DNA from: Ruegeria atlantica
GTDB lineage: Bacteria > Pseudomonadota > Alphaproteobacteria > Rhodobacterales > Rhodobacteraceae
Length of the DNA: 64,000 nucleotides
Assembly: GCF_013032005.1 (NCBI RefSeq)
Contig: NZ_WQBE01000001.1
Span: forward strand, 434,001-498,000
Reading direction: 5' to 3'
The stretch's first letter is position 1. Every line of letters begins with the position of its first letter. Under the pieces are notes generated by a model. The model searched no databases and was not told the origin of the DNA. It was given only the letters and a program-made list of their open reading frames with translations. The translations under genes and the position numbers were made by a program. Of this stretch, positions 1 through 64,000 are shown one piece after another.

Positions 1-260
1 CAATCCAGCTCGTTCATGTCGTAGGTCGAGAACATCTCCATCGGGCCGCGGCCCAGATCCATGGTGTTGCCATTGATGGCGATGTCGCGCGGAAACCGTC
101 CATGAACGCTGTCGTATTTCAGCAGATGAGCCGAAGTTTCCAGCGGCCCGGTCGCGTTGACCTTGATAACTTCGATATCGTTCCGGCCTGACGCTGCAAT
201 ATGCGACAGGGTACAGCGGCCGATACGGCCAAAACCATTGATGCCGACCTTTATGGTCAT
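1..260 (-). CDS. gap: Glyceraldehyde-3-phosphate dehydrogenase, N-terminal part (runs off the window)
   Basis: Only the first 86 codons are present; the gene continues past the left edge. The N-terminus carries the dinucleotide-binding Rossmann motif GINGFGRIGR at residues 6-15, followed by a GAPDH-type stretch (HLLKYDSVHGRF) near residues 46-57. The family converts glyceraldehyde 3-phosphate to 1,3-bisphosphoglycerate with NAD(P)+ in glycolysis or gluconeogenesis. The start is the ATG whose complement is at 258-260, preceded on the minus strand by GGAGAC. The gene faces away from a DUF808 gene, and a striking inverted repeat lies about 90 bp upstream (348-378), probably a sugar-metabolism operator. 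Whether this is the NAD or NADP isoform cannot be judged from the fragment. Confidence 0.93.
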   Translation of the reverse strand, partial: MTIKVGINGFGRIGRCTLSHIAASGRNDIEVIKVNATGPLETSAHLLKYDSVHGRFPRDIAINGNTMDLGRGPMEMFSTYDMNELD

Positions 261-346
261 GTGACGTCTCCAAATGCGCTTGCCTTGCAGGCCATATAGC
301 CGCGATTGGTGAATCTCAAAAGAGCAAAAGCGGCATATTTTTAATG

Positions 347-380
347 TGTTAGCGCAAACTTCGTACGATTGCGCTAACGC
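347..380. promoter_or_regulatory. Double GTTAGCGC-type operator upstream of gap
   Basis: GTTAGCGCAA at 348-357 and TTGCGCTAAC at 369-378 form perfect 10-bp inverted arms separated by 11 bp. Each arm with its flank is also a one-mismatch version of the palindrome TGTTAGCGCTAACA, so this may be two adjacent operators. That palindrome resembles the site of CceR, a LacI-family regulator of central carbon metabolism in Rhodobacterales (family knowledge). Binding here is inferred. The element lies between gap (minus) and the DUF808 gene (plus), so it could act on either. Confidence 0.6.
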
Positions 381-441
381 TTGCACTGGCTGTAAGATTG
401 GGTAGGTTCCTGAGGCGGCAGGTGACAGGAAAGGTAGCGCG

Positions 442-1404
442 ATGAGCGGTCTTTTGGCTCTTTTGGATGACGTGGCGGGGATCGCCAAGGTTGCAGCGGC
501 GTCGGTGGACGACGTGGTGGCGGCGGCGGGAAAGGCCGGGGCCAAGACGGCAGGGGTGATTATTGACGATGCAGCCGTCACTCCGAAATACGTTCAGGGT
601 TTTGCGCCTGCGCGCGAGTTGCCAATCATCTGGCGGATTGCGCGTGGATCGGTATTCAACAAGATCGTGCTGTTGCTGCCTGTGGCCCTTTTGCTGGCCA
701 ATTTTGCGCCCTGGCTTATTACGCCGCTGCTTATGATCGGTGGGTCTTACTTATGCTTCGAGGGGGCTGAAAAAATATTTCATGTTCTGTTTCCACATGG
801 CAGCCATGCCATTGATGAAGACATGAACGTGCGCGACCCTGGCCATCTAGAGGAGCAGAAAGTCAAAGGTGCGATCAAAACGGATTTCATCCTGTCCGCT
901 GAAATCATGACCATCGCACTGGCCGCGATCGAGGCGCCGAATCTGTGGATGCAGGCGGCGACTCTGGCGGTTGTGGGCATCGGGGTGACGGTGGCCGTCT
1001 ATGGCTCGGTCGCGTTGATCGTGAAGATGGATGATGTCGGATTGTTTCTGGCAAACAATGCCCCGACACCTGTCGGGCGCGGGCTGGGGCGTGGATTGGT
1101 CAAGGCAATGCCCGGTGTGATGAAGACCCTGTCTATTGTTGGGACCGCGGCGATGCTGTGGGTCGGCGGGTCGATCATCATTCACGGGATGGAAGTTCTG
1201 GGCTTCGGCTGGCTGGGCCATCACATCCACGACTGGGCATATGCGATTGGGCTTTCCGTGTCAGACGGCTGGGTAGGGGCTGTCGAATGGATTTCCAAAG
1301 CAGCAATGGATGGTGTGTTTGGTCTGGCGTGGGGCTTTGTTCTGATTCCTGTAGCCACCAAGGTGATCGGGCCATTGCTATCAAAGAAGACCGCAACACA
1401 TTGA
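442..1404 (+). CDS. DUF808 family inner-membrane protein (YedI-like)
   Basis: A 320-residue protein with the typical DUF808 opening (MSGLLALLDDVAGIAK) and several hydrophobic segments, roughly residues 75-105, 150-190, 225-255 and 285-310, so it should sit in the inner membrane. The length is normal for the family, whose biochemical function is not established. The ATG is preceded by GGAAAGG. It is transcribed divergently from gap and convergently with tkt, and the two convergent genes share a strong hairpin terminator at 1416-1439. Confidence 0.85.
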   Translation: MSGLLALLDDVAGIAKVAAASVDDVVAAAGKAGAKTAGVIIDDAAVTPKYVQGFAPARELPIIWRIARGSVFNKIVLLLPVALLLANFAPWLITPLLMIGGSYLCFEGAEKIFHVLFPHGSHAIDEDMNVRDPGHLEEQKVKGAIKTDFILSAEIMTIALAAIEAPNLWMQAATLAVVGIGVTVAVYGSVALIVKMDDVGLFLANNAPTPVGRGLGRGLVKAMPGVMKTLSIVGTAAMLWVGGSIIIHGMEVLGFGWLGHHIHDWAYAIGLSVSDGWVGAVEWISKAAMDGVFGLAWGFVLIPVATKVIGPLLSKKTATH

Positions 1405-1415
1405 AATGAAAATAA

Positions 1416-1439
1416 AAAGGGCGGCTGATGCCGCCCTTT
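1416..1439. terminator. Bidirectional hairpin terminator between the DUF808 gene and tkt
   Basis: AAAGGGCGGC (1416-1425), loop TGAT, then GCCGCCCTTT (1430-1439): a perfect 10-bp stem with A/T ends, placed exactly between two convergent genes. It can serve both strands. Confidence 0.85.
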
Positions 1440-1461
1440 GCCTTATTCTTCGTGTGCTGGA

Positions 1462-3486
1462 TTATAGTCCCAGTAATTCCTTGACCTTAGCAACGGTCGC
1501 CTCGGCAGTGATGCCAAAATGCTTGTACAGCTCATTCGCCGGAGCGGACGCGCCGAAGCTGGACATACCGATGAAGCCGGCCTTGGCTTCGCGGCCACGC
1601 TCACCCAATAGCCAGCGATCCCAGCCACCGGCGCGAACGGCGGCTTCGATACCGACGCGGACCGGACCACCGGGCAGAACGCGCTTGCGATAGGCTTCGT
1701 CCTGCTGTGCGAACAACTCCATACAGGGCATGGACACGACGCGAGTACCGATGCCTTCAGCCTCAAGCATCGCTTTGGCTTCCATAGCCAAAGAAACCTC
1801 GGAACCCGTTGCGATCAGGATGGCCTGACGTTTGCCTTCGGCATCAGCCAGCACATATGCGCCTTGCGCGGTCAGGTTCTTGGCTTTGTGTTCCGTGCGT
1901 ACGGTCGGAACGCCCTGACGGGTCAGCGACAGAACGGAGGGGCTGTCCTTGAACGTCAGGGCTAGTTCCCACGCTTCGGCGGTTTCCACAGAATCTGCGG
2001 GGCGGAACACATAGGTGTTCGGGGTCGCGCGCGAAATTGCCAGATGCTCGACCGGCTGGTGGGTCGGACCGTCTTCGCCCAGACCGATCGAGTCGTGAGT
2101 CATCACGAAGACCGAAGGAACCTTCATAAGCGCTGCCAGACGCATGGACGGACGGGCATAGTCGGTGAACGCCATGAACGTACCGCCATAAGGGCGAATG
2201 CCGCCGTGCAGGGCCATACCGTTCATTGCTGCAGCCATGCCGTGTTCGCGGATTCCGTAATGGATGTAACGGCCCTTACGATTTTCCGGTAGGAAGACCC
2301 CCATATCGGCTGATTTGGTATTGTTCGAACCGGTCAGGTCAGCCGAACCGCCCACGGTTTCGGTCATGATCGGGTTCACGACATTCAGAACCTTTTCGGA
2401 CGAAGCGCGAGTGGCCAGTTTCGGTTGATCTTCCGAGATCTGCTTTTTGAACGCGCGGATCGCACCGGCCAGTTTTTTGGGCGCTTCAAACGCATAGGCG
2501 CGGTTGAATTCGGCTTGCTTGCGTTCGGACAACTGCGCGAAACGTTCTTCCCAAGCCGTACGCTCGGCGACGCCGCGGGAACCGATGGCCTCCCATGCGG
2601 ATTTCACTTCGGCGGGCACATGGAACGCGTCATGCGGCCAGCCATAGCCTTCTTTCGCAGCCTTCAGTTGGTCCTGATCGGTCAGCGCGCCGTGACCTTT
2701 CGAGGTATCCTGAGCCGCGTGACCCAATGCGATGTGGCTTTCGCAGGCAATCATGGTCGGTTTATTCGACTTTTTTGCCTGTACGATGGCTGTGTCGATG
2801 GCTTGCGGATCATGCCCGTCAATCTCGATTACGTGCCAGCCCGAGGCTGCGAAACGGCGCACCTGATCGGTGCGATCAGCCATATCGACGGTGCCGTCGA
2901 TTGTGATGTTGTTGTTGTCCCAGAAGACGATCAGCTTGCTCAGCTCATGACGACCGGCCAAGGTGATTGCCTCTTGGCTGACGCCTTCCATCAGGCAGCC
3001 GTCGCCGGCGATCACATAGGTATAGTGATCCACAACCTTCTTGCCATAATGCGCGCGCTGGATTTCTTCGGCCATGGCAAAGCCCACCGCGTTCGAGATG
3101 CCTTGGCCCAGCGGGCCGGTCGTGGTTTCGATGCCATCAACCAGGAAGTTCTCCGGGTGACCAGCTGTCTTTGCACCCAACTGGCGGAAGTTCTTGATTT
3201 CCTCAAGGGTCACGTCGCCGTGGCCGGTCAAATACAGCAGCGAATAGATCAGCATCGAACCGTGACCCGCCGACAGGATAAACCGGTCGCGGTCAGGCCA
3301 ATTCGGGGCCGAGGCGTCGAATTTCAGGTGCTTTTCGAACAGCACGGTCGCAACGTCGGCCATGCCCATCGGCATACCGGAATGGCCGGAATTGGCGGCG
3401 GCGACGGCGTCAAGGGTCAGGGTGCGGATGGCCGCAGCTTTGTCCCAGTGTTCGGGGTTTGCATTGCGCAGCGCAGTCAGGTCCAC
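1462..3486 (-). CDS. tkt: Transketolase
   Basis: A 674-residue thiamine-diphosphate enzyme that moves two-carbon ketol units between sugar phosphates in the pentose phosphate pathway (and the Calvin cycle where present). Visible hallmarks are the ThDP motif GDGCLMEG near residues 155-165 and the transketolase signature [14 protein letters not shown] near 463-478, plus a C-terminal domain of normal length. The start is a GTG at 3486 preceded by AAAGGA; no better ATG lies nearby. It stands alone on the minus strand, with a 234-bp gap upstream to the divergent coiled-coil/zapA operon. Its closeness to gap fits a central-carbon neighbourhood, but the gap-type operator is not repeated in its upstream region. 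Confidence 0.96.
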
Positions 3487-3720
3487 GGGCGTTGTTCCTT
3501 TGGATTACAGGCAGATGTGGCGCTCAATACCATCCACCCTCCAAAGTGCAAGTAGAACCGGGATTTCTGATGAGGTAGTAGTTCAAGAAAGCTGCCCAAG
3601 TTGTTGAAAGCAAACAGTGGGTATTTTCCGCCTCGTTAGGTTAGACTAGGGCAAGACGTGGATGATATTGATTCGGAATATCCGCGATACAAGGAACCTT
3701 GGTTAAGAGGTGGCAGGGGC

Positions 3721-4518
3721 ATGAGCCAGATCGAAGAATTACATCGCCGTATTGTTGCTGCAATGGATCGGATAGGGACCGGCGTCGATACGCTGCGGGA
3801 TACGTCTCCGGTCAGCGGTGGTGCAGATGACGCTCTGCGGACGGCATTGGATGATGAACGTGTCGCCAATGCGCAGTTGGAAGAACGTCTGAAATCGCTG
3901 AAAGAGCGCCACGAACTAGAAGTCGACGCCATGCGTTCGGACATGGAACGGCTGCGGACCACGCCCGTTGAAAGCCCGGAAAACGGGGCATTGCGCGAGC
4001 AATTGGCAGAGGCGCAGGCAAAACTGGCCTCGGTTGAGGCCGCCCGCGCCGAGTTGGCCGCGGCTAAGGCCGCGCTGGAAAATCAGGATGAGGTTGAGGC
4101 GCTAAAGGCCGAAAATGCTCAGCTCAAGGCCGCCGCGGCTGCGACACAGGGTGTCGAAGCCGAAAACGCGCGCCTGCGGTCTGAACTGGCGGACAGCGAA
4201 CGCGTCGCCGAGTTGAGCGCCGAGCTGGATATGTTGCGCGCTGAGCGATCCAGTCACGGGGCGGCGATGTCCCGTCTGGATGACGATCTGCAACGCATGC
4301 GCAAGGCGAATGAACAGTTGCGGCAATCGGTGGATGAACTGCGCGCCGCCGCCGAAGACGGCGTGCCGGATGCTGATCTGCTTAACCGCGCAACAGTGGC
4401 CGAACTTGAGGCGACGCGCGCCGCACAAGCAACCGACGCTGCCGAAGCGCACGCAGTTCTGGCGCGGTTAGAGCCGTTGCTGTCGAAGGCGAAACTGGCA
4501 GAAGGAGAGGTTGAATAA
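3721..4518 (+). CDS. Coiled-coil protein upstream of ZapA, possible divisome partner
   Basis: About 265 residues from the ATG at 3721 (GAGGTGG upstream); an upstream in-frame GTG at 3658 would add 21 residues, but the ATG fits better. The sequence is almost wholly heptad-like, rich in Ala, Glu, Leu and Arg, and predicts long coiled coil from about residue 40 to 225 with no membrane segment. Its stop overlaps the zapA start (TAATG), so the two are translationally coupled. In Caulobacter a coiled-coil protein (ZauP) is encoded next to zapA and bridges ZapA to FtsZ filaments. The present protein is a candidate equivalent by position and architecture only. Confidence 0.65.
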   Translation: MSQIEELHRRIVAAMDRIGTGVDTLRDTSPVSGGADDALRTALDDERVANAQLEERLKSLKERHELEVDAMRSDMERLRTTPVESPENGALREQLAEAQAKLASVEAARAELAAAKAALENQDEVEALKAENAQLKAAAAATQGVEAENARLRSELADSERVAELSAELDMLRAERSSHGAAMSRLDDDLQRMRKANEQLRQSVDELRAAAEDGVPDADLLNRATVAELEATRAAQATDAAEAHAVLARLEPLLSKAKLAEGEVE

Positions 4519-4913
4519 TGCCCGAATTGACTATTCAAATCGGTGGCCGCGGCTTTGATGTCTCGTGCCAGGAGGGGGAAGAAGCGTTCCTGCATTCGGC
4601 TGCCAAATTGCTGGATGACGAGGCGCAAGTTTTGTCTGATCAGATCGGGCGCATGCCAGAATCACGGATGCTGCTGATGGCCGGGCTGATGCTGGCCGAC
4701 AAGGCCGCCGGAACCGATGACAAGATCAAGGCGCTCGAGGCAAAGCTGGCCGAGGTTGAGACCGAGCTTCGAACTCTCAGAAACATGCCACAGCCCGAGC
4801 CTGAGCGTATCGAGGTGGCCGTGGTACCTCCGTCAGTGACGGACACGCTGGCGGAAATAGCCGCGCGGGCCGAAGCCTTGGCATCCGTGATCGAGGAGAA
4901 GTCAGCGGGATGA
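4518..4913 (+). CDS. zapA: Cell division protein ZapA
   Basis: A 131-residue protein with the ZapA pattern: an N-terminal beta region (MPELTIQIGGRGFDVSC) followed by helices containing a DRMLLMAGLMLADK-like stretch (here SRMLLMAGLMLADK, residues 52-65) and a C-terminal coiled coil. ZapA binds FtsZ and bundles protofilaments at midcell. It overlaps the upstream coiled-coil gene by 1 nt and the downstream MliC-like gene by 4 nt, indicating a three-gene transcript. Length is normal for alphaproteobacterial members, which carry a C-terminal extension. Confidence 0.85.
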   Translation: MPELTIQIGGRGFDVSCQEGEEAFLHSAAKLLDDEAQVLSDQIGRMPESRMLLMAGLMLADKAAGTDDKIKALEAKLAEVETELRTLRNMPQPEPERIEVAVVPPSVTDTLAEIAARAEALASVIEEKSAG

Positions 4914-5263
4914 ACTCTGTAAAGACGGTCGCCTGCGCCGTGGCATTTGCTTTGCCCGGTGGCTTGGCTTGGGCTGAGATCGACATTCTGCCAGTGACAT
5001 TCACATGCCAGAACGGCGTGCCATTGGAAGTGGCCTATTTCAACGCGCCGGACGGGTCGAGTGCAGCAGCAATGATGGTAGACAACCAATTGGTCACTCT
5101 GCGTCAGGTCCAAAGCGGTTCCGGCATACGCTATGAATCCAGCGGAGGGACAGGGACGTACATCCTGCGCTCAAAAGGATGGGACGCAACGGTGAGCTTT
5201 CTGGCGACAGGATCGGATGCCGCCAGTGAGCAGGTCATTCTGGATAATTGCGTCAGCCGCTGA
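4910..5263 (+). CDS. Secreted MliC-family (C-type lysozyme inhibitor-like) protein
   Basis: A 117-residue protein with a signal peptide ending near AWA (residues 20-22), so it is exported to the periplasm. The mature part shows the MliC beta-barrel pattern: TFTCQNG (C33), a conserved VTLRQVQSGSGIRYES segment near residues 61-76, and a C-terminal Cys (residue 114) that can pair with C33. Family members bind and inhibit C-type lysozymes. No lipobox is present, so it is a soluble periplasmic form rather than the lipoprotein form. It overlaps zapA by 4 nt and converges with grxD, whose stop codon directly abuts its own. Confidence 0.75.
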   Translation: MNSVKTVACAVAFALPGGLAWAEIDILPVTFTCQNGVPLEVAYFNAPDGSSAAAMMVDNQLVTLRQVQSGSGIRYESSGGTGTYILRSKGWDATVSFLATGSDAASEQVILDNCVSR

Positions 5264-5626
5264 TCAAGCGTTTGCTTCGCGGATCTTGTCGGCTGCTTCT
5301 TTGTTGTAGCCGACACCGCTGTCGTCAAACAGCGTGTCCAACTCGCCAGACAGGGTCATCTCGGTGATAATGTCGCAGCCGCCAACGAACTCGCCTTTGA
5401 CATACAGTTGCGGAACGGTCGGCCAGTCGGAATAGTCCTTAATGCCCTGACGTACTTCGTCATCGGCGAGGACATTCACATCGGTGTAGTCCACACCCAT
5501 ATAGTTCAGCACACCGGCCACGCGGGACGAGAACCCGCATTGCGGCATCTCTTTGGTGCCTTTCATGTACAGCACCACGTCGTTGGCTTTGACTGTGTCG
5601 TCGATCTGGGTCTTAACGTCGGTCAT
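5264..5626 (-). CDS. grxD: Monothiol glutaredoxin, Grx4 family
   Basis: A 120-residue monothiol glutaredoxin with the CGFS active site at residues 30-33, the [20 protein letters not shown] glutathione-binding segment and the family C-terminus. These proteins bind a bridging [2Fe-2S] cluster with glutathione and form complexes with BolA proteins in iron-sulfur trafficking and iron sensing. The start at 5626 (MTDVKTQ) matches family length; a longer in-frame form would only add a basic tail. It overlaps the end of the upstream small membrane-protein gene by 14 nt and is the last gene of the bolA operon. Confidence 0.95.
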
Positions 5627-5903
5627 CTTGCTTGTCCTCTTTGCCCGCATCGGGGGCCGCCGTTTCATTCTGTGACGGGTCGGGGTCCCATCCTTCTTCC
5701 TCTAACCGCCGGTGTTCGGCTTGCGCCAGGGCCAGCGGATCCAGCCCGTATCTTTCAATGCCGCCAACCTTGCTGATATTGTCCGGATCGGGACGCATAT
5801 CGGCGAGGTTACGTTTCCGGTTGCGTTTCACATAGGCTTCGATCAATGCGGCGGCAACTATCAATGCTGCGATTACACCTATCCAGAACAGCCAGCCATT
5901 CAT
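5613..5903 (-). CDS. Small single-pass membrane protein (unknown function)
   Basis: A 96-residue protein with one N-terminal membrane helix (about residues 4-24), a basic stop-transfer patch (YVKRNRKRN) and an acidic, disordered C-terminus, so N-out/C-in topology is likely. I do not recognise a named domain; a short [20 protein letters not shown] segment near residues 47-66 looks conserved-like. It overlaps the gene before it by 4 nt and grxD after it by 14 nt, so it is cotranscribed and translationally coupled within the bolA-grxD unit, which is the only hint about its role. Confidence 0.7.
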
Positions 5904-6139
5904 TTTTTTGGGGACATTGCTTTAGTATATTGCCGAGGATCTCGAGGTATCGGCATTGCACTAACGCCACCTCCTTTACCCGAGTCTGTTGTAGACGCAA
6001 CTAAGCTCGCGTTCTGGCTGGGTGTTGCGCCGCGTTTCTGTTTGTATTTGGATTTGCCGAAAGTTGATTTCAGAATCAACACGAAACCGACACATGCCAG
6101 TAAACCGCTAATCGTGTAAATCCAGAACGTGATCGTCAT
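5900..6139 (-). CDS. Small membrane protein in the bolA-grxD operon (unknown function)
   Basis: A 79-residue protein with one N-terminal hydrophobic helix (about residues 4-24) followed by a basic and Ser/Gly-rich soluble tail. No family is recognised. Its start overlaps the bolA stop by 4 nt and its stop overlaps the next small membrane-protein gene by 4 nt. The tight coupling makes it a real gene despite its size. Two one-helix proteins side by side between BolA and its known partner Grx4 is an unusual arrangement. Confidence 0.65.
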   Translation of the reverse strand: MTITFWIYTISGLLACVGFVLILKSTFGKSKYKQKRGATPSQNASLVASTTDSGKGGGVSAMPIPRDPRQYTKAMSPKK

Positions 6140-6372
6140 TCAGGCACTTTCGTCGTCAACGCCAATGCGTGTAATTCTCCATCCGGGCCGTCCATCTTGC
6201 CTTTCAACGCAGCATAGACCGCGCGTTGTTGCTGCACCCGATTTTTCCCGCGAAAGCTCTCGTCCACGACCATGGCGGACATATGAACGCCGTCATGCCC
6301 GCCGACCTGAATTTCTGCATCCGGAAAGGCTTCGCGCAGCAGGTGTTCGATTTCGTGGGTGCTCATCGGCAT
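6136..6372 (-). CDS. bolA: BolA family protein
   Basis: A 78-residue BolA/IbaG-type protein. It shows the fold-defining GGHDGVHMSAMVVDESFRGK region (residues 23-42), the VQQQRAVYAAL helix and the HALALTTKVPE end. BolA proteins pair with monothiol glutaredoxins through a shared [2Fe-2S] cluster. The first ATG at 6372 is preceded at 8 nt by AGGAG; a second ATG two codons later is possible. It is the first gene of a four-gene minus-strand unit ending in grxD and follows purL, a neighbourhood common in alphaproteobacteria. Confidence 0.92.
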   Translation of the reverse strand: MPMSTHEIEHLLREAFPDAEIQVGGHDGVHMSAMVVDESFRGKNRVQQQRAVYAALKGKMDGPDGELHALALTTKVPE

Positions 6373-6456
6373 GTAGGTAACTCCTGAAGGTCTTTCTCAA
6401 GATGTAGAGCGCCCGGGCGGGGCGCGCAAGGGTGTGATAAGGGGCCTGAAACGACA

Positions 6457-6484
6457 ATACCTGCGCCAATATGGGCGCAGGTAT
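6457..6484 (-). terminator. Hairpin terminator after purL
   Basis: ATACCTGCGCC (6457-6467), loop AATATG, GGCGCAGGTAT (6474-6484): a perfect 11-bp stem starting 23 bp past the purL stop. The T tract on the minus strand is weak, so termination strength is uncertain. Confidence 0.65.
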
Positions 6485-6507
6485 CGCGAATTAGCTTCAA
6501 GATATGA

Positions 6508-8667
6508 TCAGGCCACGGCGGCGGCAAAGCTGTCGCGGAACGTGTCCGTCAACTCGGCCAGAGGGGCCTCGGAATTGCCGACTTTGACAACGTCACCAGT
6601 AAAGCGACCAACCGAGACCAGCGGAACACCGGCCTGACCTGCTGCGATCATCAGCGCCTCGGCCTGGTCAAAGTTGCAGGCGACCAGATAACGGGCCTGA
6701 TCTTCGCCAAACAAAAATTCGGTCGAGGCTTCGTCGAGGTGAACGCCGACACCTGCGGCTTCGGCCAGTTCAAAAGCCGCCAGGGCCAGGCCGCCATCAC
6801 CCAGGTCGGTGCAGGCCTTGATCATCTCGCGATTGGAGCGGATAAACTCACCATTGCGCTTTTCGGCGTCGAGATCGACATGCGGCGCGTCGCCGTCTTC
6901 GCGGTTGAACACTTCGGCCAGAAGGGCCGACTGACCCAGATGCCCATTTGTTTCGCCGATGACCAGCGCGACGTGGCCTTCGCGGACCTCGTTACCGATG
7001 ATTTCGTCGGTGTGGTCCAACAGGCCAACCGCGCCAATGGTCGGGGTAGGCAGGATCGCTTGACCGTCGGTCTCATTATACAGCGACACGTTGCCCGACA
7101 CGATGGGCATGTCCAGCGCGGCGACCGCAGCGCCGATACCCTGAATTGCGCCAACAAACTGGCCCATGATCTCGGGCTTTTCGGGGTTTCCGAAATTCAG
7201 GTTGTCGGTGGTGGCCAGTGGTTTTGCCCCAACGGCAGTCAGGTTGCGGTACGCTTCGGCGACGGCCTGCTTGCCACCCTCAACCGGGTTGGCGCGCACA
7301 TAGCGGGGGGTGACATCGCTGGTGAAGGCCAATGCCTTGTCTGTGCCATGCACGCGAACCATGCCCGCACCCAGACCCGGCGTGCGCGCGGTGTCGGCCA
7401 TGACCATGGTGTCGTATTGTTCGTACACCCATTGCTTGCCCGCATAGTTCGGCGAAGCGAGGAGGGCGCGCAGGCCGTCGATCGGGTCGATCTGCGGGAC
7501 CTCGGCCAGTTCTTCGGCTTCGGGCGTAAGCTCCCACGGGCGGTCGTATTCCGGTGCGGTGGAAGACAGCTTCGACAGCACAAGATCGGCTTTAACCTCG
7601 CCGTTATGGACAATCAGGAAGCGATCTTCGGCGATGGTCTCGCCGACAATGGCAAAATCCAGATCCCATTTCTCGAACACGGCGCGGGCTTCGGCCTCAA
7701 GCTCAGGCTTCAGGACCATCAGCATGCGTTCCTGAGACTCAGACAGCATCATCTCGTACGCTGTCATATCCTCTTCGCGCTGAGGGACGTTCTCCAGATC
7801 GAGGCGCACGCCCAGACCACCTTTGTCGCCCATTTCAACGGCGGAACAGGTCAGACCCGCCGCACCCATGTCCTGAATCGAAATCACGGCACCGGTTCGC
7901 ATCAATTCCAGCGTCGCCTCCATCAGGCGCTTTTCGGTGAAGGGGTCACCGACCTGAACGGTGGGACGTTTTTCCTCGATCGTGTCGTCGAACTCGGCCG
8001 AGGCCATGGTTGCACCACCAACCCCGTCGCGACCGGTTTTGGCACCCAGATAGACGACGGGCATGCCAACACCCGAGGCTGCCGAATAGAAAATCTTGTC
8101 ACTGTCGGCCAGACCTGCGGCAAAGGCGTTCACAAGGCAGTTGCCGTTATAGGCGGGATGGAATCGAACTTCGCCGCCGACGCAGGGTACTCCGAAGCAG
8201 TTGCCATAGCCGCCGATGCCTTCGACAACGCCATTGACCAGCTGGCGAGTCTTGTGGTGGCCGGGCTCGCCAAAGGACAGTGCGTTCATTGACGCAATGG
8301 GACGCGCACCCATTGTAAAGACATCGCGCAAGATACCACCAACCCCGGTCGCCGCGCCCTGATAGGGTTCGATGTAAGATGGGTGGTTGTGGCTTTCCAT
8401 CTTGAAAACAACCGCTTGCCCATCGCCAATATCAACGACACCGGCGTTCTCACCCGGACCGCAGATCACCTGCGGACCCGAAGTGGGCAGGGTGCGCAGC
8501 CACTTCTTCGAGGACTTGTACGAGCAATGCTCATTCCACATGGCGGAAAAGATGCCCAGCTCGGTGAAGGTCGGCTCGCGGCCGATGATCTCAAGGATCA
8601 TGTCGTATTCGTCGGGCTTCAATCCGTGGGCGGCAATCAGATCCGGTGTGATGGCGGGCTCTTGCAT
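6508..8667 (-). CDS. purL: Phosphoribosylformylglycinamidine synthase subunit PurL (small type)
   Basis: A 719-residue glutamine-dependent FGAM synthase II. It makes FGAM from FGAR and ATP in purine synthesis and works with PurQ (glutaminase) and PurS, both encoded at 27.2-28.1 kb. Hallmarks include [17 protein letters not shown] near residues 38-54, the ATP-site region [15 protein letters not shown] near 89-103, and the second-half motif [17 protein letters not shown]. The ATG at 8667 is preceded by AGGACAG; an upstream TTG in frame is less likely. A hairpin follows the stop. Confidence 0.96.
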
Positions 8668-8775
8668 CGTCTGTCCTGTTCTCAAGGTGGCCGAGATTGC
8701 GCGCCTTTTAGGGCAAGGGCGCGTCGGTGGAAAGGGTTAAGACCGGGGTCTGATGGTTTCCTGTGCCAATCCGAT

Positions 8776-8804
8776 GAAAAAAGGCCGCCCTGAGGGCGGC
8801 CTTT
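8776..8804 (-). terminator. Rho-independent terminator of the MscS-type channel gene
   Basis: On the minus strand AAAGGCCGCCC, loop TCA, GGGCGGCCTTT is followed by a T run (complement of 8776-8781). The 11-bp stem at 8780-8804 lies 22 bp past the channel gene stop. Confidence 0.88.
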
Positions 8805-8826
8805 GCATGTTTGTAGTGTCAGGTCG

Positions 8827-11109
8827 TTATTTTGGCGCACCGTGTTCCGAACCCGATTTCTGACCCTGCTGTTCCGCTTGTTGGTTTGCTGCTTCTCCGG
8901 CTGCTGCACCGATAGCTGCCTTTTGCTCCTCGTTCAGGTTATCCACGTCATCCAGGCCGGGGATCGCAACGCGCACCTCGCGGCGGGCAAAGTCGATGCC
9001 GTTTTCCTTGAACGCTGCCTTCACACGGTTGAAGATTTCCTTGCGCAGGGTGAACTGCTTACCCGGCTTGGCCATGAACTTGCCGCGGATGATCATGCCG
9101 ACATCATCAAAGTCGAACACGCCTTGCGACTTGAAGGGCTGCAGGAAGCCGTCCTTGTGGGTTTCGTCCTCCATCATCTCGGCACCGATCTTCTTAAAGA
9201 TCTTCTTGACCTTGTTGGGGTCGGTGTCGAAGGGCACGGTGAATTTCAGCTTCATGATGACCCAGTCGCGGCTGTAGTTGGTCAGCTTTTGAATCTCACC
9301 GTAGGGAATTGTGTGAACCGGCCCGCGGTGGTGGCGCAGTTGCATTGAACGGATCGAGATTTTTTCGACCGTCCCGGTGGTGCCACCGACATCTACGTAT
9401 TCTCCAACGCGGAAGGCGTCATCGACCAGGAAGAAGATACCGCCCACGATATCGGCCACCAGCTTTTGTGCGCCAAAACCAATGGCCAGACCCAGGACAC
9501 CAGCACCGGCCAGCAGGGGGGTGATGTTGATCCCCAACGCCCCAAGCGCCAGCAGCACAAAGATGACCGCGATAGCGACCTGAGCGGTCACACGCAGCAG
9601 GGGCAGGACGGTGGCCAATCGTGACCCACCCGAGCCACCACCTTCGCCAGCCTCTTCATCCGGGCTTTGATCTGCTGCTTGTTCTTTGGCCAGACGGCGA
9701 TTGACCCAAAGCGACACAAGCTCATTGAGGATGTAGCCAACGGCAATAATGATAAAGAACTGGATAACCTTGCTGCCGGATTCATCACCTCCGCCTGCGA
9801 TTTCCCGAAGATCAAGGTCCCAGGCGTTGGCGATCATCAAGATGACCAGAATGCCAGCCAAGACCCGTCCGATGCGGATATAGCTGCGCTTGGTCGACTT
9901 ATACGCCTTTTCGGCCACGGGGCCTTCGCCCTGCATCGGCGGCTGCAGATGGCGCACCAAACCACGTATCAGCGTGTCCAGAGCGGGTGCAATCAGCAGC
10001 CAGAACATGGTGGTGAAATGTGCACCCTGCAACAATAAGGCGCGCAACATCGGGTCGCGCTGAGCAGCCAGGAACTCGACAAGTAGCCAGATCACCGCAG
10101 ATACGCCGATGGCGAAATATGGGTAATAATGAGCGACTTCCTCGTCGAACTTGGTGTGGTCCGGGTCTGTCCCCAGCATCATTTGGGACAGGCCTTCACG
10201 GGCTTTCCAGGCAATCACTCCGATATAGATGTGGATCGCACCGTTCAGCCAGAACCCGATCCGGGTTTCACGCCCGGTGATGCCGTTCAATTCGTTGAAA
10301 TGGATAATGAACAACGTCAACCCGATCAGGATCAACAGCCCGATCAGATTGCGGTGCAGATATTTTGCCCAGTGGTCGTCAATGTTGACCAGCCGATATT
10401 GGGGTTGGTTCGGGGCCAGTATGAACCGCGAGGCAGCCGCGCCCAGGCGTGGAACCCAGATCAGGTAAAGGACGAAAGGTGCGGCGTAGGTCAGTTGTTC
10501 AGGCGTCAACAATCCGCGTCCCAAGGCGCGGATCACGACATAAAAAACAACTAGCCCGGCGATCTCGCGACAAAAACGGCGAAACAGGAAGCGTACCGCA
10601 CCCCAAAGGTCACTTTCTTCGGTCGCGCTTGCTTGGCTGTGCCATCTGTTGGTGAGCAGGTAGAAAAGCTTTTCCGCAATGTAGCCTGCAATCAAAACGC
10701 TCAGAATCAAACCCATCAACGTAAGAGCGCCGCTTGATCCGAATGTGCCTATAAAGTTCTTGGCCGCATGGGCCTGAGCGCTGAATATATTTGGCACCGT
10801 GACTACGACTTGCGTCCAGGACGTCACCATTGCCGCCCAAATCGCGCCGATTTCCTTGATGGGATCTTCGCGATCCTCTGCTTCGGCAGCCTTTTGTTCA
10901 GCGACCGCGTCCAAACGCTCAAGCAAAATAGCGCGGACCTGATCGTCAGACATACGCGCGACCAGATCGTCCACCTGTTCAGGCGTCAGATCATCGGGAA
11001 TGCTGATAGTGGTTGAGGAACCGGTCGATCCGCTATCCTGCGCAAGAACCGGCCCTGAAAGGCAAATGACGGAAAGTATCGCCAACAAAAGGCGAAGGGG
11101 CTGAAACAT
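8827..11109 (-). CDS. Large MscS-family mechanosensitive channel
   Basis: About 760 residues from the ATG at 11109 (GAGGACAG upstream). A signal peptide ends near VLAQ (residue 24), then comes a periplasmic helical segment, many membrane helices from about residue 125 to 560, and the conserved MscS pore and beta domain: GFGAQKLVADIVGGIFFLVD followed by AFRVGEYVDVG near residues 555-590. The C-terminus is acidic and Gln-rich. MscS channels release solutes on hypo-osmotic shock; this large form resembles the MscK/YbiO type in layout. It is a single-gene unit ended by a strong hairpin. Confidence 0.88.
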   Translation of the reverse strand: MFQPLRLLLAILSVICLSGPVLAQDSGSTGSSTTISIPDDLTPEQVDDLVARMSDDQVRAILLERLDAVAEQKAAEAEDREDPIKEIGAIWAAMVTSWTQVVVTVPNIFSAQAHAAKNFIGTFGSSGALTLMGLILSVLIAGYIAEKLFYLLTNRWHSQASATEESDLWGAVRFLFRRFCREIAGLVVFYVVIRALGRGLLTPEQLTYAAPFVLYLIWVPRLGAAASRFILAPNQPQYRLVNIDDHWAKYLHRNLIGLLILIGLTLFIIHFNELNGITGRETRIGFWLNGAIHIYIGVIAWKAREGLSQMMLGTDPDHTKFDEEVAHYYPYFAIGVSAVIWLLVEFLAAQRDPMLRALLLQGAHFTTMFWLLIAPALDTLIRGLVRHLQPPMQGEGPVAEKAYKSTKRSYIRIGRVLAGILVILMIANAWDLDLREIAGGGDESGSKVIQFFIIIAVGYILNELVSLWVNRRLAKEQAADQSPDEEAGEGGGSGGSRLATVLPLLRVTAQVAIAVIFVLLALGALGINITPLLAGAGVLGLAIGFGAQKLVADIVGGIFFLVDDAFRVGEYVDVGGTTGTVEKISIRSMQLRHHRGPVHTIPYGEIQKLTNYSRDWVIMKLKFTVPFDTDPNKVKKIFKKIGAEMMEDETHKDGFLQPFKSQGVFDFDDVGMIIRGKFMAKPGKQFTLRKEIFNRVKAAFKENGIDFARREVRVAIPGLDDVDNLNEEQKAAIGAAAGEAANQQAEQQGQKSGSEHGAPK

Positions 11110-11221
11110 CGAATCTGTCCTCGAACACAAGTCTTCGTGAATTTTTCGTGATCATAGGTCTAAGTGCCCGAGTTTCCCAGATGTTTTGCCAGCCGAACAC
11201 AGGGCGCGTTGCCGAATGGCC

Positions 11222-11250
11222 AAAAAAAAGGCCGAGCACTAAGCTCGGCC
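11222..11250 (-). terminator. Rho-independent terminator downstream of the LysR gene
   Basis: On the minus strand GGCCGAGC, loop TTAGT, GCTCGGCC, then eight T (complement of 11222-11229). It lies about 140 bp past the LysR stop. A second small hairpin (GCTATGC/GCATAGC, 11370-11390) overlaps the LysR stop codon. Confidence 0.8.
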
Positions 11251-11389
11251 GTAGTCCAACAGGGAGGTATGAAGATGATGAGCGTTTCAGCATCACCGCC
11301 TTCGAGAGTTCATTTAGGGATCACTTTGTGAACGATCAAGAGATTTCAGAATGATTGCTGATCAACCCCGCTATGCCAGTGGTGCATAG

Positions 11390-12298
11390 CTAGAGTTTTC
11401 CCATCTGCTTCAATTGTTTGCGCTGCGTTATGATCTCATCCTGAACAAAGTCACGGAAGGCCGCGACGCGCTTGGAATGGCGCAGTTCCTCGGGATAGGC
11501 GAGGTATACGGGAACATCCGCACTTTCGATATCCGACAGGATCGGCGCGACATTGGGAAGCCCTTGGGTAACGTAGTCCGGCAGGACGCCAATACCCAAG
11601 TTATGCAACACACCCTGAAGAACACCAAAATAATTGTTCACGGTCAGCAGTGATCCTGGATTGTAGGTCATCAGATGGCGCACCATCGCAGCACCTGCAC
11701 CAACTTGCGGTGCTGAAGGTGTCTGACAGATCAGCCGGTGATTTTTGATTTCGTCCAAAGATTTCAGCATACCGCCATGGGTATCGATGTATTCCTGCGT
11801 CGCATACAGCTGCATCTGCACGGTCATCAGGCGTTTGCGGACCAGATCGGCCTGGCTGGGCTCTTTCATGCGGATGGCGACATCAGCCTCGCGCATGGGC
11901 AGGTCTAGCACGCGCTCTTCCAGCATCAGGTCGATATTGAGATCGGGGAACTGGTCGTACAGTTTCGGCAGGCGCGGCGCCAGCCAAAGCGTGCCAAAGC
12001 CGTACGTAGTTGTGACGCGCAGAACGCCAAACACTTCTTCTTCGCTGTCGCGAATGCGCGCAGCAGCAGCGTCCAGACGTTTTGTCATGGCCGAGGTTGC
12101 GTCAAACAACAACTCGCCCTGTTCTGTCAGGATCAACCCGCGCGCGTGGCGGTGGAACAGCGTCGAATCAAGCGACTCTTCCAACGCTCTGATCTGTCGG
12201 CTGACGGCCGATTGCGACAAGTTCAGCTTGTCACCCGCATGAGTCAGGCTGCCTGCATCCGCAACTGCGTGAAATATTCTAAGCTTGTCCCAATCCAT
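11390..12298 (-). CDS. LysR-family transcriptional regulator
   Basis: A 302-residue regulator with an N-terminal winged helix-turn-helix (residues 2-60; LNLSQSAVSRQIRALEESL) and a periplasmic-binding-like effector domain. It is divergent from the indolepyruvate oxidoreductase gene with a 169-bp shared region holding a T-N11-A dyad (12401-12419), so it probably controls that gene and itself. The ligand is unknown; an aromatic keto acid or amino acid would fit the target. The start ATG at 12298 gives the usual family N-terminus. Confidence 0.9.
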   Translation of the reverse strand: MDWDKLRIFHAVADAGSLTHAGDKLNLSQSAVSRQIRALEESLDSTLFHRHARGLILTEQGELLFDATSAMTKRLDAAAARIRDSEEEVFGVLRVTTTYGFGTLWLAPRLPKLYDQFPDLNIDLMLEERVLDLPMREADVAIRMKEPSQADLVRKRLMTVQMQLYATQEYIDTHGGMLKSLDEIKNHRLICQTPSAPQVGAGAAMVRHLMTYNPGSLLTVNNYFGVLQGVLHNLGIGVLPDYVTQGLPNVAPILSDIESADVPVYLAYPEELRHSKRVAAFRDFVQDEIITQRKQLKQMGKL

Positions 12299-12327
12299 CG
12301 CCGCAACTTTCGTTATCTTTCGAACTG

Positions 12328-12419
12328 CCTATATGAAATAGGTAGCAACTTCTACATTCAAACGGTGAAATCCTTAGGTTTCAGGGGATAAACCCTATGC
12401 AGGTCAGAATTTATGACCT
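12328..12419. promoter_or_regulatory. Shared LysR/IOR control region with two dyads
   Basis: AGGTCA (12401-12406) and TGACCT (12414-12419) flank 7 bp and contain the LysR-type T-N11-A pattern. A second dyad, CCTAT-N5-ATAGG, lies at 12328-12342 near the LysR start. The spacing suits one site for activating the oxidoreductase gene and one for autoregulation. Binding is inferred from LysR habits, not shown. Confidence 0.5.
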
Positions 12420-12467
12420 AAAATGTAGAAATACATAGCACACTGATCTGACGTGGGGAGGCGTTTG

Positions 12468-15400
12468 ATGAGTCAGCCGCAAATATCGCTAAATGATCGT
12501 TACGATCTGGATAAGAATCCAATTCTTTTGAACGGCACGCAGGCGCTGGTTCGCCTGATGCTGATGCAAAAGTCCCGGGATACGCAGGCAGGACTGAATA
12601 CAGCTGGATTGGTGACCGGGTACCGCGGCTCACCGCTGGGCGCGGTGGACCTACAGATGACGCGGGCACAGAAACAGCTGACTGAAAGCGACATCACGTT
12701 CCAGTACGGTTTGAACGAGGACCTAGCCGCCACAGCGCTTTGGGGCAGTCAGCAGGCTGGGCTGCGCGGGGATGGGCGGTTCGATGGTGTTTTCGGTCTC
12801 TGGTACGGCAAGGGGCCGGGTGTAGACCGGTCCGGTGACGTGATGCGCCACGCCAATATGGCGGGTACGGCCAAACATGGCGGCGTGCTGGTGGCGATGG
12901 GTGATGACCATACTGGCGAAAGCTCGACCGTTCTGCATCAGTCGGAATGGTCTTTGGTTGATATGTACATGCCAATTGTCAGCCCTGCGGGTGTGCAAGA
13001 GATTTTAGACTATGGCGTTTACGGTTTCGCGCTCAGCCGGTTTTCGGGGCTTTGGGTTGGCCTGAAGACGATGAAGGACACGATTGAGGTCACGTCGGTC
13101 GTTGATGGCAGTGCTGACCGGATGAAGCTTGTCGTGCCCGAGTTCGACATGCCCGAGGGCGGATTGAACATACGTTTGGGCGACACGCCGCACCTGCAAG
13201 AAGGGCGGATCATCGACCACAAACGTTTCGCGGCCGAGATGTTCTCGCACGCCAACAAGATGGACAAGCGTGTGTGGGGCAAACCCGGCGCCAAGATCGG
13301 GTTTGTCGCGGCCGGCAAGAACTGGCTGGATCTGTCCCATGCCATGTCATTGCTGAACATCGACGCGGATGAGGCTGAACGGTTGGGGATCACAACCTAC
13401 AAAATCGGCCAGACTTTCCCATTGGATATGACTGGATTTCACGACTGGGCTGAGGGACTGGACCTGATTGTTATCGTTGAAGAAAAGCGAAAATTGATCG
13501 AGGTTCAGGTCAAAGAAGCCATCTTTGACGACCGTCGCGGACGCCGGGTTTATGGCTGGTACAAGGGTGGGGCCGGGACTCTGCATCGCGAGGAACTGTT
13601 TCCGACCCGTGGTGCGCTTGATCCGAATATGATCGCCGAGAAGCTGGGTGAGATTCTGATCGAAGAGGGCCACGACACAGAAGGCGTCCGCGCCGGTTTG
13701 GCCAAACTGTCCGAGGCCCGCCGAGCCGACAACGCCGAAGAAATCGCGACTCGTCTGCCGTATTTCTGTTCGGGCTGTCCGCATAACAGTTCTACCAGGT
13801 TGCCCGACGGCAGTCGCGCCTACGCGGGTATTGGCTGTCATTATATGGTGCAATGGATGGACCGCGAGACCACCGGGTTCACGCAGATGGGGGGTGAGGG
13901 CGCAAACTGGATCGGCGAAGCGCCTTTTTCGACCACCAAGCACGTGTTCCAGAACCTTGGTGACGGGACGTATAACCATTCCGGTGTGCAGGCGATCCGG
14001 GCGGCGTTGGCTGCGGGCACCAACATCACTTTCAAAATCCTGTTCAACGATGCGGTTGCCATGACCGGCGGCCAGGAAAACGAGGGCGGACTGTCGGCGG
14101 AACGGATTGTTGCCGAGGTCAAGGCTATGGGCGTGCAGAACGTGGCCGTAGTCTATGATGAAAAGGAAGATGTGAATTTCAAGGCGATGCCTGCTGGTGT
14201 GGAAACCTTTGAGCGCGCGGATTTGATGCGGGTACAAGAACAGTTCCGCGAGACCGAGGGTGTTTCGGTCATCGTCTACATCCAAACCTGCGCAGCCGAA
14301 AAACGGCGTCGGCGCAAACGAGGTGAGTTTCCTGACCCCGATAAGCGCGTATTCATCAATACTGACATTTGCGAGGGATGCGGCGATTGCGGCGTGCAAT
14401 CGAACTGCGTCTCGATTGTGCCGAAAGAGACGGAGTTCGGTCGTAAACGGGCTATTGATCAATCAAGCTGCAACAAGGATTTCTCTTGCCTCAAAGGGTT
14501 TTGCCCGTCGTTCGTAACCTTGGAAGGCGCAAAAATCCGCAAGGAAGCAACCACCGATATCGATCTACCGGATCTACCTGAACCAGTGCTGCCTGAAATC
14601 AAAGGGACACATAACGTGGTGATCACTGGTGTTGGCGGCACAGGTGTGGTGACACTGGGTGCGATCCTGGCACAGGCGGCACAGATCGACGGTAAAGGCG
14701 CCGGAATGATGGAGATGGCAGGCCTTGCTCAAAAAGGTGGTGCCGTTCATATCCATTGTCGCTTGGCAAACCGGCCCGAGGATATCAGCGCCATTCGTGT
14801 TGCCACAGGTGAGGCACATGCACTGATCGGGGGCGATCTGGTTGTCTCTGCCGGGGCCAAGACGCTGGGTCTGACGCGCGCGGGTCAAACCGGGGCCGTG
14901 ATCAACAATCATGAGACGGTGACCGGAGATTTCACCCGCGATACCGATTTCCGTATTCCGGGTGACCGGCTCGAACTGGCCTTGCAGGCGCGGTTGAAGG
15001 ATGACGTCTCACTGTTTGACGCAACCGATCTGGCGCGCGCGGTAATGGGCGACTCGATCTATTCCAACATGATGGTTTTTGGTGCGGCCTGGCAGAAGGG
15101 CTTGTTGCCTATCAGCCATGATGCCGTAATTCAGGCCATCGAACTGAATGGAACTGCCGTCGAGCGCAACAAGCGTGCTTTTGACATTGGGCGTTGGGCG
15201 GTTCTGCACTCGCAAGAGGTCGCAGGCATTTTAGAGCCTAACGTGTCAGATATGCCAAGATCTTTGGAGCAAAAGATCGACTATCGTGCGCAGCACCTGA
15301 CAGCGTATCAAAGCGGTCGGTTGGCCAAACGGTATCGCAAAATGGTGGACATGTTTGATGATGAAGCAATCCGCGAAGCCGTGGCAAAAGGCTATCATAA

Positions 15401-15887
15401 GTTGTTGTCATACAAGGATGAATACGAGGTTGCCCGGTTGATGTTGGGCAGCCACGAAAAAGCTGTGGCCGAGTTTGACGGGGATTTCAAAATGACCTTT
15501 CACCTGGCCCCGCCCATCCTTGGCGGAACTGGTGCTGACGGACGTCCGCGCAAACGTTCCTTCGGTGAGTGGATTTTGAAGCCGATGAAACTGCTCACGC
15601 GGTTGAAGTCACTGCGGGGGACACCTCTGGATATTTTTGGTTACAGTGCAGAACGGCGGATGGAACGCGCGTTGATCAAGCAATATGAAAATGATCTCAA
15701 TGAGATAAAACCTCTTGTTACACCTCAGACCCGCGACGCAGTGATTGCGCTGGCGCAATTGCCGCTGGACATTCGCGGGTTCGGGCCGGTCTTGCAGGCC
15801 AACGAGGCCAAGGCGGCCAAGCGGCGCGAGGAATTACTGGCCACCATACGGAACGGAGGACCAGAGCTGCGCGCTGCCGCCGAATAA
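12468..15887 (+). CDS. Indolepyruvate ferredoxin oxidoreductase, fused IorA-IorB form
   Basis: About 1139 residues from the ATG at 12468 (GGGGAGG upstream). Order of parts: ThDP-enzyme domain at the N-terminus; ThDP-binding region after GIGCHYMVQWM near residue 455; a ferredoxin-like cluster CEGCGDCGVQSNC near 635 with a second Cys set (CNKDFSCLKGFC) near 668-680; the gamma-type 2-oxoacid oxidoreductase domain (GVGGTGVVTLG near 725); and a long C-terminal extension typical of the proteobacterial long form. It oxidatively decarboxylates aryl pyruvates to aryl-acetyl-CoA, passing electrons to ferredoxin. It probably serves aromatic amino acid breakdown under LysR control. Confidence 0.9.
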   Translation: MSQPQISLNDRYDLDKNPILLNGTQALVRLMLMQKSRDTQAGLNTAGLVTGYRGSPLGAVDLQMTRAQKQLTESDITFQYGLNEDLAATALWGSQQAGLRGDGRFDGVFGLWYGKGPGVDRSGDVMRHANMAGTAKHGGVLVAMGDDHTGESSTVLHQSEWSLVDMYMPIVSPAGVQEILDYGVYGFALSRFSGLWVGLKTMKDTIEVTSVVDGSADRMKLVVPEFDMPEGGLNIRLGDTPHLQEGRIIDHKRFAAEMFSHANKMDKRVWGKPGAKIGFVAAGKNWLDLSHAMSLLNIDADEAERLGITTYKIGQTFPLDMTGFHDWAEGLDLIVIVEEKRKLIEVQVKEAIFDDRRGRRVYGWYKGGAGTLHREELFPTRGALDPNMIAEKLGEILIEEGHDTEGVRAGLAKLSEARRADNAEEIATRLPYFCSGCPHNSSTRLPDGSRAYAGIGCHYMVQWMDRETTGFTQMGGEGANWIGEAPFSTTKHVFQNLGDGTYNHSGVQAIRAALAAGTNITFKILFNDAVAMTGGQENEGGLSAERIVAEVKAMGVQNVAVVYDEKEDVNFKAMPAGVETFERADLMRVQEQFRETEGVSVIVYIQTCAAEKRRRRKRGEFPDPDKRVFINTDICEGCGDCGVQSNCVSIVPKETEFGRKRAIDQSSCNKDFSCLKGFCPSFVTLEGAKIRKEATTDIDLPDLPEPVLPEIKGTHNVVITGVGGTGVVTLGAILAQAAQIDGKGAGMMEMAGLAQKGGAVHIHCRLANRPEDISAIRVATGEAHALIGGDLVVSAGAKTLGLTRAGQTGAVINNHETVTGDFTRDTDFRIPGDRLELALQARLKDDVSLFDATDLARAVMGDSIYSNMMVFGAAWQKGLLPISHDAVIQAIELNGTAVERNKRAFDIGRWAVLHSQEVAGILEPNVSDMPRSLEQKIDYRAQHLTAYQSGRLAKRYRKMVDMFDDEAIREAVAKGYHKLLSYKDEYEVARLMLGSHEKAVAEFDGDFKMTFHLAPPILGGTGADGRPRKRSFGEWILKPMKLLTRLKSLRGTPLDIFGYSAERRMERALIKQYENDLNEIKPLVTPQTRDAVIALAQLPLDIRGFGPVLQANEAKAAKRREELLATIRNGGPELRAAAE

Positions 15888-15968
15888 ACCGTAACGGGAT
15901 TGTCACGAAACCTAGGCAAAATTGCCGCTTATACTTATCTTGCAGGCCGCAAACTCTCGGAGAGTCGT

Positions 15969-16847
15969 ATGCCCTCGCGCCGCCATATCGCTCGTGACAT
16001 ATCCTATGCCTATTCCGCCGCAACCAAAGGGGGGCGGATGGTGATCAAGCTGATGGAGAACACCACTGGGCGTTTGCGATTGATCAAGCGCGCAGACGGG
16101 TATGAGAAAGAGGTCGCCAAAGGGCGCGACTTTTGGTCGGTCATGGTGGATCGCTATGGTCTGTCGCTGGATATTGTCGACGGTTCGTTGACGAATATTC
16201 CGACGACCGGGCCTCTGATTCTGATTGCCAATCATCCTTACGGTATTCTGGACGGGTTGATGATGGGCCACATCCTGTCTCAGACACGTGGCGATTTCCG
16301 AATTTTGGCCAATCACGTGTTTCGCAAAGCCGAGGATCTGAACAAGATCGTCCTGCCGATTTCGTTTGATGAAACCAAAGAGGCGATGAGACAGAACCTT
16401 GAGACGCGCAAAGCGGCGTTGAAATATTTGGACGAGGGCGGAGCCATCGGGATATTTCCGGGTGGTACGGTCAGCACCGGGCTCAAACCCTTTTCACACC
16501 CGATGGATCCGGGCTGGCGTGGGTTCACGGCAAGAATGGTGGCCAAATCGAACGCCACTGTAGTGCCGGTCTTCTTTGACGGTCACACGTCGCGCTTGTT
16601 TCAGATCGCCAGTCATTTGCACAATACTTTACGCATGGGACTGCTGATCAAAGAGTTCAAAAAACGCGTGGATACACCTGTCAAAGTGGTGATCGGAGAG
16701 CCCATCGGCCGCGACGTTCTGGACCCATTGGCCACGGATACGCGCAAGATGATGGATTTCTTGCGCAAAGCCACGTATGAGCTGTCCCCGACGCCGTTGA
16801 AATCTTATGATTACGGCTATGAATTTGAGGAACGGCATCGCGCCTAA
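15969..16847 (+). CDS. Lysophospholipid acyltransferase family protein (PlsC-like)
   Basis: A 292-residue protein from the ATG at 15969 (GGAGA upstream); an upstream TTG at 15900 is also open. The acyltransferase motif I variant NHPYGILDG is at about residues 88-96 (NHPxxxxD in place of the usual HxxxxD), and block [10 protein letters not shown] is near 163-169. Such enzymes transfer acyl chains to lysophospholipids or related acceptors at the inner membrane. The exact substrate is not predictable. It is followed 9 bp later by murI. Confidence 0.8.
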
Positions 16848-16855
16848 AGAGGCTA

Positions 16856-17665
16856 ATGGCAGTAGGCATTTTTGATTCTGGTTTGGGCGGTTTAACCGTT
16901 CTTGACGCCGCGCAGAAACGTCTGCCGGACGTGGATTTTCTGTACTTTGCGGACAGCGCGCATGCGCCCTATGGCGTGCGGGACGCCGAGAATATCTATG
17001 CTCTGACACGGCACGCTGTTTACAATTTGTGGGACCGTGGCTGCGATCTGGTGATTCTGGCCTGTAACACCGCCAGCGCCGCCGCGCTGCGTCGGATGCA
17101 GGAAGAGGGTGTGCCTGCCGGCAAGCGTGTCTTGGGCGTCTTCGTGCCCTTGATCGAGGCATTGACTGAGCGGCAGTGGGGCGACAACAGCCCTCCGCGT
17201 GAGGTTGCCGTAAAGCACGTTGCCTTGTTTGCCACGCCCGCAACGGTTTCTAGCCGAGCCTTCCAGCGAGAGCTGGCGTTCCGAGCCATCGGCGTAGACG
17301 TCGAGGCGCAAGCGTGCGGCGGCGTGGTTGATGCCATCGAAGACGGCGACATGATCTTGGCCGAGGCACTGGTACGCAGCCATGTGGATGCGCTGAAACG
17401 GAAAATGCCAGAACCGCAAGCAGCCATTCTGGGTTGCACGCATTACCCGTTGATGGCGGAAACCTTTCAGGCCGCCTTGGGCCCGGATGTTCAGGTTTAT
17501 AGTCAGGGCGCCTTGGTTGCTGAAAGCCTTGGGGATTACCTTCAACGTCACCCCAACATGCAGGGTGAAGGCAAGGGCGGCTTCTTGACGACTGGAAAGC
17601 CAGATTTTGTCAGCGACCGGGCGACGCAGTTCCTCCGACGACAAATTTCGTTCGAGGCCGCCTGA
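16856..17665 (+). CDS. murI: Glutamate racemase
   Basis: A 269-residue cofactor-independent racemase that makes D-glutamate for peptidoglycan. The two catalytic cysteines are visible in the contexts ACNTASAA (near residue 70) and GCTHYPL (near 194). The N-terminal [11 protein letters not shown] motif (residues 5-15) is standard. Length is usual. It follows the acyltransferase gene with a 9-bp gap and precedes argC by about 95 bp. Confidence 0.95.
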
Positions 17666-17759
17666 CTTAGGTCAAGGACGCTGCTGCACACTCTCCTTTA
17701 TTCGAAGACCGTCACATCGGCGGTCGTGATTTGTGACACACTGGAACAAGAGGTCTGAC

Positions 17760-18788
17760 ATGACCCATAAAATCGCAATTCTGGGTGCTTCGGGTTATAC
17801 CGGCGCCGAACTGGTGCGGCTGATCGCCGAGCACCCGAATATGGAAATCACTGCCTTGGCCGCCGAGCGGAAGGCCGGCATGTCAATGGCACAGGTCTTT
17901 CCGCATCTGCGTCACATGGATTTGCCAGACCTGTGCAAAATCTCTGAGATCGACTTTTCCACGGTCGACCTGTGTTTCTGCGCCTTGCCACACAAAACTA
18001 GCCAAGAGGTCATTCGTGACCTGCCGAAAAACCTCAAAATCGTTGATCTGTCCGCGGATTTCCGTCTGCGTGACCCGGATGAATACGAAAAATGGTACGG
18101 AAACCCGCACGCCGCGCTGCAACAGCAGGAAGAGGCCGTCTATGGCCTGACCGAGTTCTACCGGGATGACATCCGCAATGCGCGGTTGGTCGCGGGAACC
18201 GGGTGTAATGCAGCGACGGGTCAGTATGTGCTGCGTCCGTTGATTTCTGCAGGTGTTATCGATTTGGATGATATCGTGCTGGATCTGAAATGCGCCGTTT
18301 CGGGCGCAGGCCGGTCGCTGAAGGAAAATCTGCTGCATGCGGAGCTCAGCGAAGGCTACAATGCGTATGCGGTTGGCGGTACGCACCGGCATCTGGGTGA
18401 GTTCGATCAGGAATTCTCGGCACTGGCGGGGCGTACGGTGCATGTGCAGTTCACGCCGCACCTGATCCCGGCTAACCGGGGAATTCTTGCGACGACTTAC
18501 GTCAAAGGGGACTCGGCAAGTGTGTATGAGACACTTGCCAAAGCCTATGAAGAAGAACCCTTTATTCAGATGTTGCCGTTCGGCGAAACACCTTCGACCC
18601 ACCATGTGCGCGGTTCGAATTTCTGCCACATCGGTGTTGTCGGCGATCGGATCGAACGCCGCGCCATCGTGATCGGCGCATTGGATAACCTGACAAAAGG
18701 TAGCAGCGGCCAAGCCTTGCAGAACGCCAACCTGATGTTAGGTGAAGATGAAACCCGGGGGCTGATGATGGCCCCGCTATTCCCGTGA
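17760..18788 (+). CDS. argC: N-acetyl-gamma-glutamyl-phosphate reductase
   Basis: A 342-residue NADPH-dependent reductase of arginine biosynthesis that converts N-acetylglutamyl phosphate to its semialdehyde. It shows the dinucleotide-binding motif [14 protein letters not shown] (residues 7-20), the catalytic cysteine C149 in [12 protein letters not shown], and conserved [10 protein letters not shown]. The ATG at 17760 has AGAGG upstream. It lies immediately before the cytochrome c maturation genes (8-bp gap to ccmE). Confidence 0.95.
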
Positions 18789-18795
18789 GGACGGT

Positions 18796-19242
18796 ATGAA
18801 AACGCTCAAGAAACGTCGTCGAGTACAAGTCATTCTTCTGGCCGTCGTGGCTTTGGTCTTGGCGACAGGGTTGATTGGGTTTGCGATGCGCGATGGCATT
18901 AACTTTTTCCGCTCTCCCAGTCAGGTGATTGCTGAACCCCCGAAACCGACAGAAGTGTTTCGTATCGGTGGTCTGGTCGAGGAAGGCTCGATCATTCGCG
19001 GGCAGGGCGAGACAGTGCGTTTTGTCGTGACCGATGGCGGTGAAAGTGTACCGGTGGCGTTTACCGGGGTTCTGCCGGATCTGTTTGCGGAAAACCAGGG
19101 CATGGTAGGGACGGGTTCTTACGTGAACGGTGTATTCGAAGCCACAGAAATTCTTGCAAAACATGACGAAACGTACATGCCGAAAGAGGTGGTCGACGCC
19201 CTGAAAGAACAGGGTGTTTACAAAGAGGCTGGTGAAAGTTGA
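18796..19242 (+). CDS. ccmE: Cytochrome c maturation heme chaperone CcmE
   Basis: A 148-residue periplasmic heme chaperone anchored by one N-terminal helix (residues 10-30). The covalent heme-binding histidine is H123 and the axial tyrosine Y127, in the motif KHDETYMP. CcmE receives heme from the CcmABCD complex and passes it to CcmF/CcmH. The next ccm genes (ccmF, ccmH) lie 1.4 kb downstream, separated by an endolysin/holin pair; ccmABCDG are not in this window. Confidence 0.95.
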   Translation: MKTLKKRRRVQVILLAVVALVLATGLIGFAMRDGINFFRSPSQVIAEPPKPTEVFRIGGLVEEGSIIRGQGETVRFVVTDGGESVPVAFTGVLPDLFAENQGMVGTGSYVNGVFEATEILAKHDETYMPKEVVDALKEQGVYKEAGES

Positions 19243-19357
19243 TTTACCTTAGCTGACAAGCAAGAACTGATGGGCGTTGCGCATGCAGCGCCCTTTTTCA
19301 TTGCGCCAAATTAACCGGTTAGCCTCAGCGTTTGGTCAACGGCAGGCGGAGGGTGCG

Positions 19358-19969
19358 ATGCAGACGGTGCGACAGATTGCAACTGAGATCGTGGCGCGAG
19401 AAGGTGGCTTTGTGGACGATTCGGACGATCCCGGTGGCGCGACGAAATACGGGGTGACCATTCACACGATGCGGCGTCTCGGGCTTGATCTTTCAGGTGA
19501 CGGGATAATCAACCGCACCGATGTTCGGATGCTCAGCAAATCTCAGGCCATTGATATTTTCGTGCAGCATTATTTTGAACAACCGCGGTTGGACCTCTTG
19601 CCGCACGAATTGCGGGCTTCGGTTTTTGACATGTATGTCAACGCTGGCAGTCACGCGGTCAAAATCCTGCAACGTCTGTTGCGCGATATGGGGTTCGAAA
19701 TCGTGGTTGATGGGGCAATTGGTCCCAAAACCGCGCGGGCCTGCCGGGATGCGGCTGACCCCGATCCGGATGCACTCAGGGATGCGTACGGTGTGGCGCG
19801 GCGGAACTACTATTTCCGTCTGGCAGATCATCGGCCTGCGTCACGCAAATATGCCCGTACTCGGGCGGGCCGCAAGGGCGGTTGGATTCGCCGGGCCGAG
19901 GAATTTGTTTCGCCGATTTACCACCTGAATGACGCGGAATTTCAAGCGAGGGTTTCAGGATGGGTTTGA
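19358..19969 (+). CDS. GH108-type endolysin (N-acetylmuramidase-like)
   Basis: A 203-residue lytic enzyme from the ATG at 19358 (GGAGGG upstream). The glycoside hydrolase 108 signature EGGFVDDSDDPGGATKYGVT starts at the presumed catalytic Glu15, and a C-terminal peptidoglycan-binding-like part follows (VDGAIGPKTARA, near residues 118-129). No signal peptide is present, so export needs a holin, which is encoded directly downstream with a 10-nt overlap. In Rhodobacter capsulatus an endolysin/holin pair of this type releases gene transfer agent particles. That role is inferred here; no GTA head or tail gene lies in the window. Confidence 0.85.
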   Translation: MQTVRQIATEIVAREGGFVDDSDDPGGATKYGVTIHTMRRLGLDLSGDGIINRTDVRMLSKSQAIDIFVQHYFEQPRLDLLPHELRASVFDMYVNAGSHAVKILQRLLRDMGFEIVVDGAIGPKTARACRDAADPDPDALRDAYGVARRNYYFRLADHRPASRKYARTRAGRKGGWIRRAEEFVSPIYHLNDAEFQARVSGWV

Positions 19970-20538
19970 TCACGGACGTGTTGACGTTTTTGTTTGGCGG
20001 CGACCGTAATGTCGTGCGGGAAACTGCTGAAATATTTCGAGAAAACGCTGAAAATGGGGCAGAGCGTGGTCTGGCTTTGCAACAACAGGCGATGGTTCAG
20101 TTCGGCGGTGAATTTGAGGCCCGTAACAAAGGCGCGTTTGACCGGTTCATGGATGGGCTCAACCGTCTGCCGCGACCGGCTATGGCACTTGGTACTTTGG
20201 GTTTGTTTGTGGCGGCGATGGTCGATCCGCTGTGGTTTGCGGCCCGAATGCAGGGGATTGCCCTGGTACCGGAACCCCTGTGGTGGTTGCTGGGGGTAAT
20301 TGTGTCCTTCTATTTCGGCGCGCGTCATCAGGCCAAGGTGCAGGATCTGCAGCGAGAGATCACTGCAACGATGCAGCGCACGCCTCAGGTTTTAGAAAAC
20401 CTGCAAGCCCTGAAGGCAATGCATGGCGACGCTGTCGGCGCAGCAAATCCCGGAACGGACGCCGCGTTGGCGGAAAAGGCAGGCCGTCCGGACGCGAATC
20501 CGGCGCTTGAGGATTGGCGGCGTAAACGCATGGCCTGA
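19960..20538 (+). CDS. Holin (3-TM family)
   Basis: A 192-residue protein with hydrophobic segments at about residues 67-85 and 100-116, a short amphipathic N-terminus (MGLITDVLTFLFGG) that may be a further membrane contact, and a hydrophilic C-terminus. It matches the 3TM holin family in pattern and in its position next to the endolysin, whose gene it overlaps by 10 nt. Holins form inner-membrane pores that let cytoplasmic endolysins reach the cell wall. It is followed by ccmF after 74 bp. Confidence 0.78.
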   Translation: MGLITDVLTFLFGGDRNVVRETAEIFRENAENGAERGLALQQQAMVQFGGEFEARNKGAFDRFMDGLNRLPRPAMALGTLGLFVAAMVDPLWFAARMQGIALVPEPLWWLLGVIVSFYFGARHQAKVQDLQREITATMQRTPQVLENLQALKAMHGDAVGAANPGTDAALAEKAGRPDANPALEDWRRKRMA

Positions 20539-20612
20539 CCCGCGACACTATGTTCGCCCCACAGGGGCGAAAGTGATTGGTGCTTGCCCCGGAACAGGAA
20601 TATACCCGGGCC

Positions 20613-22577
20613 ATGATTACCGAACTTGGCCACTTTGCCCTGATCCTCGCTTTTCTGGTTGCCATCGTGCAATCGGTGGTTCCACTGATAGGCGCAGCGA
20701 AACGCTGGCCTAGCTGGATGAATTTCGCTGAACCGGCGGCAATCATTCAATTTACGATGGTTGCCTTTTCGTTCGGTGCGCTGGTCTGGGCCTTTGTGAC
20801 GTCCGATTTCTCGCTGAGGATCGTGGTTGAAAACAGTCACTCGGCCAAACCAATGTTGTACAAGATCAGCGGAACATGGGGTAACCACGAAGGCTCTATG
20901 CTGTTGTGGGTTCTTATCGTGTCCTTGTTTGGCGCGATGGCCGCGTTTTTTGGGGGCGGTTTGCCGCCGACTTTGAAGGCGCGTGTATTGGCGGTGCAAG
21001 GGGCAATTGGGGTGGCGTTTTTCGCGTTTATCCTATTCACCTCGAACCCGTTTGACCGGCTGATCGTGGCCCCCTTTGACGGGCGCGATCTAAACCCGTT
21101 GCTGCAAGACCCCGGTTTGGCCTTTCATCCGCCGTTTCTGTATCTGGGCTATGTGGGGCTGAGCATGGCGTTCAGCTTTGCCGTCGCCGCCCTGATCGAA
21201 GGTCGCGTAGACGCCGCGTGGGGCCGGTGGGTACGCCCATGGACGCTGGCGGCTTGGGTTTTTCTGACCATCGGTATCGCGCTGGGGTCCTGGTGGGCCT
21301 ATTACGAGCTCGGCTGGGGCGGGTTCTGGTTCTGGGATCCGGTCGAAAATGCGTCGTTCATGCCATGGCTGCTGGCCGCTGCGCTGTTGCATTCGGCCAT
21401 CGTCGTGGAAAAACGCGAGTCGTTGAAAAGCTGGACGATCCTGCTGGCAATCATTGCTTTTGGCTTTTCGCTGATTGGTACCTTCATTGTGCGTTCTGGC
21501 CTTCTGACTTCGGTCCATGCGTTTGCCAATGACCCCGAGCGTGGCGTGTTCATCCTGATTATCCTCGTGATCTTCATCGGTGGCGCGCTGACCCTGTTTG
21601 CCGCGCGGGCGCAGGCGATGGAGGCCAAAGGCGTTTTTGGTATGGTTAGCCGAGAAAGCGCGCTGGTGTTGAACAATATCCTGCTGGCCGTCAGCTGTTT
21701 CGTCGTATTCGTCGGAACAATGTGGCCGATGGTGGCTGAGATGGCCTTTGACCGCAAACTCTCGGTCGGCGCGCCGTTCTTCAATTCGGCATTTACGCCC
21801 TTCATGGTGGCGTTAGGGATTGCATTGCCAGTGGGTGCGATGTTGCCGTGGAAGCGCGGCAAGCTTGGCAAAACTGCCTATTCGCTGCGCTATGCCTTTG
21901 TTCTGGCCGTTGCGCTGGCATTGCTGGTCTGGGCAATGCAAACAGGGCGCAGTGCGCTGGGTCCGGTTGGGCTGTTCCTGGGCGCGTGGATCACCTTTGG
22001 CGCGGCGGTTGATTTGTGGAGCCGTACGGGCCGCAGAGGCAATCTGAAACGTCTGTTTCGTTTGCCCGGTGCGGATTGGGGCAAGGCCGTTGCTCATACA
22101 GGTATGGGCGTGACCATGTTCGCCATCGCCGGGTTGACCGCGTGGGAGGTCGAAGACATTCGTGTTGCACAGCCAGGTCAGCCGTTCGAGGTGGGGCAGT
22201 TTACTCTGACCTTGGAAGACGTCCGGCTTGTGGAAGGGCCAAACTATTTCTCGACCACTGCTGACGTTCGGATCGAAAAGAATGGACGGCCTATGGGAAC
22301 ATTGCATCCTGAAAAGCGCGATTACCCAGTGGCACGGATGCCCACGACCGAAGCTGCGATTGATTATCGGTTCCTGGGGGATCTTTACGTGGTAATCGGC
22401 GATCAGCAAGCGGATGGTGGCTGGGTGATGCGGACCTATATCAAGCCGCTGGCCAACTGGATCTGGGGTGGGTGTATCCTGATGGCTCTGGGCGGGCTGC
22501 TCAGCCTGTCGGACCGCCGGTTCCGTGTGGCGGCAGGTGCGCGCAAGGCGCCATCGGGCGGAGTACCTGCGGAATGA
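20613..22577 (+). CDS. ccmF: Cytochrome c heme lyase subunit CcmF
   Basis: A 654-residue polytopic membrane protein with the tryptophan-rich WWD heme-handling motif (WGGFWFWDPVENASFMPW, near residues 234-251) and more than ten hydrophobic segments. With CcmH it attaches heme to CXXCH motifs of apocytochrome c in the periplasm. The ATG at 20613 gives the family start MITELGHFALILAF; an upstream TTG at 20577 is unlikely. It overlaps ccmH by 4 nt (ATGA). Confidence 0.95.
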   Translation: MITELGHFALILAFLVAIVQSVVPLIGAAKRWPSWMNFAEPAAIIQFTMVAFSFGALVWAFVTSDFSLRIVVENSHSAKPMLYKISGTWGNHEGSMLLWVLIVSLFGAMAAFFGGGLPPTLKARVLAVQGAIGVAFFAFILFTSNPFDRLIVAPFDGRDLNPLLQDPGLAFHPPFLYLGYVGLSMAFSFAVAALIEGRVDAAWGRWVRPWTLAAWVFLTIGIALGSWWAYYELGWGGFWFWDPVENASFMPWLLAAALLHSAIVVEKRESLKSWTILLAIIAFGFSLIGTFIVRSGLLTSVHAFANDPERGVFILIILVIFIGGALTLFAARAQAMEAKGVFGMVSRESALVLNNILLAVSCFVVFVGTMWPMVAEMAFDRKLSVGAPFFNSAFTPFMVALGIALPVGAMLPWKRGKLGKTAYSLRYAFVLAVALALLVWAMQTGRSALGPVGLFLGAWITFGAAVDLWSRTGRRGNLKRLFRLPGADWGKAVAHTGMGVTMFAIAGLTAWEVEDIRVAQPGQPFEVGQFTLTLEDVRLVEGPNYFSTTADVRIEKNGRPMGTLHPEKRDYPVARMPTTEAAIDYRFLGDLYVVIGDQQADGGWVMRTYIKPLANWIWGGCILMALGGLLSLSDRRFRVAAGARKAPSGGVPAE

Positions 22578-23029
22578 AACGTCTGGTCCTGATCCTGTCC
22601 CTCATCGCGTCGCCCCTGTTTGCAGTACAGCCGGATGAAGTGCTGGACGATCCAGCGCTGGAACAGCGGGCGCGCGACCTTAGCACCGGCCTTCGCTGTC
22701 TGGTTTGCCGCAACGAGAGCATCGACGAAAGCAACGCCGAACTGGCCCGTGACTTGCGCCTGTTGTTGCGTGAGCGACTGGTGGCCGGGGACACGGATGA
22801 CGAGGCAATCGCTTTCATTGTCGATCGCTACGGCGAATATGTCCTGCTGAAGCCAACCACTTCGGGATCGAATCTGATGCTGTGGCTTGCGGGCCCGATC
22901 ATGTTGTTGATCGCAGCCGTCATGGGTTGGAGTTTCCTGCGAAAACGGTCCCGAGTTCAGATCACGGGTGAAAAGGACACGCTCAGCGAGGCTGAGAAAG
23001 AGCGTTTGCGCCAGATTCTTGAAGACTGA
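22574..23029 (+). CDS. ccmH: Cytochrome c maturation protein CcmH (CycL type)
   Basis: A 151-residue thioredoxin-like reductant of apocytochrome c. It has a signal peptide (residues 1-17), the redox motif RCLVC with C42 and C45, and one membrane helix near residues 102-122. The short form lacks the TPR domain, which in such genomes is a separate gene (ccmI), not seen here. The start overlaps the ccmF stop by 4 nt. Confidence 0.93.
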   Translation: MKRLVLILSLIASPLFAVQPDEVLDDPALEQRARDLSTGLRCLVCRNESIDESNAELARDLRLLLRERLVAGDTDDEAIAFIVDRYGEYVLLKPTTSGSNLMLWLAGPIMLLIAAVMGWSFLRKRSRVQITGEKDTLSEAEKERLRQILED

Positions 23030-23101
23030 CCCCGCGTTCATCTTTTCCTTCCCCTCCATTTCGGTCAGGGTTCCGAAAAGTTTGGAATTGGGGGAAGGTT
23101 C

Positions 23102-23878
23102 ATGGAATACGAAACAATCCTTTTGGACATCACGGATGATTTGGCTGTTGTCACCCTGAACCGGCCCGACAAGATGAACGCGATGACCGCGCAGATGCGG
23201 GCCGAAGTCACTCATGCAATGAAACATGCGGCGCGTCATGCAAGGGCGATCGTTCTGACCGGAGCGGGAAGCGCCTTTTGTTCAGGACAGGATCTGGGTG
23301 ATGCGTCCAGCACCGGCAAGGTCGATTTAGAACGCACGCTGCGTGATGAATATGAACCGATGCTGGAAACGATCTATGATTGCCCGGTGCCCACTATTGC
23401 GGCTGTGAACGGACCGGCAGCCGGGGCAGGGGCAAACCTTGCGCTGTGCGCTGATGTGGTGATCGCCACCGAAAGCGCATACTTCCTGCAGGCGTTCGCC
23501 CGGATCGGGTTGTTGCCGGATGCGGGCGGTACGTGGTTCATGCCGCGTCAGATGGGGTTCGCCAAAGCGATGGGGGCCGCCTTATTCGCGGACAAGATCA
23601 GCGCACGGCAGGCTGATGAATGGGGTCTGATCTGGGAAGCCGTGTCCGACGACACATTCGATGCCCATTGGCGCAAACGTGCAGCCTATCTGGCGAATGG
23701 TCCCACAGCCGGTTTTGGCGCGATCAAACAGGCCATCCGCGGGACGTATGAGAAAACGCTGCCACAGCAATTGGCCGCCGAAGCACATTTACAAGGGGAA
23801 TGCGGGCGCAGCCGTGATTTTGCCGAAGGTGTCGTCGCCTTCATGGAAAAACGCCCCCCGAAATTCGAGGGGCGCTGA
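23102..23878 (+). CDS. Enoyl-CoA hydratase/isomerase family protein, PaaG-like
   Basis: A 258-residue crotonase-fold protein. It shows the oxyanion-hole segments SAFCSGQDL (residues 58-66) and NGPAAGAGANLAL (about 104-116), and the PaaG-type stretch FARIGLLPDAGGTWF (about 131-145) with an acidic residue in the position used by ring-1,2-epoxyphenylacetyl-CoA isomerase. GGGGGAAGG precedes the ATG. No other paa gene is near. Phenylacetyl-CoA could come from the indolepyruvate oxidoreductase at 12.5 kb, but a link is speculative. Generic enoyl-CoA hydratase activity remains possible. Confidence 0.8.
   Translation: MEYETILLDITDDLAVVTLNRPDKMNAMTAQMRAEVTHAMKHAARHARAIVLTGAGSAFCSGQDLGDASSTGKVDLERTLRDEYEPMLETIYDCPVPTIAAVNGPAAGAGANLALCADVVIATESAYFLQAFARIGLLPDAGGTWFMPRQMGFAKAMGAALFADKISARQADEWGLIWEAVSDDTFDAHWRKRAAYLANGPTAGFGAIKQAIRGTYEKTLPQQLAAEAHLQGECGRSRDFAEGVVAFMEKRPPKFEGR
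23847..23874 (-). terminator. Rho-independent terminator of bmt, lying inside the 3' end of the PaaG-like gene
   Basis: On the minus strand CGCCCC, an 11-nt loop partly paired (TCG/CGG), GGGGCG, then TTTTT (complement of 23847-23851). It overlaps the last codons of the convergent plus-strand gene and follows the bmt stop by 10 bp. Confidence 0.65.
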
Positions 23879-23883
23879 ACCGT

Positions 23884-24900
23884 TCAGGCGCGACGGCGGC
23901 GGCGTGTGCGCCGCTCGGGCGCGTTGGCATCGTCACCGGTACCATCCGAGGCAGAGGAAAACGGCCCCAGGGCATCGGTGATCTGATCCAGTGTCGGGCG
24001 CGAACCGCGCGGTTTTGTGTCCAACGCTTCGCGCATCTTGCGCAGGTGATCGGGCATGGTGCCGCAGCAACCGCCGATGATTGTGGCTCCGGCATCACGC
24101 GCCATGGCGGCGTATTCACCCATCAACTCGGGCGTCCCGTCATAGTGGATGTGGCCATCCACGTATTTCGGAATACCGGCATTGCCCTTCGAGATCACGG
24201 GCCGCTCGGTGCCTTGCGCGACAAAGCCCAGAACGGTGCGCAGGATATCCGACGCGCCGGTGCCACAGTTAGCGCCAAACGCAATCGGCGGGTTGGGCAG
24301 GGTTTCGACCAGTTGAGCCAGATCGGACGAAGTAACACCCATCATGGTACGCCCAGCGGTGTCAAAGCTCATGGTGCCGCACCAGGGCATATCGGCCAAG
24401 GCGAACCCCTCAGCGGCTGCGCGGAATTCTTCAGGGGCGCTTATGGTTTCCAGCCACACAACATCGGCGCCACCAGCCTTGAGCGCATCGGCCTGTTCAT
24501 GGAACATTTCGACGGCGTCGGCATGGGTCAGGCAGCCAACTGGCACCAGAATCTCGCCGGTTGGGCCGACCGATCCGGCCACAACGATCGGGCGTCCGGC
24601 TTTGTCAGCAACCTCACGTCCCAACTCGGCACCGATCCGGTTCAATTCGGCCACGCGGTTTTGCGCATCATGCAGCTTTAGCCGGGCCGACGTGCCCCCG
24701 AAAGTGTTGGTCAGGAAAAGATCACTGCCCGCATCCACCGAGCTTTGATACAGCGCGCGGATCTTATCCGGCGCGTCCACGTTCCACAATTCGGGCGCAT
24801 CACCCGATTGCAAACCCATGTTGAACAGGTTGGTCCCAGTTGCACCGTCTGCCAAAATGGCATCTTTGGTCTTGAGAAGTTCGGTCAATGCATTTGTCAT
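23884..24900 (-). CDS. bmt: Betaine-homocysteine S-methyltransferase
   Basis: A 338-residue zinc-dependent methyltransferase of the homocysteine S-methyltransferase family. It carries DGATGTNLF (residues 18-26), the zinc ligand Cys in FGANCGTG (near 208-215), and the paired Cys GGCCGT near 275-280. In roseobacters this type uses glycine betaine (or DMSP) to remethylate homocysteine to methionine. The basic C-terminal tail (RRTRRRRRA) is unusual but short. The upstream region (24957-25007) carries four CTCATGA-like half-sites, so methionine-cycle regulation is likely. Confidence 0.85.
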   Translation of the reverse strand: MTNALTELLKTKDAILADGATGTNLFNMGLQSGDAPELWNVDAPDKIRALYQSSVDAGSDLFLTNTFGGTSARLKLHDAQNRVAELNRIGAELGREVADKAGRPIVVAGSVGPTGEILVPVGCLTHADAVEMFHEQADALKAGGADVVWLETISAPEEFRAAAEGFALADMPWCGTMSFDTAGRTMMGVTSSDLAQLVETLPNPPIAFGANCGTGASDILRTVLGFVAQGTERPVISKGNAGIPKYVDGHIHYDGTPELMGEYAAMARDAGATIIGGCCGTMPDHLRKMREALDTKPRGSRPTLDQITDALGPFSSASDGTGDDANAPERRTRRRRRA

Positions 24901-24956
24901 TGGGGTTATCCGGAAAAAGGCGCAATTGGCCTGATAATAACAGAGGCGCCCCGTGT

Positions 24957-25007
24957 CTCATGACCGGGACGCCAAAGCAAACTCATAAATCTCATGAAGA
25001 TCATGAG
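24957..25007. promoter_or_regulatory. CTCATGA repeat cluster upstream of bmt
   Basis: CTCATGA occurs at 24957-24963 and 24991-24997, CTCATAA at 24982-24988, and the inverted copy TCATGAG at 25001-25007. The last two form a CTCATGA-AGA-TCATGAG dyad. The cluster lies 57-107 bp upstream of the bmt start. It looks like an operator for a dimeric regulator, plausibly an ArsR-type methionine-cycle regulator. No known SAM or SAH riboswitch core is evident. Confidence 0.5.
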
Positions 25008-25022
25008 GTGGGGCAAAAGCCC

Positions 25023-25340
25023 TTAGTCAGTCTCGCTTAGAATCTGCGACTTGGCTTCGGGCAGAAGCTCGGCCATCTTGGCGCGAATTTCATCGTCAGA
25101 CGACAAAGCACCCAGATCGCCGGAAACCTTGCGCACGACGTCTTCGTGACCGGCTTCTTCAAAATCGGATTTCACGACGGCTTTGGCGTATTCTTCCGCT
25201 TCGTCACCGGTTTTGCCCAGCTTTTCCGCGGCCCATAGGCCAAGCAGTTTGTTGCAGCGGGCCTGTGCCTTGAACTGCATCTCTTCATCATGCGCAAACT
25301 TGGCTTCAAATGCGTATTCGCGTTCGTCAAACGTCGTCAT
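25023..25340 (-). CDS. F1Fo-ATPase inhibitor zeta subunit (DUF1476)
   Basis: A 105-residue helical protein beginning MTTFDEREYAFEAKFAHDEE. It matches the DUF1476 family, whose Paracoccus member was identified as the zeta subunit that blocks ATP hydrolysis by F1-ATPase, with an inhibitory N-terminal helix. The start at 25340 gives normal length; upstream in-frame sequence has no family resemblance. It is divergent from purC across 187 bp, and its stop lies 16 bp from the bmt operator cluster. Confidence 0.88.
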   Translation of the reverse strand: MTTFDEREYAFEAKFAHDEEMQFKAQARCNKLLGLWAAEKLGKTGDEAEEYAKAVVKSDFEEAGHEDVVRKVSGDLGALSSDDEIRAKMAELLPEAKSQILSETD

Positions 25341-25527
25341 AGGTTGGGGACCTCTTCGAGTAACATATCGTTGATGTTGATATGACCATACAGAACGCCG
25401 CGTGCAAGGGATTTGCGATGTATCAAAGTCTTTCTTGTGTGCGAACTTGCGGGAAAGGGGGGCTTGCACTATGAGGACGCCAACGTGAGGGGACTCATTC
25501 CCTCTTACCAGACTGGAAGGGTCGCTT

Positions 25528-26283
25528 ATGGCGCGTCGCAAGAAAATCTACGAAGGTAAAGCTAAGATTCTGTATGAAGGCCCAGAGCCGGGCACCATCG
25601 TGCAATATTTCAAGGATGATGCCACCGCGTTCAACGCCGAGAAAAAGGACGTGATTGACGGCAAGGGCGTGCTGAACAACCGCCTGAGCGAGTTCTTCAT
25701 GAACGGCCTGACCCAGATCGGCGTGCCGACCCACTTTATTCGCCGCCTGAACATGCGCGAACAGTTAGTGCGCAGCTGCGAGATCGTGCCGCTGGAAGTG
25801 ATCGTGCGCAACTATGCCGCTGGGACGATGTCGAAACGTCTGGGCATCGCCGAGGGCACGCAGTTGCCGCGCCCGATTGTAGAGTATTGCTATAAGGATG
25901 ATGCGCTAGGTGATCCTCTGGTAACCGAGGAACACATTGCCGCCTTTGGCTGGGCCAGCCAGCAGGACATGGAAGATATCCTGAGCCTTGCGCTGCGCGT
26001 GAATGATTTCCTGAGCGGCGTGATGCTGGCCGTGGGCATCCGTCTAGTCGATTTCAAGATTGAGATTGGCCGCGTTTATGACGGCGACTATCAGCGTCTG
26101 ATTATCGCGGACGAGATCAGCCCGGACAGCTGCCGCCTATGGGATATCGAAACCGGACAGAAATTGGACAAGGACGTGTTCCGTCGCGATCTGGGCAATC
26201 TGACTGATGCTTATTCCGAGGTCGCACGACGTCTGGGCGTTCTGCCAAAAAGCAACGTGACCAAGCCCACGCTGATCAACTAA
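25528..26283 (+). CDS. purC: Phosphoribosylaminoimidazole-succinocarboxamide synthase
   Basis: A 251-residue SAICAR synthetase that joins CAIR and aspartate using ATP. Motifs include [11 protein letters not shown] (residues 7-17), an ATP-binding segment, the [18 protein letters not shown] region (about 91-108), and [10 protein letters not shown] (about 199-208). GGAAGGG precedes the ATG. It starts a plus-strand purine series (purC, marC, purS, purQ) but has its own strong terminator. Confidence 0.96.
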
Positions 26284-26309
26284 GCCGGTTTTCGGATGTA
26301 AATTCTGTC

Positions 26310-26342
26310 AAAAGCGCCGTTTCTAAGACGGCGCTTTTTTCT
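26310..26342 (+). terminator. Rho-independent terminator after purC
   Basis: AAAAGCGCCGT (26310-26320), 7-nt loop, ACGGCGCTTTT (26328-26338) and a continuing T run to 26342: an 11-bp stem 26 bp after the purC stop. Confidence 0.92.
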
Positions 26343-26416
26343 TTTGCTCTGGTGGTTTGACAGACGGTCCGCACCTTCGCATTGTCAGGGCAGGTGCAAT
26401 CAAGGATAGTCACGAA

Positions 26417-27079
26417 ATGGCCGAATTGTTCGATCAGGCGGTTTTTCTGAAATTCCTCGCGGCGTTACTGGCGATCTTCAATCCGCTTTACGGTATCCCG
26501 ATCTTTCTGAGTATGACCGAAGGTTACTCGGGTCCCGAACGCAAGCGCGTGGCACTGGTCGTAACCGGAACAGTGGTTGTCGTGGCCTTGATCGCGGTAT
26601 TTGTTGGCGAAGAGATTCTGGCGGTCTTCGGCATCGACATCCCGTCCTTTCGCATTGCCGGCGGGTTGATCATTCTGGGGGTCGGCATGTCGATGCTGAA
26701 CGCGTCTGACCCGCCAAAAGGTGATCAAAGGGCGGTTGCAGAGGGCGAAAAGAAGAAAAGCAACATTGCCGTCGTACCGTTGGCAATACCGTTGACCATC
26801 GGACCCGGCACGATTGCCACGACCATCGTGTTTGCTCATACGCTGTCGGATGGGGCCGAGATTGTGACATTAGGCTCAGCCGTACTGATCGCCTGCGCCA
26901 TTGTGGGGCTGGGGCTGCTGTTCGCCGACCCGATCTCACGGTTTTTCGGGCCGACAATGATTAACGTGATCACCCGCGTTATGGCAATCATTCTTGTGGC
27001 CGTGGCCGTCGAAATGGTGCTGACCGGTACGTTTAACGCCATTGATGCGCATTACCCCGGATTAACCGGCAGTGGCTGA
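26417..27079 (+). CDS. MarC family integral membrane protein
   Basis: A 220-residue protein with six predicted membrane helices and the MarC/UPF0056 pattern: FNPLYGIPIFLSMTEGY near residues 18-34 and IPLTIGPGTIATTI near 128-141. Function is unsettled; the old link to multiple antibiotic resistance has been withdrawn for E. coli MarC. The ATG at 26417 (AAGGAT upstream) is preferred over an upstream in-frame start. It sits between purC and purS without evident functional connection. The following 116-bp gap has a small hairpin (AACGCG/CGCGTT at 27122-27139). Confidence 0.88.
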   Translation: MAELFDQAVFLKFLAALLAIFNPLYGIPIFLSMTEGYSGPERKRVALVVTGTVVVVALIAVFVGEEILAVFGIDIPSFRIAGGLIILGVGMSMLNASDPPKGDQRAVAEGEKKKSNIAVVPLAIPLTIGPGTIATTIVFAHTLSDGAEIVTLGSAVLIACAIVGLGLLFADPISRFFGPTMINVITRVMAIILVAVAVEMVLTGTFNAIDAHYPGLTGSG

Positions 27080-27195
27080 GCGTCACACCTGCGGCAAACT
27101 GTGTGCGGACAAGGGTTGTCGAACGCGGTTTGTCGCGTTATCCCCCGCGCAACGGAACGGGCCCGGAACCATGGCCCTTAGCTGGAGTTGCAGGA

Positions 27196-27426
27196 ATGAA
27201 AGCACGGGTGCATGTGATGCTCAAGAATGGGGTCCTTGACCCGCAGGGTGAAGCAGTGCGGCACGCATTGGGCGCTATGGGCTTCGATCAGGTCGAAGGC
27301 GTGCGTCAAGGCAAGGTGATCGACCTTGAGCTGGCTGCAGGTGCGACCGAGGCCGACATCACCGAGATGTGCGAAAAGCTGTTGGCCAACACGGTCATCG
27401 AACGCTACGAAATCGAACTGGTCTGA
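27196..27426 (+). CDS. purS: FGAM synthase subunit PurS
   Basis: A 76-residue protein of the PurS family (MKARVHVMLKNGVLDPQGEA), the small structural subunit that joins PurL and PurQ for ammonia transfer. The ATG at 27196 is preceded by CAGGA and gives the usual length. It is followed 23 bp later by purQ, so the two are cotranscribed. Confidence 0.94.
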   Translation: MKARVHVMLKNGVLDPQGEAVRHALGAMGFDQVEGVRQGKVIDLELAAGATEADITEMCEKLLANTVIERYEIELV

Positions 27427-27449
27427 CCCTTTAACCCGGAGGCCCCGCC

Positions 27450-28118
27450 ATGCGCGCTGCTGTTATCGTATTCCCTGGGTCCAATTGTGACCGGGACCTT
27501 GCCGTCGCTTTTGAACAGGCGGGGTTTCAGGTCGACATGGTCTGGCACAAGGATGCCGCGCTGCCCGAGGGCATCGACATCGTGGGCGTTCCCGGCGGGT
27601 TTTCCTATGGTGACTACCTGCGTTGCGGCGCGATTGCCGCGCAATCGCCGATCTGCAAGGCGGTTGTCGAACATACCAACCGCGGTGGCTATGCCGTGGG
27701 TGTCTGTAATGGCTTCCAGATTCTGACAGAAACCGGCGTTCTACCGGGTGCATTGCTGCGCAATGCGGGTCTGAAATACATCTGCAAAACTGTCGGTCTG
27801 AAGGTGGAAACCAGCGACAGCGCCTTTACCCAAGGTTACAACGCCGGTGACGTGATCGGTATTCCGATTGCACACCACGACGGCAATTATTTCGCGGATG
27901 ACACCACTCTGGCTGCGTTGCGGGATCAGGATCGGATCGCGTTCACCTATACCGAGAATCCAAACGGCTCGGTTGGCGATATTGCTGGTATCCTGTCGGA
28001 AAACCGCCGGGTGTTGGGGATGATGCCGCACCCCGAGCGGGCGGCGGATGAAGGTCACGGCGGCACTGATGGAACGGCATTGTTCCGCGCATTGTCGGGG
28101 GTCCTCGCACCTGCGTGA
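27450..28118 (+). CDS. purQ: FGAM synthase glutaminase subunit PurQ
   Basis: A 222-residue class I glutamine amidotransferase that supplies ammonia to PurL. The nucleophile is C86 in GVCNGFQIL, and the His/Glu pair lies in MMPHPERA near residue 195. The N-terminal FPGSNCDRD and [13 protein letters not shown] motifs are typical. It follows purS in the same unit, with CCGGAGG before the ATG. Confidence 0.96.
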
Positions 28119-28154
28119 CTTGAGGTTGCGATCAAGCCCGCGTAATTTCCCGGG

Positions 28155-29933
28155 ATGAGTTCTGATGTTCGCTCTGGCTGGTCCATTCTGACAAAACCTT
28201 TTCGCGGCGCGCCCCTTGGGTGGCGCCTGCGATTGGCTGTCATTACCCTGCTGGTGGTCGCTGTAGCGACGATCTGGATCACAAACCGGCTACTGACGGA
28301 CAGATTTACTGAGTCCACCCGCAACCGCGCCGAGCTGCGTCTAGCCCTGTATTCCGGCAACCTGCTAAGCGAACTACGCAGAAATGCGATTGTGCCGCAG
28401 CTGCTTTCGCGGGATCCCACGCTGATCTCGGCGCTTCAATCCAGCGATTATTCTCTGTCGACCCAGCGCCTGATCTCATTTGTGGAAGAAATTGGAGCAG
28501 CCTCGCTGATGCTGTTGGATGGGGATGGGCGTTCGGTCGCTTCCACCGATCGCAACCGTTTGGGTGAGGCACACAGGAGTTTGCCTTATTTCATTGATGC
28601 TGTACGCTCGAACGCCACGATCTTTACGGTAATCCCGAAGGAATCCGGCGGCTATAGCTTTGTCTATTCGCGTCGTATGGAAGCCAACGCCGAAATCCTT
28701 GGCGTCATCGTGGTTGAGGTCGATTTGCACAAGTTCGAACTGGCCTGGGCAGGGATTTCGGACGCGGTGATGGTGGCAGATAGTACCGGCACGATCATCT
28801 TGTCGACCGAACCACAGTGGCGCGGCGTGCAAGAAGGCGAGGCGATGCTGCGTCAGCCGCCCGAAGGGGCCATCCAGCGCGCAATCCGGGCAACGACCGA
28901 TTGGACCGCCTTGCCGCCTGATGCCTACCTGCAGGGTGAGGCCGTGATGCGCATGGAGACGCGCATTCCATTCCGCGGTTGGCAAATGACGTCATTCACC
29001 ACCTATGCGTCGATCCGGGAAAAGGTGAACAGCGTTCTGGCGCTCGAAATCATGGGATTCGCGATTCTGCTGGCGCTGGCCTTTTACGCGCTGAGCCGCC
29101 GGGCGACCTTGCGGATGGCCTTGTTCCAGCGCGAGTCGGCAGAGCTTCGCGCATTGAACATGCGGCTACAGCGGGAAATTGCTGAACGTGAACGGGTTGA
29201 AAAGACACTGGAAGTTGCCGAGCAAACGCTGGCGCAAAGTTCGAAACTTGCAGCTTTGGGTGAGATGTCGGCCGCTGTCAGCCACGAGTTGAATCAACCG
29301 CTGGCTGCAATGAAAACTTATCTGGCTGGCGCGCGTCTGTTGCTGCGCAGAAACCGCCCTGAAGAGGCGTTGGCCAGCTTTGGTCGCATCGACGGCTTGA
29401 TCGAACGGATGGGGGCGATCACCCGACAGCTTAAATCCTATGCGCGCAAGGGCGCGGATGCGTTTTCACCAGTAAATCTTGGCGAAGCGCTGGCTTCCAG
29501 CCTGTCAATGATGGAACCGCAGCTGCGGCAGCGACACGTTAAAATAACGCAGATCCTGCCCGAAGAACCCGTTATAGTGATGGGGGACCGGATGCGGATC
29601 GAACAAGTGATGGTGAACCTCTTGCGCAATGCGCTGGACGCCACCAAATCTGTATCAGAGCCGGATGTTGAAATCATCCTGGCAGCTGGTGACATGGCGG
29701 TGCTGACCGTCCGCGACAATGGTCACGGGATCGAGAATATCGAGAATCTGTTCGAGCCCTTCTACACCACCAAGCAGCCCGGCGATGGGGTCGGGTTGGG
29801 GCTTGCCATCTCGTCGGGTATCGTGAACGACCATGGGGGACGGTTGACTGCGCGCAACGGCCAGCACGGCGGCGCGGTGTTTGAGATGCAATTGCCGATA
29901 CTAGGAAGCGACGGCCTGGAGGCCGCTGAATAA
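28155..29933 (+). CDS. Sensor histidine kinase, DctB-like
   Basis: A 592-residue membrane sensor. Helix 1 is at about residues 25-44 and helix 2 at 292-316, enclosing a large periplasmic double-PAS-type sensing region as in DctB. A coiled linker (340-365) leads to the phosphoacceptor H377 in SHELNQPLAAMKTYL and an HATPase domain with N and G boxes (NLLRNALDA, DNGHGIE, GVGLGLAIS). DctB proteins sense C4-dicarboxylates. The partner response regulator follows after 7 bp. No dct transporter gene is in the window, so the ligand is uncertain. Confidence 0.85.
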   Translation: MSSDVRSGWSILTKPFRGAPLGWRLRLAVITLLVVAVATIWITNRLLTDRFTESTRNRAELRLALYSGNLLSELRRNAIVPQLLSRDPTLISALQSSDYSLSTQRLISFVEEIGAASLMLLDGDGRSVASTDRNRLGEAHRSLPYFIDAVRSNATIFTVIPKESGGYSFVYSRRMEANAEILGVIVVEVDLHKFELAWAGISDAVMVADSTGTIILSTEPQWRGVQEGEAMLRQPPEGAIQRAIRATTDWTALPPDAYLQGEAVMRMETRIPFRGWQMTSFTTYASIREKVNSVLALEIMGFAILLALAFYALSRRATLRMALFQRESAELRALNMRLQREIAERERVEKTLEVAEQTLAQSSKLAALGEMSAAVSHELNQPLAAMKTYLAGARLLLRRNRPEEALASFGRIDGLIERMGAITRQLKSYARKGADAFSPVNLGEALASSLSMMEPQLRQRHVKITQILPEEPVIVMGDRMRIEQVMVNLLRNALDATKSVSEPDVEIILAAGDMAVLTVRDNGHGIENIENLFEPFYTTKQPGDGVGLGLAISSGIVNDHGGRLTARNGQHGGAVFEMQLPILGSDGLEAAE

Positions 29934-29940
29934 CAAAGGA

Positions 29941-31281
29941 ATGACTATGGCACAGGCCATGAAAATCGCCATTGTGGATGACGAACAGGACATGCGCCAG
30001 TCGATCAGCCAATGGCTGGCACTGTCGGGATATGACACTGAAACGTTCTCGAGCGCCGAGGACGCGCTGAAGGTACTGGGACCGGATTATCCGGGCATTG
30101 TCATCTCGGACATCAAGATGCCAGGAATGGATGGCATTCAATTGCTGAAAAAGCTGATGGGGGCTGATAGCACCTTACCGGTCATCATGATCACCGGTCA
30201 CGGCGATGTTCCGATGGCGGTTGAGGCGATGCGCGTGGGCGCGTTCGACTTTCTTGAAAAGCCTTTCAACCCGGACCGCATGTCAGAACTGGCAAAACGC
30301 GCCAGCAGTGCACGCCGTCTTACATTGGACAACCGGGCCTTGCGGCGCGAGCTGTCCGGCGGCACTCAGATCATGAACAAGCTGATCGGGGCCAGCCCGG
30401 TGATGGAGCGCTTGCGAGAGGATATCCTGGATTTGGGGCAGGCGGACGGCCATGTTCTGATCGACGGTGAGACCGGCACGGGTAAAACCCTGGTTGCGCA
30501 TGCTCTGCATGCTGTTGGCAGCCGGGCGGGCAAGAAATTCGTTCTGGTTTCGTGCGCAGCGCTGGAAGAAGAGGCGCTGTCGAAACGTCTGTTCGGTCCG
30601 ATGATGCCCGAAGACGCGCAGCTGCCCGCGATCGAAGAGGCGCGCGGTGGGACGTTGGTGCTGGAAGATGTCGAAGCCCTCAGTGACACGCTTCAGGCCC
30701 GACTGCTGAGCGTCATGAATGATCAGGGTACACCGGCCGAGACGCGGATCGTTGCGATTTCGAACCTGCAGGAGGCGGGTAAGACCAGCGAAGATGTCCT
30801 GCGCCCGGACCTGTTTTATCGCCTGGCCGCGCTTCGGATCACCATGCCGCCCTTGCGCCAGCGCGGAGAAGATATCCTGACGCTGTTCACGCGCTTGAGT
30901 GAGCAATTTGCTGAAGAATATGGCTGTGACGCACCGCAGGTCAGCGCGCAGGAGGCCGCGCAGTTGCTGCAGGCCCCGTGGCCAGGCAATGTGCGCCAGT
31001 TGATCAACATCGCCGAACGCGCCGTGCTGCAATCTCGCCGGGGTTCCGGGACGATTGCCTCGTTGCTGATGTCGGATCACGAAGAAATGCAGCCGGTTAT
31101 GACGACTGAGGGCAAGCCGCTGAAGGAATATGTCGAGGCGTTCGAACGGATGCTGATCGACAACACGATGCGCCGTCACAAGGGCTCGATTGCGTCCGTG
31201 ATGGAAGAGCTATGCCTGCCGCGACGGACGTTGAACGAGAAAATGGCCAAATACAGCCTGCAGCGTTCGGATTACCTGTAA
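29941..31281 (+). CDS. DctD-like response regulator with AAA+ domain lacking GAFTGA
   Basis: A 446-residue NtrC-class protein. The receiver has the phospho-acceptor D57 and K107. The AAA+ domain has Walker A GETGTGKT (176-183), Walker B TLVLED (238-243), and an arginine-finger region RPDLFYRLA. The C-terminus is a Fis-type helix-turn-helix (from about residue 410). The L1 loop that should read GAFTGA and contact sigma-54 is replaced by LFGPMMPEDAQLPA (217-230). This suggests sigma-54-independent activation, as known for NtrC in Rhodobacter. It is cotranscribed with the DctB-like kinase. Confidence 0.85.
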   Translation: MTMAQAMKIAIVDDEQDMRQSISQWLALSGYDTETFSSAEDALKVLGPDYPGIVISDIKMPGMDGIQLLKKLMGADSTLPVIMITGHGDVPMAVEAMRVGAFDFLEKPFNPDRMSELAKRASSARRLTLDNRALRRELSGGTQIMNKLIGASPVMERLREDILDLGQADGHVLIDGETGTGKTLVAHALHAVGSRAGKKFVLVSCAALEEEALSKRLFGPMMPEDAQLPAIEEARGGTLVLEDVEALSDTLQARLLSVMNDQGTPAETRIVAISNLQEAGKTSEDVLRPDLFYRLAALRITMPPLRQRGEDILTLFTRLSEQFAEEYGCDAPQVSAQEAAQLLQAPWPGNVRQLINIAERAVLQSRRGSGTIASLLMSDHEEMQPVMTTEGKPLKEYVEAFERMLIDNTMRRHKGSIASVMEELCLPRRTLNEKMAKYSLQRSDYL

Positions 31282-31286
31282 ACAAC

Positions 31287-31310
31287 AGAGAGGGGGTCAG
31301 CCCCCTCTCT
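31287..31310 (+). terminator. Hairpin after the DctB/DctD-like operon
   Basis: AGAGAGGGGG (31287-31296), loop TCAG, CCCCCTCTCT (31301-31310): a perfect 10-bp stem 5 bp past the stop. No long T tract follows, so termination is probable rather than certain. Confidence 0.65.
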
Positions 31311-31329
31311 TGGCCCTTTGGGCCAATTC

Positions 31330-31357
31330 ACACTCCCAAGTATTTTTGGCCAGATGA
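31330..31357 (+). repeat. CTCCC-AAGTATTTTTGG-type intergenic element
   Basis: The segment reads ACTCCCAAGTATTTTTGGCC and continues with AGATGAAG, just after a terminator hairpin and a short GGCCC/GGGCC stem. From memory, near-identical CTCCCxxAGTATTTxTGGxCAGAxGAAG sequences recur downstream of genes in Rhodobacterales genomes. Only one copy is in this window, so repetition cannot be shown here. Function is unknown. Confidence 0.4.
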
Positions 31358-31793
31358 AGCGATCCTGGCCGGTGTTCGGAGTGAACCGTGCAGTTTGCCC
31401 ATTGTCTTTTCCACAGGACTGCCTTTATGGTGGCGGGACGGGCCGGGCCTTTTCACGCCCTTAAGCCCCAAGCTTTGAGTTTCGCTGCTCTGCCGCGGAT
31501 GGTGATGATCCCCACGAGGCAAAGCAGACCGATTATGCCCTTAACCGGGCAGTTGAACGCCTGAGCCCGCCTGAGCGGGCGAAAGGAAAAAATGGGCAGG
31601 ACGCGGCATTCCGCGCCTGTCGGAGAAGAACCGCGATGACGCGCGCGCAACGATCGAGAGTACGGGCAGGGGGCCACAGCGCCAGACCCTGCCGCGCGCC
31701 GTCCAATATCGCCCTGACAAGACACCACCCCAAAAGCGCCTGTCCTCCCGGACGGGCCAGGACAACCCGTTTGGCGCGGTGCACCAAGGACAA
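31358..31793 (+). promoter_or_regulatory. Long GC-rich leader region of rne
   Basis: About 440 bp without a credible gene. It holds several hairpins close to rne: GCCCGC-CTGA-GCGGGC at 31565-31580, a CGCGG/CCGCG stem near 31600, and GGCAGGG/CCCTGCC at 31665-31693. A long structured 5' untranslated region is what enterobacterial rne uses for autoregulation by RNase E. The same role here is inference. Small open frames in the region lack coding character. Confidence 0.5.
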
Positions 31794-34646
31794 ATGGCTA
31801 AGAAAATGCTTATCGATGCCACCCACGCGGAGGAAACCCGCGTTGTGGTGGTCGACGGAAACAAGGTCGAGGAGTTCGATTTTGAGTCCGAAAACAAACG
31901 TCAGCTTGCTGGCAATATCTATCTAGCAAAAGTTACGCGAGTAGAACCGTCCCTTCAGGCGGCCTTTGTGGATTACGGCGGTAACCGGCATGGGTTCCTC
32001 GCGTTCTCGGAAATCCACCCGGATTACTATCAGATTCCGGTCGCCGACCGCGAAGCGCTGATGGAAGAAGAGCGCGCCTATGCCGAGGCGATGAAGGCGC
32101 GGGACGAGGCGGAAGAAGCCAAGCCTAAAAAGCGCCGGTCCCGATCGCGGACCAAGGCGGCGGATGTGAAATCCGACGACGCAGTCGAATCCATCGAGGT
32201 TTCGTCTGAGCCAACAGGCATGGAGACGATTGATCTGGATGAGGGCGAAGAAGGGGCTGATCTGTCTGTTCCAGAAGGCACCTCTCCGATGGATCATGTC
32301 GCTGAGACGCCGGTTGAGGAACCCAGCGATGACGCAGAAGCCTCGGATGAAGTTGAGGCACTTGCCGCTGAGACAGAAGAGCCTGCGACTGCGGAGGAGC
32401 CTGCTGCCGAGGCTGAGGACGCCGCCACGGAAGAGGAATCTGCGGAGCCTGTAGAAGAAACTGCAGACGTAGAGGCGAAAGATGCCTCTCCCGAAGGGGA
32501 GGCTGAAGCCGAAAGCGCTGCGGACGACAACGCAGACGACGCGCCTGCTGCGGAAGCCACCAAAACCGACGCCGAAGACGAAGACGAGGCCGAAGAAAAA
32601 CCTCGTTCAGATGCATCGGCTAAGGATGACAGCATTGAGTCAGTTGCTGATGAGGACGACAGCGAGGACATCCGTCCGCCGCGCAAGCCACGTCCGCGCC
32701 GGTACAAGATTCAAGAAGTGATCAAGGTACGCCAGGTTCTGCTGGTACAAGTCGTCAAGGAAGAGCGTGGCAACAAGGGTGCCGCGTTGACCACATACCT
32801 GTCGCTGGCGGGTCGCTATTGCGTTCTGATGCCCAACACCGCGCGTGGCGGTGGCATCAGCCGCAAGATCACCAATGCCCCGGATCGTAAGAAACTAAAG
32901 GAAATCGCGGCTGAAATTGACGTGCCGACTGGTGCGGGCCTGATCATTCGGACTGCGGGGGCCAAGCGCACCAAGTCCGAAATCAAACGCGACTATGAGT
33001 ATCTGCAGCGCATGTGGGAGCAGATCCGCGAGCTGACGCTGAAGTCCATCGCGCCCGCCAAGATTTATGAAGAGGGCGACCTGATCAAACGCTCGATCCG
33101 CGATCTCTACAATCGTGAGATTGATGAGGTTCTGGTCGAGGGTGAAGGCGGTTACCGCATCGCCAAGGACTTCATGAAAATGATCATGCCGTCCCACGCG
33201 AAGAATGTGAAACGGTATGAAGACGCACTGCCGCTGTTCGCACGCTATCAGGTCGAAAGCTATCTGACCGGCATGTTCAACCCGACGGTGCAGCTGAAGT
33301 CCGGCGGGTATATCGTGATCGGCGTGACCGAAGCGTTGGTGGCGATCGACGTGAACTCGGGCCGGGCAACCAAGGAAGGCTCGATCGAGGAAACCGCGCT
33401 TAAGACCAATCTTGAGGCCGCTGAAGAAGTGGCGCGGCAACTTCGGTTGCGCGATCTTGCTGGTCTGATTGTCATCGACTTTATCGACATGGACGAGCGT
33501 AAGAACAACTCGGCCGTTGAAAAGCGTTTGAAAGACAAGCTCAAGACAGACCGCGCGCGTATTCAGGTGGGTCGGATATCCGGCTTTGGCCTGATGGAGA
33601 TGAGCCGACAGCGTCTGCGCCCTGGCATGCTGGAGGCGACAACACAGCCGTGCCCGTCCTGTCATGGCACCGGATTGATCCGGTCGGATGACAACATGGC
33701 ACTGACCATCCTGCGTCAGATCGAAGAGGAGGGCACTCGCCGCCGCTCGCGCGAGGTTCTGGTGCGCTGCCCGGTCAGTATCTCTAACTTCCTGATGAAC
33801 CAAAAGCGGGAACATATTGCGCAGATCGAAGCACGTTATGGCTTGTCAGTTCGCATCGAAGGCGACGTGCATCTGGTCAGTCCCGATTTCTCGATGGAGA
33901 AGTTTAAGACCGCCAGCCGTATCGTGCCCGAGGCGACAGCGCCGGTTGTATCCGTGGACGCAACGCTGATGGATCTGGTGGATGCGGACGAGGACGAAGC
34001 CGTCGAAGAAGAAACGGCGGTTCAGGCCGAAGAAGAGACTAAGCCCAAGCGCAAACGTCGCCGCCGTCGTCGTAAGAAAAGCAACGGCTCGGGGGATACA
34101 CCTGAAACTGGTGCAGAGGACAGTGAGGCCGCAGCCGAAGCTACGGATGAAGCATCTGCTGAGGCTCAACCCGAAGAACCCGCTGCGGAAGAAAAGGCTG
34201 AAAAACCGAAACGCCGCCGTGCGCCGCGCCGTCGTAAGAAGGACGCGGAAACGGTTGAAGCAACTGACGAAACACCCGCTGATAAAGCTGAGGAAGCAGT
34301 CGCTAAGAAGGCCGAGGAAACCGCTGCAGAAGAACCTGCGCCGGAACAAGCCGTTGAACAGCCCGAAGCTGCTGAGGTGGTGACCGAACCGGTTTCAGCG
34401 GAAACCGATGCGCCGACAGCGGATGAGGTAACCGAGACAGAAGTGATTACCGAAGTTGCTGTCGAAGCTGAAGAAGCTGTGGAAGAGGTTGCCGAGACTG
34501 TCCAGACCGCTGAAGTCGAAGTAGCGCTGGAAGAGCCGGTTGCAGAAACGCCTGAGCCTGTTCTGGAAGTTGTGGCCGAAGAGCCTGAGCAACCCAGCGA
34601 ACCGCCCAAGCCGAAACGGCGCGGGTGGTGGTCCTTGGGGCAATAA
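31794..34646 (+). CDS. rne: Ribonuclease E
   Basis: About 950 residues from the ATG at 31794 (AAGGA upstream). The S1 domain starts at residue 36 and is interrupted by a roughly 210-residue acidic, Ala/Glu/Asp-rich insertion (about 90-302) before resuming at RRYKIQEVI. The catalytic DNase I-like part has VAIDVNSGRATKEGSIEETALKTN-type sequence with the two metal-binding Asp residues (VAIDVNSG and VIDFIDMD), and the zinc link is CPSCHGTG. A long charged tail ends in KRRGWWSLGQ and should scaffold a degradosome. The enzyme processes and decays RNA. A strong terminator follows. Confidence 0.95.
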   Translation: MAKKMLIDATHAEETRVVVVDGNKVEEFDFESENKRQLAGNIYLAKVTRVEPSLQAAFVDYGGNRHGFLAFSEIHPDYYQIPVADREALMEEERAYAEAMKARDEAEEAKPKKRRSRSRTKAADVKSDDAVESIEVSSEPTGMETIDLDEGEEGADLSVPEGTSPMDHVAETPVEEPSDDAEASDEVEALAAETEEPATAEEPAAEAEDAATEEESAEPVEETADVEAKDASPEGEAEAESAADDNADDAPAAEATKTDAEDEDEAEEKPRSDASAKDDSIESVADEDDSEDIRPPRKPRPRRYKIQEVIKVRQVLLVQVVKEERGNKGAALTTYLSLAGRYCVLMPNTARGGGISRKITNAPDRKKLKEIAAEIDVPTGAGLIIRTAGAKRTKSEIKRDYEYLQRMWEQIRELTLKSIAPAKIYEEGDLIKRSIRDLYNREIDEVLVEGEGGYRIAKDFMKMIMPSHAKNVKRYEDALPLFARYQVESYLTGMFNPTVQLKSGGYIVIGVTEALVAIDVNSGRATKEGSIEETALKTNLEAAEEVARQLRLRDLAGLIVIDFIDMDERKNNSAVEKRLKDKLKTDRARIQVGRISGFGLMEMSRQRLRPGMLEATTQPCPSCHGTGLIRSDDNMALTILRQIEEEGTRRRSREVLVRCPVSISNFLMNQKREHIAQIEARYGLSVRIEGDVHLVSPDFSMEKFKTASRIVPEATAPVVSVDATLMDLVDADEDEAVEEETAVQAEEETKPKRKRRRRRRKKSNGSGDTPETGAEDSEAAAEATDEASAEAQPEEPAAEEKAEKPKRRRAPRRRKKDAETVEATDETPADKAEEAVAKKAEETAAEEPAPEQAVEQPEAAEVVTEPVSAETDAPTADEVTETEVITEVAVEAEEAVEEVAETVQTAEVEVALEEPVAETPEPVLEVVAEEPEQPSEPPKPKRRGWWSLGQ

Positions 34647-34651
34647 AAAAG

Positions 34652-34678
34652 AAAGGCGGGCTTTGAGCCCGCCTTTTT
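34652..34678. terminator. Terminator between rne and the tusA-like gene
   Basis: AAAGGCGGGCT (34652-34662), loop TTG, AGCCCGCCTTT (34666-34676) with a T run to 34678 and an A run before it. The 11-bp stem lies between convergent genes and can act on both strands. Confidence 0.9.
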
Positions 34679-34701
34679 CTTGAACCAGACGTGTTTCCAC
34701 C

Positions 34702-34935
34702 TCAGCCTGATTTTTGTATCAGGTAGATCTGATGTCCGTCCGCATCCTCTTGTGACACCAGCTGGTGCCCACTTTCGGTGCAGAAATGCGGAACATCGAT
34801 GATGGCGGCAGGATCATCGGCCAACACGCGCAAAATTGCCCCCGAGGGCATAGATTTAAGGCGTTTTCTGGCTTTCAGGACGGGCAAAGGGCACAAAAGA
34901 CCCAGCGCATCCAATGTTTCAGTGGGGCTAGACAT
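34702..34935 (-). CDS. TusA-like sulfurtransferase (SirA family)
   Basis: A 77-residue protein with the family signature LDALGLLCPLPVLKARKRL (residues 8-26). The sulfur-carrying Cys is C15 in the CPxP motif. TusA-type proteins relay persulfide sulfur in tRNA thiolation or cofactor synthesis. It is divergent from ccdA over a 105-bp gap. The mnmA gene, a classical sulfur acceptor of this pathway, is at the far right of the window. Confidence 0.88.
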   Translation of the reverse strand: MSSPTETLDALGLLCPLPVLKARKRLKSMPSGAILRVLADDPAAIIDVPHFCTESGHQLVSQEDADGHQIYLIQKSG

Positions 34936-35040
34936 AATGTGCAGATATTTCCAAGTTGACGCAGTGTCCAGCGTCTAAGCACGGGGATGTGACCGAATGG
35001 CCCCGTGACGTGGCGGGGTTGATACCATATGTGCTGATTT

Positions 35041-35793
35041 ATGTTCGGAATTGATATCATAGACGCGGGCCTGCTGCCCGCCATGTTCATCGCGATGCTG
35101 GGCGGGCTGATCAGCTTCTTGTCGCCTTGCGTTCTGCCCATCGTGCCACCTTATCTGGCGTATATGAGCGGTGTGACCATCAACGAGATGCAGGATGAGG
35201 CGCGTGCGCGGCGTAAGGCGACGATGTCGGCGCTGTTCTTTGTGCTTGGTCTGTCCACGGTGTTCTTGTTATTGGGGTTCACAGCATCGGCCTTTGGGGT
35301 ATTCGTGCTGCAGAACCAGGTGCTTTTCGCCAAACTCTCCGGTGCAGTGGTGATTGTCTTTGGTCTGCATTTCCTGAATGTTTTCCGCATTCCTTTCCTG
35401 GATCGTGAGGCGCGGATCGAAACCGGAGATTCCGGCGGCTCAGTCTTTGGTGCCTATATCCTGGGTCTGGCCTTTGCGTTCGGCTGGACTCCGTGCATCG
35501 GACCGCAACTGGGTGCGATCCTGTCGCTGGCGGCGTCCGAGTCCTCGGTTGCGCGGGGTACGTTGTTGCTGGGTGTTTATGCGGCAGGTCTGGGTATTCC
35601 GTTCCTACTGGCCGCGATGTTCCTGAACCGGTCGATGTCAGTAATGAACCGGATCAAGCCTTACATGGGTACGATTGAAAAGGTCATGGGGGGTCTGCTG
35701 CTGTTCGTCGGCATCATGCTGATCACTGGCCTGTTCACCGAGTTCAGCTGGTGGCTGCTGGAAACCTTCCCCGCACTCGCCAATTTCGGATGA
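35041..35793 (+). CDS. ccdA: Cytochrome c biogenesis protein CcdA
   Basis: A 250-residue protein with six membrane helices. It has the two redox cysteines expected of CcdA/DsbD-type electron carriers: C30 in SPCVLPIVPPYLAY and one near residue 151 in FGWTPCIGPQLG. It passes reducing equivalents from cytoplasmic thioredoxin to periplasmic thiol proteins such as CcmG and CcmH. It complements the ccm genes at 18.8-23.0 kb. No strong ribosome-binding site is seen before the ATG. Confidence 0.93.
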   Translation: MFGIDIIDAGLLPAMFIAMLGGLISFLSPCVLPIVPPYLAYMSGVTINEMQDEARARRKATMSALFFVLGLSTVFLLLGFTASAFGVFVLQNQVLFAKLSGAVVIVFGLHFLNVFRIPFLDREARIETGDSGGSVFGAYILGLAFAFGWTPCIGPQLGAILSLAASESSVARGTLLLGVYAAGLGIPFLLAAMFLNRSMSVMNRIKPYMGTIEKVMGGLLLFVGIMLITGLFTEFSWWLLETFPALANFG

Positions 35794-35848
35794 TCTGACT
35801 TACCTTGGCGGTAAGGCTGCGTTAACCTGCGCCGCAGAAGGTAAGGCC

Positions 35849-37063
35849 ATGAGCAGTCACACAAATCAGCCTCAGGTAAGACGGCGTCGGGTTTTCTACA
35901 TACCCGGCTACGATCCGATTCACCCTCGGCGATACCGAGAGCTGTACCGAAAAGAAGGTCGGGCGCAGGCGGAAATCTCAGGCTACGAGATCTCACTGTC
36001 GCCCAAATCAGGTGACGGTCCGTACGGCTGGCATGTCCGCTCGCACCAGGATGGCGTCGACGTCCAGGTAGATATCGAGGTCTTGGTCTGGTCGGACATC
36101 GTGCGCGACAGCATGTCGAATTCGATCCCCGCGGCCTACTTGCAGCTTGTGCGCACGGCCTGGATTTATATTGGGTCAGGGGCATTGTGGCGCCTTATGC
36201 GCTTGCGCAAAGGGCCAGTGATTGCAGCGTTGTATCCTGTCGGCATGCTGATTGCGCAATTGGCCCTGTCGCTAGGCGTGCTGTGGATATTTGCGGCGTT
36301 GCTATGGCCTGTTGCTGGGTGGGTGGCCATGGTGCCGGCAATAGCGGCCGCTTATGCTTTGCTGCTCTGGTTTCGCAAGATCGATAATCGCTTGTTTGCG
36401 TATTACCTGATGCACGACTATGCCTATTCGGCTGCGTTGAATGGCGCCACCCCGGCCGAGTTACGCTCACGTCTGGCCGACTTTGCCAAACATATTCAAT
36501 GCGCACTTGAGACGGATGTGGATGAGGTTCTGGTCGTTGGCCATTCATCGGGGGCGCATCTGGGTGTGATGGTGCTGGCTGATCTGATCCGTTCGCAAAA
36601 CCTTCCCAGTGACGGCCCGATCCTGTCCTTTCTAAGCCTTGGGCAGGTGGTGCCTATGGTCTCATTCCTGCCGGACGCCAGGGATTTGCGCACCGATCTG
36701 CAATTTCTGTCGACCCGAAGTGAACTCACCTGGGTTGACGTGTCCGCCCCGGGGGATGGGTGTGCCTTTGCTCTATGTGACCCAGTGGGCGTCAGTGGCG
36801 TTGCTACCGATCAAAAACGTTGGCCGCTGGTGCTGTCCGCGGCCTTTACACAGACTCTGTCGCCAGAACGCTGGCACGAGCTGCGCTGGCGGTTCTTCCG
36901 GCTGCATTTTCAGTATCTCTGCGCGTTTGATCGCCCCGGCGATTATGACTATTTCCGCGTTACCGCAGGGCCGCTTTCATTGGCGCAAAGGTTTCAAGGC
37001 CGTGATCCGTCAAAATCGCTTATCGACCAGCCGGTTTCGAAATACAGGTCGGTTCTTCCGTGA
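35849..37063 (+). CDS. Membrane protein with serine-hydrolase (GxSxG) motif, function unknown
   Basis: A 404-residue protein starting at 35849 (GAAGGTAAGG upstream). It opens with RRVFYIPGYDPIHPRRYRELY, has two membrane helices at about residues 125-170, and a putative alpha/beta-hydrolase nucleophile elbow VVGHSSGAHLG with Ser233. I cannot assign the other triad members with confidence. The C-terminal half ends in conserved-looking Trp/Phe-rich sequence. Its stop overlaps the GTG start of a cytochrome P450 gene by 4 nt, so the two probably act together on one lipophilic substrate. Confidence 0.7.
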   Translation: MSSHTNQPQVRRRRVFYIPGYDPIHPRRYRELYRKEGRAQAEISGYEISLSPKSGDGPYGWHVRSHQDGVDVQVDIEVLVWSDIVRDSMSNSIPAAYLQLVRTAWIYIGSGALWRLMRLRKGPVIAALYPVGMLIAQLALSLGVLWIFAALLWPVAGWVAMVPAIAAAYALLLWFRKIDNRLFAYYLMHDYAYSAALNGATPAELRSRLADFAKHIQCALETDVDEVLVVGHSSGAHLGVMVLADLIRSQNLPSDGPILSFLSLGQVVPMVSFLPDARDLRTDLQFLSTRSELTWVDVSAPGDGCAFALCDPVGVSGVATDQKRWPLVLSAAFTQTLSPERWHELRWRFFRLHFQYLCAFDRPGDYDYFRVTAGPLSLAQRFQGRDPSKSLIDQPVSKYRSVLP

Positions 37064-38409
37064 AGCCGCCCAAACCAACATCCCGCCCGGATAAGGTATC
37101 CCTGTGGCGCTATCTGAAACTGTTCCGCAAGGACCTGTTGTCGGCCCAACCACAGCGCCTGTACCGGGCCTGGATGGCCGAGTTCCGAACGCCGTTCTTT
37201 CGGTCCTACATGATCAACCAGCCCGAGCTTGTAGAAACCGTCCTTAAGCAGCGCCCCGACGATTTCCCGAAATCTGGTCGCATAAGCGAGGGGTTGCGCC
37301 CGTTATTGGGTGACTCGGTCTTTCTGACCAATGGTGAGACCTGGAAACGGCAGCGCCGCATCATCGACCCGGCCTTTGAAGGCGGGCGGTTGAAAGACAC
37401 ATTCCCAGCCATGCTGGAAGCCGCGCAAGCCTGTGTCACGCGGTTGAAAGGGCAAGCGGGGCAGGTGATTGAATGCGAGGAGGTTATCAGCCACGCCGCG
37501 GCTGACGTGATTTTCCGAACGCTCTTCTCAGTTCCGATTGAACATGAAGTAGCCGCGCAGGTTTTCGAAAAGTTCCGAGCCTATCAGCGGCAACAGCCTT
37601 TGTTGAACCTGGCGGCCTTTATTCCAGTAGCGAAGTGGGTGCCCCGGTTGCATGCGCGCAATACACGCAGAAACGCGCAGGATATCCGGGCTTTGATTTC
37701 GCGTCTAATAGCAGAGCGTGCCGATCTGATCGCCACGGGTCAGGCGCCGGACGACTTGGCAACCAAGATCATGACCACACCTGATCCGAAAACCGGTCAT
37801 TGTTTCGACACGCAGGAGATGGTGGATCAGGTCGCCATCTTTTTCCTGGCTGGGCATGAAACCAGTGCATCAGCGCTGGCCTGGACGCTGTATTTGATGG
37901 CGCTTTACCCCGAATGGCAGGAAAAACTAAGCGCTGAGGCGGATACTCTGAATGATCCCAGCTTTAGCGCAGTGTCCAGATTGAAGCTCAGCCGCGATGT
38001 ATTTCGCGAGGCGCTGCGCCTGTACCCTCCGGTACCGATGATGGTGCGCGAGGCGACGTGCCCCGAACAATTCCGGGGGCGGGACATTCCCAAGGGCGCG
38101 CAGATCGTCATCAGCCCCTGGCACCTGCATCGGCAAGAGCGTTTGTGGGATCGACCCGATGATTTCGATCCTACTCGATGGTCTACCGAAAACGGGAAAA
38201 CCTGCCAGCGCCACGCATTTATCCCTTTTTCCGCCGGTCCCCGCGTGTGTACCGGGGCCGGGTTCGCCATGGTCGAAGGGCCATTGCTGTTGTCGATGTT
38301 GTTGCAAAATTTCCGGTTCGAAATGGTTGAAGATCGCACACCAGTGCCAGTGGCGCATCTGACGGTGCGGTCCAAAGATGGCATCTGGCTGCGCGTGGTT
38401 GAGCGCTAA
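37060..38409 (+). CDS. Cytochrome P450
   Basis: A 449-residue P450 beginning with a GTG that overlaps the upstream stop (GTGA). The I-helix oxygen motif is AGHETSAS (about 264-271), the K-helix ExxR is EALR (about 317-320), and the heme ligand is C397 in FSAGPRVCTG. There is no N-terminal anchor, so it is soluble and needs a ferredoxin or similar partner, none of which is adjacent. It resembles bacterial P450s of the CYP3/CYP4-like branch acting on long-chain or terpenoid substrates; the substrate is not predictable. The stop codon overlaps a candidate regulatory site of the downstream aldolase gene. Confidence 0.9.
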   Translation: MKPPKPTSRPDKVSLWRYLKLFRKDLLSAQPQRLYRAWMAEFRTPFFRSYMINQPELVETVLKQRPDDFPKSGRISEGLRPLLGDSVFLTNGETWKRQRRIIDPAFEGGRLKDTFPAMLEAAQACVTRLKGQAGQVIECEEVISHAAADVIFRTLFSVPIEHEVAAQVFEKFRAYQRQQPLLNLAAFIPVAKWVPRLHARNTRRNAQDIRALISRLIAERADLIATGQAPDDLATKIMTTPDPKTGHCFDTQEMVDQVAIFFLAGHETSASALAWTLYLMALYPEWQEKLSAEADTLNDPSFSAVSRLKLSRDVFREALRLYPPVPMMVREATCPEQFRGRDIPKGAQIVISPWHLHRQERLWDRPDDFDPTRWSTENGKTCQRHAFIPFSAGPRVCTGAGFAMVEGPLLLSMLLQNFRFEMVEDRTPVPVAHLTVRSKDGIWLRVVER

Positions 38410-38411
38410 CA
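38398..38411. promoter_or_regulatory. GCGCTAACA-type site upstream of the aldolase gene
   Basis: GTTGAGCGCTAACA matches the palindrome TGTTAGCGCTAACA at 11 of 14 positions, with the right half and centre perfect. It overlaps the P450 stop codon and lies 72 bp before the aldolase ATG. The same GCGCTAAC core occurs upstream of gap, so co-control by a CceR-like regulator is proposed. Confidence 0.4.
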
Positions 38412-38482
38412 CGCTACCATCGCCCGCCGCCTTGCTGTATGCGAGTGCAAAATGCGGAATCATTGTTAAACGGGAAAGTCTT

Positions 38483-39364
38483 ATGTCCAAAGCAGAACAG
38501 CGCGAGCAGATGTCCAACGGCGCGGGTTTCATTGCGGCCCTGGATCAAAGCGGCGGGTCGACGCCTAAGGCGCTGGCTCTTTATGGGGTTGAGGCCTCGG
38601 ACTATAGCTCGGACGAGGAAATGTTCGGTGAAATCCAGAAAATGCGCGCACGCATTATTCTGGCTGACGACTTTACCAAGGACAAAGTGATCGGCGCGAT
38701 CCTGTTCGAACGCACGCTGGGCGAGGAAATCGATGGCCGCAAAGTCGCCGATTACCTGTGGTCGCAGAAAGGTATCGTGCCGTTCCTGAAGATCGACAAG
38801 GGTCTGGAAGATCAGGCCAACGGTGTACAGATGATGAAACCGATTCCTGGCCTGGCGGAAACACTGGCCAAGGTGGATGGCGTGTTCGGCACCAAGGAAC
38901 GCTCGGTGATCCATGAAGCCAACGCCGAAGGAATTGCCGCCGTAGTTGCCCAGCAATTTGACGTCGCGCGCGTGGTTGTTGCCGCAGGCATGGTTCCGAT
39001 TGTCGAGCCCGAAGTGAACATCAATTCCGCCACCAAGGCCGAGGCCGAGGATATTCTGAAGGCCGAAATCCTGAAGAACCTCGATCAACTGGACGAGGGG
39101 CAGGACATCATGCTTAAACTGACCATCCCCACCAATGCCAACCTGTTCGACGAACTGGCCGACCACCCTCGTGTTGTCCGCGTAGTGGCCTTGTCTGGTG
39201 GTTATTCAACCGAGCAAGCCTGTGATCTGCTGAACCAGAACGGCAAGATGATTGCGTCGTTTTCGCGCGCGTTGACCGAAGGGCTGTCCAAACAGCAATC
39301 AGACGCCGAGTTCAATACGGCTCTGGGCGGCAATATCGACAAGATCTTCCGCGCCTCGGTCTAA
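38483..39364 (+). CDS. Fructose-bisphosphate aldolase, class I
   Basis: A 293-residue class I (Schiff-base) aldolase that interconverts fructose 1,6-bisphosphate with dihydroxyacetone phosphate and glyceraldehyde 3-phosphate. Features include FIAALDQSGGSTPKAL (residues 16-31), VPFLKIDKGL (about 98-107), and the lysine in IMLKLTIP (about 210-217), the likely Schiff-base site. Start ATG 38483 has GGGAAAG upstream. It stands between P450 and tag and shares a candidate operator with gap. Confidence 0.92.
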   Translation: MSKAEQREQMSNGAGFIAALDQSGGSTPKALALYGVEASDYSSDEEMFGEIQKMRARIILADDFTKDKVIGAILFERTLGEEIDGRKVADYLWSQKGIVPFLKIDKGLEDQANGVQMMKPIPGLAETLAKVDGVFGTKERSVIHEANAEGIAAVVAQQFDVARVVVAAGMVPIVEPEVNINSATKAEAEDILKAEILKNLDQLDEGQDIMLKLTIPTNANLFDELADHPRVVRVVALSGGYSTEQACDLLNQNGKMIASFSRALTEGLSKQQSDAEFNTALGGNIDKIFRASV

Positions 39365-39370
39365 GAGGCG

Positions 39371-39973
39371 CTATTCCGGCTTGATGAATTCGCGGCGCAT
39401 CTGCGCCGCTTTTTCACGCATGGTACAGCCGATTGCGTGGTCGTTGACCAACCCCATGGCCTGCATGAAAGCAAATACCGTGGTTGGCCCAACAAACTTC
39501 CAACCGCGTTTTTTCAAATCCTTCGACATTGCAATGGACTCGGCCGAGGTTGACGCAGTTTGCGGCGCAGGCGGGTTGTCGGCCTCGTATCGCCACACAT
39601 AAGCGGCCAGAGACCCCTCGGCCACGATAAGGTCCTGCGCGCAGCGGGCGTTGTTGATCACGGCCTCGATCTTGCCGCGATGACGTATGATGCCTTCGTT
39701 CTGTAAGAGACGCTCGATGTCTGCATTAGTAAATGCAGCTACAGCGTTGAAATCGAATTGATTAAACGCTTTGCGAAAATTCTCGCGCTTGTTCAGAATT
39801 GTTCGCCAACTAAGTCCGGACTGAAAGCTTTCAAGGCACAGCTTTTCGAACAATCGCTGATCGTCCGCGACCGGATAGCCCCATTCTTGATCGTGATACT
39901 CAAAGAACTCGGGGGCGGCTTGGCACCAAGCACAGCGCGGTTGTCCATCAGGTCCGGTTACAGTCTTGCTCAT
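39371..39973 (-). CDS. tag: DNA-3-methyladenine glycosylase I
   Basis: A 200-residue Tag-family glycosylase that removes 3-methyladenine from DNA in base excision repair. Features are the zinc-binding RCAWC near residues 13-17, YHDQEWGYPVADDQRLFEKLCLE-type sequence following it, and the C-terminal zinc ligands (GLVNDHAIGC). The product length is standard. It converges with the aldolase gene across 6 bp. It is separated by 57 bp from the ribbon-helix-helix gene behind it. Confidence 0.93.
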   Translation of the reverse strand: MSKTVTGPDGQPRCAWCQAAPEFFEYHDQEWGYPVADDQRLFEKLCLESFQSGLSWRTILNKRENFRKAFNQFDFNAVAAFTNADIERLLQNEGIIRHRGKIEAVINNARCAQDLIVAEGSLAAYVWRYEADNPPAPQTASTSAESIAMSKDLKKRGWKFVGPTTVFAFMQAMGLVNDHAIGCTMREKAAQMRREFIKPE

Positions 39974-40031
39974 ATGATGTACCCCTTTTGTTCCGATCAG
40001 GGTACAGGCAAAGGAAACAGGGTGACAAGCA

Positions 40032-40253
40032 TCAATCGCGGGTGCGGTACCAATTCAGAACATAAACTCGAATGGCTGAAGCTAGACCGATATCGGGGTC
40101 ACGTTCGACGTCAATCTCAGCCGCCAACGCATTTATTGCCATTTCTTTTTCTTTCGAAATGTCGCGAAAGGCTTGCCAGAACTCATCCTCAAGGGACACC
40201 GAAGTACGATGACCTTTCAAAGTCAGTGAGCGTTTGACCGGGCGACCGCTCAT
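40032..40253 (-). CDS. Ribbon-helix-helix domain protein
   Basis: A 73-residue protein with a ribbon-helix-helix layout: a basic N-terminal strand (KRSLTLKGHRTSVSLEDEF, residues 7-25) followed by two helices (WQAFRDISKEKEMAINALAAEI). It matches the small RHH_4-type family common in alphaproteobacteria. Such proteins bind DNA as dimers; its target is unknown. Its ATG overlaps the stop of the DUF4169 gene (ATGA), placing it last in the fumC operon. Confidence 0.8.
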   Translation of the reverse strand: MSGRPVKRSLTLKGHRTSVSLEDEFWQAFRDISKEKEMAINALAAEIDVERDPDIGLASAIRVYVLNWYRTRD

Positions 40254-40426
40254 TCATCCAACTCGTGATTGTCCATGTCGCGGCGCTGTTTGTCCTGTTC
40301 GAACTTGGCCTCGACCTTTTCGACCTTGCTGCGCCCGAATTTGACAGCGTTCTGGTCGGCGCGGGCCTTTTTCTCGGCCCGAGCCTTTGCTTTTCTGTAC
40401 CGGTTCAGATTGACCGGCTTACCCAT
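40250..40426 (-). CDS. DUF4169 family small basic protein
   Basis: A 58-residue protein, [20 protein letters not shown] at its start, highly charged and probably one long helix. It matches DUF4169, a family of unknown function found in alphaproteobacteria, often beside the ribbon-helix-helix gene that follows. Its ATG overlaps the fumC stop by 1 nt (TGATG) and its stop overlaps the next ATG by 4 nt, which strongly supports the short frame as real. Confidence 0.78.
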   Translation of the reverse strand: MGKPVNLNRYRKAKARAEKKARADQNAVKFGRSKVEKVEAKFEQDKQRRDMDNHELDE

Positions 40427-41820
40427 CAGTCTTTCGGGCCGATCATATGTTCGGGGCGGACAACGGCGTCAAAGGTCTCTTCATCCACAAAGCCCAGCGC
40501 GATGGCCTCTTCCTTGAGGGTGGTGCCGTTTTTGTGCGCGGTTTTGGCAACCTTTGTGGCGTTGTCATAGCCAATCGTCGGGGCCAGAGCGGTCACCAGC
40601 ATCAGCGATTCTTTCATCAGCTTGTCGATGCGCGGCTCATTAGCCTTGATGCCCAGCAGCATCCGCTCGGTAAAGCTGTCGGTTGCGTCGCCCAGCAGTT
40701 GAATCGATTGCAGCAGGTTATAGGACATCATCGGGTTATAGACGTTCAGTTGGAAGTGACCTTGCGAACCGGCAAACTTCATCGCTGCGTCATTGCCCAT
40801 GACATGCGCAGCCACTTGGGTCAGCGCCTCGGCCTGTGTTGGGTTCACCTTACCCGGCATGATTGACGAACCAGGTTCGTTTTCCGGCAAGATCAACTCA
40901 CCCAGACCAGAACGTGGGCCGGAACCCAGCAGACGGATGTCGTTGGCGATTTTGTAGCAAGAGCCCGCGATGGTCGCCAAAGCGCCCGACAGGAACACCA
41001 TGGCGTCATGGGCGGCCAGTGCCTCGAACTTGTTCGGTGCGGTGATGAAGGGCAGGCCGGTGATGTCTGCCATGTTCTTGGCCACGGCCTCATCCCAGCC
41101 GTTATGGGTGTTCAGGCCAGTACCAACAGCCGTACCACCTTGCGCCAGTTCATAAATTCCGGGCATCGACGCATGGACACGGGCGATACCCTGACGGATC
41201 TGGTGCGCATAACCGCCAAATTCCTGTTCCAGCGTCAGTGGCGTCGCGTCCTGAGTGTGGGTCCGGCCGATTTTGATGATGCCTGCGAATTCCTTCGCTT
41301 TAGCTTCCAGCGCCGAGGCGAATTTCTCAAGACCCGGCAACAGCACATCGCGCACGCTCATTGCGGTAGCGATATGCATGGCGGTGGGGAAGGTGTCGTT
41401 CGACGATTGACCCATGTTGCAGTGGTCGTTGGGGTGAACTGGCTCTTTCGAACCAATAACGCCGCCCAGGATTTCGATCGCGCGGTTGGCGATCACCTCG
41501 TTCGAGTTCATGTTCGACTGCGTACCCGAACCGGTCTGCCAGACGACCAGAGGAAAATTGTCGTCAAACTTGCCTTCGATCACTTCGCCAGCGGCCTGAA
41601 TGATGGCATCCGCGATCTTTGCATCCAGCTTACCTATGGCTTTGTTTTCCATCGCACAGGCTTTTTTGATCACGCCCAGCGCGCGCACGATGGCAACGGG
41701 TTGCTTTTCCCAACCGATCGGGAAGTTCATGATCGATCGCTGCGTTTGGGCACCCCAATACTTGTCAGAAGGAACCTCCAACGGGCCAAAGCTGTCGGAT
41801 TCGGTGCGGGTCTGAGACAT
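40426..41820 (-). CDS. fumC: Fumarate hydratase, class II
   Basis: A 464-residue iron-independent fumarase of the TCA cycle (fumarate to malate). The superfamily signature [16 protein letters not shown] is near residues 316-331, and the substrate regions [11 protein letters not shown] and [11 protein letters not shown] are intact. The ATG at 41820 is preceded by GGAGTGAC. It heads an operon with DUF4169 and a ribbon-helix-helix protein. The upstream 195-bp region has a small dyad (ATACG-TT-CGTAT, 41838-41849). Confidence 0.96.
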
Positions 41821-41960
41821 CTGTCACTCCGTAGTGTATACGTTCGTATGCCATTTACCCGCAACATAGTTGCAGAGCAATCGGCCAGTTGCGCGCACCA
41901 TAAACTTAAGGGTGCCAGAGGTATAGGTGGAAGGGACGGTGAAATTTCTTGTGAAACGCA

Positions 41961-41988
41961 TTGTGCGTGCATACGTGTCCGCTACAAT
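41961..41988 (+). promoter_or_regulatory. Sigma-70-type promoter for the secreted protein at 42016
   Basis: TTGTGC (41961-41966), a 16-bp spacer and TACAAT (41983-41988) give a good -35/-10 pair. Transcription would begin near 41995, leaving a leader of about 20 nt with GGAGG before the GTG start. Confidence 0.55.
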
Positions 41989-42015
41989 AATAGGATCACC
42001 ATATTGGAGGCTCCG

Positions 42016-42579
42016 GTGGGCAAATTGGTTCAGACTTATTTCTTGAAATATATAGTCTTTTCGCTGGGCTTCCTGTTTTTGATCGCATTATCTGGCGTTC
42101 CTGTCCAAGCGGCGGATATTTCGCCTTTTGTCGGCGACTATGTTGGATCTGCAAGTGTTGTCGATGATGACGGTACCGAAACGCCACGCGACATGAGCGT
42201 GTCGATTCACGAGATGAAGAACGGTTTTAATATCAGTTGGACCACAACGACCTACAAGGCGGATGGCCGCATCAAGGAACAGAAATTCTCGATTGATTTC
42301 AAACAGTCCGACCGGGCAGATGTTTTTTCGGCTGCGATGAAACGCAATGTGTTCGGACACGAAGTACCGCTTGACCCGATGCAGGGCGAACCCTTTGTCT
42401 GGGGCCGGATCCAAGGCGATACCCTGACAGTATTTTCGCTGTTTATCGGCGAAACCGGCGACTACGAGTTGCAGCAATTCGACCGAACTCTGGCAGACGG
42501 TGGTCTGGACCTGTCGTTTTCACGGTTCCGCAATGGGGAAAAGTCCCGTTCGGTCGAGACTTTTCTTAAAAAACAATAG
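42016..42579 (+). CDS. Secreted protein of unknown function
   Basis: A 187-residue protein beginning with GTG at 42016 (TTGGAGG upstream at the right distance). The open frame continues further upstream but only as antisense to fumC. A signal peptide or membrane anchor spans residues 12-31, with likely cleavage at VQA-AD. The mature part (FVGDYVGSA at its start, then a beta-rich region) resembles no family I can name with confidence. It has its own promoter and converges with sspB. Confidence 0.7.
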   Translation: MGKLVQTYFLKYIVFSLGFLFLIALSGVPVQAADISPFVGDYVGSASVVDDDGTETPRDMSVSIHEMKNGFNISWTTTTYKADGRIKEQKFSIDFKQSDRADVFSAAMKRNVFGHEVPLDPMQGEPFVWGRIQGDTLTVFSLFIGETGDYELQQFDRTLADGGLDLSFSRFRNGEKSRSVETFLKKQ

Positions 42580-42591
42580 TCTATTGAGCAA

Positions 42592-43050
42592 TTATTTACG
42601 GAAACTATCCAGCGAGACGACCTCAGCATCTTGTTGATCTGCCTCTTCCTCAACCTCGATTGATTCCTCGACGATGGGGTCGGCTTCTTCCTCGTCATCG
42701 GGGCTTTCAAACCGCAAGCCGAATTCGACGGACGGATCGACGAAGGTTTTGATAGCTGCATAAGGGATGTACAGAGGTTCCGGTGCGTCGCCGAAGTTCA
42801 GCGTGATGGCAAAGCCTTCGTCGCCAACCTCTAGATTTTCGAACCAATGCTGCATGACAATTGTCATCTCTTCGGGGTACCGCTCGCGCAGCCAATCAGC
42901 CAGCTCAACGCCATCCTGACGCGTATCAAAGGTGATAAAGAAATGATGCGCTCCAGGCAGGCCATTATCGGCAACGCTGTTCAGAACGGATTTGATGAGC
43001 CCGCGCATCGCGGTGTGCATCAAGTTTCCATAATCGATGTCTTGCGACAT
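42592..43050 (-). CDS. sspB: SspB-family ClpXP adaptor
   Basis: A 152-residue protein of the alphaproteobacterial SspB type. The substrate-binding domain covers residues 1-110 (HHFFITFDTR, LNFGDAPEPLYIPYAAIKTF), and an acidic linker leads to a short C-terminal ClpX-binding tail (EVVSLDSFRK). SspB tethers ssrA-tagged proteins to ClpXP. The gene for the tag RNA, ssrA, is found 3 kb away on the same strand. Length is normal. Confidence 0.9.
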   Translation of the reverse strand: MSQDIDYGNLMHTAMRGLIKSVLNSVADNGLPGAHHFFITFDTRQDGVELADWLRERYPEEMTIVMQHWFENLEVGDEGFAITLNFGDAPEPLYIPYAAIKTFVDPSVEFGLRFESPDDEEEADPIVEESIEVEEEADQQDAEVVSLDSFRK

Positions 43051-43126
43051 GTGTCATCCTCAAAAGTGGTTACCCTCAGCATAGGGGATTTCGACGGAAA
43101 CGAAAGACCGGGTATGCGAGGATTGT

Positions 43127-44380
43127 TCAAAGGAAGTGAATTCCCGTTCCAATCACGGCCATGATGGCCAGAGTCGTTGCCATCCCAAATTTAAACTTAA
43201 AAATCAATAGCCCAGCCAATAGTGTCAGGATCAGAGCGGCAGGATCCAGGCTGGCTGGATCGGGCCTGGGGATGGTCACCGGACCCCATGACTGTTGGGG
43301 AATAGTCTGAAACAGAACGTTCAGGCTGAACCATACTGACAGGTTAAGAATCACACCTACCACAGCGGCAGTAATCCCATGCAGCGCGGCGGACAACCTT
43401 GGACGGGTCGCCAATTGGTCCAGATAGGGGGCGGCCAAAAAAATCCACAGAAAACACGGTACAAATGTGGCCCAAAGGGCGACTGCGCCGGCCGCTATTG
43501 CAAGCGACGCACCGCCGTTGATTTGACCAGTCAACATGGCGACAAACTGTGTCACCAGAATCAACGGTCCCGGGGTCGTTTCGGCCAGACCCAGCGCGTC
43601 GATCATTTGATCTGTGCTGACCCATTGATATTTTTCCACCACAGTCTGGGTCATATAGGCCAGCACTGCATAGGCCCCGCCAAACGTGACAACGGCAAGG
43701 CGAGCAAAGAACCAGCCCAGATCGCTCAACAGTTTTTGTCCCGTCAAGGTCAGTGCCAATAGTGGCCCCAGCCACAAAACCAGCCAAATTGCGGCGGTAC
43801 CGAGCATGCCTTTGACCTTTGGGGCAGGGGGTGCATTTGCGGTATTGACCTCGCCGTTAAAGGTGACAAAGCCCCAGAGTGCTGCCGCAAGGATGATCAG
43901 AGGAAAGGGAAGGTTTAGCGCGAATATAGCAAGAAAACCCAGCCCAGCGATCGCCCGATGCTGTGTGTCGGTCAGAGCTTTGCGCGACAGGTTCCTAAGA
44001 GCCTGAAGAACGATGACAATCACCGTCGCTTTCACACCCAAAAAACCAGCCTGTACCAATGGCAGGTCGCCAAACGCAGCATAGAGCCCAACAAGAACGG
44101 CGATGACAAACGCCCCTGGCAGCACAAACAGGGCACCAGCGATCAACCCGCCGGTCACGCCGCGCAGACGCCAACCCGCATAAGTGGCCAGTTGCATGGC
44201 CTCGGGGCCGGGCAGCAGCATGCACAGGGACAAGGCGCGCAGATAGGCCTGTTCGTCCAGCCACGGGCGTCGCTCGACCAGTTCCTGGTGCATCAGGGAA
44301 ATTTGCGCGGCCGGCCCTCCGAACGACAGCAACCCGATGCGGCCAAACACCCGGACAAGGTCTGATAGGGATGGCGTCAT
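43127..44380 (-). CDS. chrA: Chromate transporter ChrA
   Basis: A 417-residue long-form CHR protein with two homologous halves, each with five to six membrane helices. The conserved FGGPAAQISLMH (residues 20-31) and LPGPEAMQL (near 55-63) in the first half are mirrored by FGGAYAVLAYM and TTPGPLILV in the second. It exports chromate, probably driven by the proton gradient. Its ATG overlaps the stop of the ChrB fusion gene by 4 nt, so they form one operon. Confidence 0.93.
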   Translation of the reverse strand: MTPSLSDLVRVFGRIGLLSFGGPAAQISLMHQELVERRPWLDEQAYLRALSLCMLLPGPEAMQLATYAGWRLRGVTGGLIAGALFVLPGAFVIAVLVGLYAAFGDLPLVQAGFLGVKATVIVIVLQALRNLSRKALTDTQHRAIAGLGFLAIFALNLPFPLIILAAALWGFVTFNGEVNTANAPPAPKVKGMLGTAAIWLVLWLGPLLALTLTGQKLLSDLGWFFARLAVVTFGGAYAVLAYMTQTVVEKYQWVSTDQMIDALGLAETTPGPLILVTQFVAMLTGQINGGASLAIAAGAVALWATFVPCFLWIFLAAPYLDQLATRPRLSAALHGITAAVVGVILNLSVWFSLNVLFQTIPQQSWGPVTIPRPDPASLDPAALILTLLAGLLIFKFKFGMATTLAIMAVIGTGIHFL

Positions 44381-45192
44381 GATTTGCGATCCGTTAGCCA
44401 GTCGTGACCCTCGTCAAACGCGTCCCGCGCCCAGCGGTACAGCGCGTCATACAAGTGCAGCCCTGCCTCGAGGTTTTGGTGATCGTCGCGGTATTGACGT
44501 GACAAGCCGACAGAGATCGCCAATAGCCCGGCGGCTTCGGGGGCGAGATCATGGCGATTGGTGTCGGCGGCCCGAACGACCGTGGCTAATCGGTCAAGCG
44601 CGGGCATGTGCAGCTGAAACTCGACCAGCATGGTGTCAAAGGTGCAGCGATCCTGTCTGTGGGACCAGAACGTATCTTCGATATCGAATGGTGTCGCATC
44701 GAAGGCTTGAGCGGTGGCTTCAACCTCTGGCGGGGCTACGAACAAGAACTGCGCATCGGGATCGACGAAGCGGCGGATCAGCCATGGGCAGGCGATCCGG
44801 TCGATCTTGGGCCGGTGGCGCGTAACCCAAACGGATCGGCCATCATCCCGCCTTGGCACAACCGAGGCCGGTATCCTTGGCGCATCCGCCATGTCGCGCC
44901 AACCGTACATCCCGCCTTCCAGAAATTCGGCTTCACATCCCTTGCTGCGCAGCCAGGACACGACGCCTTGGCTGAGCTTCTTGCCTTTCTGGCAAATGAC
45001 GACGGCGTTGCGATTGCCAATTCGGTGGGCAATCCCGTCGATATCCATGGCAGGATGGCGAACGGAACCGGGGATCAGATACGGGTCGGCCTCAAAATCC
45101 TCATCCAGACATATGTCGACCAAAACCGGAGTCTGTGGCGTTCCGATTAGGCGCATCAGCTGTTTAGGTGTAATTGAATTGGGCGCAGGCAT
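44377..45192 (-). CDS. Rhodanese-ChrB fusion protein (chromate resistance)
   Basis: A 271-residue protein from the ATG at 45192 (AGGAGA upstream). The N-terminal 110 residues are a rhodanese-like domain with a candidate active-site Cys67 in VICQKGKKLSQG. The C-terminal part from about residue 118 (WVTRHRPKIDRIACPWLIRRFVDP) is the ChrB C-terminal domain. ChrB proteins modulate chromate resistance with ChrA. The replacement of the usual ChrB N-terminal regulator domain by a rhodanese suggests a role in thiol or sulfate-analogue chemistry rather than DNA binding. Confidence 0.85.
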   Translation of the reverse strand: MPAPNSITPKQLMRLIGTPQTPVLVDICLDEDFEADPYLIPGSVRHPAMDIDGIAHRIGNRNAVVICQKGKKLSQGVVSWLRSKGCEAEFLEGGMYGWRDMADAPRIPASVVPRRDDGRSVWVTRHRPKIDRIACPWLIRRFVDPDAQFLFVAPPEVEATAQAFDATPFDIEDTFWSHRQDRCTFDTMLVEFQLHMPALDRLATVVRAADTNRHDLAPEAAGLLAISVGLSRQYRDDHQNLEAGLHLYDALYRWARDAFDEGHDWLTDRKS

Positions 45193-45320
45193 AGCATGTC
45201 TCCTGTTTTTGGCGGATACATGCGAAACTTGGGCTGGCGCCTCACGGGGCGTTCGCAATCTTACCCCATGATCTTTGCTTACGGCTAAGCGCCAAAGGGG
45301 TCAAGATTGCCTGAACCGTG

Positions 45321-45752
45321 TTACACCCAATCGAGCCTTTGACCTGTCATGCAGACAGGCAAGGTGTCTTGCGGAAACTGCCCGAGTTGTTCGAACAAAG
45401 AAATGAAGTCGAATTGGTTATAAGCCTCGACCATGCGACCGTCCTTGACCCGCGCGAACACGCTGCCAGTGGCCATTAGCGGGGCGCCATTGTCGGCCCG
45501 CGTCGTGCTGACATGCAAAATGGCAGAAACCCAGTCCCCATCTTCGACGATCTTTGGAATTTCGACCTTGATGTCCCCAAGAACGTGACGAAACGCCATG
45601 ACCAGATCGCGGAAATCATCCGCGCCGACCTGCATTTCGGGGATCAACCCTTCGGCCATCGTATCAGCGCTAAAATACTGATTTATCGCATCAAGGTTCC
45701 CGTTTTCCCAAACCTCGGAATACCATCCTTTGACGACATCTGTATGGGACAT
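45321..45752 (-). CDS. SnoaL/NTF2-like protein (ester cyclase family)
   Basis: A 143-residue protein with the SnoaL-type cone fold pattern: MSHTDVVKGWYSEVWENGN at the start, ADDFRDLVMAFRHVLGD in the middle and RMVEAYNQFDFISLFEQLG near the end. These proteins act as isomerases or ligand-binding proteins with little sequence constraint, so the reaction cannot be given. AAAGGAGAG precedes the ATG. It is separated by 128 bp from the chromate operon and by about 100 bp from ssrA, both on the same strand. Confidence 0.8.
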   Translation of the reverse strand: MSHTDVVKGWYSEVWENGNLDAINQYFSADTMAEGLIPEMQVGADDFRDLVMAFRHVLGDIKVEIPKIVEDGDWVSAILHVSTTRADNGAPLMATGSVFARVKDGRMVEAYNQFDFISLFEQLGQFPQDTLPVCMTGQRLDWV

Positions 45753-45850
45753 CCCGACTCTCCTTTTTCTGTCGGGGTCAGCATGAGACCAAAGGGTGAA
45801 TAAATTCTGAACGTGAACAAGATCAGGGTTAAACAGCAGACATTAGGGAG

Positions 45851-46160
45851 AAAATGCAGGTTTCTGTTGCCAGGTACCTGCGAACCCCGCCTTACGCGGC
45901 TAGGCGCAAGGACTTAAGTTTCGGTCTTGTTACTGCTTACGCAGCAACTGCAACCGGAGCACGATTGTCGTTTGCAATTGTACTATTTTCGCCGGTAACG
46001 GTGGCAGACAGCCGAGACAAAGCTAACCCCTTTAGACGTTCGTCGATCCTATTTCGGCCCCAAAATCCTCAAACGAAGGATGGTTGGTGGAGCCGCCGGG
46101 TACCGCCCCCGGGTCCGATCCGCTTATTACGAGCGCGTTTATGTCCATAGTCCCGAAAGA
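45851..46160 (-). ncRNA. ssrA: Transfer-messenger RNA, circularly permuted two-piece type
   Basis: On the minus strand the acceptor piece comes first (from about 46151), with a T-loop-like GGGGGCGGTACCC and the 3' end CGGCTCCACCA at 46085. A spacer of about 23 nt follows, then the coding piece from GGGGCCG at 46061. The two ends pair as a 7-bp acceptor stem with a G-U at position 3, the alanine identity element. The resume frame at 45975-45937 encodes ANDNRAPVAVAA and stops with TAA. A pseudoknot-like GCAGGT/ACCTGC stem and a short T run (45851-45881) end the gene. It tags stalled peptides for ClpXP. Confidence 0.92.
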
Positions 46161-46167
46161 CATATCC

Positions 46168-46196
46168 TATATAGGTGAGCGCGCGCGTGGATGCAA
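46168..46196 (-). promoter_or_regulatory. ssrA promoter
   Basis: On the minus strand TTGCAT (46196-46191), a 17-bp spacer and TATATA (46173-46168) form a strong sigma-70-type promoter, placing the transcript start near 46160, just ahead of the acceptor piece. Confidence 0.75.
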
Positions 46197-46236
46197 ACCA
46201 GGAATTCTAATCTACGCTTGTTTTAAAAACAGATGC

Positions 46237-46599
46237 TTACGCGGCCCTGTTGATGTTCGCCAAGATCAACCACAGCGCCAGGGCCAATTCGATTCCTCCG
46301 AATGTCATGGCTTTGATGAGTGGCGGATTGTCAAGAATGACCGAGACAAACCTCCCAAGCGCCGCGCCCGCATAAACAACGCCCAACATGGCATAAGCCA
46401 TAGGATTGTTCAGCCACAGCACCACCGCGCCAGTTACGACAAATAGCCCACCGACTGATGCGCGCATCTCGCTGAGACCCATGTTGCTGTCGGTTGGTGT
46501 CAAATCCAACGAGGCCGCAGTGAACGCGGGCGCCAGAAATCCGAAGAGGCCAAAACCTATGGTCAAGAGGGCGGCAATTACGTTCAGCGCTGTTGTCAT
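46237..46599 (-). CDS. DUF4345 family membrane protein
   Basis: A 120-residue protein from the ATG at 46599 (GAGGGACAG upstream) with four membrane helices at about 3-22, 45-65, 70-90 and 96-117. It has the SEMRASVGGLFVVTG and YAGAALGRFVSVILD segments typical of DUF4345. Its function is unknown. It starts 10 bp after the end of the GntR regulator gene on the same strand, so the two are probably cotranscribed. It ends about 40 bp before the ssrA promoter. Confidence 0.72.
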   Translation of the reverse strand: MTTALNVIAALLTIGFGLFGFLAPAFTAASLDLTPTDSNMGLSEMRASVGGLFVVTGAVVLWLNNPMAYAMLGVVYAGAALGRFVSVILDNPPLIKAMTFGGIELALALWLILANINRAA

Positions 46600-46609
46600 C
46601 TGTCCCTCA

Positions 46610-47341
46610 TCAAGCAGGTTTACGATGTTGCTGGGCGACATCCTGGGCCAGCTTACGGGTGTATTCTTCTAGCTCAACTAGTTTTGCATCTACCTTTGCC
46701 GCATCCCTTTCTTCCAGCGCATCGGCAATCTGATTGTGCAAGGAGATGATTTGTTCCCGCGATCGGGCGGTGAAGGTGATCATGTTCATCAAGGGCTGCA
46801 TGGCCTCGACAGCGCCGGCCAACTGGTAAGAGAGCACCGGGTTGTCGGCACCATCTACCAAGGCCCGATGGAATGTGACGTCTGAAGCGCAAAAGGCCTC
46901 ATCCGAAAGCCTAGGCTGTGCCTGACGGAAAATCTCGGCCCGCATGGTGGCCAGTTGATCCGAAGTACGGCGTTGCGCAGACAAAGGCGCGCAGGCGCGT
47001 TCCAACGAAAATCGGGCTTCGCAGGCAGTATCAAAGCTGACCGCATTCATCGACAACAGCAGTGTTGAGGTCGTGATTTGCTGCGAATACGCGTCCTCAA
47101 AGCTGATCCGGTTGACAAAAGCACCCCCGCTGGCGCCCCGCTGCGTTCGGATCAAGGATTGCGCGGCTAGACGTTTCAATGCCTCGCGCACCGTGGGGCG
47201 TGAGACCTGAAACTGATCGGACAGTTCTGCCTCGGACGGCAAACGCTCATCCACGATCAATTCCCCCGAGATGATGGCATCACGGATGGCCTGCGCGATT
47301 TGCGCAGACAAATCGGCGGGTTTTCGTGGGTCGATTTTCAT
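46610..47341 (-). CDS. GntR-family regulator with FCD domain
   Basis: A 243-residue FadR-subfamily repressor: winged helix at residues 10-75 (LPSEAELSDQFQVSRPTVRE) and an all-helical FCD effector domain with metal-site histidines (FHRALVDG, SLHNQI). A GntR regulator next to dmdA is known in roseobacters such as Ruegeria pomeroyi, where it is linked with DMSP metabolism. Here it is divergent from the DUF2182-DUF1326-DinB-dmdA-acuI series and separated from it by tandem TGTCTGACA operators. The effector is probably a DMSP catabolite (inference). Confidence 0.88.
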   Translation of the reverse strand: MKIDPRKPADLSAQIAQAIRDAIISGELIVDERLPSEAELSDQFQVSRPTVREALKRLAAQSLIRTQRGASGGAFVNRISFEDAYSQQITTSTLLLSMNAVSFDTACEARFSLERACAPLSAQRRTSDQLATMRAEIFRQAQPRLSDEAFCASDVTFHRALVDGADNPVLSYQLAGAVEAMQPLMNMITFTARSREQIISLHNQIADALEERDAAKVDAKLVELEEYTRKLAQDVAQQHRKPA

Positions 47342-47370
47342 ATTCCGGGGACCGTTGGTAAGATTTTATT

Positions 47371-47397
47371 TGTCTGACATTTAAAAGTCTGACATTT
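47371..47397. promoter_or_regulatory. Tandem GTCTGACA operators between the GntR gene and the dmdA-side genes
   Basis: GTCTGACATTT occurs at 47372-47382 and again at 47387-47397, a 15-bp period. The first copy is the palindrome TGTC-T-GACA and the second GTC-T-GAC, the form expected of FadR-subfamily GntR sites. They lie in the 86-bp intergenic region and overlap possible promoters on both strands. Confidence 0.6.
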
Positions 47398-47427
47398 GAA
47401 TTGCAAGGACTGAGTCGGGAGGGACGC

Positions 47428-48219
47428 ATGAGTCGCGCAGTTCTACGCAGCGGTTTGTGGCTTGGGTTTTACAGCCTGATTCTGTGGGCCTGGTGGATGA
47501 TGTTCACCATGAGCCGCGGAATGGATCTGGATTGGATCGGGCGCCCCGGCCCAATGGGGCAAGCGATGGCCGCCATGGATCCGCGCATGGATATGTACAT
47601 GCCGATGGCCGAATTTAGCCCGCTGTTCTGGATGTGGGCCATCATGATGGCCGCAATGATGTTGCCGACCCTTGTGCCGACCTTGCGCAGCTATGATGAC
47701 CTGATCTACAGCGCCAATGGTACACGAGTTGGTTGGCTGGGCGTTCTGGCAGGGTATTTCATCGTCTGGGTTGGGTTCGCGGCGCTGATCACGGGGGTTC
47801 AGCTGGTTTTACTGTTCGGTGGCGTTGTCGACATGCTGGGCATCGCCAAATCCAGCTTTGTGGCCGGTGGTTTGATGATCGCAGTTGGCGCTTTTCAGTT
47901 CACCCGCGCGAAAGAGGTCTGCCACGGAGTTTGCCACGCGCCCATGACCTATTTTCTAGTTCATTGGAAAACCGGTTTCACAGGCGGGTTGCGCATGGGC
48001 CTGGGGCTGGGTGCCTTTTGCGTCGGATGTTGTTGGGGCTTTATGGCGCTGGGTTTCGTTGGAGGCGTCATGAGCTTGCTTTGGATGGGGTTGGCGACTC
48101 TGTTCATGGTTTTGGAAAAATTGCCTCAGATCGGTCACGCAGTGACGCGACCAATGGGGTTTGCTCTTGTTGCAGGGGGAATTCTCCTGTTGATCTATCC
48201 CTTTATTTTCGGAGGATAA
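47428..48219 (+). CDS. DUF2182 integral membrane protein
   Basis: A 263-residue protein from the ATG at 47428 (GGAGGGA upstream) with about six membrane helices. It has the family features MWAIMMAAMMLPTLVPTL (near residues 72-89), a Met-rich periplasmic stretch (MDPRMDMYMPMAEF), and a Cys/His cluster KEVCHGVCHAPMTYFLVHW (near 166-184) that could bind metal. COG5486 is described as a predicted metal-binding membrane family; activity is unknown. It is 4 bp from the DUF1326 gene, a frequent partner. Confidence 0.82.
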   Translation: MSRAVLRSGLWLGFYSLILWAWWMMFTMSRGMDLDWIGRPGPMGQAMAAMDPRMDMYMPMAEFSPLFWMWAIMMAAMMLPTLVPTLRSYDDLIYSANGTRVGWLGVLAGYFIVWVGFAALITGVQLVLLFGGVVDMLGIAKSSFVAGGLMIAVGAFQFTRAKEVCHGVCHAPMTYFLVHWKTGFTGGLRMGLGLGAFCVGCCWGFMALGFVGGVMSLLWMGLATLFMVLEKLPQIGHAVTRPMGFALVAGGILLLIYPFIFGG

Positions 48220-48223
48220 GTAT

Positions 48224-48928
48224 ATGGCTAAGAACAGAAAACCTGAAGCAGACAGGTTGCCGATCAGCCAACGTATCGACAGTCGTATGCCAAATCCCAA
48301 GCGGCGTGAGATGAGCCCGACTGATTGGGTCATCAAGGGAGAGTTGATCCTCAACTGCTCGTGCGATGTGTTTTGTCCCTGCGTTGTATCGCTGGGGGCG
48401 CATCCTCCGACCGAAGGGCATTGCCACGCGTGGATGGGGGTCATCATCGATGAAGGCCATTACGAGGGTGAGGACCTGTCGGGTTTGAACGTTGGTCTGC
48501 TGGTCGACATTCCCGGTCGCATGGGCGAGGGCCAGTGGAAAGTCGCGGCCTATGTCGATGAACGCGCTAGCGGCAAGGCCTATAACGGTCTGCTGCAAAT
48601 CTTCAGCGGGCAGGCGGGCGGTACAACTGGTCTGTTCACCATGCTGGTTAGCGAGATCATCGGGGCCGAGCGGGCCCCTGTCCAGATCGAACGTGATGGC
48701 AACAAGCGCCGCATCGTAATCGGTCGCAAGATTCAAGGCGAGATTGAGATGTTGGCGGGTAAAGACCCCGAGCATCCGGTGATGGTTTCGAACTCGAAAT
48801 ACTGGATGGGACCGGATATCATCGTAGCGCGTGGAACCAAATCCAAGGTGCGTGATTACGGCCGCGTCTGGGATTTCGGCGGTAAATCGGCCGAGATTTG
48901 CCCGATTGACTGGCATGGACCAAAATAA
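48224..48928 (+). CDS. DUF1326 family cysteine-rich protein
   Basis: A 234-residue protein with the DUF1326 core. Four cysteines are clustered as C45, C47, C51 and C53 in LNCSCDVFCPCVVSLG, followed by a His-containing GHCHAWMGVIIDEGHYEG segment. There is no signal peptide. The pattern suggests metal binding but no activity is known for the family. GGAGG precedes the ATG. The stop overlaps the DinB start by 1 nt (TAATG), and it follows the DUF2182 gene by 4 bp. Confidence 0.82.
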   Translation: MAKNRKPEADRLPISQRIDSRMPNPKRREMSPTDWVIKGELILNCSCDVFCPCVVSLGAHPPTEGHCHAWMGVIIDEGHYEGEDLSGLNVGLLVDIPGRMGEGQWKVAAYVDERASGKAYNGLLQIFSGQAGGTTGLFTMLVSEIIGAERAPVQIERDGNKRRIVIGRKIQGEIEMLAGKDPEHPVMVSNSKYWMGPDIIVARGTKSKVRDYGRVWDFGGKSAEICPIDWHGPK

Positions 48929-49434
48929 TGATCACCGGGGCCTATGCACAGGAAATGGCACGGTATAATCAATGGCAGAACAGCCAGCTGTCCGCTTTTC
49001 TTCAAGACCTGACGCCCGAGGAGTTAGCGAAAGATTGCGGCGCTTTTTTTGGCTCGATCATGGGGACTGCTAACCATCTTTTGTGGGGTAACTGGATTTG
49101 GATTTCGCGTTTTGATCAGGGCGATGGTCCAGGTGGTGGCATTCCGGAAAGTGTGTCCTTGTGCGCTGATCTGGCCGAGTGGTTGCCGCTGTGCAAAACA
49201 GTCGACGCCCGCATCTCCAATTGGGCTGGATCGCTTGAAGAGGACCTTTTGACTGGTGAATTCACGTGGTTCTCGGCGGCAAAAGAAGCTGACGTTACAT
49301 TGCCCTACGCGCAATGCGTCATCCATATGTTCAACCATCAGACCCATCATCGCGGGCAATTGCACCAAATGCTGACCGAGACCGGATCAGCCGCACCTGT
49401 TAGCGATTTGGTGTTTATGCCAAAGGAGGTTTGA
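48928..49434 (+). CDS. DinB-family protein
   Basis: A 168-residue four-helix-bundle protein. The three metal-binding histidines expected of the DinB/YfiT fold fit H50 (ANHLLWGNW), H137 and H141 (HMFNHQTHHRGQ). DinB-fold enzymes include thiol-dependent S-transferases using mycothiol, bacillithiol or glutathione. A detoxifying or thiol-transfer role would suit a neighbour of DMSP metabolism, but is unproven. The gene overlaps DUF1326 by 1 nt, and dmdA begins directly after its stop. Confidence 0.85.
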   Translation: MITGAYAQEMARYNQWQNSQLSAFLQDLTPEELAKDCGAFFGSIMGTANHLLWGNWIWISRFDQGDGPGGGIPESVSLCADLAEWLPLCKTVDARISNWAGSLEEDLLTGEFTWFSAAKEADVTLPYAQCVIHMFNHQTHHRGQLHQMLTETGSAAPVSDLVFMPKEV

Positions 49435-50538
49435 ATGCCGCAAATTTCCTTATCCCGCCGGTTGCGGCGCACGCCCTTCTCAGACGGTGTCGAGGCTGCG
49501 GGAGTTAAAGCATACACGGTCTATAACCGCATGTTATTGCCCACAGTTTTCGAAAGCGTCGAGGCAGATTACAGGCATCTGAAATCCCACGTTCAGGTCT
49601 GGGATGTTTCCTGTGAACGGCAGGTTGAGCTGCGCGGCCCGGACGCGGGCAGATTGATGCAAATGCTGACGCCGCGTGATCTGCGGGGGATGCTGCCGGG
49701 GCAGTGCTTTTACGTGCCCATCGTCGATGAAACCGGTGGGATGCTGAACGATCCTGTGGCGGTGAAGTTGTCCGATGATCGTTGGTGGATTTCCATTGCT
49801 GACAGTGACCTGCTTTTTTGGGTCAAAGGGGTCGCCAACGGGTATCGGCTGGATGTTCTGGTGGATGAACCCGACGTGTCGCCCTTGGCGGTTCAGGGGC
49901 CCAAGGCGGATGACCTGATGGTGCGCGTATTCGGGGATCGCGTGCGGGATATCCGGTTTTTTAAATTCGATATGTTCGACTTCGAAGGTCGCGACCTGGC
50001 CGTGGCTCGGTCGGGTTATTCGAAACAGGGCGGGTTCGAGATTTATGTCGAAGGCACTGAAATAGGCATGCCATTGTGGAACGCCCTTTTTGCGGCGGGT
50101 GAGGACCTGCAGGTGCGGGCGGGCTGTCCCAACCTGATCGAGCGGATCGAAGGTGGTTTGCTGTCTTATGGCAATGACATGACCGACGACAACACGCCGC
50201 ACGAATGTGGTTTGGGCAAGTTCTGTAATACTCACACCGCGATTGGGTGTATCGGTCGGGATGCATTGTTGCGTGTGGCTAAGGAAGGCCCGGTACAGCA
50301 GATTCGTCCAATTGCGATTGAGGGCGACGCAGTACCGCCCTGCGACCGACCGTGGTCTGTGTTCGCAGGTGGAAGGCGTGTGGGGCAGGTGACCTCAGCC
50401 GCGTGGTCCCCGGATTTCGGGACGAATGTCTCAATCGGCATGCTGCGATTAAGTCACTGGGAAGCAGGAACGATTGTCGAGGTTGAAACGCCAGACGGCA
50501 TGCGCCGCGCCACAGTGCAGGAGCGTTTCTGGATCTAA
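49435..50538 (+). CDS. dmdA: Dimethylsulfoniopropionate demethylase DmdA
   Basis: A 367-residue GcvT-fold protein. It strongly resembles marine DmdA in AYTVYNRMLLPTVFESVEAD (residues 26-45), VQVWDVSCERQVE, TPRDLRG and NLIERIEGGLLSYGNDM. DmdA transfers a methyl group from DMSP to tetrahydrofolate, giving methylmercaptopropionate. It differs from glycine cleavage T proteins at the substrate site by family-specific residues. The ATG follows AAGGAGG, directly after the DinB stop. acuI follows after 99 bp, the arrangement known in roseobacters. Confidence 0.93.
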   Translation: MPQISLSRRLRRTPFSDGVEAAGVKAYTVYNRMLLPTVFESVEADYRHLKSHVQVWDVSCERQVELRGPDAGRLMQMLTPRDLRGMLPGQCFYVPIVDETGGMLNDPVAVKLSDDRWWISIADSDLLFWVKGVANGYRLDVLVDEPDVSPLAVQGPKADDLMVRVFGDRVRDIRFFKFDMFDFEGRDLAVARSGYSKQGGFEIYVEGTEIGMPLWNALFAAGEDLQVRAGCPNLIERIEGGLLSYGNDMTDDNTPHECGLGKFCNTHTAIGCIGRDALLRVAKEGPVQQIRPIAIEGDAVPPCDRPWSVFAGGRRVGQVTSAAWSPDFGTNVSIGMLRLSHWEAGTIVEVETPDGMRRATVQERFWI

Positions 50539-50591
50539 GGGAGGGTTTGGGCGTCGCCCTCGTCGCTACACGGCGCACCCGAACTCATTCA

Positions 50592-50613
50592 GCCAGGCGT
50601 AGAACGGCCTGGC
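50592..50613 (+). promoter_or_regulatory. Hairpin in the dmdA-acuI intergenic region
   Basis: GCCAGGC (50592-50598), 8-nt loop, GCCTGGC (50607-50613): a perfect 7-bp stem lying 24 bp before the acuI ATG, without a T tract. It could stabilise the acuI message or attenuate it. Confidence 0.4.
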
Positions 50614-50637
50614 GCTAGGAAAACGAAAGGAAATCGG

Positions 50638-51633
50638 ATGTTCAACGCATTGGTGATGGAAAAGGATGAAGAGAGCGGCTTGGCCAGCCCCTCGGTCAAG
50701 CAGTTGTCTCTGGATGATTTGCCAAATGGTGACGTGACCGTGGCGGTCGAGTATTCGACGGTGAATTACAAGGATGGTTTGTGTACGTCGCCAAAGGGTG
50801 GCGGGCTGGTGCGCAACTACCCACATGTACCGGGCATTGACTATGCCGGGACCGTCGAAGCGTCATCAGATGACCGCTATAAGCCCGGTGACAAGGTAGT
50901 TTTAACCGGCTGGCGCGTGGGTGAGGCGCATTGGGGCGGGTATTCCCAGAAAGCCAATGCGCTGGCCGATTGGTTGGTGCCCTTGCCCGATGGCTTGGAT
51001 GCGCGCCAGGCAATGGCTGTAGGCACGGCCGGATTTACTGCGATGCTGGCTGTGATGGCGCTTGAGGATCACGGAATGACACCCGATCACGGGCCGGTTT
51101 TGGTAACCGGGGCCGCAGGTGGGGTCGGATCTGTGGCCACGGCCATTCTGTCCAATCTTGGCTACGAAGTGGCGGCTGTTACCGGTCGACCCGAGGCGGG
51201 GGATTACTTGAAATCTCTGGGGGCCAGCACAATCGTCCCGCGGGAAGAACTGAACGAAACCACCAAGCGGCCTCTGGAAAGCGAAAGCTGGGCTGGCTGT
51301 GTTGATGCAGTCGGAGGAGAGATGCTGGCGCGCGTCCTGGGGCAGATGAAATACGGCGCCTCGGTCGCGGCTGTGGGGTTGGCGGGTGGTGCTGCTTTGC
51401 CTGCGACGGTCATTCCATTCCTTCTGCGCGGCGTAAATCTGCTGGGCATCGACAGCGTGATGCAGCCTTATGAAAATCGCGTCCGGGCGTGGCAACGTAT
51501 CGCCACCGATCTGCCGATGGATAAGCTTGAGGCAATGGTTCAGCCAGCAACCCTTAACGATCTGCCGCAACTGGGCGCCGATATTCTGAAAGGTCAGGTC
51601 AAAGGCCGCGTCGTCGTTGACGTAAACGCCTGA
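50638..51633 (+). CDS. acuI: Acryloyl-CoA reductase AcuI (MDR family)
   Basis: A 331-residue medium-chain reductase of the YhdH/AcuI group: NYKDGLC (residues 43-49), YPHVPGIDYAGTV (about 61-73), and the NADPH-binding VTGAAGGVGSVA (about 155-166). AcuI reduces toxic acryloyl-CoA to propionyl-CoA, which completes DMSP carbon use and protects the cell. The ATG has AAAGGAAA upstream. A strong hairpin terminator follows at 51650. Confidence 0.93.
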   Translation: MFNALVMEKDEESGLASPSVKQLSLDDLPNGDVTVAVEYSTVNYKDGLCTSPKGGGLVRNYPHVPGIDYAGTVEASSDDRYKPGDKVVLTGWRVGEAHWGGYSQKANALADWLVPLPDGLDARQAMAVGTAGFTAMLAVMALEDHGMTPDHGPVLVTGAAGGVGSVATAILSNLGYEVAAVTGRPEAGDYLKSLGASTIVPREELNETTKRPLESESWAGCVDAVGGEMLARVLGQMKYGASVAAVGLAGGAALPATVIPFLLRGVNLLGIDSVMQPYENRVRAWQRIATDLPMDKLEAMVQPATLNDLPQLGADILKGQVKGRVVVDVNA

Positions 51634-51649
51634 TCGGAAAAGCTTCCTT

Positions 51650-51681
51650 CAGACCGGCCGACTAGGATGTCGGCTGGTCTG
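51650..51681 (+). terminator. Hairpin terminator after acuI
   Basis: CAGACCGGCCGAC (51650-51662), loop TAGGAT, GTCGGCTGGTCTG (51669-51681): a 13-bp stem with one G-U pair, followed by TTTGGTATTT, 17 bp past the stop. Confidence 0.8.
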
Positions 51682-51819
51682 TTTGGTATTTAATCAACCG
51701 AAAAAATGCTGAAGACACCTCTGGTCAATGGCGCATTTCCACATCATCATTGCTATACATCCCAATTGCGATGGCTTAGAAGCCATGCAAACAGCACCTG
51801 AATACGGGGAGTGAGCAGC

Positions 51820-52383
51820 ATGTCTGACGATTTCGAACTGGATACCGATGATCTGAAACGGCGCATGGAAGGCGCCATGGCCAACCTCAGAACCGAATTC
51901 GCCTCGCTTCGGACCGGGCGGGCGTCGGCCTCGATGCTTGAGCCGGTGATGGTGGATGCCTATGGCTCAATGACTCCGATCAATCAGGTTGGGACGGTGA
52001 ATGTACCCGAACCGCGCATGGTGACCGTCAACGTCTGGGACAAGGGTCTGGTGGGCAAGGTTGAAAAGGCGATCCGCGAAAGCGGGCTGGGGATCAATCC
52101 GCAGCTGAACGGTACGATCATCATGCTGCCGATCCCGGAACTGAACGAAGAACGCCGCCGCGAATTGGGCAAAGTTGCCGGGCAATATGCTGAACACGCC
52201 CGTGTCTCAATCCGGAATGTGCGCCGCGACGGGATGGATCAAGTCAAAAAAGCCAAAGCGGACGGTATGTCCGAGGATGATCAGAAATTCTGGGAATCCG
52301 AGGTTCAGGACCTGACCGATGAGATGATCAAATCTGTAGACGCCGCGCTTGAGACCAAGCAGGCCGAGATCATGCAGGTCTGA
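51820..52383 (+). CDS. frr: Ribosome recycling factor
   Basis: A 187-residue factor that, with EF-G, splits post-termination ribosomes. Typical sequence is [20 protein letters not shown] (residues 27-46), [21 protein letters not shown]-type sequence, and a helical C-terminus. The ATG at 51820 (GGGGAG upstream) is the family start; a GTG three codons earlier is less likely. pyrH, the usual upstream partner, is not present: the preceding gene is acuI. uppS follows after 8 bp. Confidence 0.95.
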
Positions 52384-52391
52384 GACAGGGA

Positions 52392-53123
52392 ATGCTCAAC
52401 ACCCCTCATACTTCGCCCGCGCTTGGGCCGCGCCATGTCGCTATTATCATGGACGGAAATGGTCGCTGGGCGCAGGCGCGTGGTCGGCCAAGACTGTTCG
52501 GACACCACGCCGGGGCGCGGCGCGTGCGCGAGGTGGTTGAGGCCTGCCCGGAACTTGGAATCAAATACCTGACGGTTTTTGCCTTTTCGACTGAGAATTG
52601 GAAACGCACGCAGGCTGAGGTTGCCGGGTTGATGAGCCTATTTCGGCGCTACATCATCAAAGAAACCCGGACTCTGAAGGAAAATGGTATCCGGGTTCGG
52701 TTCATTGGGGATCGCGTTCGATTGGACGCCAAGCTGATTGTCTTAATGGATGCGCTGGAGGAAGAGACCAAGAATAACGATCTGGTTCACTTGACCGTCG
52801 CCCTGAATTACGGCGGTCGGGATGAGGTTGCGCGGGCCACCAAACGTCTTGCGCTGGACGTAGCCAAAGGACGGTTGCGCCCCGAAGATGTTGATGAAGA
52901 AACTCTGCCCAAGTATCTGGACACGCATGTTCTTCCTGATCCCGATCTGGTTATCCGGACCAGTGGTGAGGCGCGGATATCGAACTTTCTGCTGTGGCAA
53001 TCGGCCTATTCCGAATATGAATTCATCGACACGCTCTGGCCGGATTTCACAGCGGCCGAGCTGGAACGGCTGTGTCGCAACTTTGGCTCTCGCGAGCGCC
53101 GGTTTGGGGCAGTGCGGGTATGA
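52392..53123 (+). CDS. uppS: Undecaprenyl diphosphate synthase
   Basis: A 243-residue cis-prenyltransferase that builds the C55 carrier for peptidoglycan and other envelope polymers. Motifs: HVAIIMDGNGRWAQARG (residues 15-31, catalytic Asp in DGNGRW), FSTENWKR (about 66-73), and RTSGEARISNFLLWQ (about 193-207). The stop overlaps cdsA by 4 nt (ATGA). Confidence 0.96.
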   Translation: MLNTPHTSPALGPRHVAIIMDGNGRWAQARGRPRLFGHHAGARRVREVVEACPELGIKYLTVFAFSTENWKRTQAEVAGLMSLFRRYIIKETRTLKENGIRVRFIGDRVRLDAKLIVLMDALEEETKNNDLVHLTVALNYGGRDEVARATKRLALDVAKGRLRPEDVDEETLPKYLDTHVLPDPDLVIRTSGEARISNFLLWQSAYSEYEFIDTLWPDFTAAELERLCRNFGSRERRFGAVRV

Positions 53124-53902
53124 GCGACGGCCGATGGTCTGACCTAAGCGCCCGGATTCTGTCCGCAGCCGTTTTAATTGCCATCGGCTCGGTCGAGGTT
53201 TGGCTGGGCGGCCTTTGGTTCGAAGCATTCATCGCAATTGCCTGCGGTTTGATGACCTGGGAGCTGGTGCGGATGATCGACCCGGACAAGGTCGGCGTGC
53301 GCGTTCAGCTTGGCATTCTGACCGGAGTGGCCGTCTTGATCAGCTACCACGTGCCGCCGCTTTTTAAGCTTCCGGTTCTGGTGGCTCCGGCTTTGGTTGG
53401 GGCGGGGCAGGTAGGTCGTTCGAAAACGATTTATGCGCTATTTGCCGTCTGGATTGCGGCATCTGGTCTGGGCTTCATCTCTATCCGCGAGACGATGGGT
53501 TTTGGCTGGATGGTTTGGCTGATTTCGGTGGTCGTAGCGACGGATGTCGCCGGGTATTTTGTTGGCAAAACCTTTGGGGGCCCTAAGTTCTGGCCCAAGG
53601 TCAGCCCCAAGAAAACATGGTCGGGCACTGCCGGAGGCTGGGCCGCAGCAGCCATCGTGGGGGCTGTTTTTGCGATCTATGCCGGATTTGGGTTCATGTT
53701 TGTTGTGATTTCGGTTTTGGCCTCGATGGCCAGTCAAGCCGGAGATATCGTCGAAAGTGCGACCAAACGGAAATTTGGGGTCAAGGACAGTTCGAACCTG
53801 ATCCCGGGACATGGCGGATTTCTCGACCGGTTTGACGGGATGATGGGGGCGGCCTTGTTCGTTCTGATCGCGGGTTTGATTTACTCCCCCGGGGGCATGT
53901 AA
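53120..53902 (+). CDS. cdsA: Phosphatidate cytidylyltransferase
   Basis: A 260-residue membrane enzyme that makes CDP-diacylglycerol from phosphatidate and CTP. It has six to seven hydrophobic helices and the signature near the C-terminus, KRKFGVKDSSNLIPGHGGFLDRFDG (the Asp-rich part ending in LDRFDG, about residues 215-239), given here as the family site. Overlaps: 4 nt with uppS and 1 nt with dxr, so the genes are coupled. Confidence 0.94.
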   Translation: MSDGRWSDLSARILSAAVLIAIGSVEVWLGGLWFEAFIAIACGLMTWELVRMIDPDKVGVRVQLGILTGVAVLISYHVPPLFKLPVLVAPALVGAGQVGRSKTIYALFAVWIAASGLGFISIRETMGFGWMVWLISVVVATDVAGYFVGKTFGGPKFWPKVSPKKTWSGTAGGWAAAAIVGAVFAIYAGFGFMFVVISVLASMASQAGDIVESATKRKFGVKDSSNLIPGHGGFLDRFDGMMGAALFVLIAGLIYSPGGM

Positions 53903-55074
53903 TGCGCAGAGTTTCCATTTTCGGCGCGACCGGATCGGTCGGACAGAACACAATCGACCTGATTGACCGGAATCCGTCGGCCTATGACGTGGTGGCATTA
54001 ACCGGTGGTGCAAATATCGAAAAGCTGGCCGACGATGCACGCCGACTGCAGGCTGATTTGGCCGTGACCGCGCATGAGGATCAGCTCGAGGACCTGCGTG
54101 CTGCACTATCCGGCAGCGGTGTCGAGGCTGCGGCCGGACAGGCTGCGCTGACCGAAGCTGCAGCGAGGCCAGCGGATTGGGTCATGTCGGCCATCGTCGG
54201 TGCGGCCGGATTGCCACCGGGTCTTGAGGCATTGAAACAAGGTGCGACCCTAGCCTTGGCAAACAAGGAAACGCTCGTTTGTGCCGGACCGTTGGTGCTG
54301 GAAACGGCGCGAAAACACAATGCCCGACTTTTGCCGGTGGACAGCGAACACTCTGCCGTGTTCCAGGCGCTGGTGGGCGAGGATATGGATGCAGTTGAAC
54401 GGATCATTATCACCGCCAGCGGTGGCGCGTTCCGCGATTGGCCGTTGAGCGATCTGGTCAATGCCACGGTCGAGCAAGCCTCGAGCCATCCGAACTGGGA
54501 TATGGGTCAGCGGATCACCATAGACAGCGCTTCGATGTTCAATAAAGCGCTCGAAGTGATTGAAACGCGGGAATTCTTTGGTGTTTCTCCTGATCAGATC
54601 GAAGTGTTGGTGCATCCCGAATCCATCGTGCATTCGCTGGTTGGGTTCAATGACGGCGCGGTCATGGCTCATATGGGCGCACCGGATATGCGCCATGCAA
54701 TTGGCTATGCGCTGCACTGGCCGGATCGGCGCAAGCTACCGGTCGAACGTCTGAACCTGGCGAAACTGGGTCAGTTGCGCTTTCAGAACCCGGACGAGAC
54801 CCGCTATCCAGCGCTGCGCCTCGCCCGTAACGTGATGCAGCGCGGCGGTCTGTCAGGTGCGGTGTTCAACGCCGCGAAAGAGCGGGCGCTGGACCTGTTC
54901 ATCGCACGCCGGGTCAGTTTTCCAGAGATGGCCCAGATCGTTGAAAGTGTATTGGACAGATTTGAGACGTCAGACGGCCTTCTTGATGCCTCTTTAACCC
55001 TTGATAACGTACTGCAAACGGACCATCTGGCACGTAAGTGGGCAGAAGAAGCCGTGATGCAGAAAGCAGGATAG
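53902..55074 (+). CDS. dxr: 1-deoxy-D-xylulose 5-phosphate reductoisomerase
   Basis: A 390-residue NADPH enzyme of the non-mevalonate isoprenoid pathway that converts DXP to MEP. Motifs: IFGATGSVGQNTIDLI (residues 6-21), LANKETLVCAG (about 116-126), PVDSEHSAVFQAL (about 145-157, metal ligands), and ASGGAFRDWP (about 172-181). It feeds precursors to uppS. It overlaps cdsA by 1 nt, and rseP follows after 4 bp. Confidence 0.96.
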   Translation: MRRVSIFGATGSVGQNTIDLIDRNPSAYDVVALTGGANIEKLADDARRLQADLAVTAHEDQLEDLRAALSGSGVEAAAGQAALTEAAARPADWVMSAIVGAAGLPPGLEALKQGATLALANKETLVCAGPLVLETARKHNARLLPVDSEHSAVFQALVGEDMDAVERIIITASGGAFRDWPLSDLVNATVEQASSHPNWDMGQRITIDSASMFNKALEVIETREFFGVSPDQIEVLVHPESIVHSLVGFNDGAVMAHMGAPDMRHAIGYALHWPDRRKLPVERLNLAKLGQLRFQNPDETRYPALRLARNVMQRGGLSGAVFNAAKERALDLFIARRVSFPEMAQIVESVLDRFETSDGLLDASLTLDNVLQTDHLARKWAEEAVMQKAG

Positions 55075-55078
55075 AAAC

Positions 55079-56431
55079 TTGGACGTAATCTCTCTGATCC
55101 CTCAATTCGGCAACTTGCTTTATACCATCGTTGCCTTTGTGATCGCCCTGTCCGTCATCGTCGCGGTACATGAATACGGCCATTATATCGTCGGGCGTTG
55201 GTCCGGCATCCATGCCGAGGTGTTCTCGGTCGGGTTTGGCCCGGTATTGTGGAGCCGTATCGACAAACGCGGAACGCGTTGGCAGATCGCAGCCTTGCCT
55301 TTCGGCGGGTATGTCAAATTCCTTGGGGATGCCAACGCCGCATCCGGCAAGGACGAAGGCGCGATGCAGGAAATCACCGAGCAAACCCCCGAAGAGCTGC
55401 GCCGCACCATGCACGGCGCACCGTTGTGGGCGCGGGCAGCCACCGTTGCCGCTGGGCCCGTGTTCAACTTTGTGATGTCCATTGTGGTGTTTGGCCTGAT
55501 CTTTATGTCTCAGGGCGTTACGCGCGATCCTTTTACAGTCGGCGAATTGCGCTCGTTGCCTGGTTCGGTGCAGGAATTGCAGGACGGGGATGAAATCGTC
55601 GCAATTGCGGGTCTTCCCGTTCCTGATTTTGATCAGCAGGGGGCCTGGTCTGATTTTACGGATGCACTGCCTGTTGAACCGGAGTTGGATTACACGGTGA
55701 TCCGCGATGGGCAGACACTGGATGTATCCGGCCCCTGGTTGTTCCCGGCGCTGATCCAACAGGTCGTTCCACGCAGTGCAGCCATGGATATCGATCTGAA
55801 GTCGGGCGACGTTATTACGGCCGTCAACGGTGATCCTATCTTTGCCTTTGAGCAGCTCAAAGAACATGTAGAGGGATCGGACGGCAAGGTTCTGTTGCTG
55901 AACGTTTGGCGCGACGGGGCCGAGCTTGAATTTGCCCTGGCCCCGCGTCGCACGGATGAGCCGCAGCCGGAAGGTGGCTTTGTGACCCATTGGCGCATCG
56001 GGATTGTGGGTGGAATGGCTTTGGAACCAGCGACGGAACCCGCGGGCCTTCTGGCATCTCTTTCCGGCGGTGTGCAGCAGACCATTCGCATCGTTGACGG
56101 CTCTTTGTCGGGCGTCTGGCATATGGTGACGGGGGCGATCAGCACCTGTAACATTTCCGGTCCCATCGGCATTGCGGAAACTTCGGGCGCTATGGCCAGT
56201 CAGGGTGCTCAGAATTTCATATTCTTTATTGCCGTTCTGTCGACCGCCGTAGGCTTGCTGAACCTGTTTCCCATTCCGGCATTGGATGGGGGCCATCTGG
56301 TATTCTATGCGTATGAGGCCATTGCAGGCAAACCACCCAGCGACGGTGTACTGCGCGTGCTTATGGGGGTTGGCATATCGTTGATCCTTGGACTTATGGT
56401 CTTTTCGGTTACGAACGATCTGTTCTGCTGA
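55079..56431 (+). CDS. rseP: RseP-type site-2 metalloprotease
   Basis: A 450-residue inner-membrane zinc protease. The HEYGH active site is at residues 31-35 in the first helix, two PDZ-like regions lie between about 125 and 290, and the third metal ligand is in NLFPIPALDGGHL (about 396-408). RseP cleaves anti-sigma factors and signal-peptide remnants within the membrane. The start is a TTG at 55079, with AGGA eight bases before it; no ATG gives the full N-terminal helix. It belongs to the frr-lpxB series. Confidence 0.94.
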   Translation: MDVISLIPQFGNLLYTIVAFVIALSVIVAVHEYGHYIVGRWSGIHAEVFSVGFGPVLWSRIDKRGTRWQIAALPFGGYVKFLGDANAASGKDEGAMQEITEQTPEELRRTMHGAPLWARAATVAAGPVFNFVMSIVVFGLIFMSQGVTRDPFTVGELRSLPGSVQELQDGDEIVAIAGLPVPDFDQQGAWSDFTDALPVEPELDYTVIRDGQTLDVSGPWLFPALIQQVVPRSAAMDIDLKSGDVITAVNGDPIFAFEQLKEHVEGSDGKVLLLNVWRDGAELEFALAPRRTDEPQPEGGFVTHWRIGIVGGMALEPATEPAGLLASLSGGVQQTIRIVDGSLSGVWHMVTGAISTCNISGPIGIAETSGAMASQGAQNFIFFIAVLSTAVGLLNLFPIPALDGGHLVFYAYEAIAGKPPSDGVLRVLMGVGISLILGLMVFSVTNDLFC

Positions 56432-56521
56432 TTGTGGCGTCGATCACAAGAAAATGCCCCAATTCCGCCTCAATTCCAGCTTAGGTTAATAGCCGGTAAT
56501 TGAACCGTGTCAGAGGTAGTT

Positions 56522-56650
56522 ATGACAAAGGCCCTTCGTAAATCCGCCAAAAGCTTTGGGTGCTTGTTCGTGTTGAACTGGGATACATTGCTGTTCTTCG
56601 GTGTGACTGCCGTGGCAATGGGCGGCTGGGCCTATTTGATCACTATGTGA
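56522..56650 (+). CDS. Very small single-pass membrane protein
   Basis: A 42-residue frame with AGAGG eight bases before its ATG. The first 15 residues are basic (MTKALRKSAKSFG), and the rest forms one membrane helix (TLLFFGVTAVAMGGWAYLI, residues 22-40). A hairpin terminator follows 30 bp after the stop. The pattern suits a genuine small membrane protein between rseP and bamA. No family is recognised, and no function can be given. Confidence 0.5.
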   Translation: MTKALRKSAKSFGCLFVLNWDTLLFFGVTAVAMGGWAYLITM

Positions 56651-56681
56651 TTCTTAAGACCTGTTATTGAAACTACACAAG

Positions 56682-56710
56682 GCGGCCCATGGGCCGCTTT
56701 CTGTTTTGGT
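56682..56710 (+). terminator. Hairpin terminator before bamA
   Basis: GCGGCCC-AT-GGGCCGC (56682-56697) followed by TTTCTGTTTT. The 7-bp stem with T-rich tail separates the small membrane-protein gene from bamA. It implies that bamA has its own promoter or is reached by partial read-through. Confidence 0.7.
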
Positions 56711-56777
56711 CTTTTGACAAGGCTAAATATTCTCGCTAATCAGCTTTAAAGTCCAAAAATATTGGGTAGTGAAAAAT

Positions 56778-59138
56778 ATGACTGATAGGCGAGGCGCGGG
56801 CACATCCTGCGGTGGGCAGAAGCCGAAAAACAAGATTTTGTGGCGGTCACTAACGTTAATATTCCTTCTTACATTGGTAGGTTTTGTACCGTTTCCACAG
56901 GCCGCGTGGGCGCAAAATTTCGTCTTTAATTCGTTCGATGTCGAAGGCAACCGACGTATCGAAACCTCGACCATTATTGAACGTACAGGAATCGAGCCGG
57001 GCCAGTCGGTCACAGCGGGCGAATTGAACGATGCCTATCAGCGTTTGCTTGACAGTGGTGTTTTTGAGACAGTCGAATTGACGCCGCGTGGCAGTACGCT
57101 GGTTATCGAAGTTGAAGAATATCCGACAATCAATCAGATCAGCGTTGAAGGTAACAGCCGCGTAAAAGATGACGTGCTGCTTGAAGCAATCTCATCAGAG
57201 CCACGCCGCGTCTTTACACCGCAAGTCGCGGAGGCTGACGCCGACCTGATCGCCGAGATCTACTCGTCTCAGGGACGGGTGTCTGCAACGGTTATTCCCC
57301 GCATCATTCGCCGCAGTGACAACCGTGTCGATCTGGTATTCGAGGTCGCAGAAGGGACCACGATCGAAGTCGAGCGTGTGAGTTTTGTCGGCAACCGAGC
57401 TTATTCTGACCGGCGCCTGCGCAGGGTTCTGGAATCGAAACAGGCGAATATCCTGCGGACGTTTGTCAGCAGCGATACTTTCATTGCTGACCGGATCGAA
57501 TTCGACAAACAGGTCATTCGGGATTTCTATTTGTCGCGTGGTTATGTCGATTTCCGCGTGAACAGCGCAAATGTGGAATTCACTCGCGAGCGCGACGCTT
57601 TCTTCTTGGTGATGAACATCACCGAAGGTCAAAAATTCTCATTTGGGCAGATCAGCACTGTCAGCGAAATTCCGGGTGTGGATCCTGCTCCGTATCAGGA
57701 TGCACTGAAAATTCGACCGGGAGTGACTTACACTCCGATGCTGATCGAAAACTCGATTGCGCGGATGGAACGTCTCGGCATCAAGCAGGGCGTGGATTTC
57801 CTGCGTGTGGAGCCGCGCGTGACGCGCAACGCACGTGACCTGACGCTGGATGTGCAGTTTGTTCTGACCAAAGGCCCAAGGATTTTTGTCGAGCGGATCG
57901 ATATTGAAGGCAACACAACCACGCTTGACCGCGTGATCCGTCGTCAATTCGATACGGTGGAAGGTGACCCCTTTAACCCGCGTGAGATCCGTCAGGCCGC
58001 CGAACGTATCCGGGCCTTGGGTTTCTTTGCTGCGGCCGATGTCGAACCGCGCGAAGGGTCTTCGCCCAGCCAGGTGATTGTGGATGTGGATGTAGAGGAA
58101 CAGCCGACGGGTTCGCTGAGCCTGGGTGGTAGCTACTCAGTTTCTGATGGTTTCGGGGTTGCGATTGGCCTTCAGGAATCTAACTTCCTGGGACGCGGGC
58201 AAACAATTGGCGTCAATTTGTCGACTGCCCAGGATGCCGAACAATACACGTTGAACTTCTCAGAACCTTACCTGCTGGGGCGCAAACTTCGGTTTGACTT
58301 GGGATTGGGCCTGTCGACGACCAATTCAAGCTTTGCCAGCTATGACACCGAGACACTCTTCTTCCGGCCTCAGTTGAGCTATGCGATTGGCGAGTTGTCA
58401 TCCCTGCGTCTGCGCTATGGTTGGCAAAACAGCGAAATGACCCAGCAAGGTGACGAAACTAACGGTGCAGTCATTTCTTCGGAAATTGATCAGGGTGAGC
58501 GTACCACCAGTTCTCTAGGCCTCTCATATGTTTATGACAGCCGGATCGGAGGTCTGAACCCGAATGCAGGCGTCCTGTTTGAGGCCGGTATCGATGCTGC
58601 AGGACTGGGCGGCGACAACGAATACTTCAAGACGACGGCCCGTGGTGTCGCCCAGACACGTGTCTGGAACGAAGAAGTTGTTCTGCGTGCGTCGATGGAA
58701 GTCGGTGCGCTGCACTGGAGAGGTGATGATTTCAGCCGCACTATCGACCGCTTTGTTTTGGGACCCAGCATCTTCCGCGGGTTCGAGCCCGCGGGTCTTG
58801 GTCCGCGCGACTTGTCCAACGGACAGGATGACGCGATCGGGGGCAATTACTATTGGGTCGCGCGTTTGGAGTCGGATTTCCCGCTGGGTCTGCCCGAAGA
58901 ATTCGGTCTGCGTGGCGGCGTGTTCTACGACTTTGGCAACTTGTACAATCTTAACGACGTCAATACGGCCGGTGCCAATATCGTCGGCGAAGACGGCTCG
59001 ATCCGCCACGTAATTGGTGTGTCGGTTCTTTGGGAAACGCCGTTTGGTCCGCTGCGCTTCAACTTCTCGAAAGCGTTGAAAAAGGAAGACTTTGACAAAG
59101 AACAGAACTTCGACCTGACGGTTCAGGCTCGGTTCTGA
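56778..59138 (+). CDS. bamA: Outer membrane protein assembly factor BamA
   Basis: About 786 residues. The ATG at 56778 is favoured; a GTG three codons earlier is also open, and neither has a strong ribosome-binding site. A signal peptide ends near AWAQ (about residues 41-44). Five POTRA repeats span about 45-440 (FDVEGNRRIE, ISVEGNSRVKDD, VSFVGNRAYSD and two more), followed by the Omp85 beta-barrel with the lid-lock motif region (FRGFEPAGLGPRD) and a terminal Phe. BamA inserts beta-barrel proteins into the outer membrane. Confidence 0.95.
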   Translation: MTDRRGAGTSCGGQKPKNKILWRSLTLIFLLTLVGFVPFPQAAWAQNFVFNSFDVEGNRRIETSTIIERTGIEPGQSVTAGELNDAYQRLLDSGVFETVELTPRGSTLVIEVEEYPTINQISVEGNSRVKDDVLLEAISSEPRRVFTPQVAEADADLIAEIYSSQGRVSATVIPRIIRRSDNRVDLVFEVAEGTTIEVERVSFVGNRAYSDRRLRRVLESKQANILRTFVSSDTFIADRIEFDKQVIRDFYLSRGYVDFRVNSANVEFTRERDAFFLVMNITEGQKFSFGQISTVSEIPGVDPAPYQDALKIRPGVTYTPMLIENSIARMERLGIKQGVDFLRVEPRVTRNARDLTLDVQFVLTKGPRIFVERIDIEGNTTTLDRVIRRQFDTVEGDPFNPREIRQAAERIRALGFFAAADVEPREGSSPSQVIVDVDVEEQPTGSLSLGGSYSVSDGFGVAIGLQESNFLGRGQTIGVNLSTAQDAEQYTLNFSEPYLLGRKLRFDLGLGLSTTNSSFASYDTETLFFRPQLSYAIGELSSLRLRYGWQNSEMTQQGDETNGAVISSEIDQGERTTSSLGLSYVYDSRIGGLNPNAGVLFEAGIDAAGLGGDNEYFKTTARGVAQTRVWNEEVVLRASMEVGALHWRGDDFSRTIDRFVLGPSIFRGFEPAGLGPRDLSNGQDDAIGGNYYWVARLESDFPLGLPEEFGLRGGVFYDFGNLYNLNDVNTAGANIVGEDGSIRHVIGVSVLWETPFGPLRFNFSKALKKEDFDKEQNFDLTVQARF

Positions 59139-59144
59139 TCCTGA

Positions 59145-59729
59145 ATGTTGAAAACTGTGTTCATGAAACTGCAGGGCCCTTTATGGGCCCTGTGTGTATT
59201 TCTGACCCTTGTCTTTTTGGAGCCAGTAGCGGCCCAACAATTGGGGGTTCCGCAAAGCAGCGTGGTGACGTTGTCCAGCGAGCGTTTGTTTGCTGAATCT
59301 GCCTTTGGTCAACGTGTCCTTCGAGAGATAGAGGCCGAAGGCGTTCTTTTAGGGGAAGAAAACGAACGGATCGTGGCCGAGCTGAGCCGAGAGGAAAAGG
59401 TTCTGACGGAACAGCGTGCGACCATGACGGCTGAAGAATTTCGCCCCCTGGCCGATGCCTTTGACGAAAAGGTTCAGTCGCATCGGGAGGGGCAGCGCGC
59501 AAAACTGGACGTGTTGGCACGACGCAGTGAAGAGGCTCGGCAGATGTTTCTGGAACTTGCACGGCCGGTTTTGATTGACCTGCTACGCGAATCCGGCGCT
59601 TCCATCATTATTGAACGATCCAGCGTTTTCCTCAGTTCGGATCGAACCGATATCACCGATGCCGCCATTGCGCGGATCAATGCGGCGATCGGCGACGGCA
59701 GCGCCGTTGAAAATGGGGCCAGTGAATAG
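59145..59729 (+). CDS. OmpH/Skp-family periplasmic chaperone
   Basis: A 194-residue protein with a signal peptide (about residues 1-30, cleavage near VAAQ). The mature part is coiled-coil helical, with SERLFAESAFGQRVLREIEAEG at its start, as in Skp/OmpH. Skp keeps outer-membrane proteins unfolded on their way to BamA, which is the gene just 6 bp upstream. In many proteobacteria lpxD lies next, but here fabZ follows directly after a 72-bp gap. Confidence 0.86.
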   Translation: MLKTVFMKLQGPLWALCVFLTLVFLEPVAAQQLGVPQSSVVTLSSERLFAESAFGQRVLREIEAEGVLLGEENERIVAELSREEKVLTEQRATMTAEEFRPLADAFDEKVQSHREGQRAKLDVLARRSEEARQMFLELARPVLIDLLRESGASIIIERSSVFLSSDRTDITDAAIARINAAIGDGSAVENGASE

Positions 59730-59801
59730 GTTTGCTTGCCCTTAGGGCGCGGTATTGCTAACCACGCCGCAAACAGAAATCCAGAATGGGACTACAACAC
59801 C

Positions 59802-60275
59802 ATGAGCACGGAAACCCAAAGCGCCGACATCCAGTTGATCCAACGGATTTTGCCGCACCGCTATCCGTTTCTGCTGGTCGACAAGGTGGTTGATATCTCG
59901 GGTTATCAATCGGCCGTTGGCATCAAGAATGTCACAATGAACGAACCACATTTTCAGGGCCATTTTCCCGGAACGCCGATCATGCCCGGCGTGACCATTG
60001 TTGAAGCGATGGCGCAAACTGCAGGTGTGATGCTGGGCGTCGGTATGGACGTGATCGACAGCGAACTGCTGATCTATTTTATGAACATCGACAAGTGCAA
60101 ATTCCGCCGCAAAGTGATCCCTGGCGATGTGCTTGAAATGCACGTGGAAACCGTGCGGGGTAAGAAGGGTGGCAAGATCTTCAAGTTCAGCGGTCGGGCG
60201 ACGGTTGATGGCGAAGTCGCAGCCGAAGCCGAATTTTCGGCCTATGTCGACTGGGACATGGAAAAGACAACATGA
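59802..60275 (+). CDS. fabZ: 3-hydroxyacyl-ACP dehydratase FabZ
   Basis: A 157-residue hot-dog fold enzyme. The catalytic pair is H54 in [14 protein letters not shown] and E68 in TIVEAMAQ. It dehydrates 3-hydroxyacyl-ACP in fatty acid synthesis and competes with LpxA for 3-hydroxyacyl substrates, which explains its place here. The ATG at 59802 gives the family start; an upstream TTG is not needed. It overlaps lpxA by 4 nt. Confidence 0.96.
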
Positions 60276-61057
60276 GCGGCATCCACCCAAGCGCAATCAT
60301 CGAAGACGGTGCGCAGATCGGTGAAGGCTGCTCCATCGGACCATTCTGCTTTGTCGGCAGTCAGGTTAAGCTGGGCGACCGGGTCGAATTGAAGTCCCAT
60401 GTCGTCGTGACCGGCGAAACCCAGATCGGTGATGAGACCGTGATCTTCAATTTCTCGGTGATCGGAGAAATTCCGCAGGACCTGAAATTCGGGGGTGAGG
60501 ATACACGGCTTGAGATCGGCAAGCGTAACCGCATTCGTGAACATGTGACGGTGAATACCGGAACCGAGGGCGGCGGCGGTGTGACCCGGATCGGCGACGA
60601 TTGTCTTTTGATGGCAGGTGTGCACGTGGCGCATGACGTTCAGATCGGAGATCGTGTGATCATGGTGAACCATTCCGGCGCGGCAGGTCATTGTGTCATC
60701 GAGGATGATGTGATCGTGGGCGGAATTTCCGGCCTGCATCAATGGGTGCGCGTGGGCCGTGGCGCGATCATCGGCGCACTGACTATGGTGCCCAATGACG
60801 TGATCCCATATGGCCTGGTTCAGGCGCCTCGGGGTGAGTTAGACGGACTGAACCTGGTTGGCTTGAAACGGCGCGGTGTCTCGCGCGAGGATATCTCGGC
60901 CCTGCGTGCTGCGTTCCGCGAATTGTCGACCGGCGATGGCACGTTCATGGAACGCGCGCACCGGGTAGGTGTGGACAACGAAAGCGAATATGTGCAGCGG
61001 ATCGTGGATTTCGTGACCGGGCAATCGGATCGCTCGTTCCTGACACCGAGGAAATAA
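60272..61057 (+). CDS. lpxA: UDP-N-acetylglucosamine acyltransferase LpxA
   Basis: A 261-residue left-handed beta-helix protein with hexapeptide repeats from the start ([20 protein letters not shown]) and a C-terminal helical part. The catalytic His lies in [16 protein letters not shown] (about residues 113-128). It adds the first 3-hydroxyacyl chain in lipid A synthesis. It is coupled to fabZ and followed by lpxI after 4 bp. Confidence 0.95.
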
Positions 61058-61061
61058 ACTA

Positions 61062-61856
61062 ATGCTGGCATTGATTGCTGGAACAGGCGCATTGCCGGGC
61101 GAAGTGGTTGCCCGTCTTTCCGACCGTCCGCTGATCTGCGTGATGGAAGGTTTTACGCCTGACGCTCTGATCGCGGATATCGTCTTTCCATTGGAACAGC
61201 TGGGAAGCTTCCTTGCAGATTTGAAAGCGCGCGGCGTGACCCAGATCTGCATGGCTGGCGCGGTGCGCCGTCCCGCTATCGATCCATCGCGGATTGATGC
61301 GGCCACGATGCCTCTGGTTCCAGTACTGCAACAGGCGATGATGTCCGGGGATGACGGGGCATTGCGCGCCGTGATCGGCATATTCGAAAACTCTGGACTG
61401 ACCGTTCGTGCCGCTCACGAAATTGCCCCGGCGTTACTGCCGGAACTAGGTTGCCTTACCGAAACGCAGCCATCCGAGGCTGAACTGTCCGATGCAGACA
61501 GGGCAGCGGGTATTCTGCGGGCCATGGGAGCTGCGGATATCGGTCAGGCTTGTGCGGTGTCCAAAGGGCAGGCGCTTGCGGTCGAAAGCATCTACGGCAC
61601 AGATTGGATGCTGCAATCCTTGACCCAAAGACCGGATGCGGGGGGTGGCGTTTTGTTCAAAGCGCCGAAACCCGATCAGGACCGACGTGCTGACTTGCCG
61701 ACCATTGGCCCTGGGACCGTTTCTGGTGCGGTGGCAGCTGGGCTGGCGGGTATTGTCATCGAAAAAGGTGGCGTGATCGTGTTGCAACAGGATCGTGTGA
61801 TCGACGAATGCAACCGTCTGGGCCTGTTTCTGTATGTGCGTGAGCGGGCGATCTGA
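61062..61856 (+). CDS. lpxI: UDP-2,3-diacylglucosamine pyrophosphatase LpxI
   Basis: A 264-residue protein of the LpxI (DUF1009) family, with MLALIAGTGALPGEV at the start, KAPKPDQDRRADLPTIGPGT near residues 203-222 and IVIEKGGVIVL near the end. LpxI replaces LpxH in alphaproteobacteria and hydrolyses UDP-diacylglucosamine to lipid X. It sits between lpxA and lpxB, as in other members of this lineage, overlapping lpxB by 1 nt. Confidence 0.93.
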   Translation: MLALIAGTGALPGEVVARLSDRPLICVMEGFTPDALIADIVFPLEQLGSFLADLKARGVTQICMAGAVRRPAIDPSRIDAATMPLVPVLQQAMMSGDDGALRAVIGIFENSGLTVRAAHEIAPALLPELGCLTETQPSEAELSDADRAAGILRAMGAADIGQACAVSKGQALAVESIYGTDWMLQSLTQRPDAGGGVLFKAPKPDQDRRADLPTIGPGTVSGAVAAGLAGIVIEKGGVIVLQQDRVIDECNRLGLFLYVRERAI

Positions 61857-63013
61857 TGCGCGTCTTCCTGGTCGCCGGTGAACCTTCGGGCGACCGTTTG
61901 GGCGGCGCCTTGATGGAAGGATTGCGCAGTCTCGTACCCGATATCCAGTTCGATGGCGTTGGCGGACCGCTGATGCAGGCACAGGGTTTGGACAGCCGCT
62001 TTCCAATGGCTGAACTGTCGGTGATGGGGCTGGTTGAGGTTTTGCCCAAGTTCTTCCACCTGAAACGCCGGATTTCTGAGACCGCTCAGGCCGTTCTGGA
62101 TACGCAGCCCGATGTATTGATTACCATCGACAGCCCGGATTTTTCACTGCGCGTCGCCAAGCAGGTAAAAGCGCAGAGTGATATCAGAACGGTGCATTAC
62201 GTCGCCCCCAGTGTCTGGGCATGGCGCCCCGGGCGCGCGGACAAGATGGCCAAGGTGATCGACCATGTTCTGGCGTTGTTACCATTTGAACCGCCCTATA
62301 TGGAACGTGCGGGGATGGAGTGTGATTTCGTTGGTCATCCGGTGGCCAGCGAACCGATAGCTTCGGATCAGGATATCCAGGATTTTCGCGCGACCTACGA
62401 TCTGGGCGACGCACCGATCATACTGGCGCTTCCTGGTTCGCGTGGAGGCGAGATTGAGCGTCTGGCTCCGATCTTTGGTGAGGCGCTGCGCCTTTATCTG
62501 AATGAACGGCCGTGCGCACGTATTGTGGTGCCCGCGGTTGCGCATATGGTGGATACCGTCACCGAGCATATGCAAAGCTGGCCCGGAAACCCTGTTGTCG
62601 TCGATCCGCGCGAGATGCCTTCGGATCAGGCACAAGCACAAAAGCGGGTCGCGTTTGCGGCGGCAGAGTTGTCACTCGCCGCTTCGGGGACGGTTTCGTT
62701 GGAACTGGCCGCGCAATCGACGCCTATGGTGATAGCGTATAATCTGAACTGGCTGACCACTCTGATTGCCAAGCGGATGGTCAAGCTGGATACTGTAACG
62801 CTAGTCAATCTGGTGTCCGAGACCCGAACAGTCCCCGAGTGTTTGCTGGATGACTGTCAGCCTGAACAGATAGCAGGGGCGTTGAAACAGGTCGCGGCTG
62901 CCCCCGATGCGCAGCGCGATGCCATGACCCTCACGATGGAACGTCTGGGGCGCGGAGGTGAGGCCCCCGGTTTGAGGGCCGCCCGAGCCGTTCTTGATCG
63001 GATGACTCCGTAA
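61856..63013 (+). CDS. lpxB: Lipid-A-disaccharide synthase
   Basis: A 385-residue GT19 glycosyltransferase that joins lipid X with UDP-diacylglucosamine to form the lipid A disaccharide. Motifs: VAGEPSGDRLGGALMEGL (residues 6-23), YVAPSVWAWRPGRADKM (about 117-133), and GSRGGEIERLAPI (about 194-206). It ends in a 1-nt overlap with the next membrane-protein gene. Confidence 0.96.
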   Translation: MRVFLVAGEPSGDRLGGALMEGLRSLVPDIQFDGVGGPLMQAQGLDSRFPMAELSVMGLVEVLPKFFHLKRRISETAQAVLDTQPDVLITIDSPDFSLRVAKQVKAQSDIRTVHYVAPSVWAWRPGRADKMAKVIDHVLALLPFEPPYMERAGMECDFVGHPVASEPIASDQDIQDFRATYDLGDAPIILALPGSRGGEIERLAPIFGEALRLYLNERPCARIVVPAVAHMVDTVTEHMQSWPGNPVVVDPREMPSDQAQAQKRVAFAAAELSLAASGTVSLELAAQSTPMVIAYNLNWLTTLIAKRMVKLDTVTLVNLVSETRTVPECLLDDCQPEQIAGALKQVAAAPDAQRDAMTLTMERLGRGGEAPGLRAARAVLDRMTP

Positions 63014-63594
63014 TGCTGGACTTCGTGCTGTTCGGACTGTCCGCCTTTATGGCTCAGATTCTGACCAATCTGGACAATCTGGCGGCGCTGCTGGCGCTAT
63101 CGCTGGTGTCGGGGGCCAAACGCGCGGTCTTTGGCTTTCTGCTTGCGCAGGGGGTCGTGATCAGCGCAGCGCTTTTGCTGGCGTTGGGGGTTGAGGATGT
63201 CGTGCCGCACTGGGCCGGGTATCTGGGTCTGATACCTCTGAGTTTGGGCATCTTAGCCTTGATCCGGCAAAGGCGGGGAACCGAGACTGAAACGCACGCA
63301 AATCTGGATACCGGGGCGTCGGTGATCATGGTCACGCTGCTGTTCATCAGCCTGTCGATGGATACGTTTGCCGTCCTTGCGCCTCTGCTGGCCGACTCGG
63401 CCCCCACGTTCAGAACGGCTGGTGTTATCGGGGCCGTGTTGGCGGCACTTGGTCTGGCAACCGTTGCGCTGTTAGGGGCCAAAGCGCCGTTCATGAGCGG
63501 CACGCTGGCCCGGCGGTTGGAACGGTTGGTTCCCTATGTGATGATTTGCGCCGGGCTCTATATCCTTAGCAACTCGTGGACGGACGCGATTTAG
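63013..63594 (+). CDS. CadD/LysE-superfamily-like membrane protein
   Basis: A 193-residue protein with about six membrane helices. The first carries [20 protein letters not shown], with the charged N-L-D-N pair typical of cadmium-resistance (CadD) and related small transporters, and a second [12 protein letters not shown] element appears near residues 116-127. It may export a divalent metal or another small solute, but the substrate is not known. It overlaps lpxB by 1 nt at its start and the convergent mnmA gene by 4 nt at its end. Confidence 0.6.
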
Positions 63595-64000
63595 TACCCG
63601 CGCCAGATCCAGCCGCCGCCAAAGATACGGCTGCCTTCCGACGCGTAGAACACACAGGCCTGACCGGGTGAGACACCTTCTTCGGGCGTCAACAGCTCAA
63701 CCTCTGCCGTGGTATTGGACAAAGGTCTTACGATCGCCTCGCGCGGGGGTCGGGTCGAGCGGACCTTAACCAGAACATGCCATTCATCTCGTAAGGTGAA
63801 GGGTTCATCCCCAAGCCAATTGATTTCACGCACAGGAATGGTTCGGGTGGCCAGCATCTCTTTGGGGCCAACAACGACTTGTTTCGCATCCACGTCCAGT
63901 TTTACGACATATAATGGCTCGCTAAGGCCACCGATGCCCAGACCGCGGCGTTGTCCGATGGTATAGTGGATCACGCCGTTATGCTCCGCCAGAACGCGAC
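63591..64000 (-). CDS. mnmA: tRNA-specific 2-thiouridylase MnmA, C-terminal part (runs off the window)
   Basis: The last 135 or so codons of mnmA are present, read leftward from the right edge. The segment [19 protein letters not shown] followed by EPLYVVKLD, and the end [17 protein letters not shown], match the beta-barrel C-terminal domains of MnmA. The enzyme puts sulfur on U34 of Lys, Glu and Gln tRNAs using persulfide sulfur relayed by TusA-type proteins or directly by a cysteine desulfurase. The N-terminal ATPase domain and catalytic cysteines lie outside the window. Confidence 0.93.

Follow-up and report, generated by a model that had tools for sequence, protein, structure and literature searches.

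DmdA-type demethylation contributes to setting the share of marine DMSP sulfur that is retained by bacteria instead of being released as DMS, and the dmdA locus of Ruegeria atlantica raises the question of what three further genes do between dmdA and a divergent GntR-type regulator. The locus lies in a stretch of 64,000 nucleotides (the window) of a 4.40 Mb genome in 29 contigs. A sequence-only reading had regarded the three genes as one trio, inserted at this position.

The genes between the regulator and dmdA

Open reading frames and Pfam matches confirmed the coordinates of the three plus-strand genes and their placement between the regulator and dmdA as given in the sequence-only reading (Table 1). 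The frame of the first gene has a possible start at 47401; the ATG listed is the start chosen in that reading. From PpoB2 through DUF1326, DinB and dmdA to acuI, the genes, presumably co-transcribed, are separated by a 4 bp gap, a 1-bp overlap, 0 bp and a 99 bp gap, respectively. The PpoB2 match to PF09948 (E 3.6e-57, 193.8 bits against a Pfam cut-off of 28.7) covers positions 1–187 of the 188 in the profile, and the matches to PF07040 (E 3.2e-53, 180.9 bits, cut-off 25) and PF05163 (E 2.5e-24, 86.5 bits, cut-off 23) are equally above the Pfam cut-offs. The earlier family labels DUF1326 and DinB therefore stand, whereas "DUF2182" is now named PpoB2 and described as a copper chaperone in Pfam. 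The acuI product passes the acrylyl-CoA reductase subfamily, but falls just under the AcuI equivalog cut-off (426 against 440 bits). The DUF1326 protein of the window is 99% identical to copies in R. arenilitoris and R. atlantica records. Genes for ChrA-like, ChrB/ChrE-like, SnoaL and DUF4345 proteins (window 43127–46641) recur beyond the GntR gene in many of the best 80 named loci.

Table 1. Features of the dmdA locus, with positions in the window
Feature	Position	Strand	Basis
Divergent GntR/FCD-family regulator	46610..47341	-	PF00392 and PF07729 above cut-off
Candidate twin operator, TGTCTGACA-N6-AGTCTGACA	47371..47394	none	Sequence pattern
PpoB2-family (PF09948, former DUF2182) membrane protein, Met/Cys/His-rich	47428..48219	+	Pfam; AlphaFold2 model; conserved Met/Cys
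DUF1326 (PF07040) soluble protein, CxCx3CPC...C	48224..48928	+	Pfam; motif alignment
DinB-fold protein (PF05163), optional member	48928..49434	+	Pfam; alignment; locus counts
dmdA, DMSP demethylase	49435..50538	+	NF009133, 695.8 bits, cut-off 410 (equivalog level reached)
acuI, acryloyl-CoA reductase family	50638..51633	+	TIGR02823, 452.8 bits, cut-off 297

For Ruegeria pomeroyi, the passages on dmdA and acuI in two papers describe the two genes as adjacent and co-regulated, with acrylate as the inducer (PMC3338564, PMC5395565). The window resembles that cluster in that dmdA adjoins acuI. Neither PpoB2 nor DUF1326 is named in those passages, and the term "GntR" is found in the available text of neither paper. 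The same pair as in the window is present on plasmid pMaD9 of Marinovum algicola (MALG_05029/05028), where a regulator is followed by the pair, an acyl-CoA synthetase gene, the DmdA gene, an "alcohol dehydrogenase" gene in the place of acuI and a gene for SBP56, a putative methanethiol oxidase. There the pair is known from its annotation alone ("Transmembrane protein involved in DMSP breakdown" and "protein involved in DMSP breakdown"), which names no function. The idea of a link between the pair and DMSP is therefore not new. A literature search found no experiment behind this annotation, the phrase "involved in DMSP breakdown" being absent among the matches listed. Within the collection of papers searched, none had the words DUF2182 or DUF1326 and none had "DmdR" together with DMSP, and in searches for dmdA or DMSP with copper, copper chaperone or DinB, the copper and chaperone passages found concerned other matters.

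Linkage of the PpoB2-DUF1326 pair to dmdA and acuI

The distribution of the genes was determined in 198 genomes from 197 genera of the Rhodobacteraceae in the wide sense, of which 106 contained DUF1326 and 110 contained PpoB2. Only DmdA rows over the curated cut-off were used, giving 92 dmdA loci in 84 genomes. DUF1326 was located within 5 kb of dmdA at 64 of these loci, corresponding to 64 of the 84 dmdA-positive genomes, and all 64 linked pairs were upstream of dmdA, on the same strand and in the order PpoB2-DUF1326. Because of this frequent upstream linkage on the same strand, the pair is probably part of the DMSP breakdown pathway and not a chance insertion; its presence is the majority state in the sampled dmdA-positive genomes, so that "inserted" was not the right word. 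A same-strand PpoB2 gene within 3 kb accompanied 120 of the 125 DUF1326 copies, 96 of them in the order PpoB2-DUF1326 and 24 in reverse order, and none of the 24 reversed pairs was at dmdA. One of the 96 (L016, on contig C24 of genome G036), numbered among the pairs away from dmdA and lying outside the DMSP clade described below, shares its PpoB2 with a reverse-order DUF1326 counted among the 24.

At the genome level, the PpoB2-DUF1326 pair was present in 71 of the 84 dmdA-positive and 24 of the 114 dmdA-negative genomes (71/24/13/90 for both, pair only, dmdA only and neither, the order used throughout; Fisher p 1e-19, kinship ignored). The proposed co-occurrence with dmdA is thus strongly borne out for the pair. 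The reverse-order pair showed no such association (8/13/76/101, p 0.82, kinship ignored). According to the earlier reading, the placement would be incidental if the genes were common without dmdA and not induced by DMSP. The first of these turned out to be half the case: 32 of the 96 pairs are away from dmdA, but 20–23 of these precede acuI.

For comparison of the surroundings, 140 stretches were taken. They comprised the 32 pairs away from dmdA, the dmdA-linked loci other than that of the window (63 of 64), 17 dmdA loci out of the 28 without linkage and another 28 stretches with reverse-order pairs or lone copies. By phmmer, acuI was recognised at 56 of the 63 linked loci, GntR at 50, DinB at 33, a BCCT transporter at 16, an acyl-CoA synthetase at 8 and SBP56 at 1. 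In the best 80 named loci, dmdA was found in 71 and DinB in 58, and GntR, PpoB2, DUF1326, dmdA and acuI were all present in 68. Genes for a class V aminotransferase, a photolyase and a cyclopropane-fatty-acid-synthase-like protein recur 3' of acuI in family loci (e.g. L032 and L103). Taken from gene order and linkage, it is strongly supported that PpoB2 and DUF1326 form an accessory pair that comes first in the DMSP-demethylation/acryloyl-CoA operon of Rhodobacteraceae.

The trio did not hold as one unit. DinB comes and goes, missing from 30 of the 63 linked loci and present without the pair at 2 of the 17 unlinked dmdA loci, once in the arrangement GntR|DinB-dmdA-acuI. The stable unit is therefore PpoB2-DUF1326, and DinB would be a separate, optional enzyme. 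In the DinB alignment, H50 was conserved in 23 of 23 relatives and H137 and H141 in 22 of 23, which we take to be a three-histidine metal site. A DinB gene beside the pair at L226 (6681–7181) has lost H137 and H141 of this presumed site.

Downstream of the 32 pairs away from dmdA, acuI was found in 23 cases when judged by sequence clusters and in 20 when judged by phmmer (150 bits); the remaining pairs had acuI across the GntR gene (2), an acyl-CoA synthetase gene (1), a contig edge (3) or none of these (3). In a tree of 142 DUF1326 proteins, all 84 dmdA- or acuI-linked copies, including that of the window, belonged to one clade of 95 members (support 0.91); the tightest clade within it (94 members) had support of only 0.17. 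The window genome contains two further DUF1326 genes outside this DMSP clade, one in a second, reverse-order pair (G000:C24:141130–142544) and one alone (G000:C12:46044–46583).

In a sample of 249 genomes from the phylum, DUF1326 was detected in 28 and PpoB2 in 34 (E 0.001), 9 of each set being from the family of the window. No recurrent neighbour was found for reverse-order pairs and pairs outside the family: among 99 neighbour proteins, predicted by a rough GC-based gene caller, no Pfam family occurred more than twice. Copper-related neighbours were sought for these other-type pairs, and none recurred among the 99 proteins scanned. A Rhizobiaceae-like pair of matching order (L236) is located by genes for a CDP-alcohol transferase, a quinone reductase and ABC proteins, not by DMSP genes, and at L247, outside the family, an acyl-CoA synthetase gene is found 3' of the pair. 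As the pair also occurs outside the family without recurrent neighbours, the sequences are read as showing that it is a general unit, of which one clade has been drawn into DMSP metabolism. Apparent PpoB2::DUF1326 fusions among long open frames were rejected, the eight cases printed starting with out-of-frame sequence.

A candidate operator shared with a dmdB-like gene

The gap between GntR and PpoB2 contains two palindromic sites, most often spaced by 15 or 33 bp. Their core GTCNGAC was present in 61 of 76 such gaps, which come from related genomes, whereas Markov resampling of the gaps gave 0.95 on average. The rule used to score the two sites was widened (variant half-sites, fixed spacings) after the named loci had been viewed and is therefore not independent of the data; a narrower rule gave 12 of 55 linked loci. 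With the wider rule, the sites were detected before PpoB2 in 25 of 55 dmdA-linked loci, in 3 of 24 pairs elsewhere and in none of 22 reverse-order pairs. Inside the linked loci they preceded dmdA in 0 of 63 and acuI in 1 of 55 cases; before acuI elsewhere they were found in 1 of 25 loci, before dmdA in loci lacking the pair in 2 of 17 (L133 and L141), and in random windows in 81 of 5600. The rule thus recognises no sites at the majority of linked loci (30 of 55), and most pairs away from dmdA seem, from these counts, to be under other control.

When the window genome was searched with the 24-base pattern of the twin site, allowing three mismatches, it was found at two places: before PpoB2 and, with two mismatches, in front of a gene that scores best with the 3-(methylthio)propionyl-CoA ligase (DmdB) family, at 810 bits just under the cut-off of 822. 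A reversed control pattern also gave one match in this genome, so the second site alone proves little. In a search of 41 genomes of the genus, the pattern was present without mismatch in all 40 genomes listed; the second site occurred in the same form in 32 of these 40, and 8 had none within three mismatches. It was located 60–119 bp before a dmdB-like gene in 20 of 20 genus-mate loci, which had been picked for having the site. Since dmdB-like genes share it, the site is tied to DMSP demethylation, with the pair as the first genes behind it at the dmdA locus. Based on the linkage, the DUF1326 clade and this common site, the pair very probably belongs to a DMSP-demethylation regulon, although no more than 25 of 55 linked loci pass the two-site rule. 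The GntR protein is the presumed binder of the candidate twin operator. A lone TGTCTGACA, identical to one half of the twin site, is present at window position 11720.

These data also bear on the view that PpoB2 and DUF1326 are incidental neighbours, kept at dmdA through shared descent of the locus. Related genomes do inflate the counts, the association tests ignore phylogeny, and the rule misses the twin site in the linked loci mentioned above. However, the sample holds 197 genera among its 198 genomes, the pair stays while other surrounding genes vary between loci, it is mostly at acuI when it is away from dmdA, and loci with the site have it in front of the pair, not in front of dmdA. This view was already disfavoured and we regard it as very improbable. 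The pair is a real, conserved accessory of a known pathway, built of ordinary parts.

Copper, thiols and methanethiol oxidase

In an alignment of 11 diverse PpoB2 proteins, one of which (L087) is a partial frame, M73, M78, C169, C198, C201 and C202 were invariant, and M69, M77 and C165 were almost as well conserved; the histidines of the CHGVCH motif, invariant in 38 close relatives, varied among the diverse members. The AlphaFold2 model of PpoB2 (pLDDT 85.5) is almost wholly helical, and from helix lengths and charges we read it as seven membrane helices with a Met-rich loop outside and a C(x)3C loop inside, a layout that we take to be similar to that of CTR copper transporters. DUF1326 was earlier described as a four-cysteine soluble protein; five cysteines (C45, C47, C51, C53 and C67) proved invariant in 11 of 11 diverse members, all with the motif CxCx3CPC. 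Searches by sequence found no relative with a solved structure, and the PpoB2 model gave no PDB match by fold (best E 0.93).

The PF09948 family is named for PpoB2 of Marinomonas mediterranea (COG5486), for which passages of one paper report copper transfer to tyrosinase (PMC2855505). The window protein is in the same Pfam family, a likeness drawn at the level of the family profile. The Marinomonas gene is in a tyrosinase operon, whereas that of the window leads a DMSP operon together with a DUF1326 partner. Because of the family name and role, the conserved Met/Cys residues of PpoB2 and the invariant cysteines of DUF1326, copper(I) is the favoured ligand of the pair, with about an even chance of being right. 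The literature searched contained no copper experiment on a pair of the DMSP clade.

PpoB2 would then move or hold Cu(I) in the inner membrane, along a path formed by the Met-rich loop, two helices with MWxxMMxxMM and CxGCC, respectively, and the C(x)3C loop, and DUF1326, in which no signal peptide was seen, would be its cytosolic thiolate partner. Products of the operon, methanethiol from the DmdA-D steps and the electrophilic acryloyl-CoA, may disturb the thiol/copper balance, and the pair may keep copper bound and usable during such a disturbance. The explanation as a whole, an accessory pair behind a site shared with dmdB that handles Cu(I) and so guards the thiol/copper balance, seems to us as apt to be right as wrong; copper or thiol chemistry in general is plausible. 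If the pair handles copper, its leading position in the operons of most dmdA-positive genomes (64 of 84) would constitute a trace-metal link to the DMSP pathway. A bolder version is improbable: here PpoB2 acts in bacteria as a Cu(I) channel whose CTR-like logic, with a Met-rich loop outside, an MxxxM helix and a Cys loop in the cytosol, arose independently, DUF1326 is the cytosolic carrier, GntR wires the pair into DMSP demethylation, and copper supply or sequestration controls DMSP sulfur assimilation versus methanethiol loss.

Copper may also have no part in it, the pair being a transporter or an enzyme for an organic intermediate of DMSP or acrylate (an acyl-CoA, acrylate or a thiol). The usual partners, acuI and dmdA, are in line with this, joined by an acyl-CoA synthetase at 8 of the 63 linked loci and once outside the family (L247). 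The association of the pair with cupin DMSP lyases was weak (47/48/35/68, p 0.03; in dmdA-negative genomes p 0.10; kinship ignored), and the DUF1326 model had a weak match to acetoacetate decarboxylases (E 0.009, TM 0.30). However, that model is poor (pLDDT 50), too poor for the match to count and for this fold to be assigned. The conserved Met/Cys set presumably resembles a soft-metal site, and the other-type pairs occur outside DMSP contexts. An organic substrate in place of copper is somewhat unlikely.

SCO1 and PpoB2 are different families. A copper-chaperone-type gene nevertheless accompanies a methanethiol-linked gene both in the window and in the mtoX-SCO1/senC-mauG operon, where, in the passages concerned, SCO1 directly adjoins mtoX and the Hyphomicrobium methanethiol oxidase is described as needing copper (PMC5739008). 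The pair could thus be a dedicated metallochaperone that delivers copper to the SBP56 methanethiol oxidase removing the methanethiol of demethylation. SBP56 is directly beyond GntR in 11 of the best 80 named loci and, on the plasmid of Marinovum, comes after the AcuI-like gene; its one occurrence at the family's linked loci is in a genus-mate (G043). Three cluster SBP56 proteins were read and contained GWNACS, HTIHC and GGDCS, the cluster 1 motifs given for methanethiol oxidases of Rhodobacterales (GWNACS, HTV(I)HC and GGDCS(T)) in a passage of PMC10936201, and are putative methanethiol oxidases. All three missed the MtoX equivalog NF052453 (cut-off 650 bits), two with no match up to E 1e-30 and one with 111.7 bits. 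The window genome's own SBP56, encoded elsewhere in the genome, scored 154.9 bits.

Pair and SBP56 co-occurred in the 198 genomes (52/43/16/87, p 7e-9) and weakly within the dmdA-negative genomes (8/16/10/80, p 0.02), kinship being ignored in both tests. However, no association was found among dmdA-positive genomes (44/27/6/7, p 0.36), 43 of the 95 genomes with the pair lack SBP56 and 24 of the 95 lack dmdA. The co-occurrence tests weaken a dedicated oxidase chaperone as the sole explanation, and we consider it unlikely. Under the preferred reading, a Cu(I)-handling accessory pair, the proteins may still supply copper to a copper-dependent methanethiol oxidase where one is present. DmdA-like paralogs scoring under the DmdA cut-off are located a few kb from SBP56 in G123 (C1:245732 and 248227), in G032 (C71:96110 and 100915) and in some other genomes.
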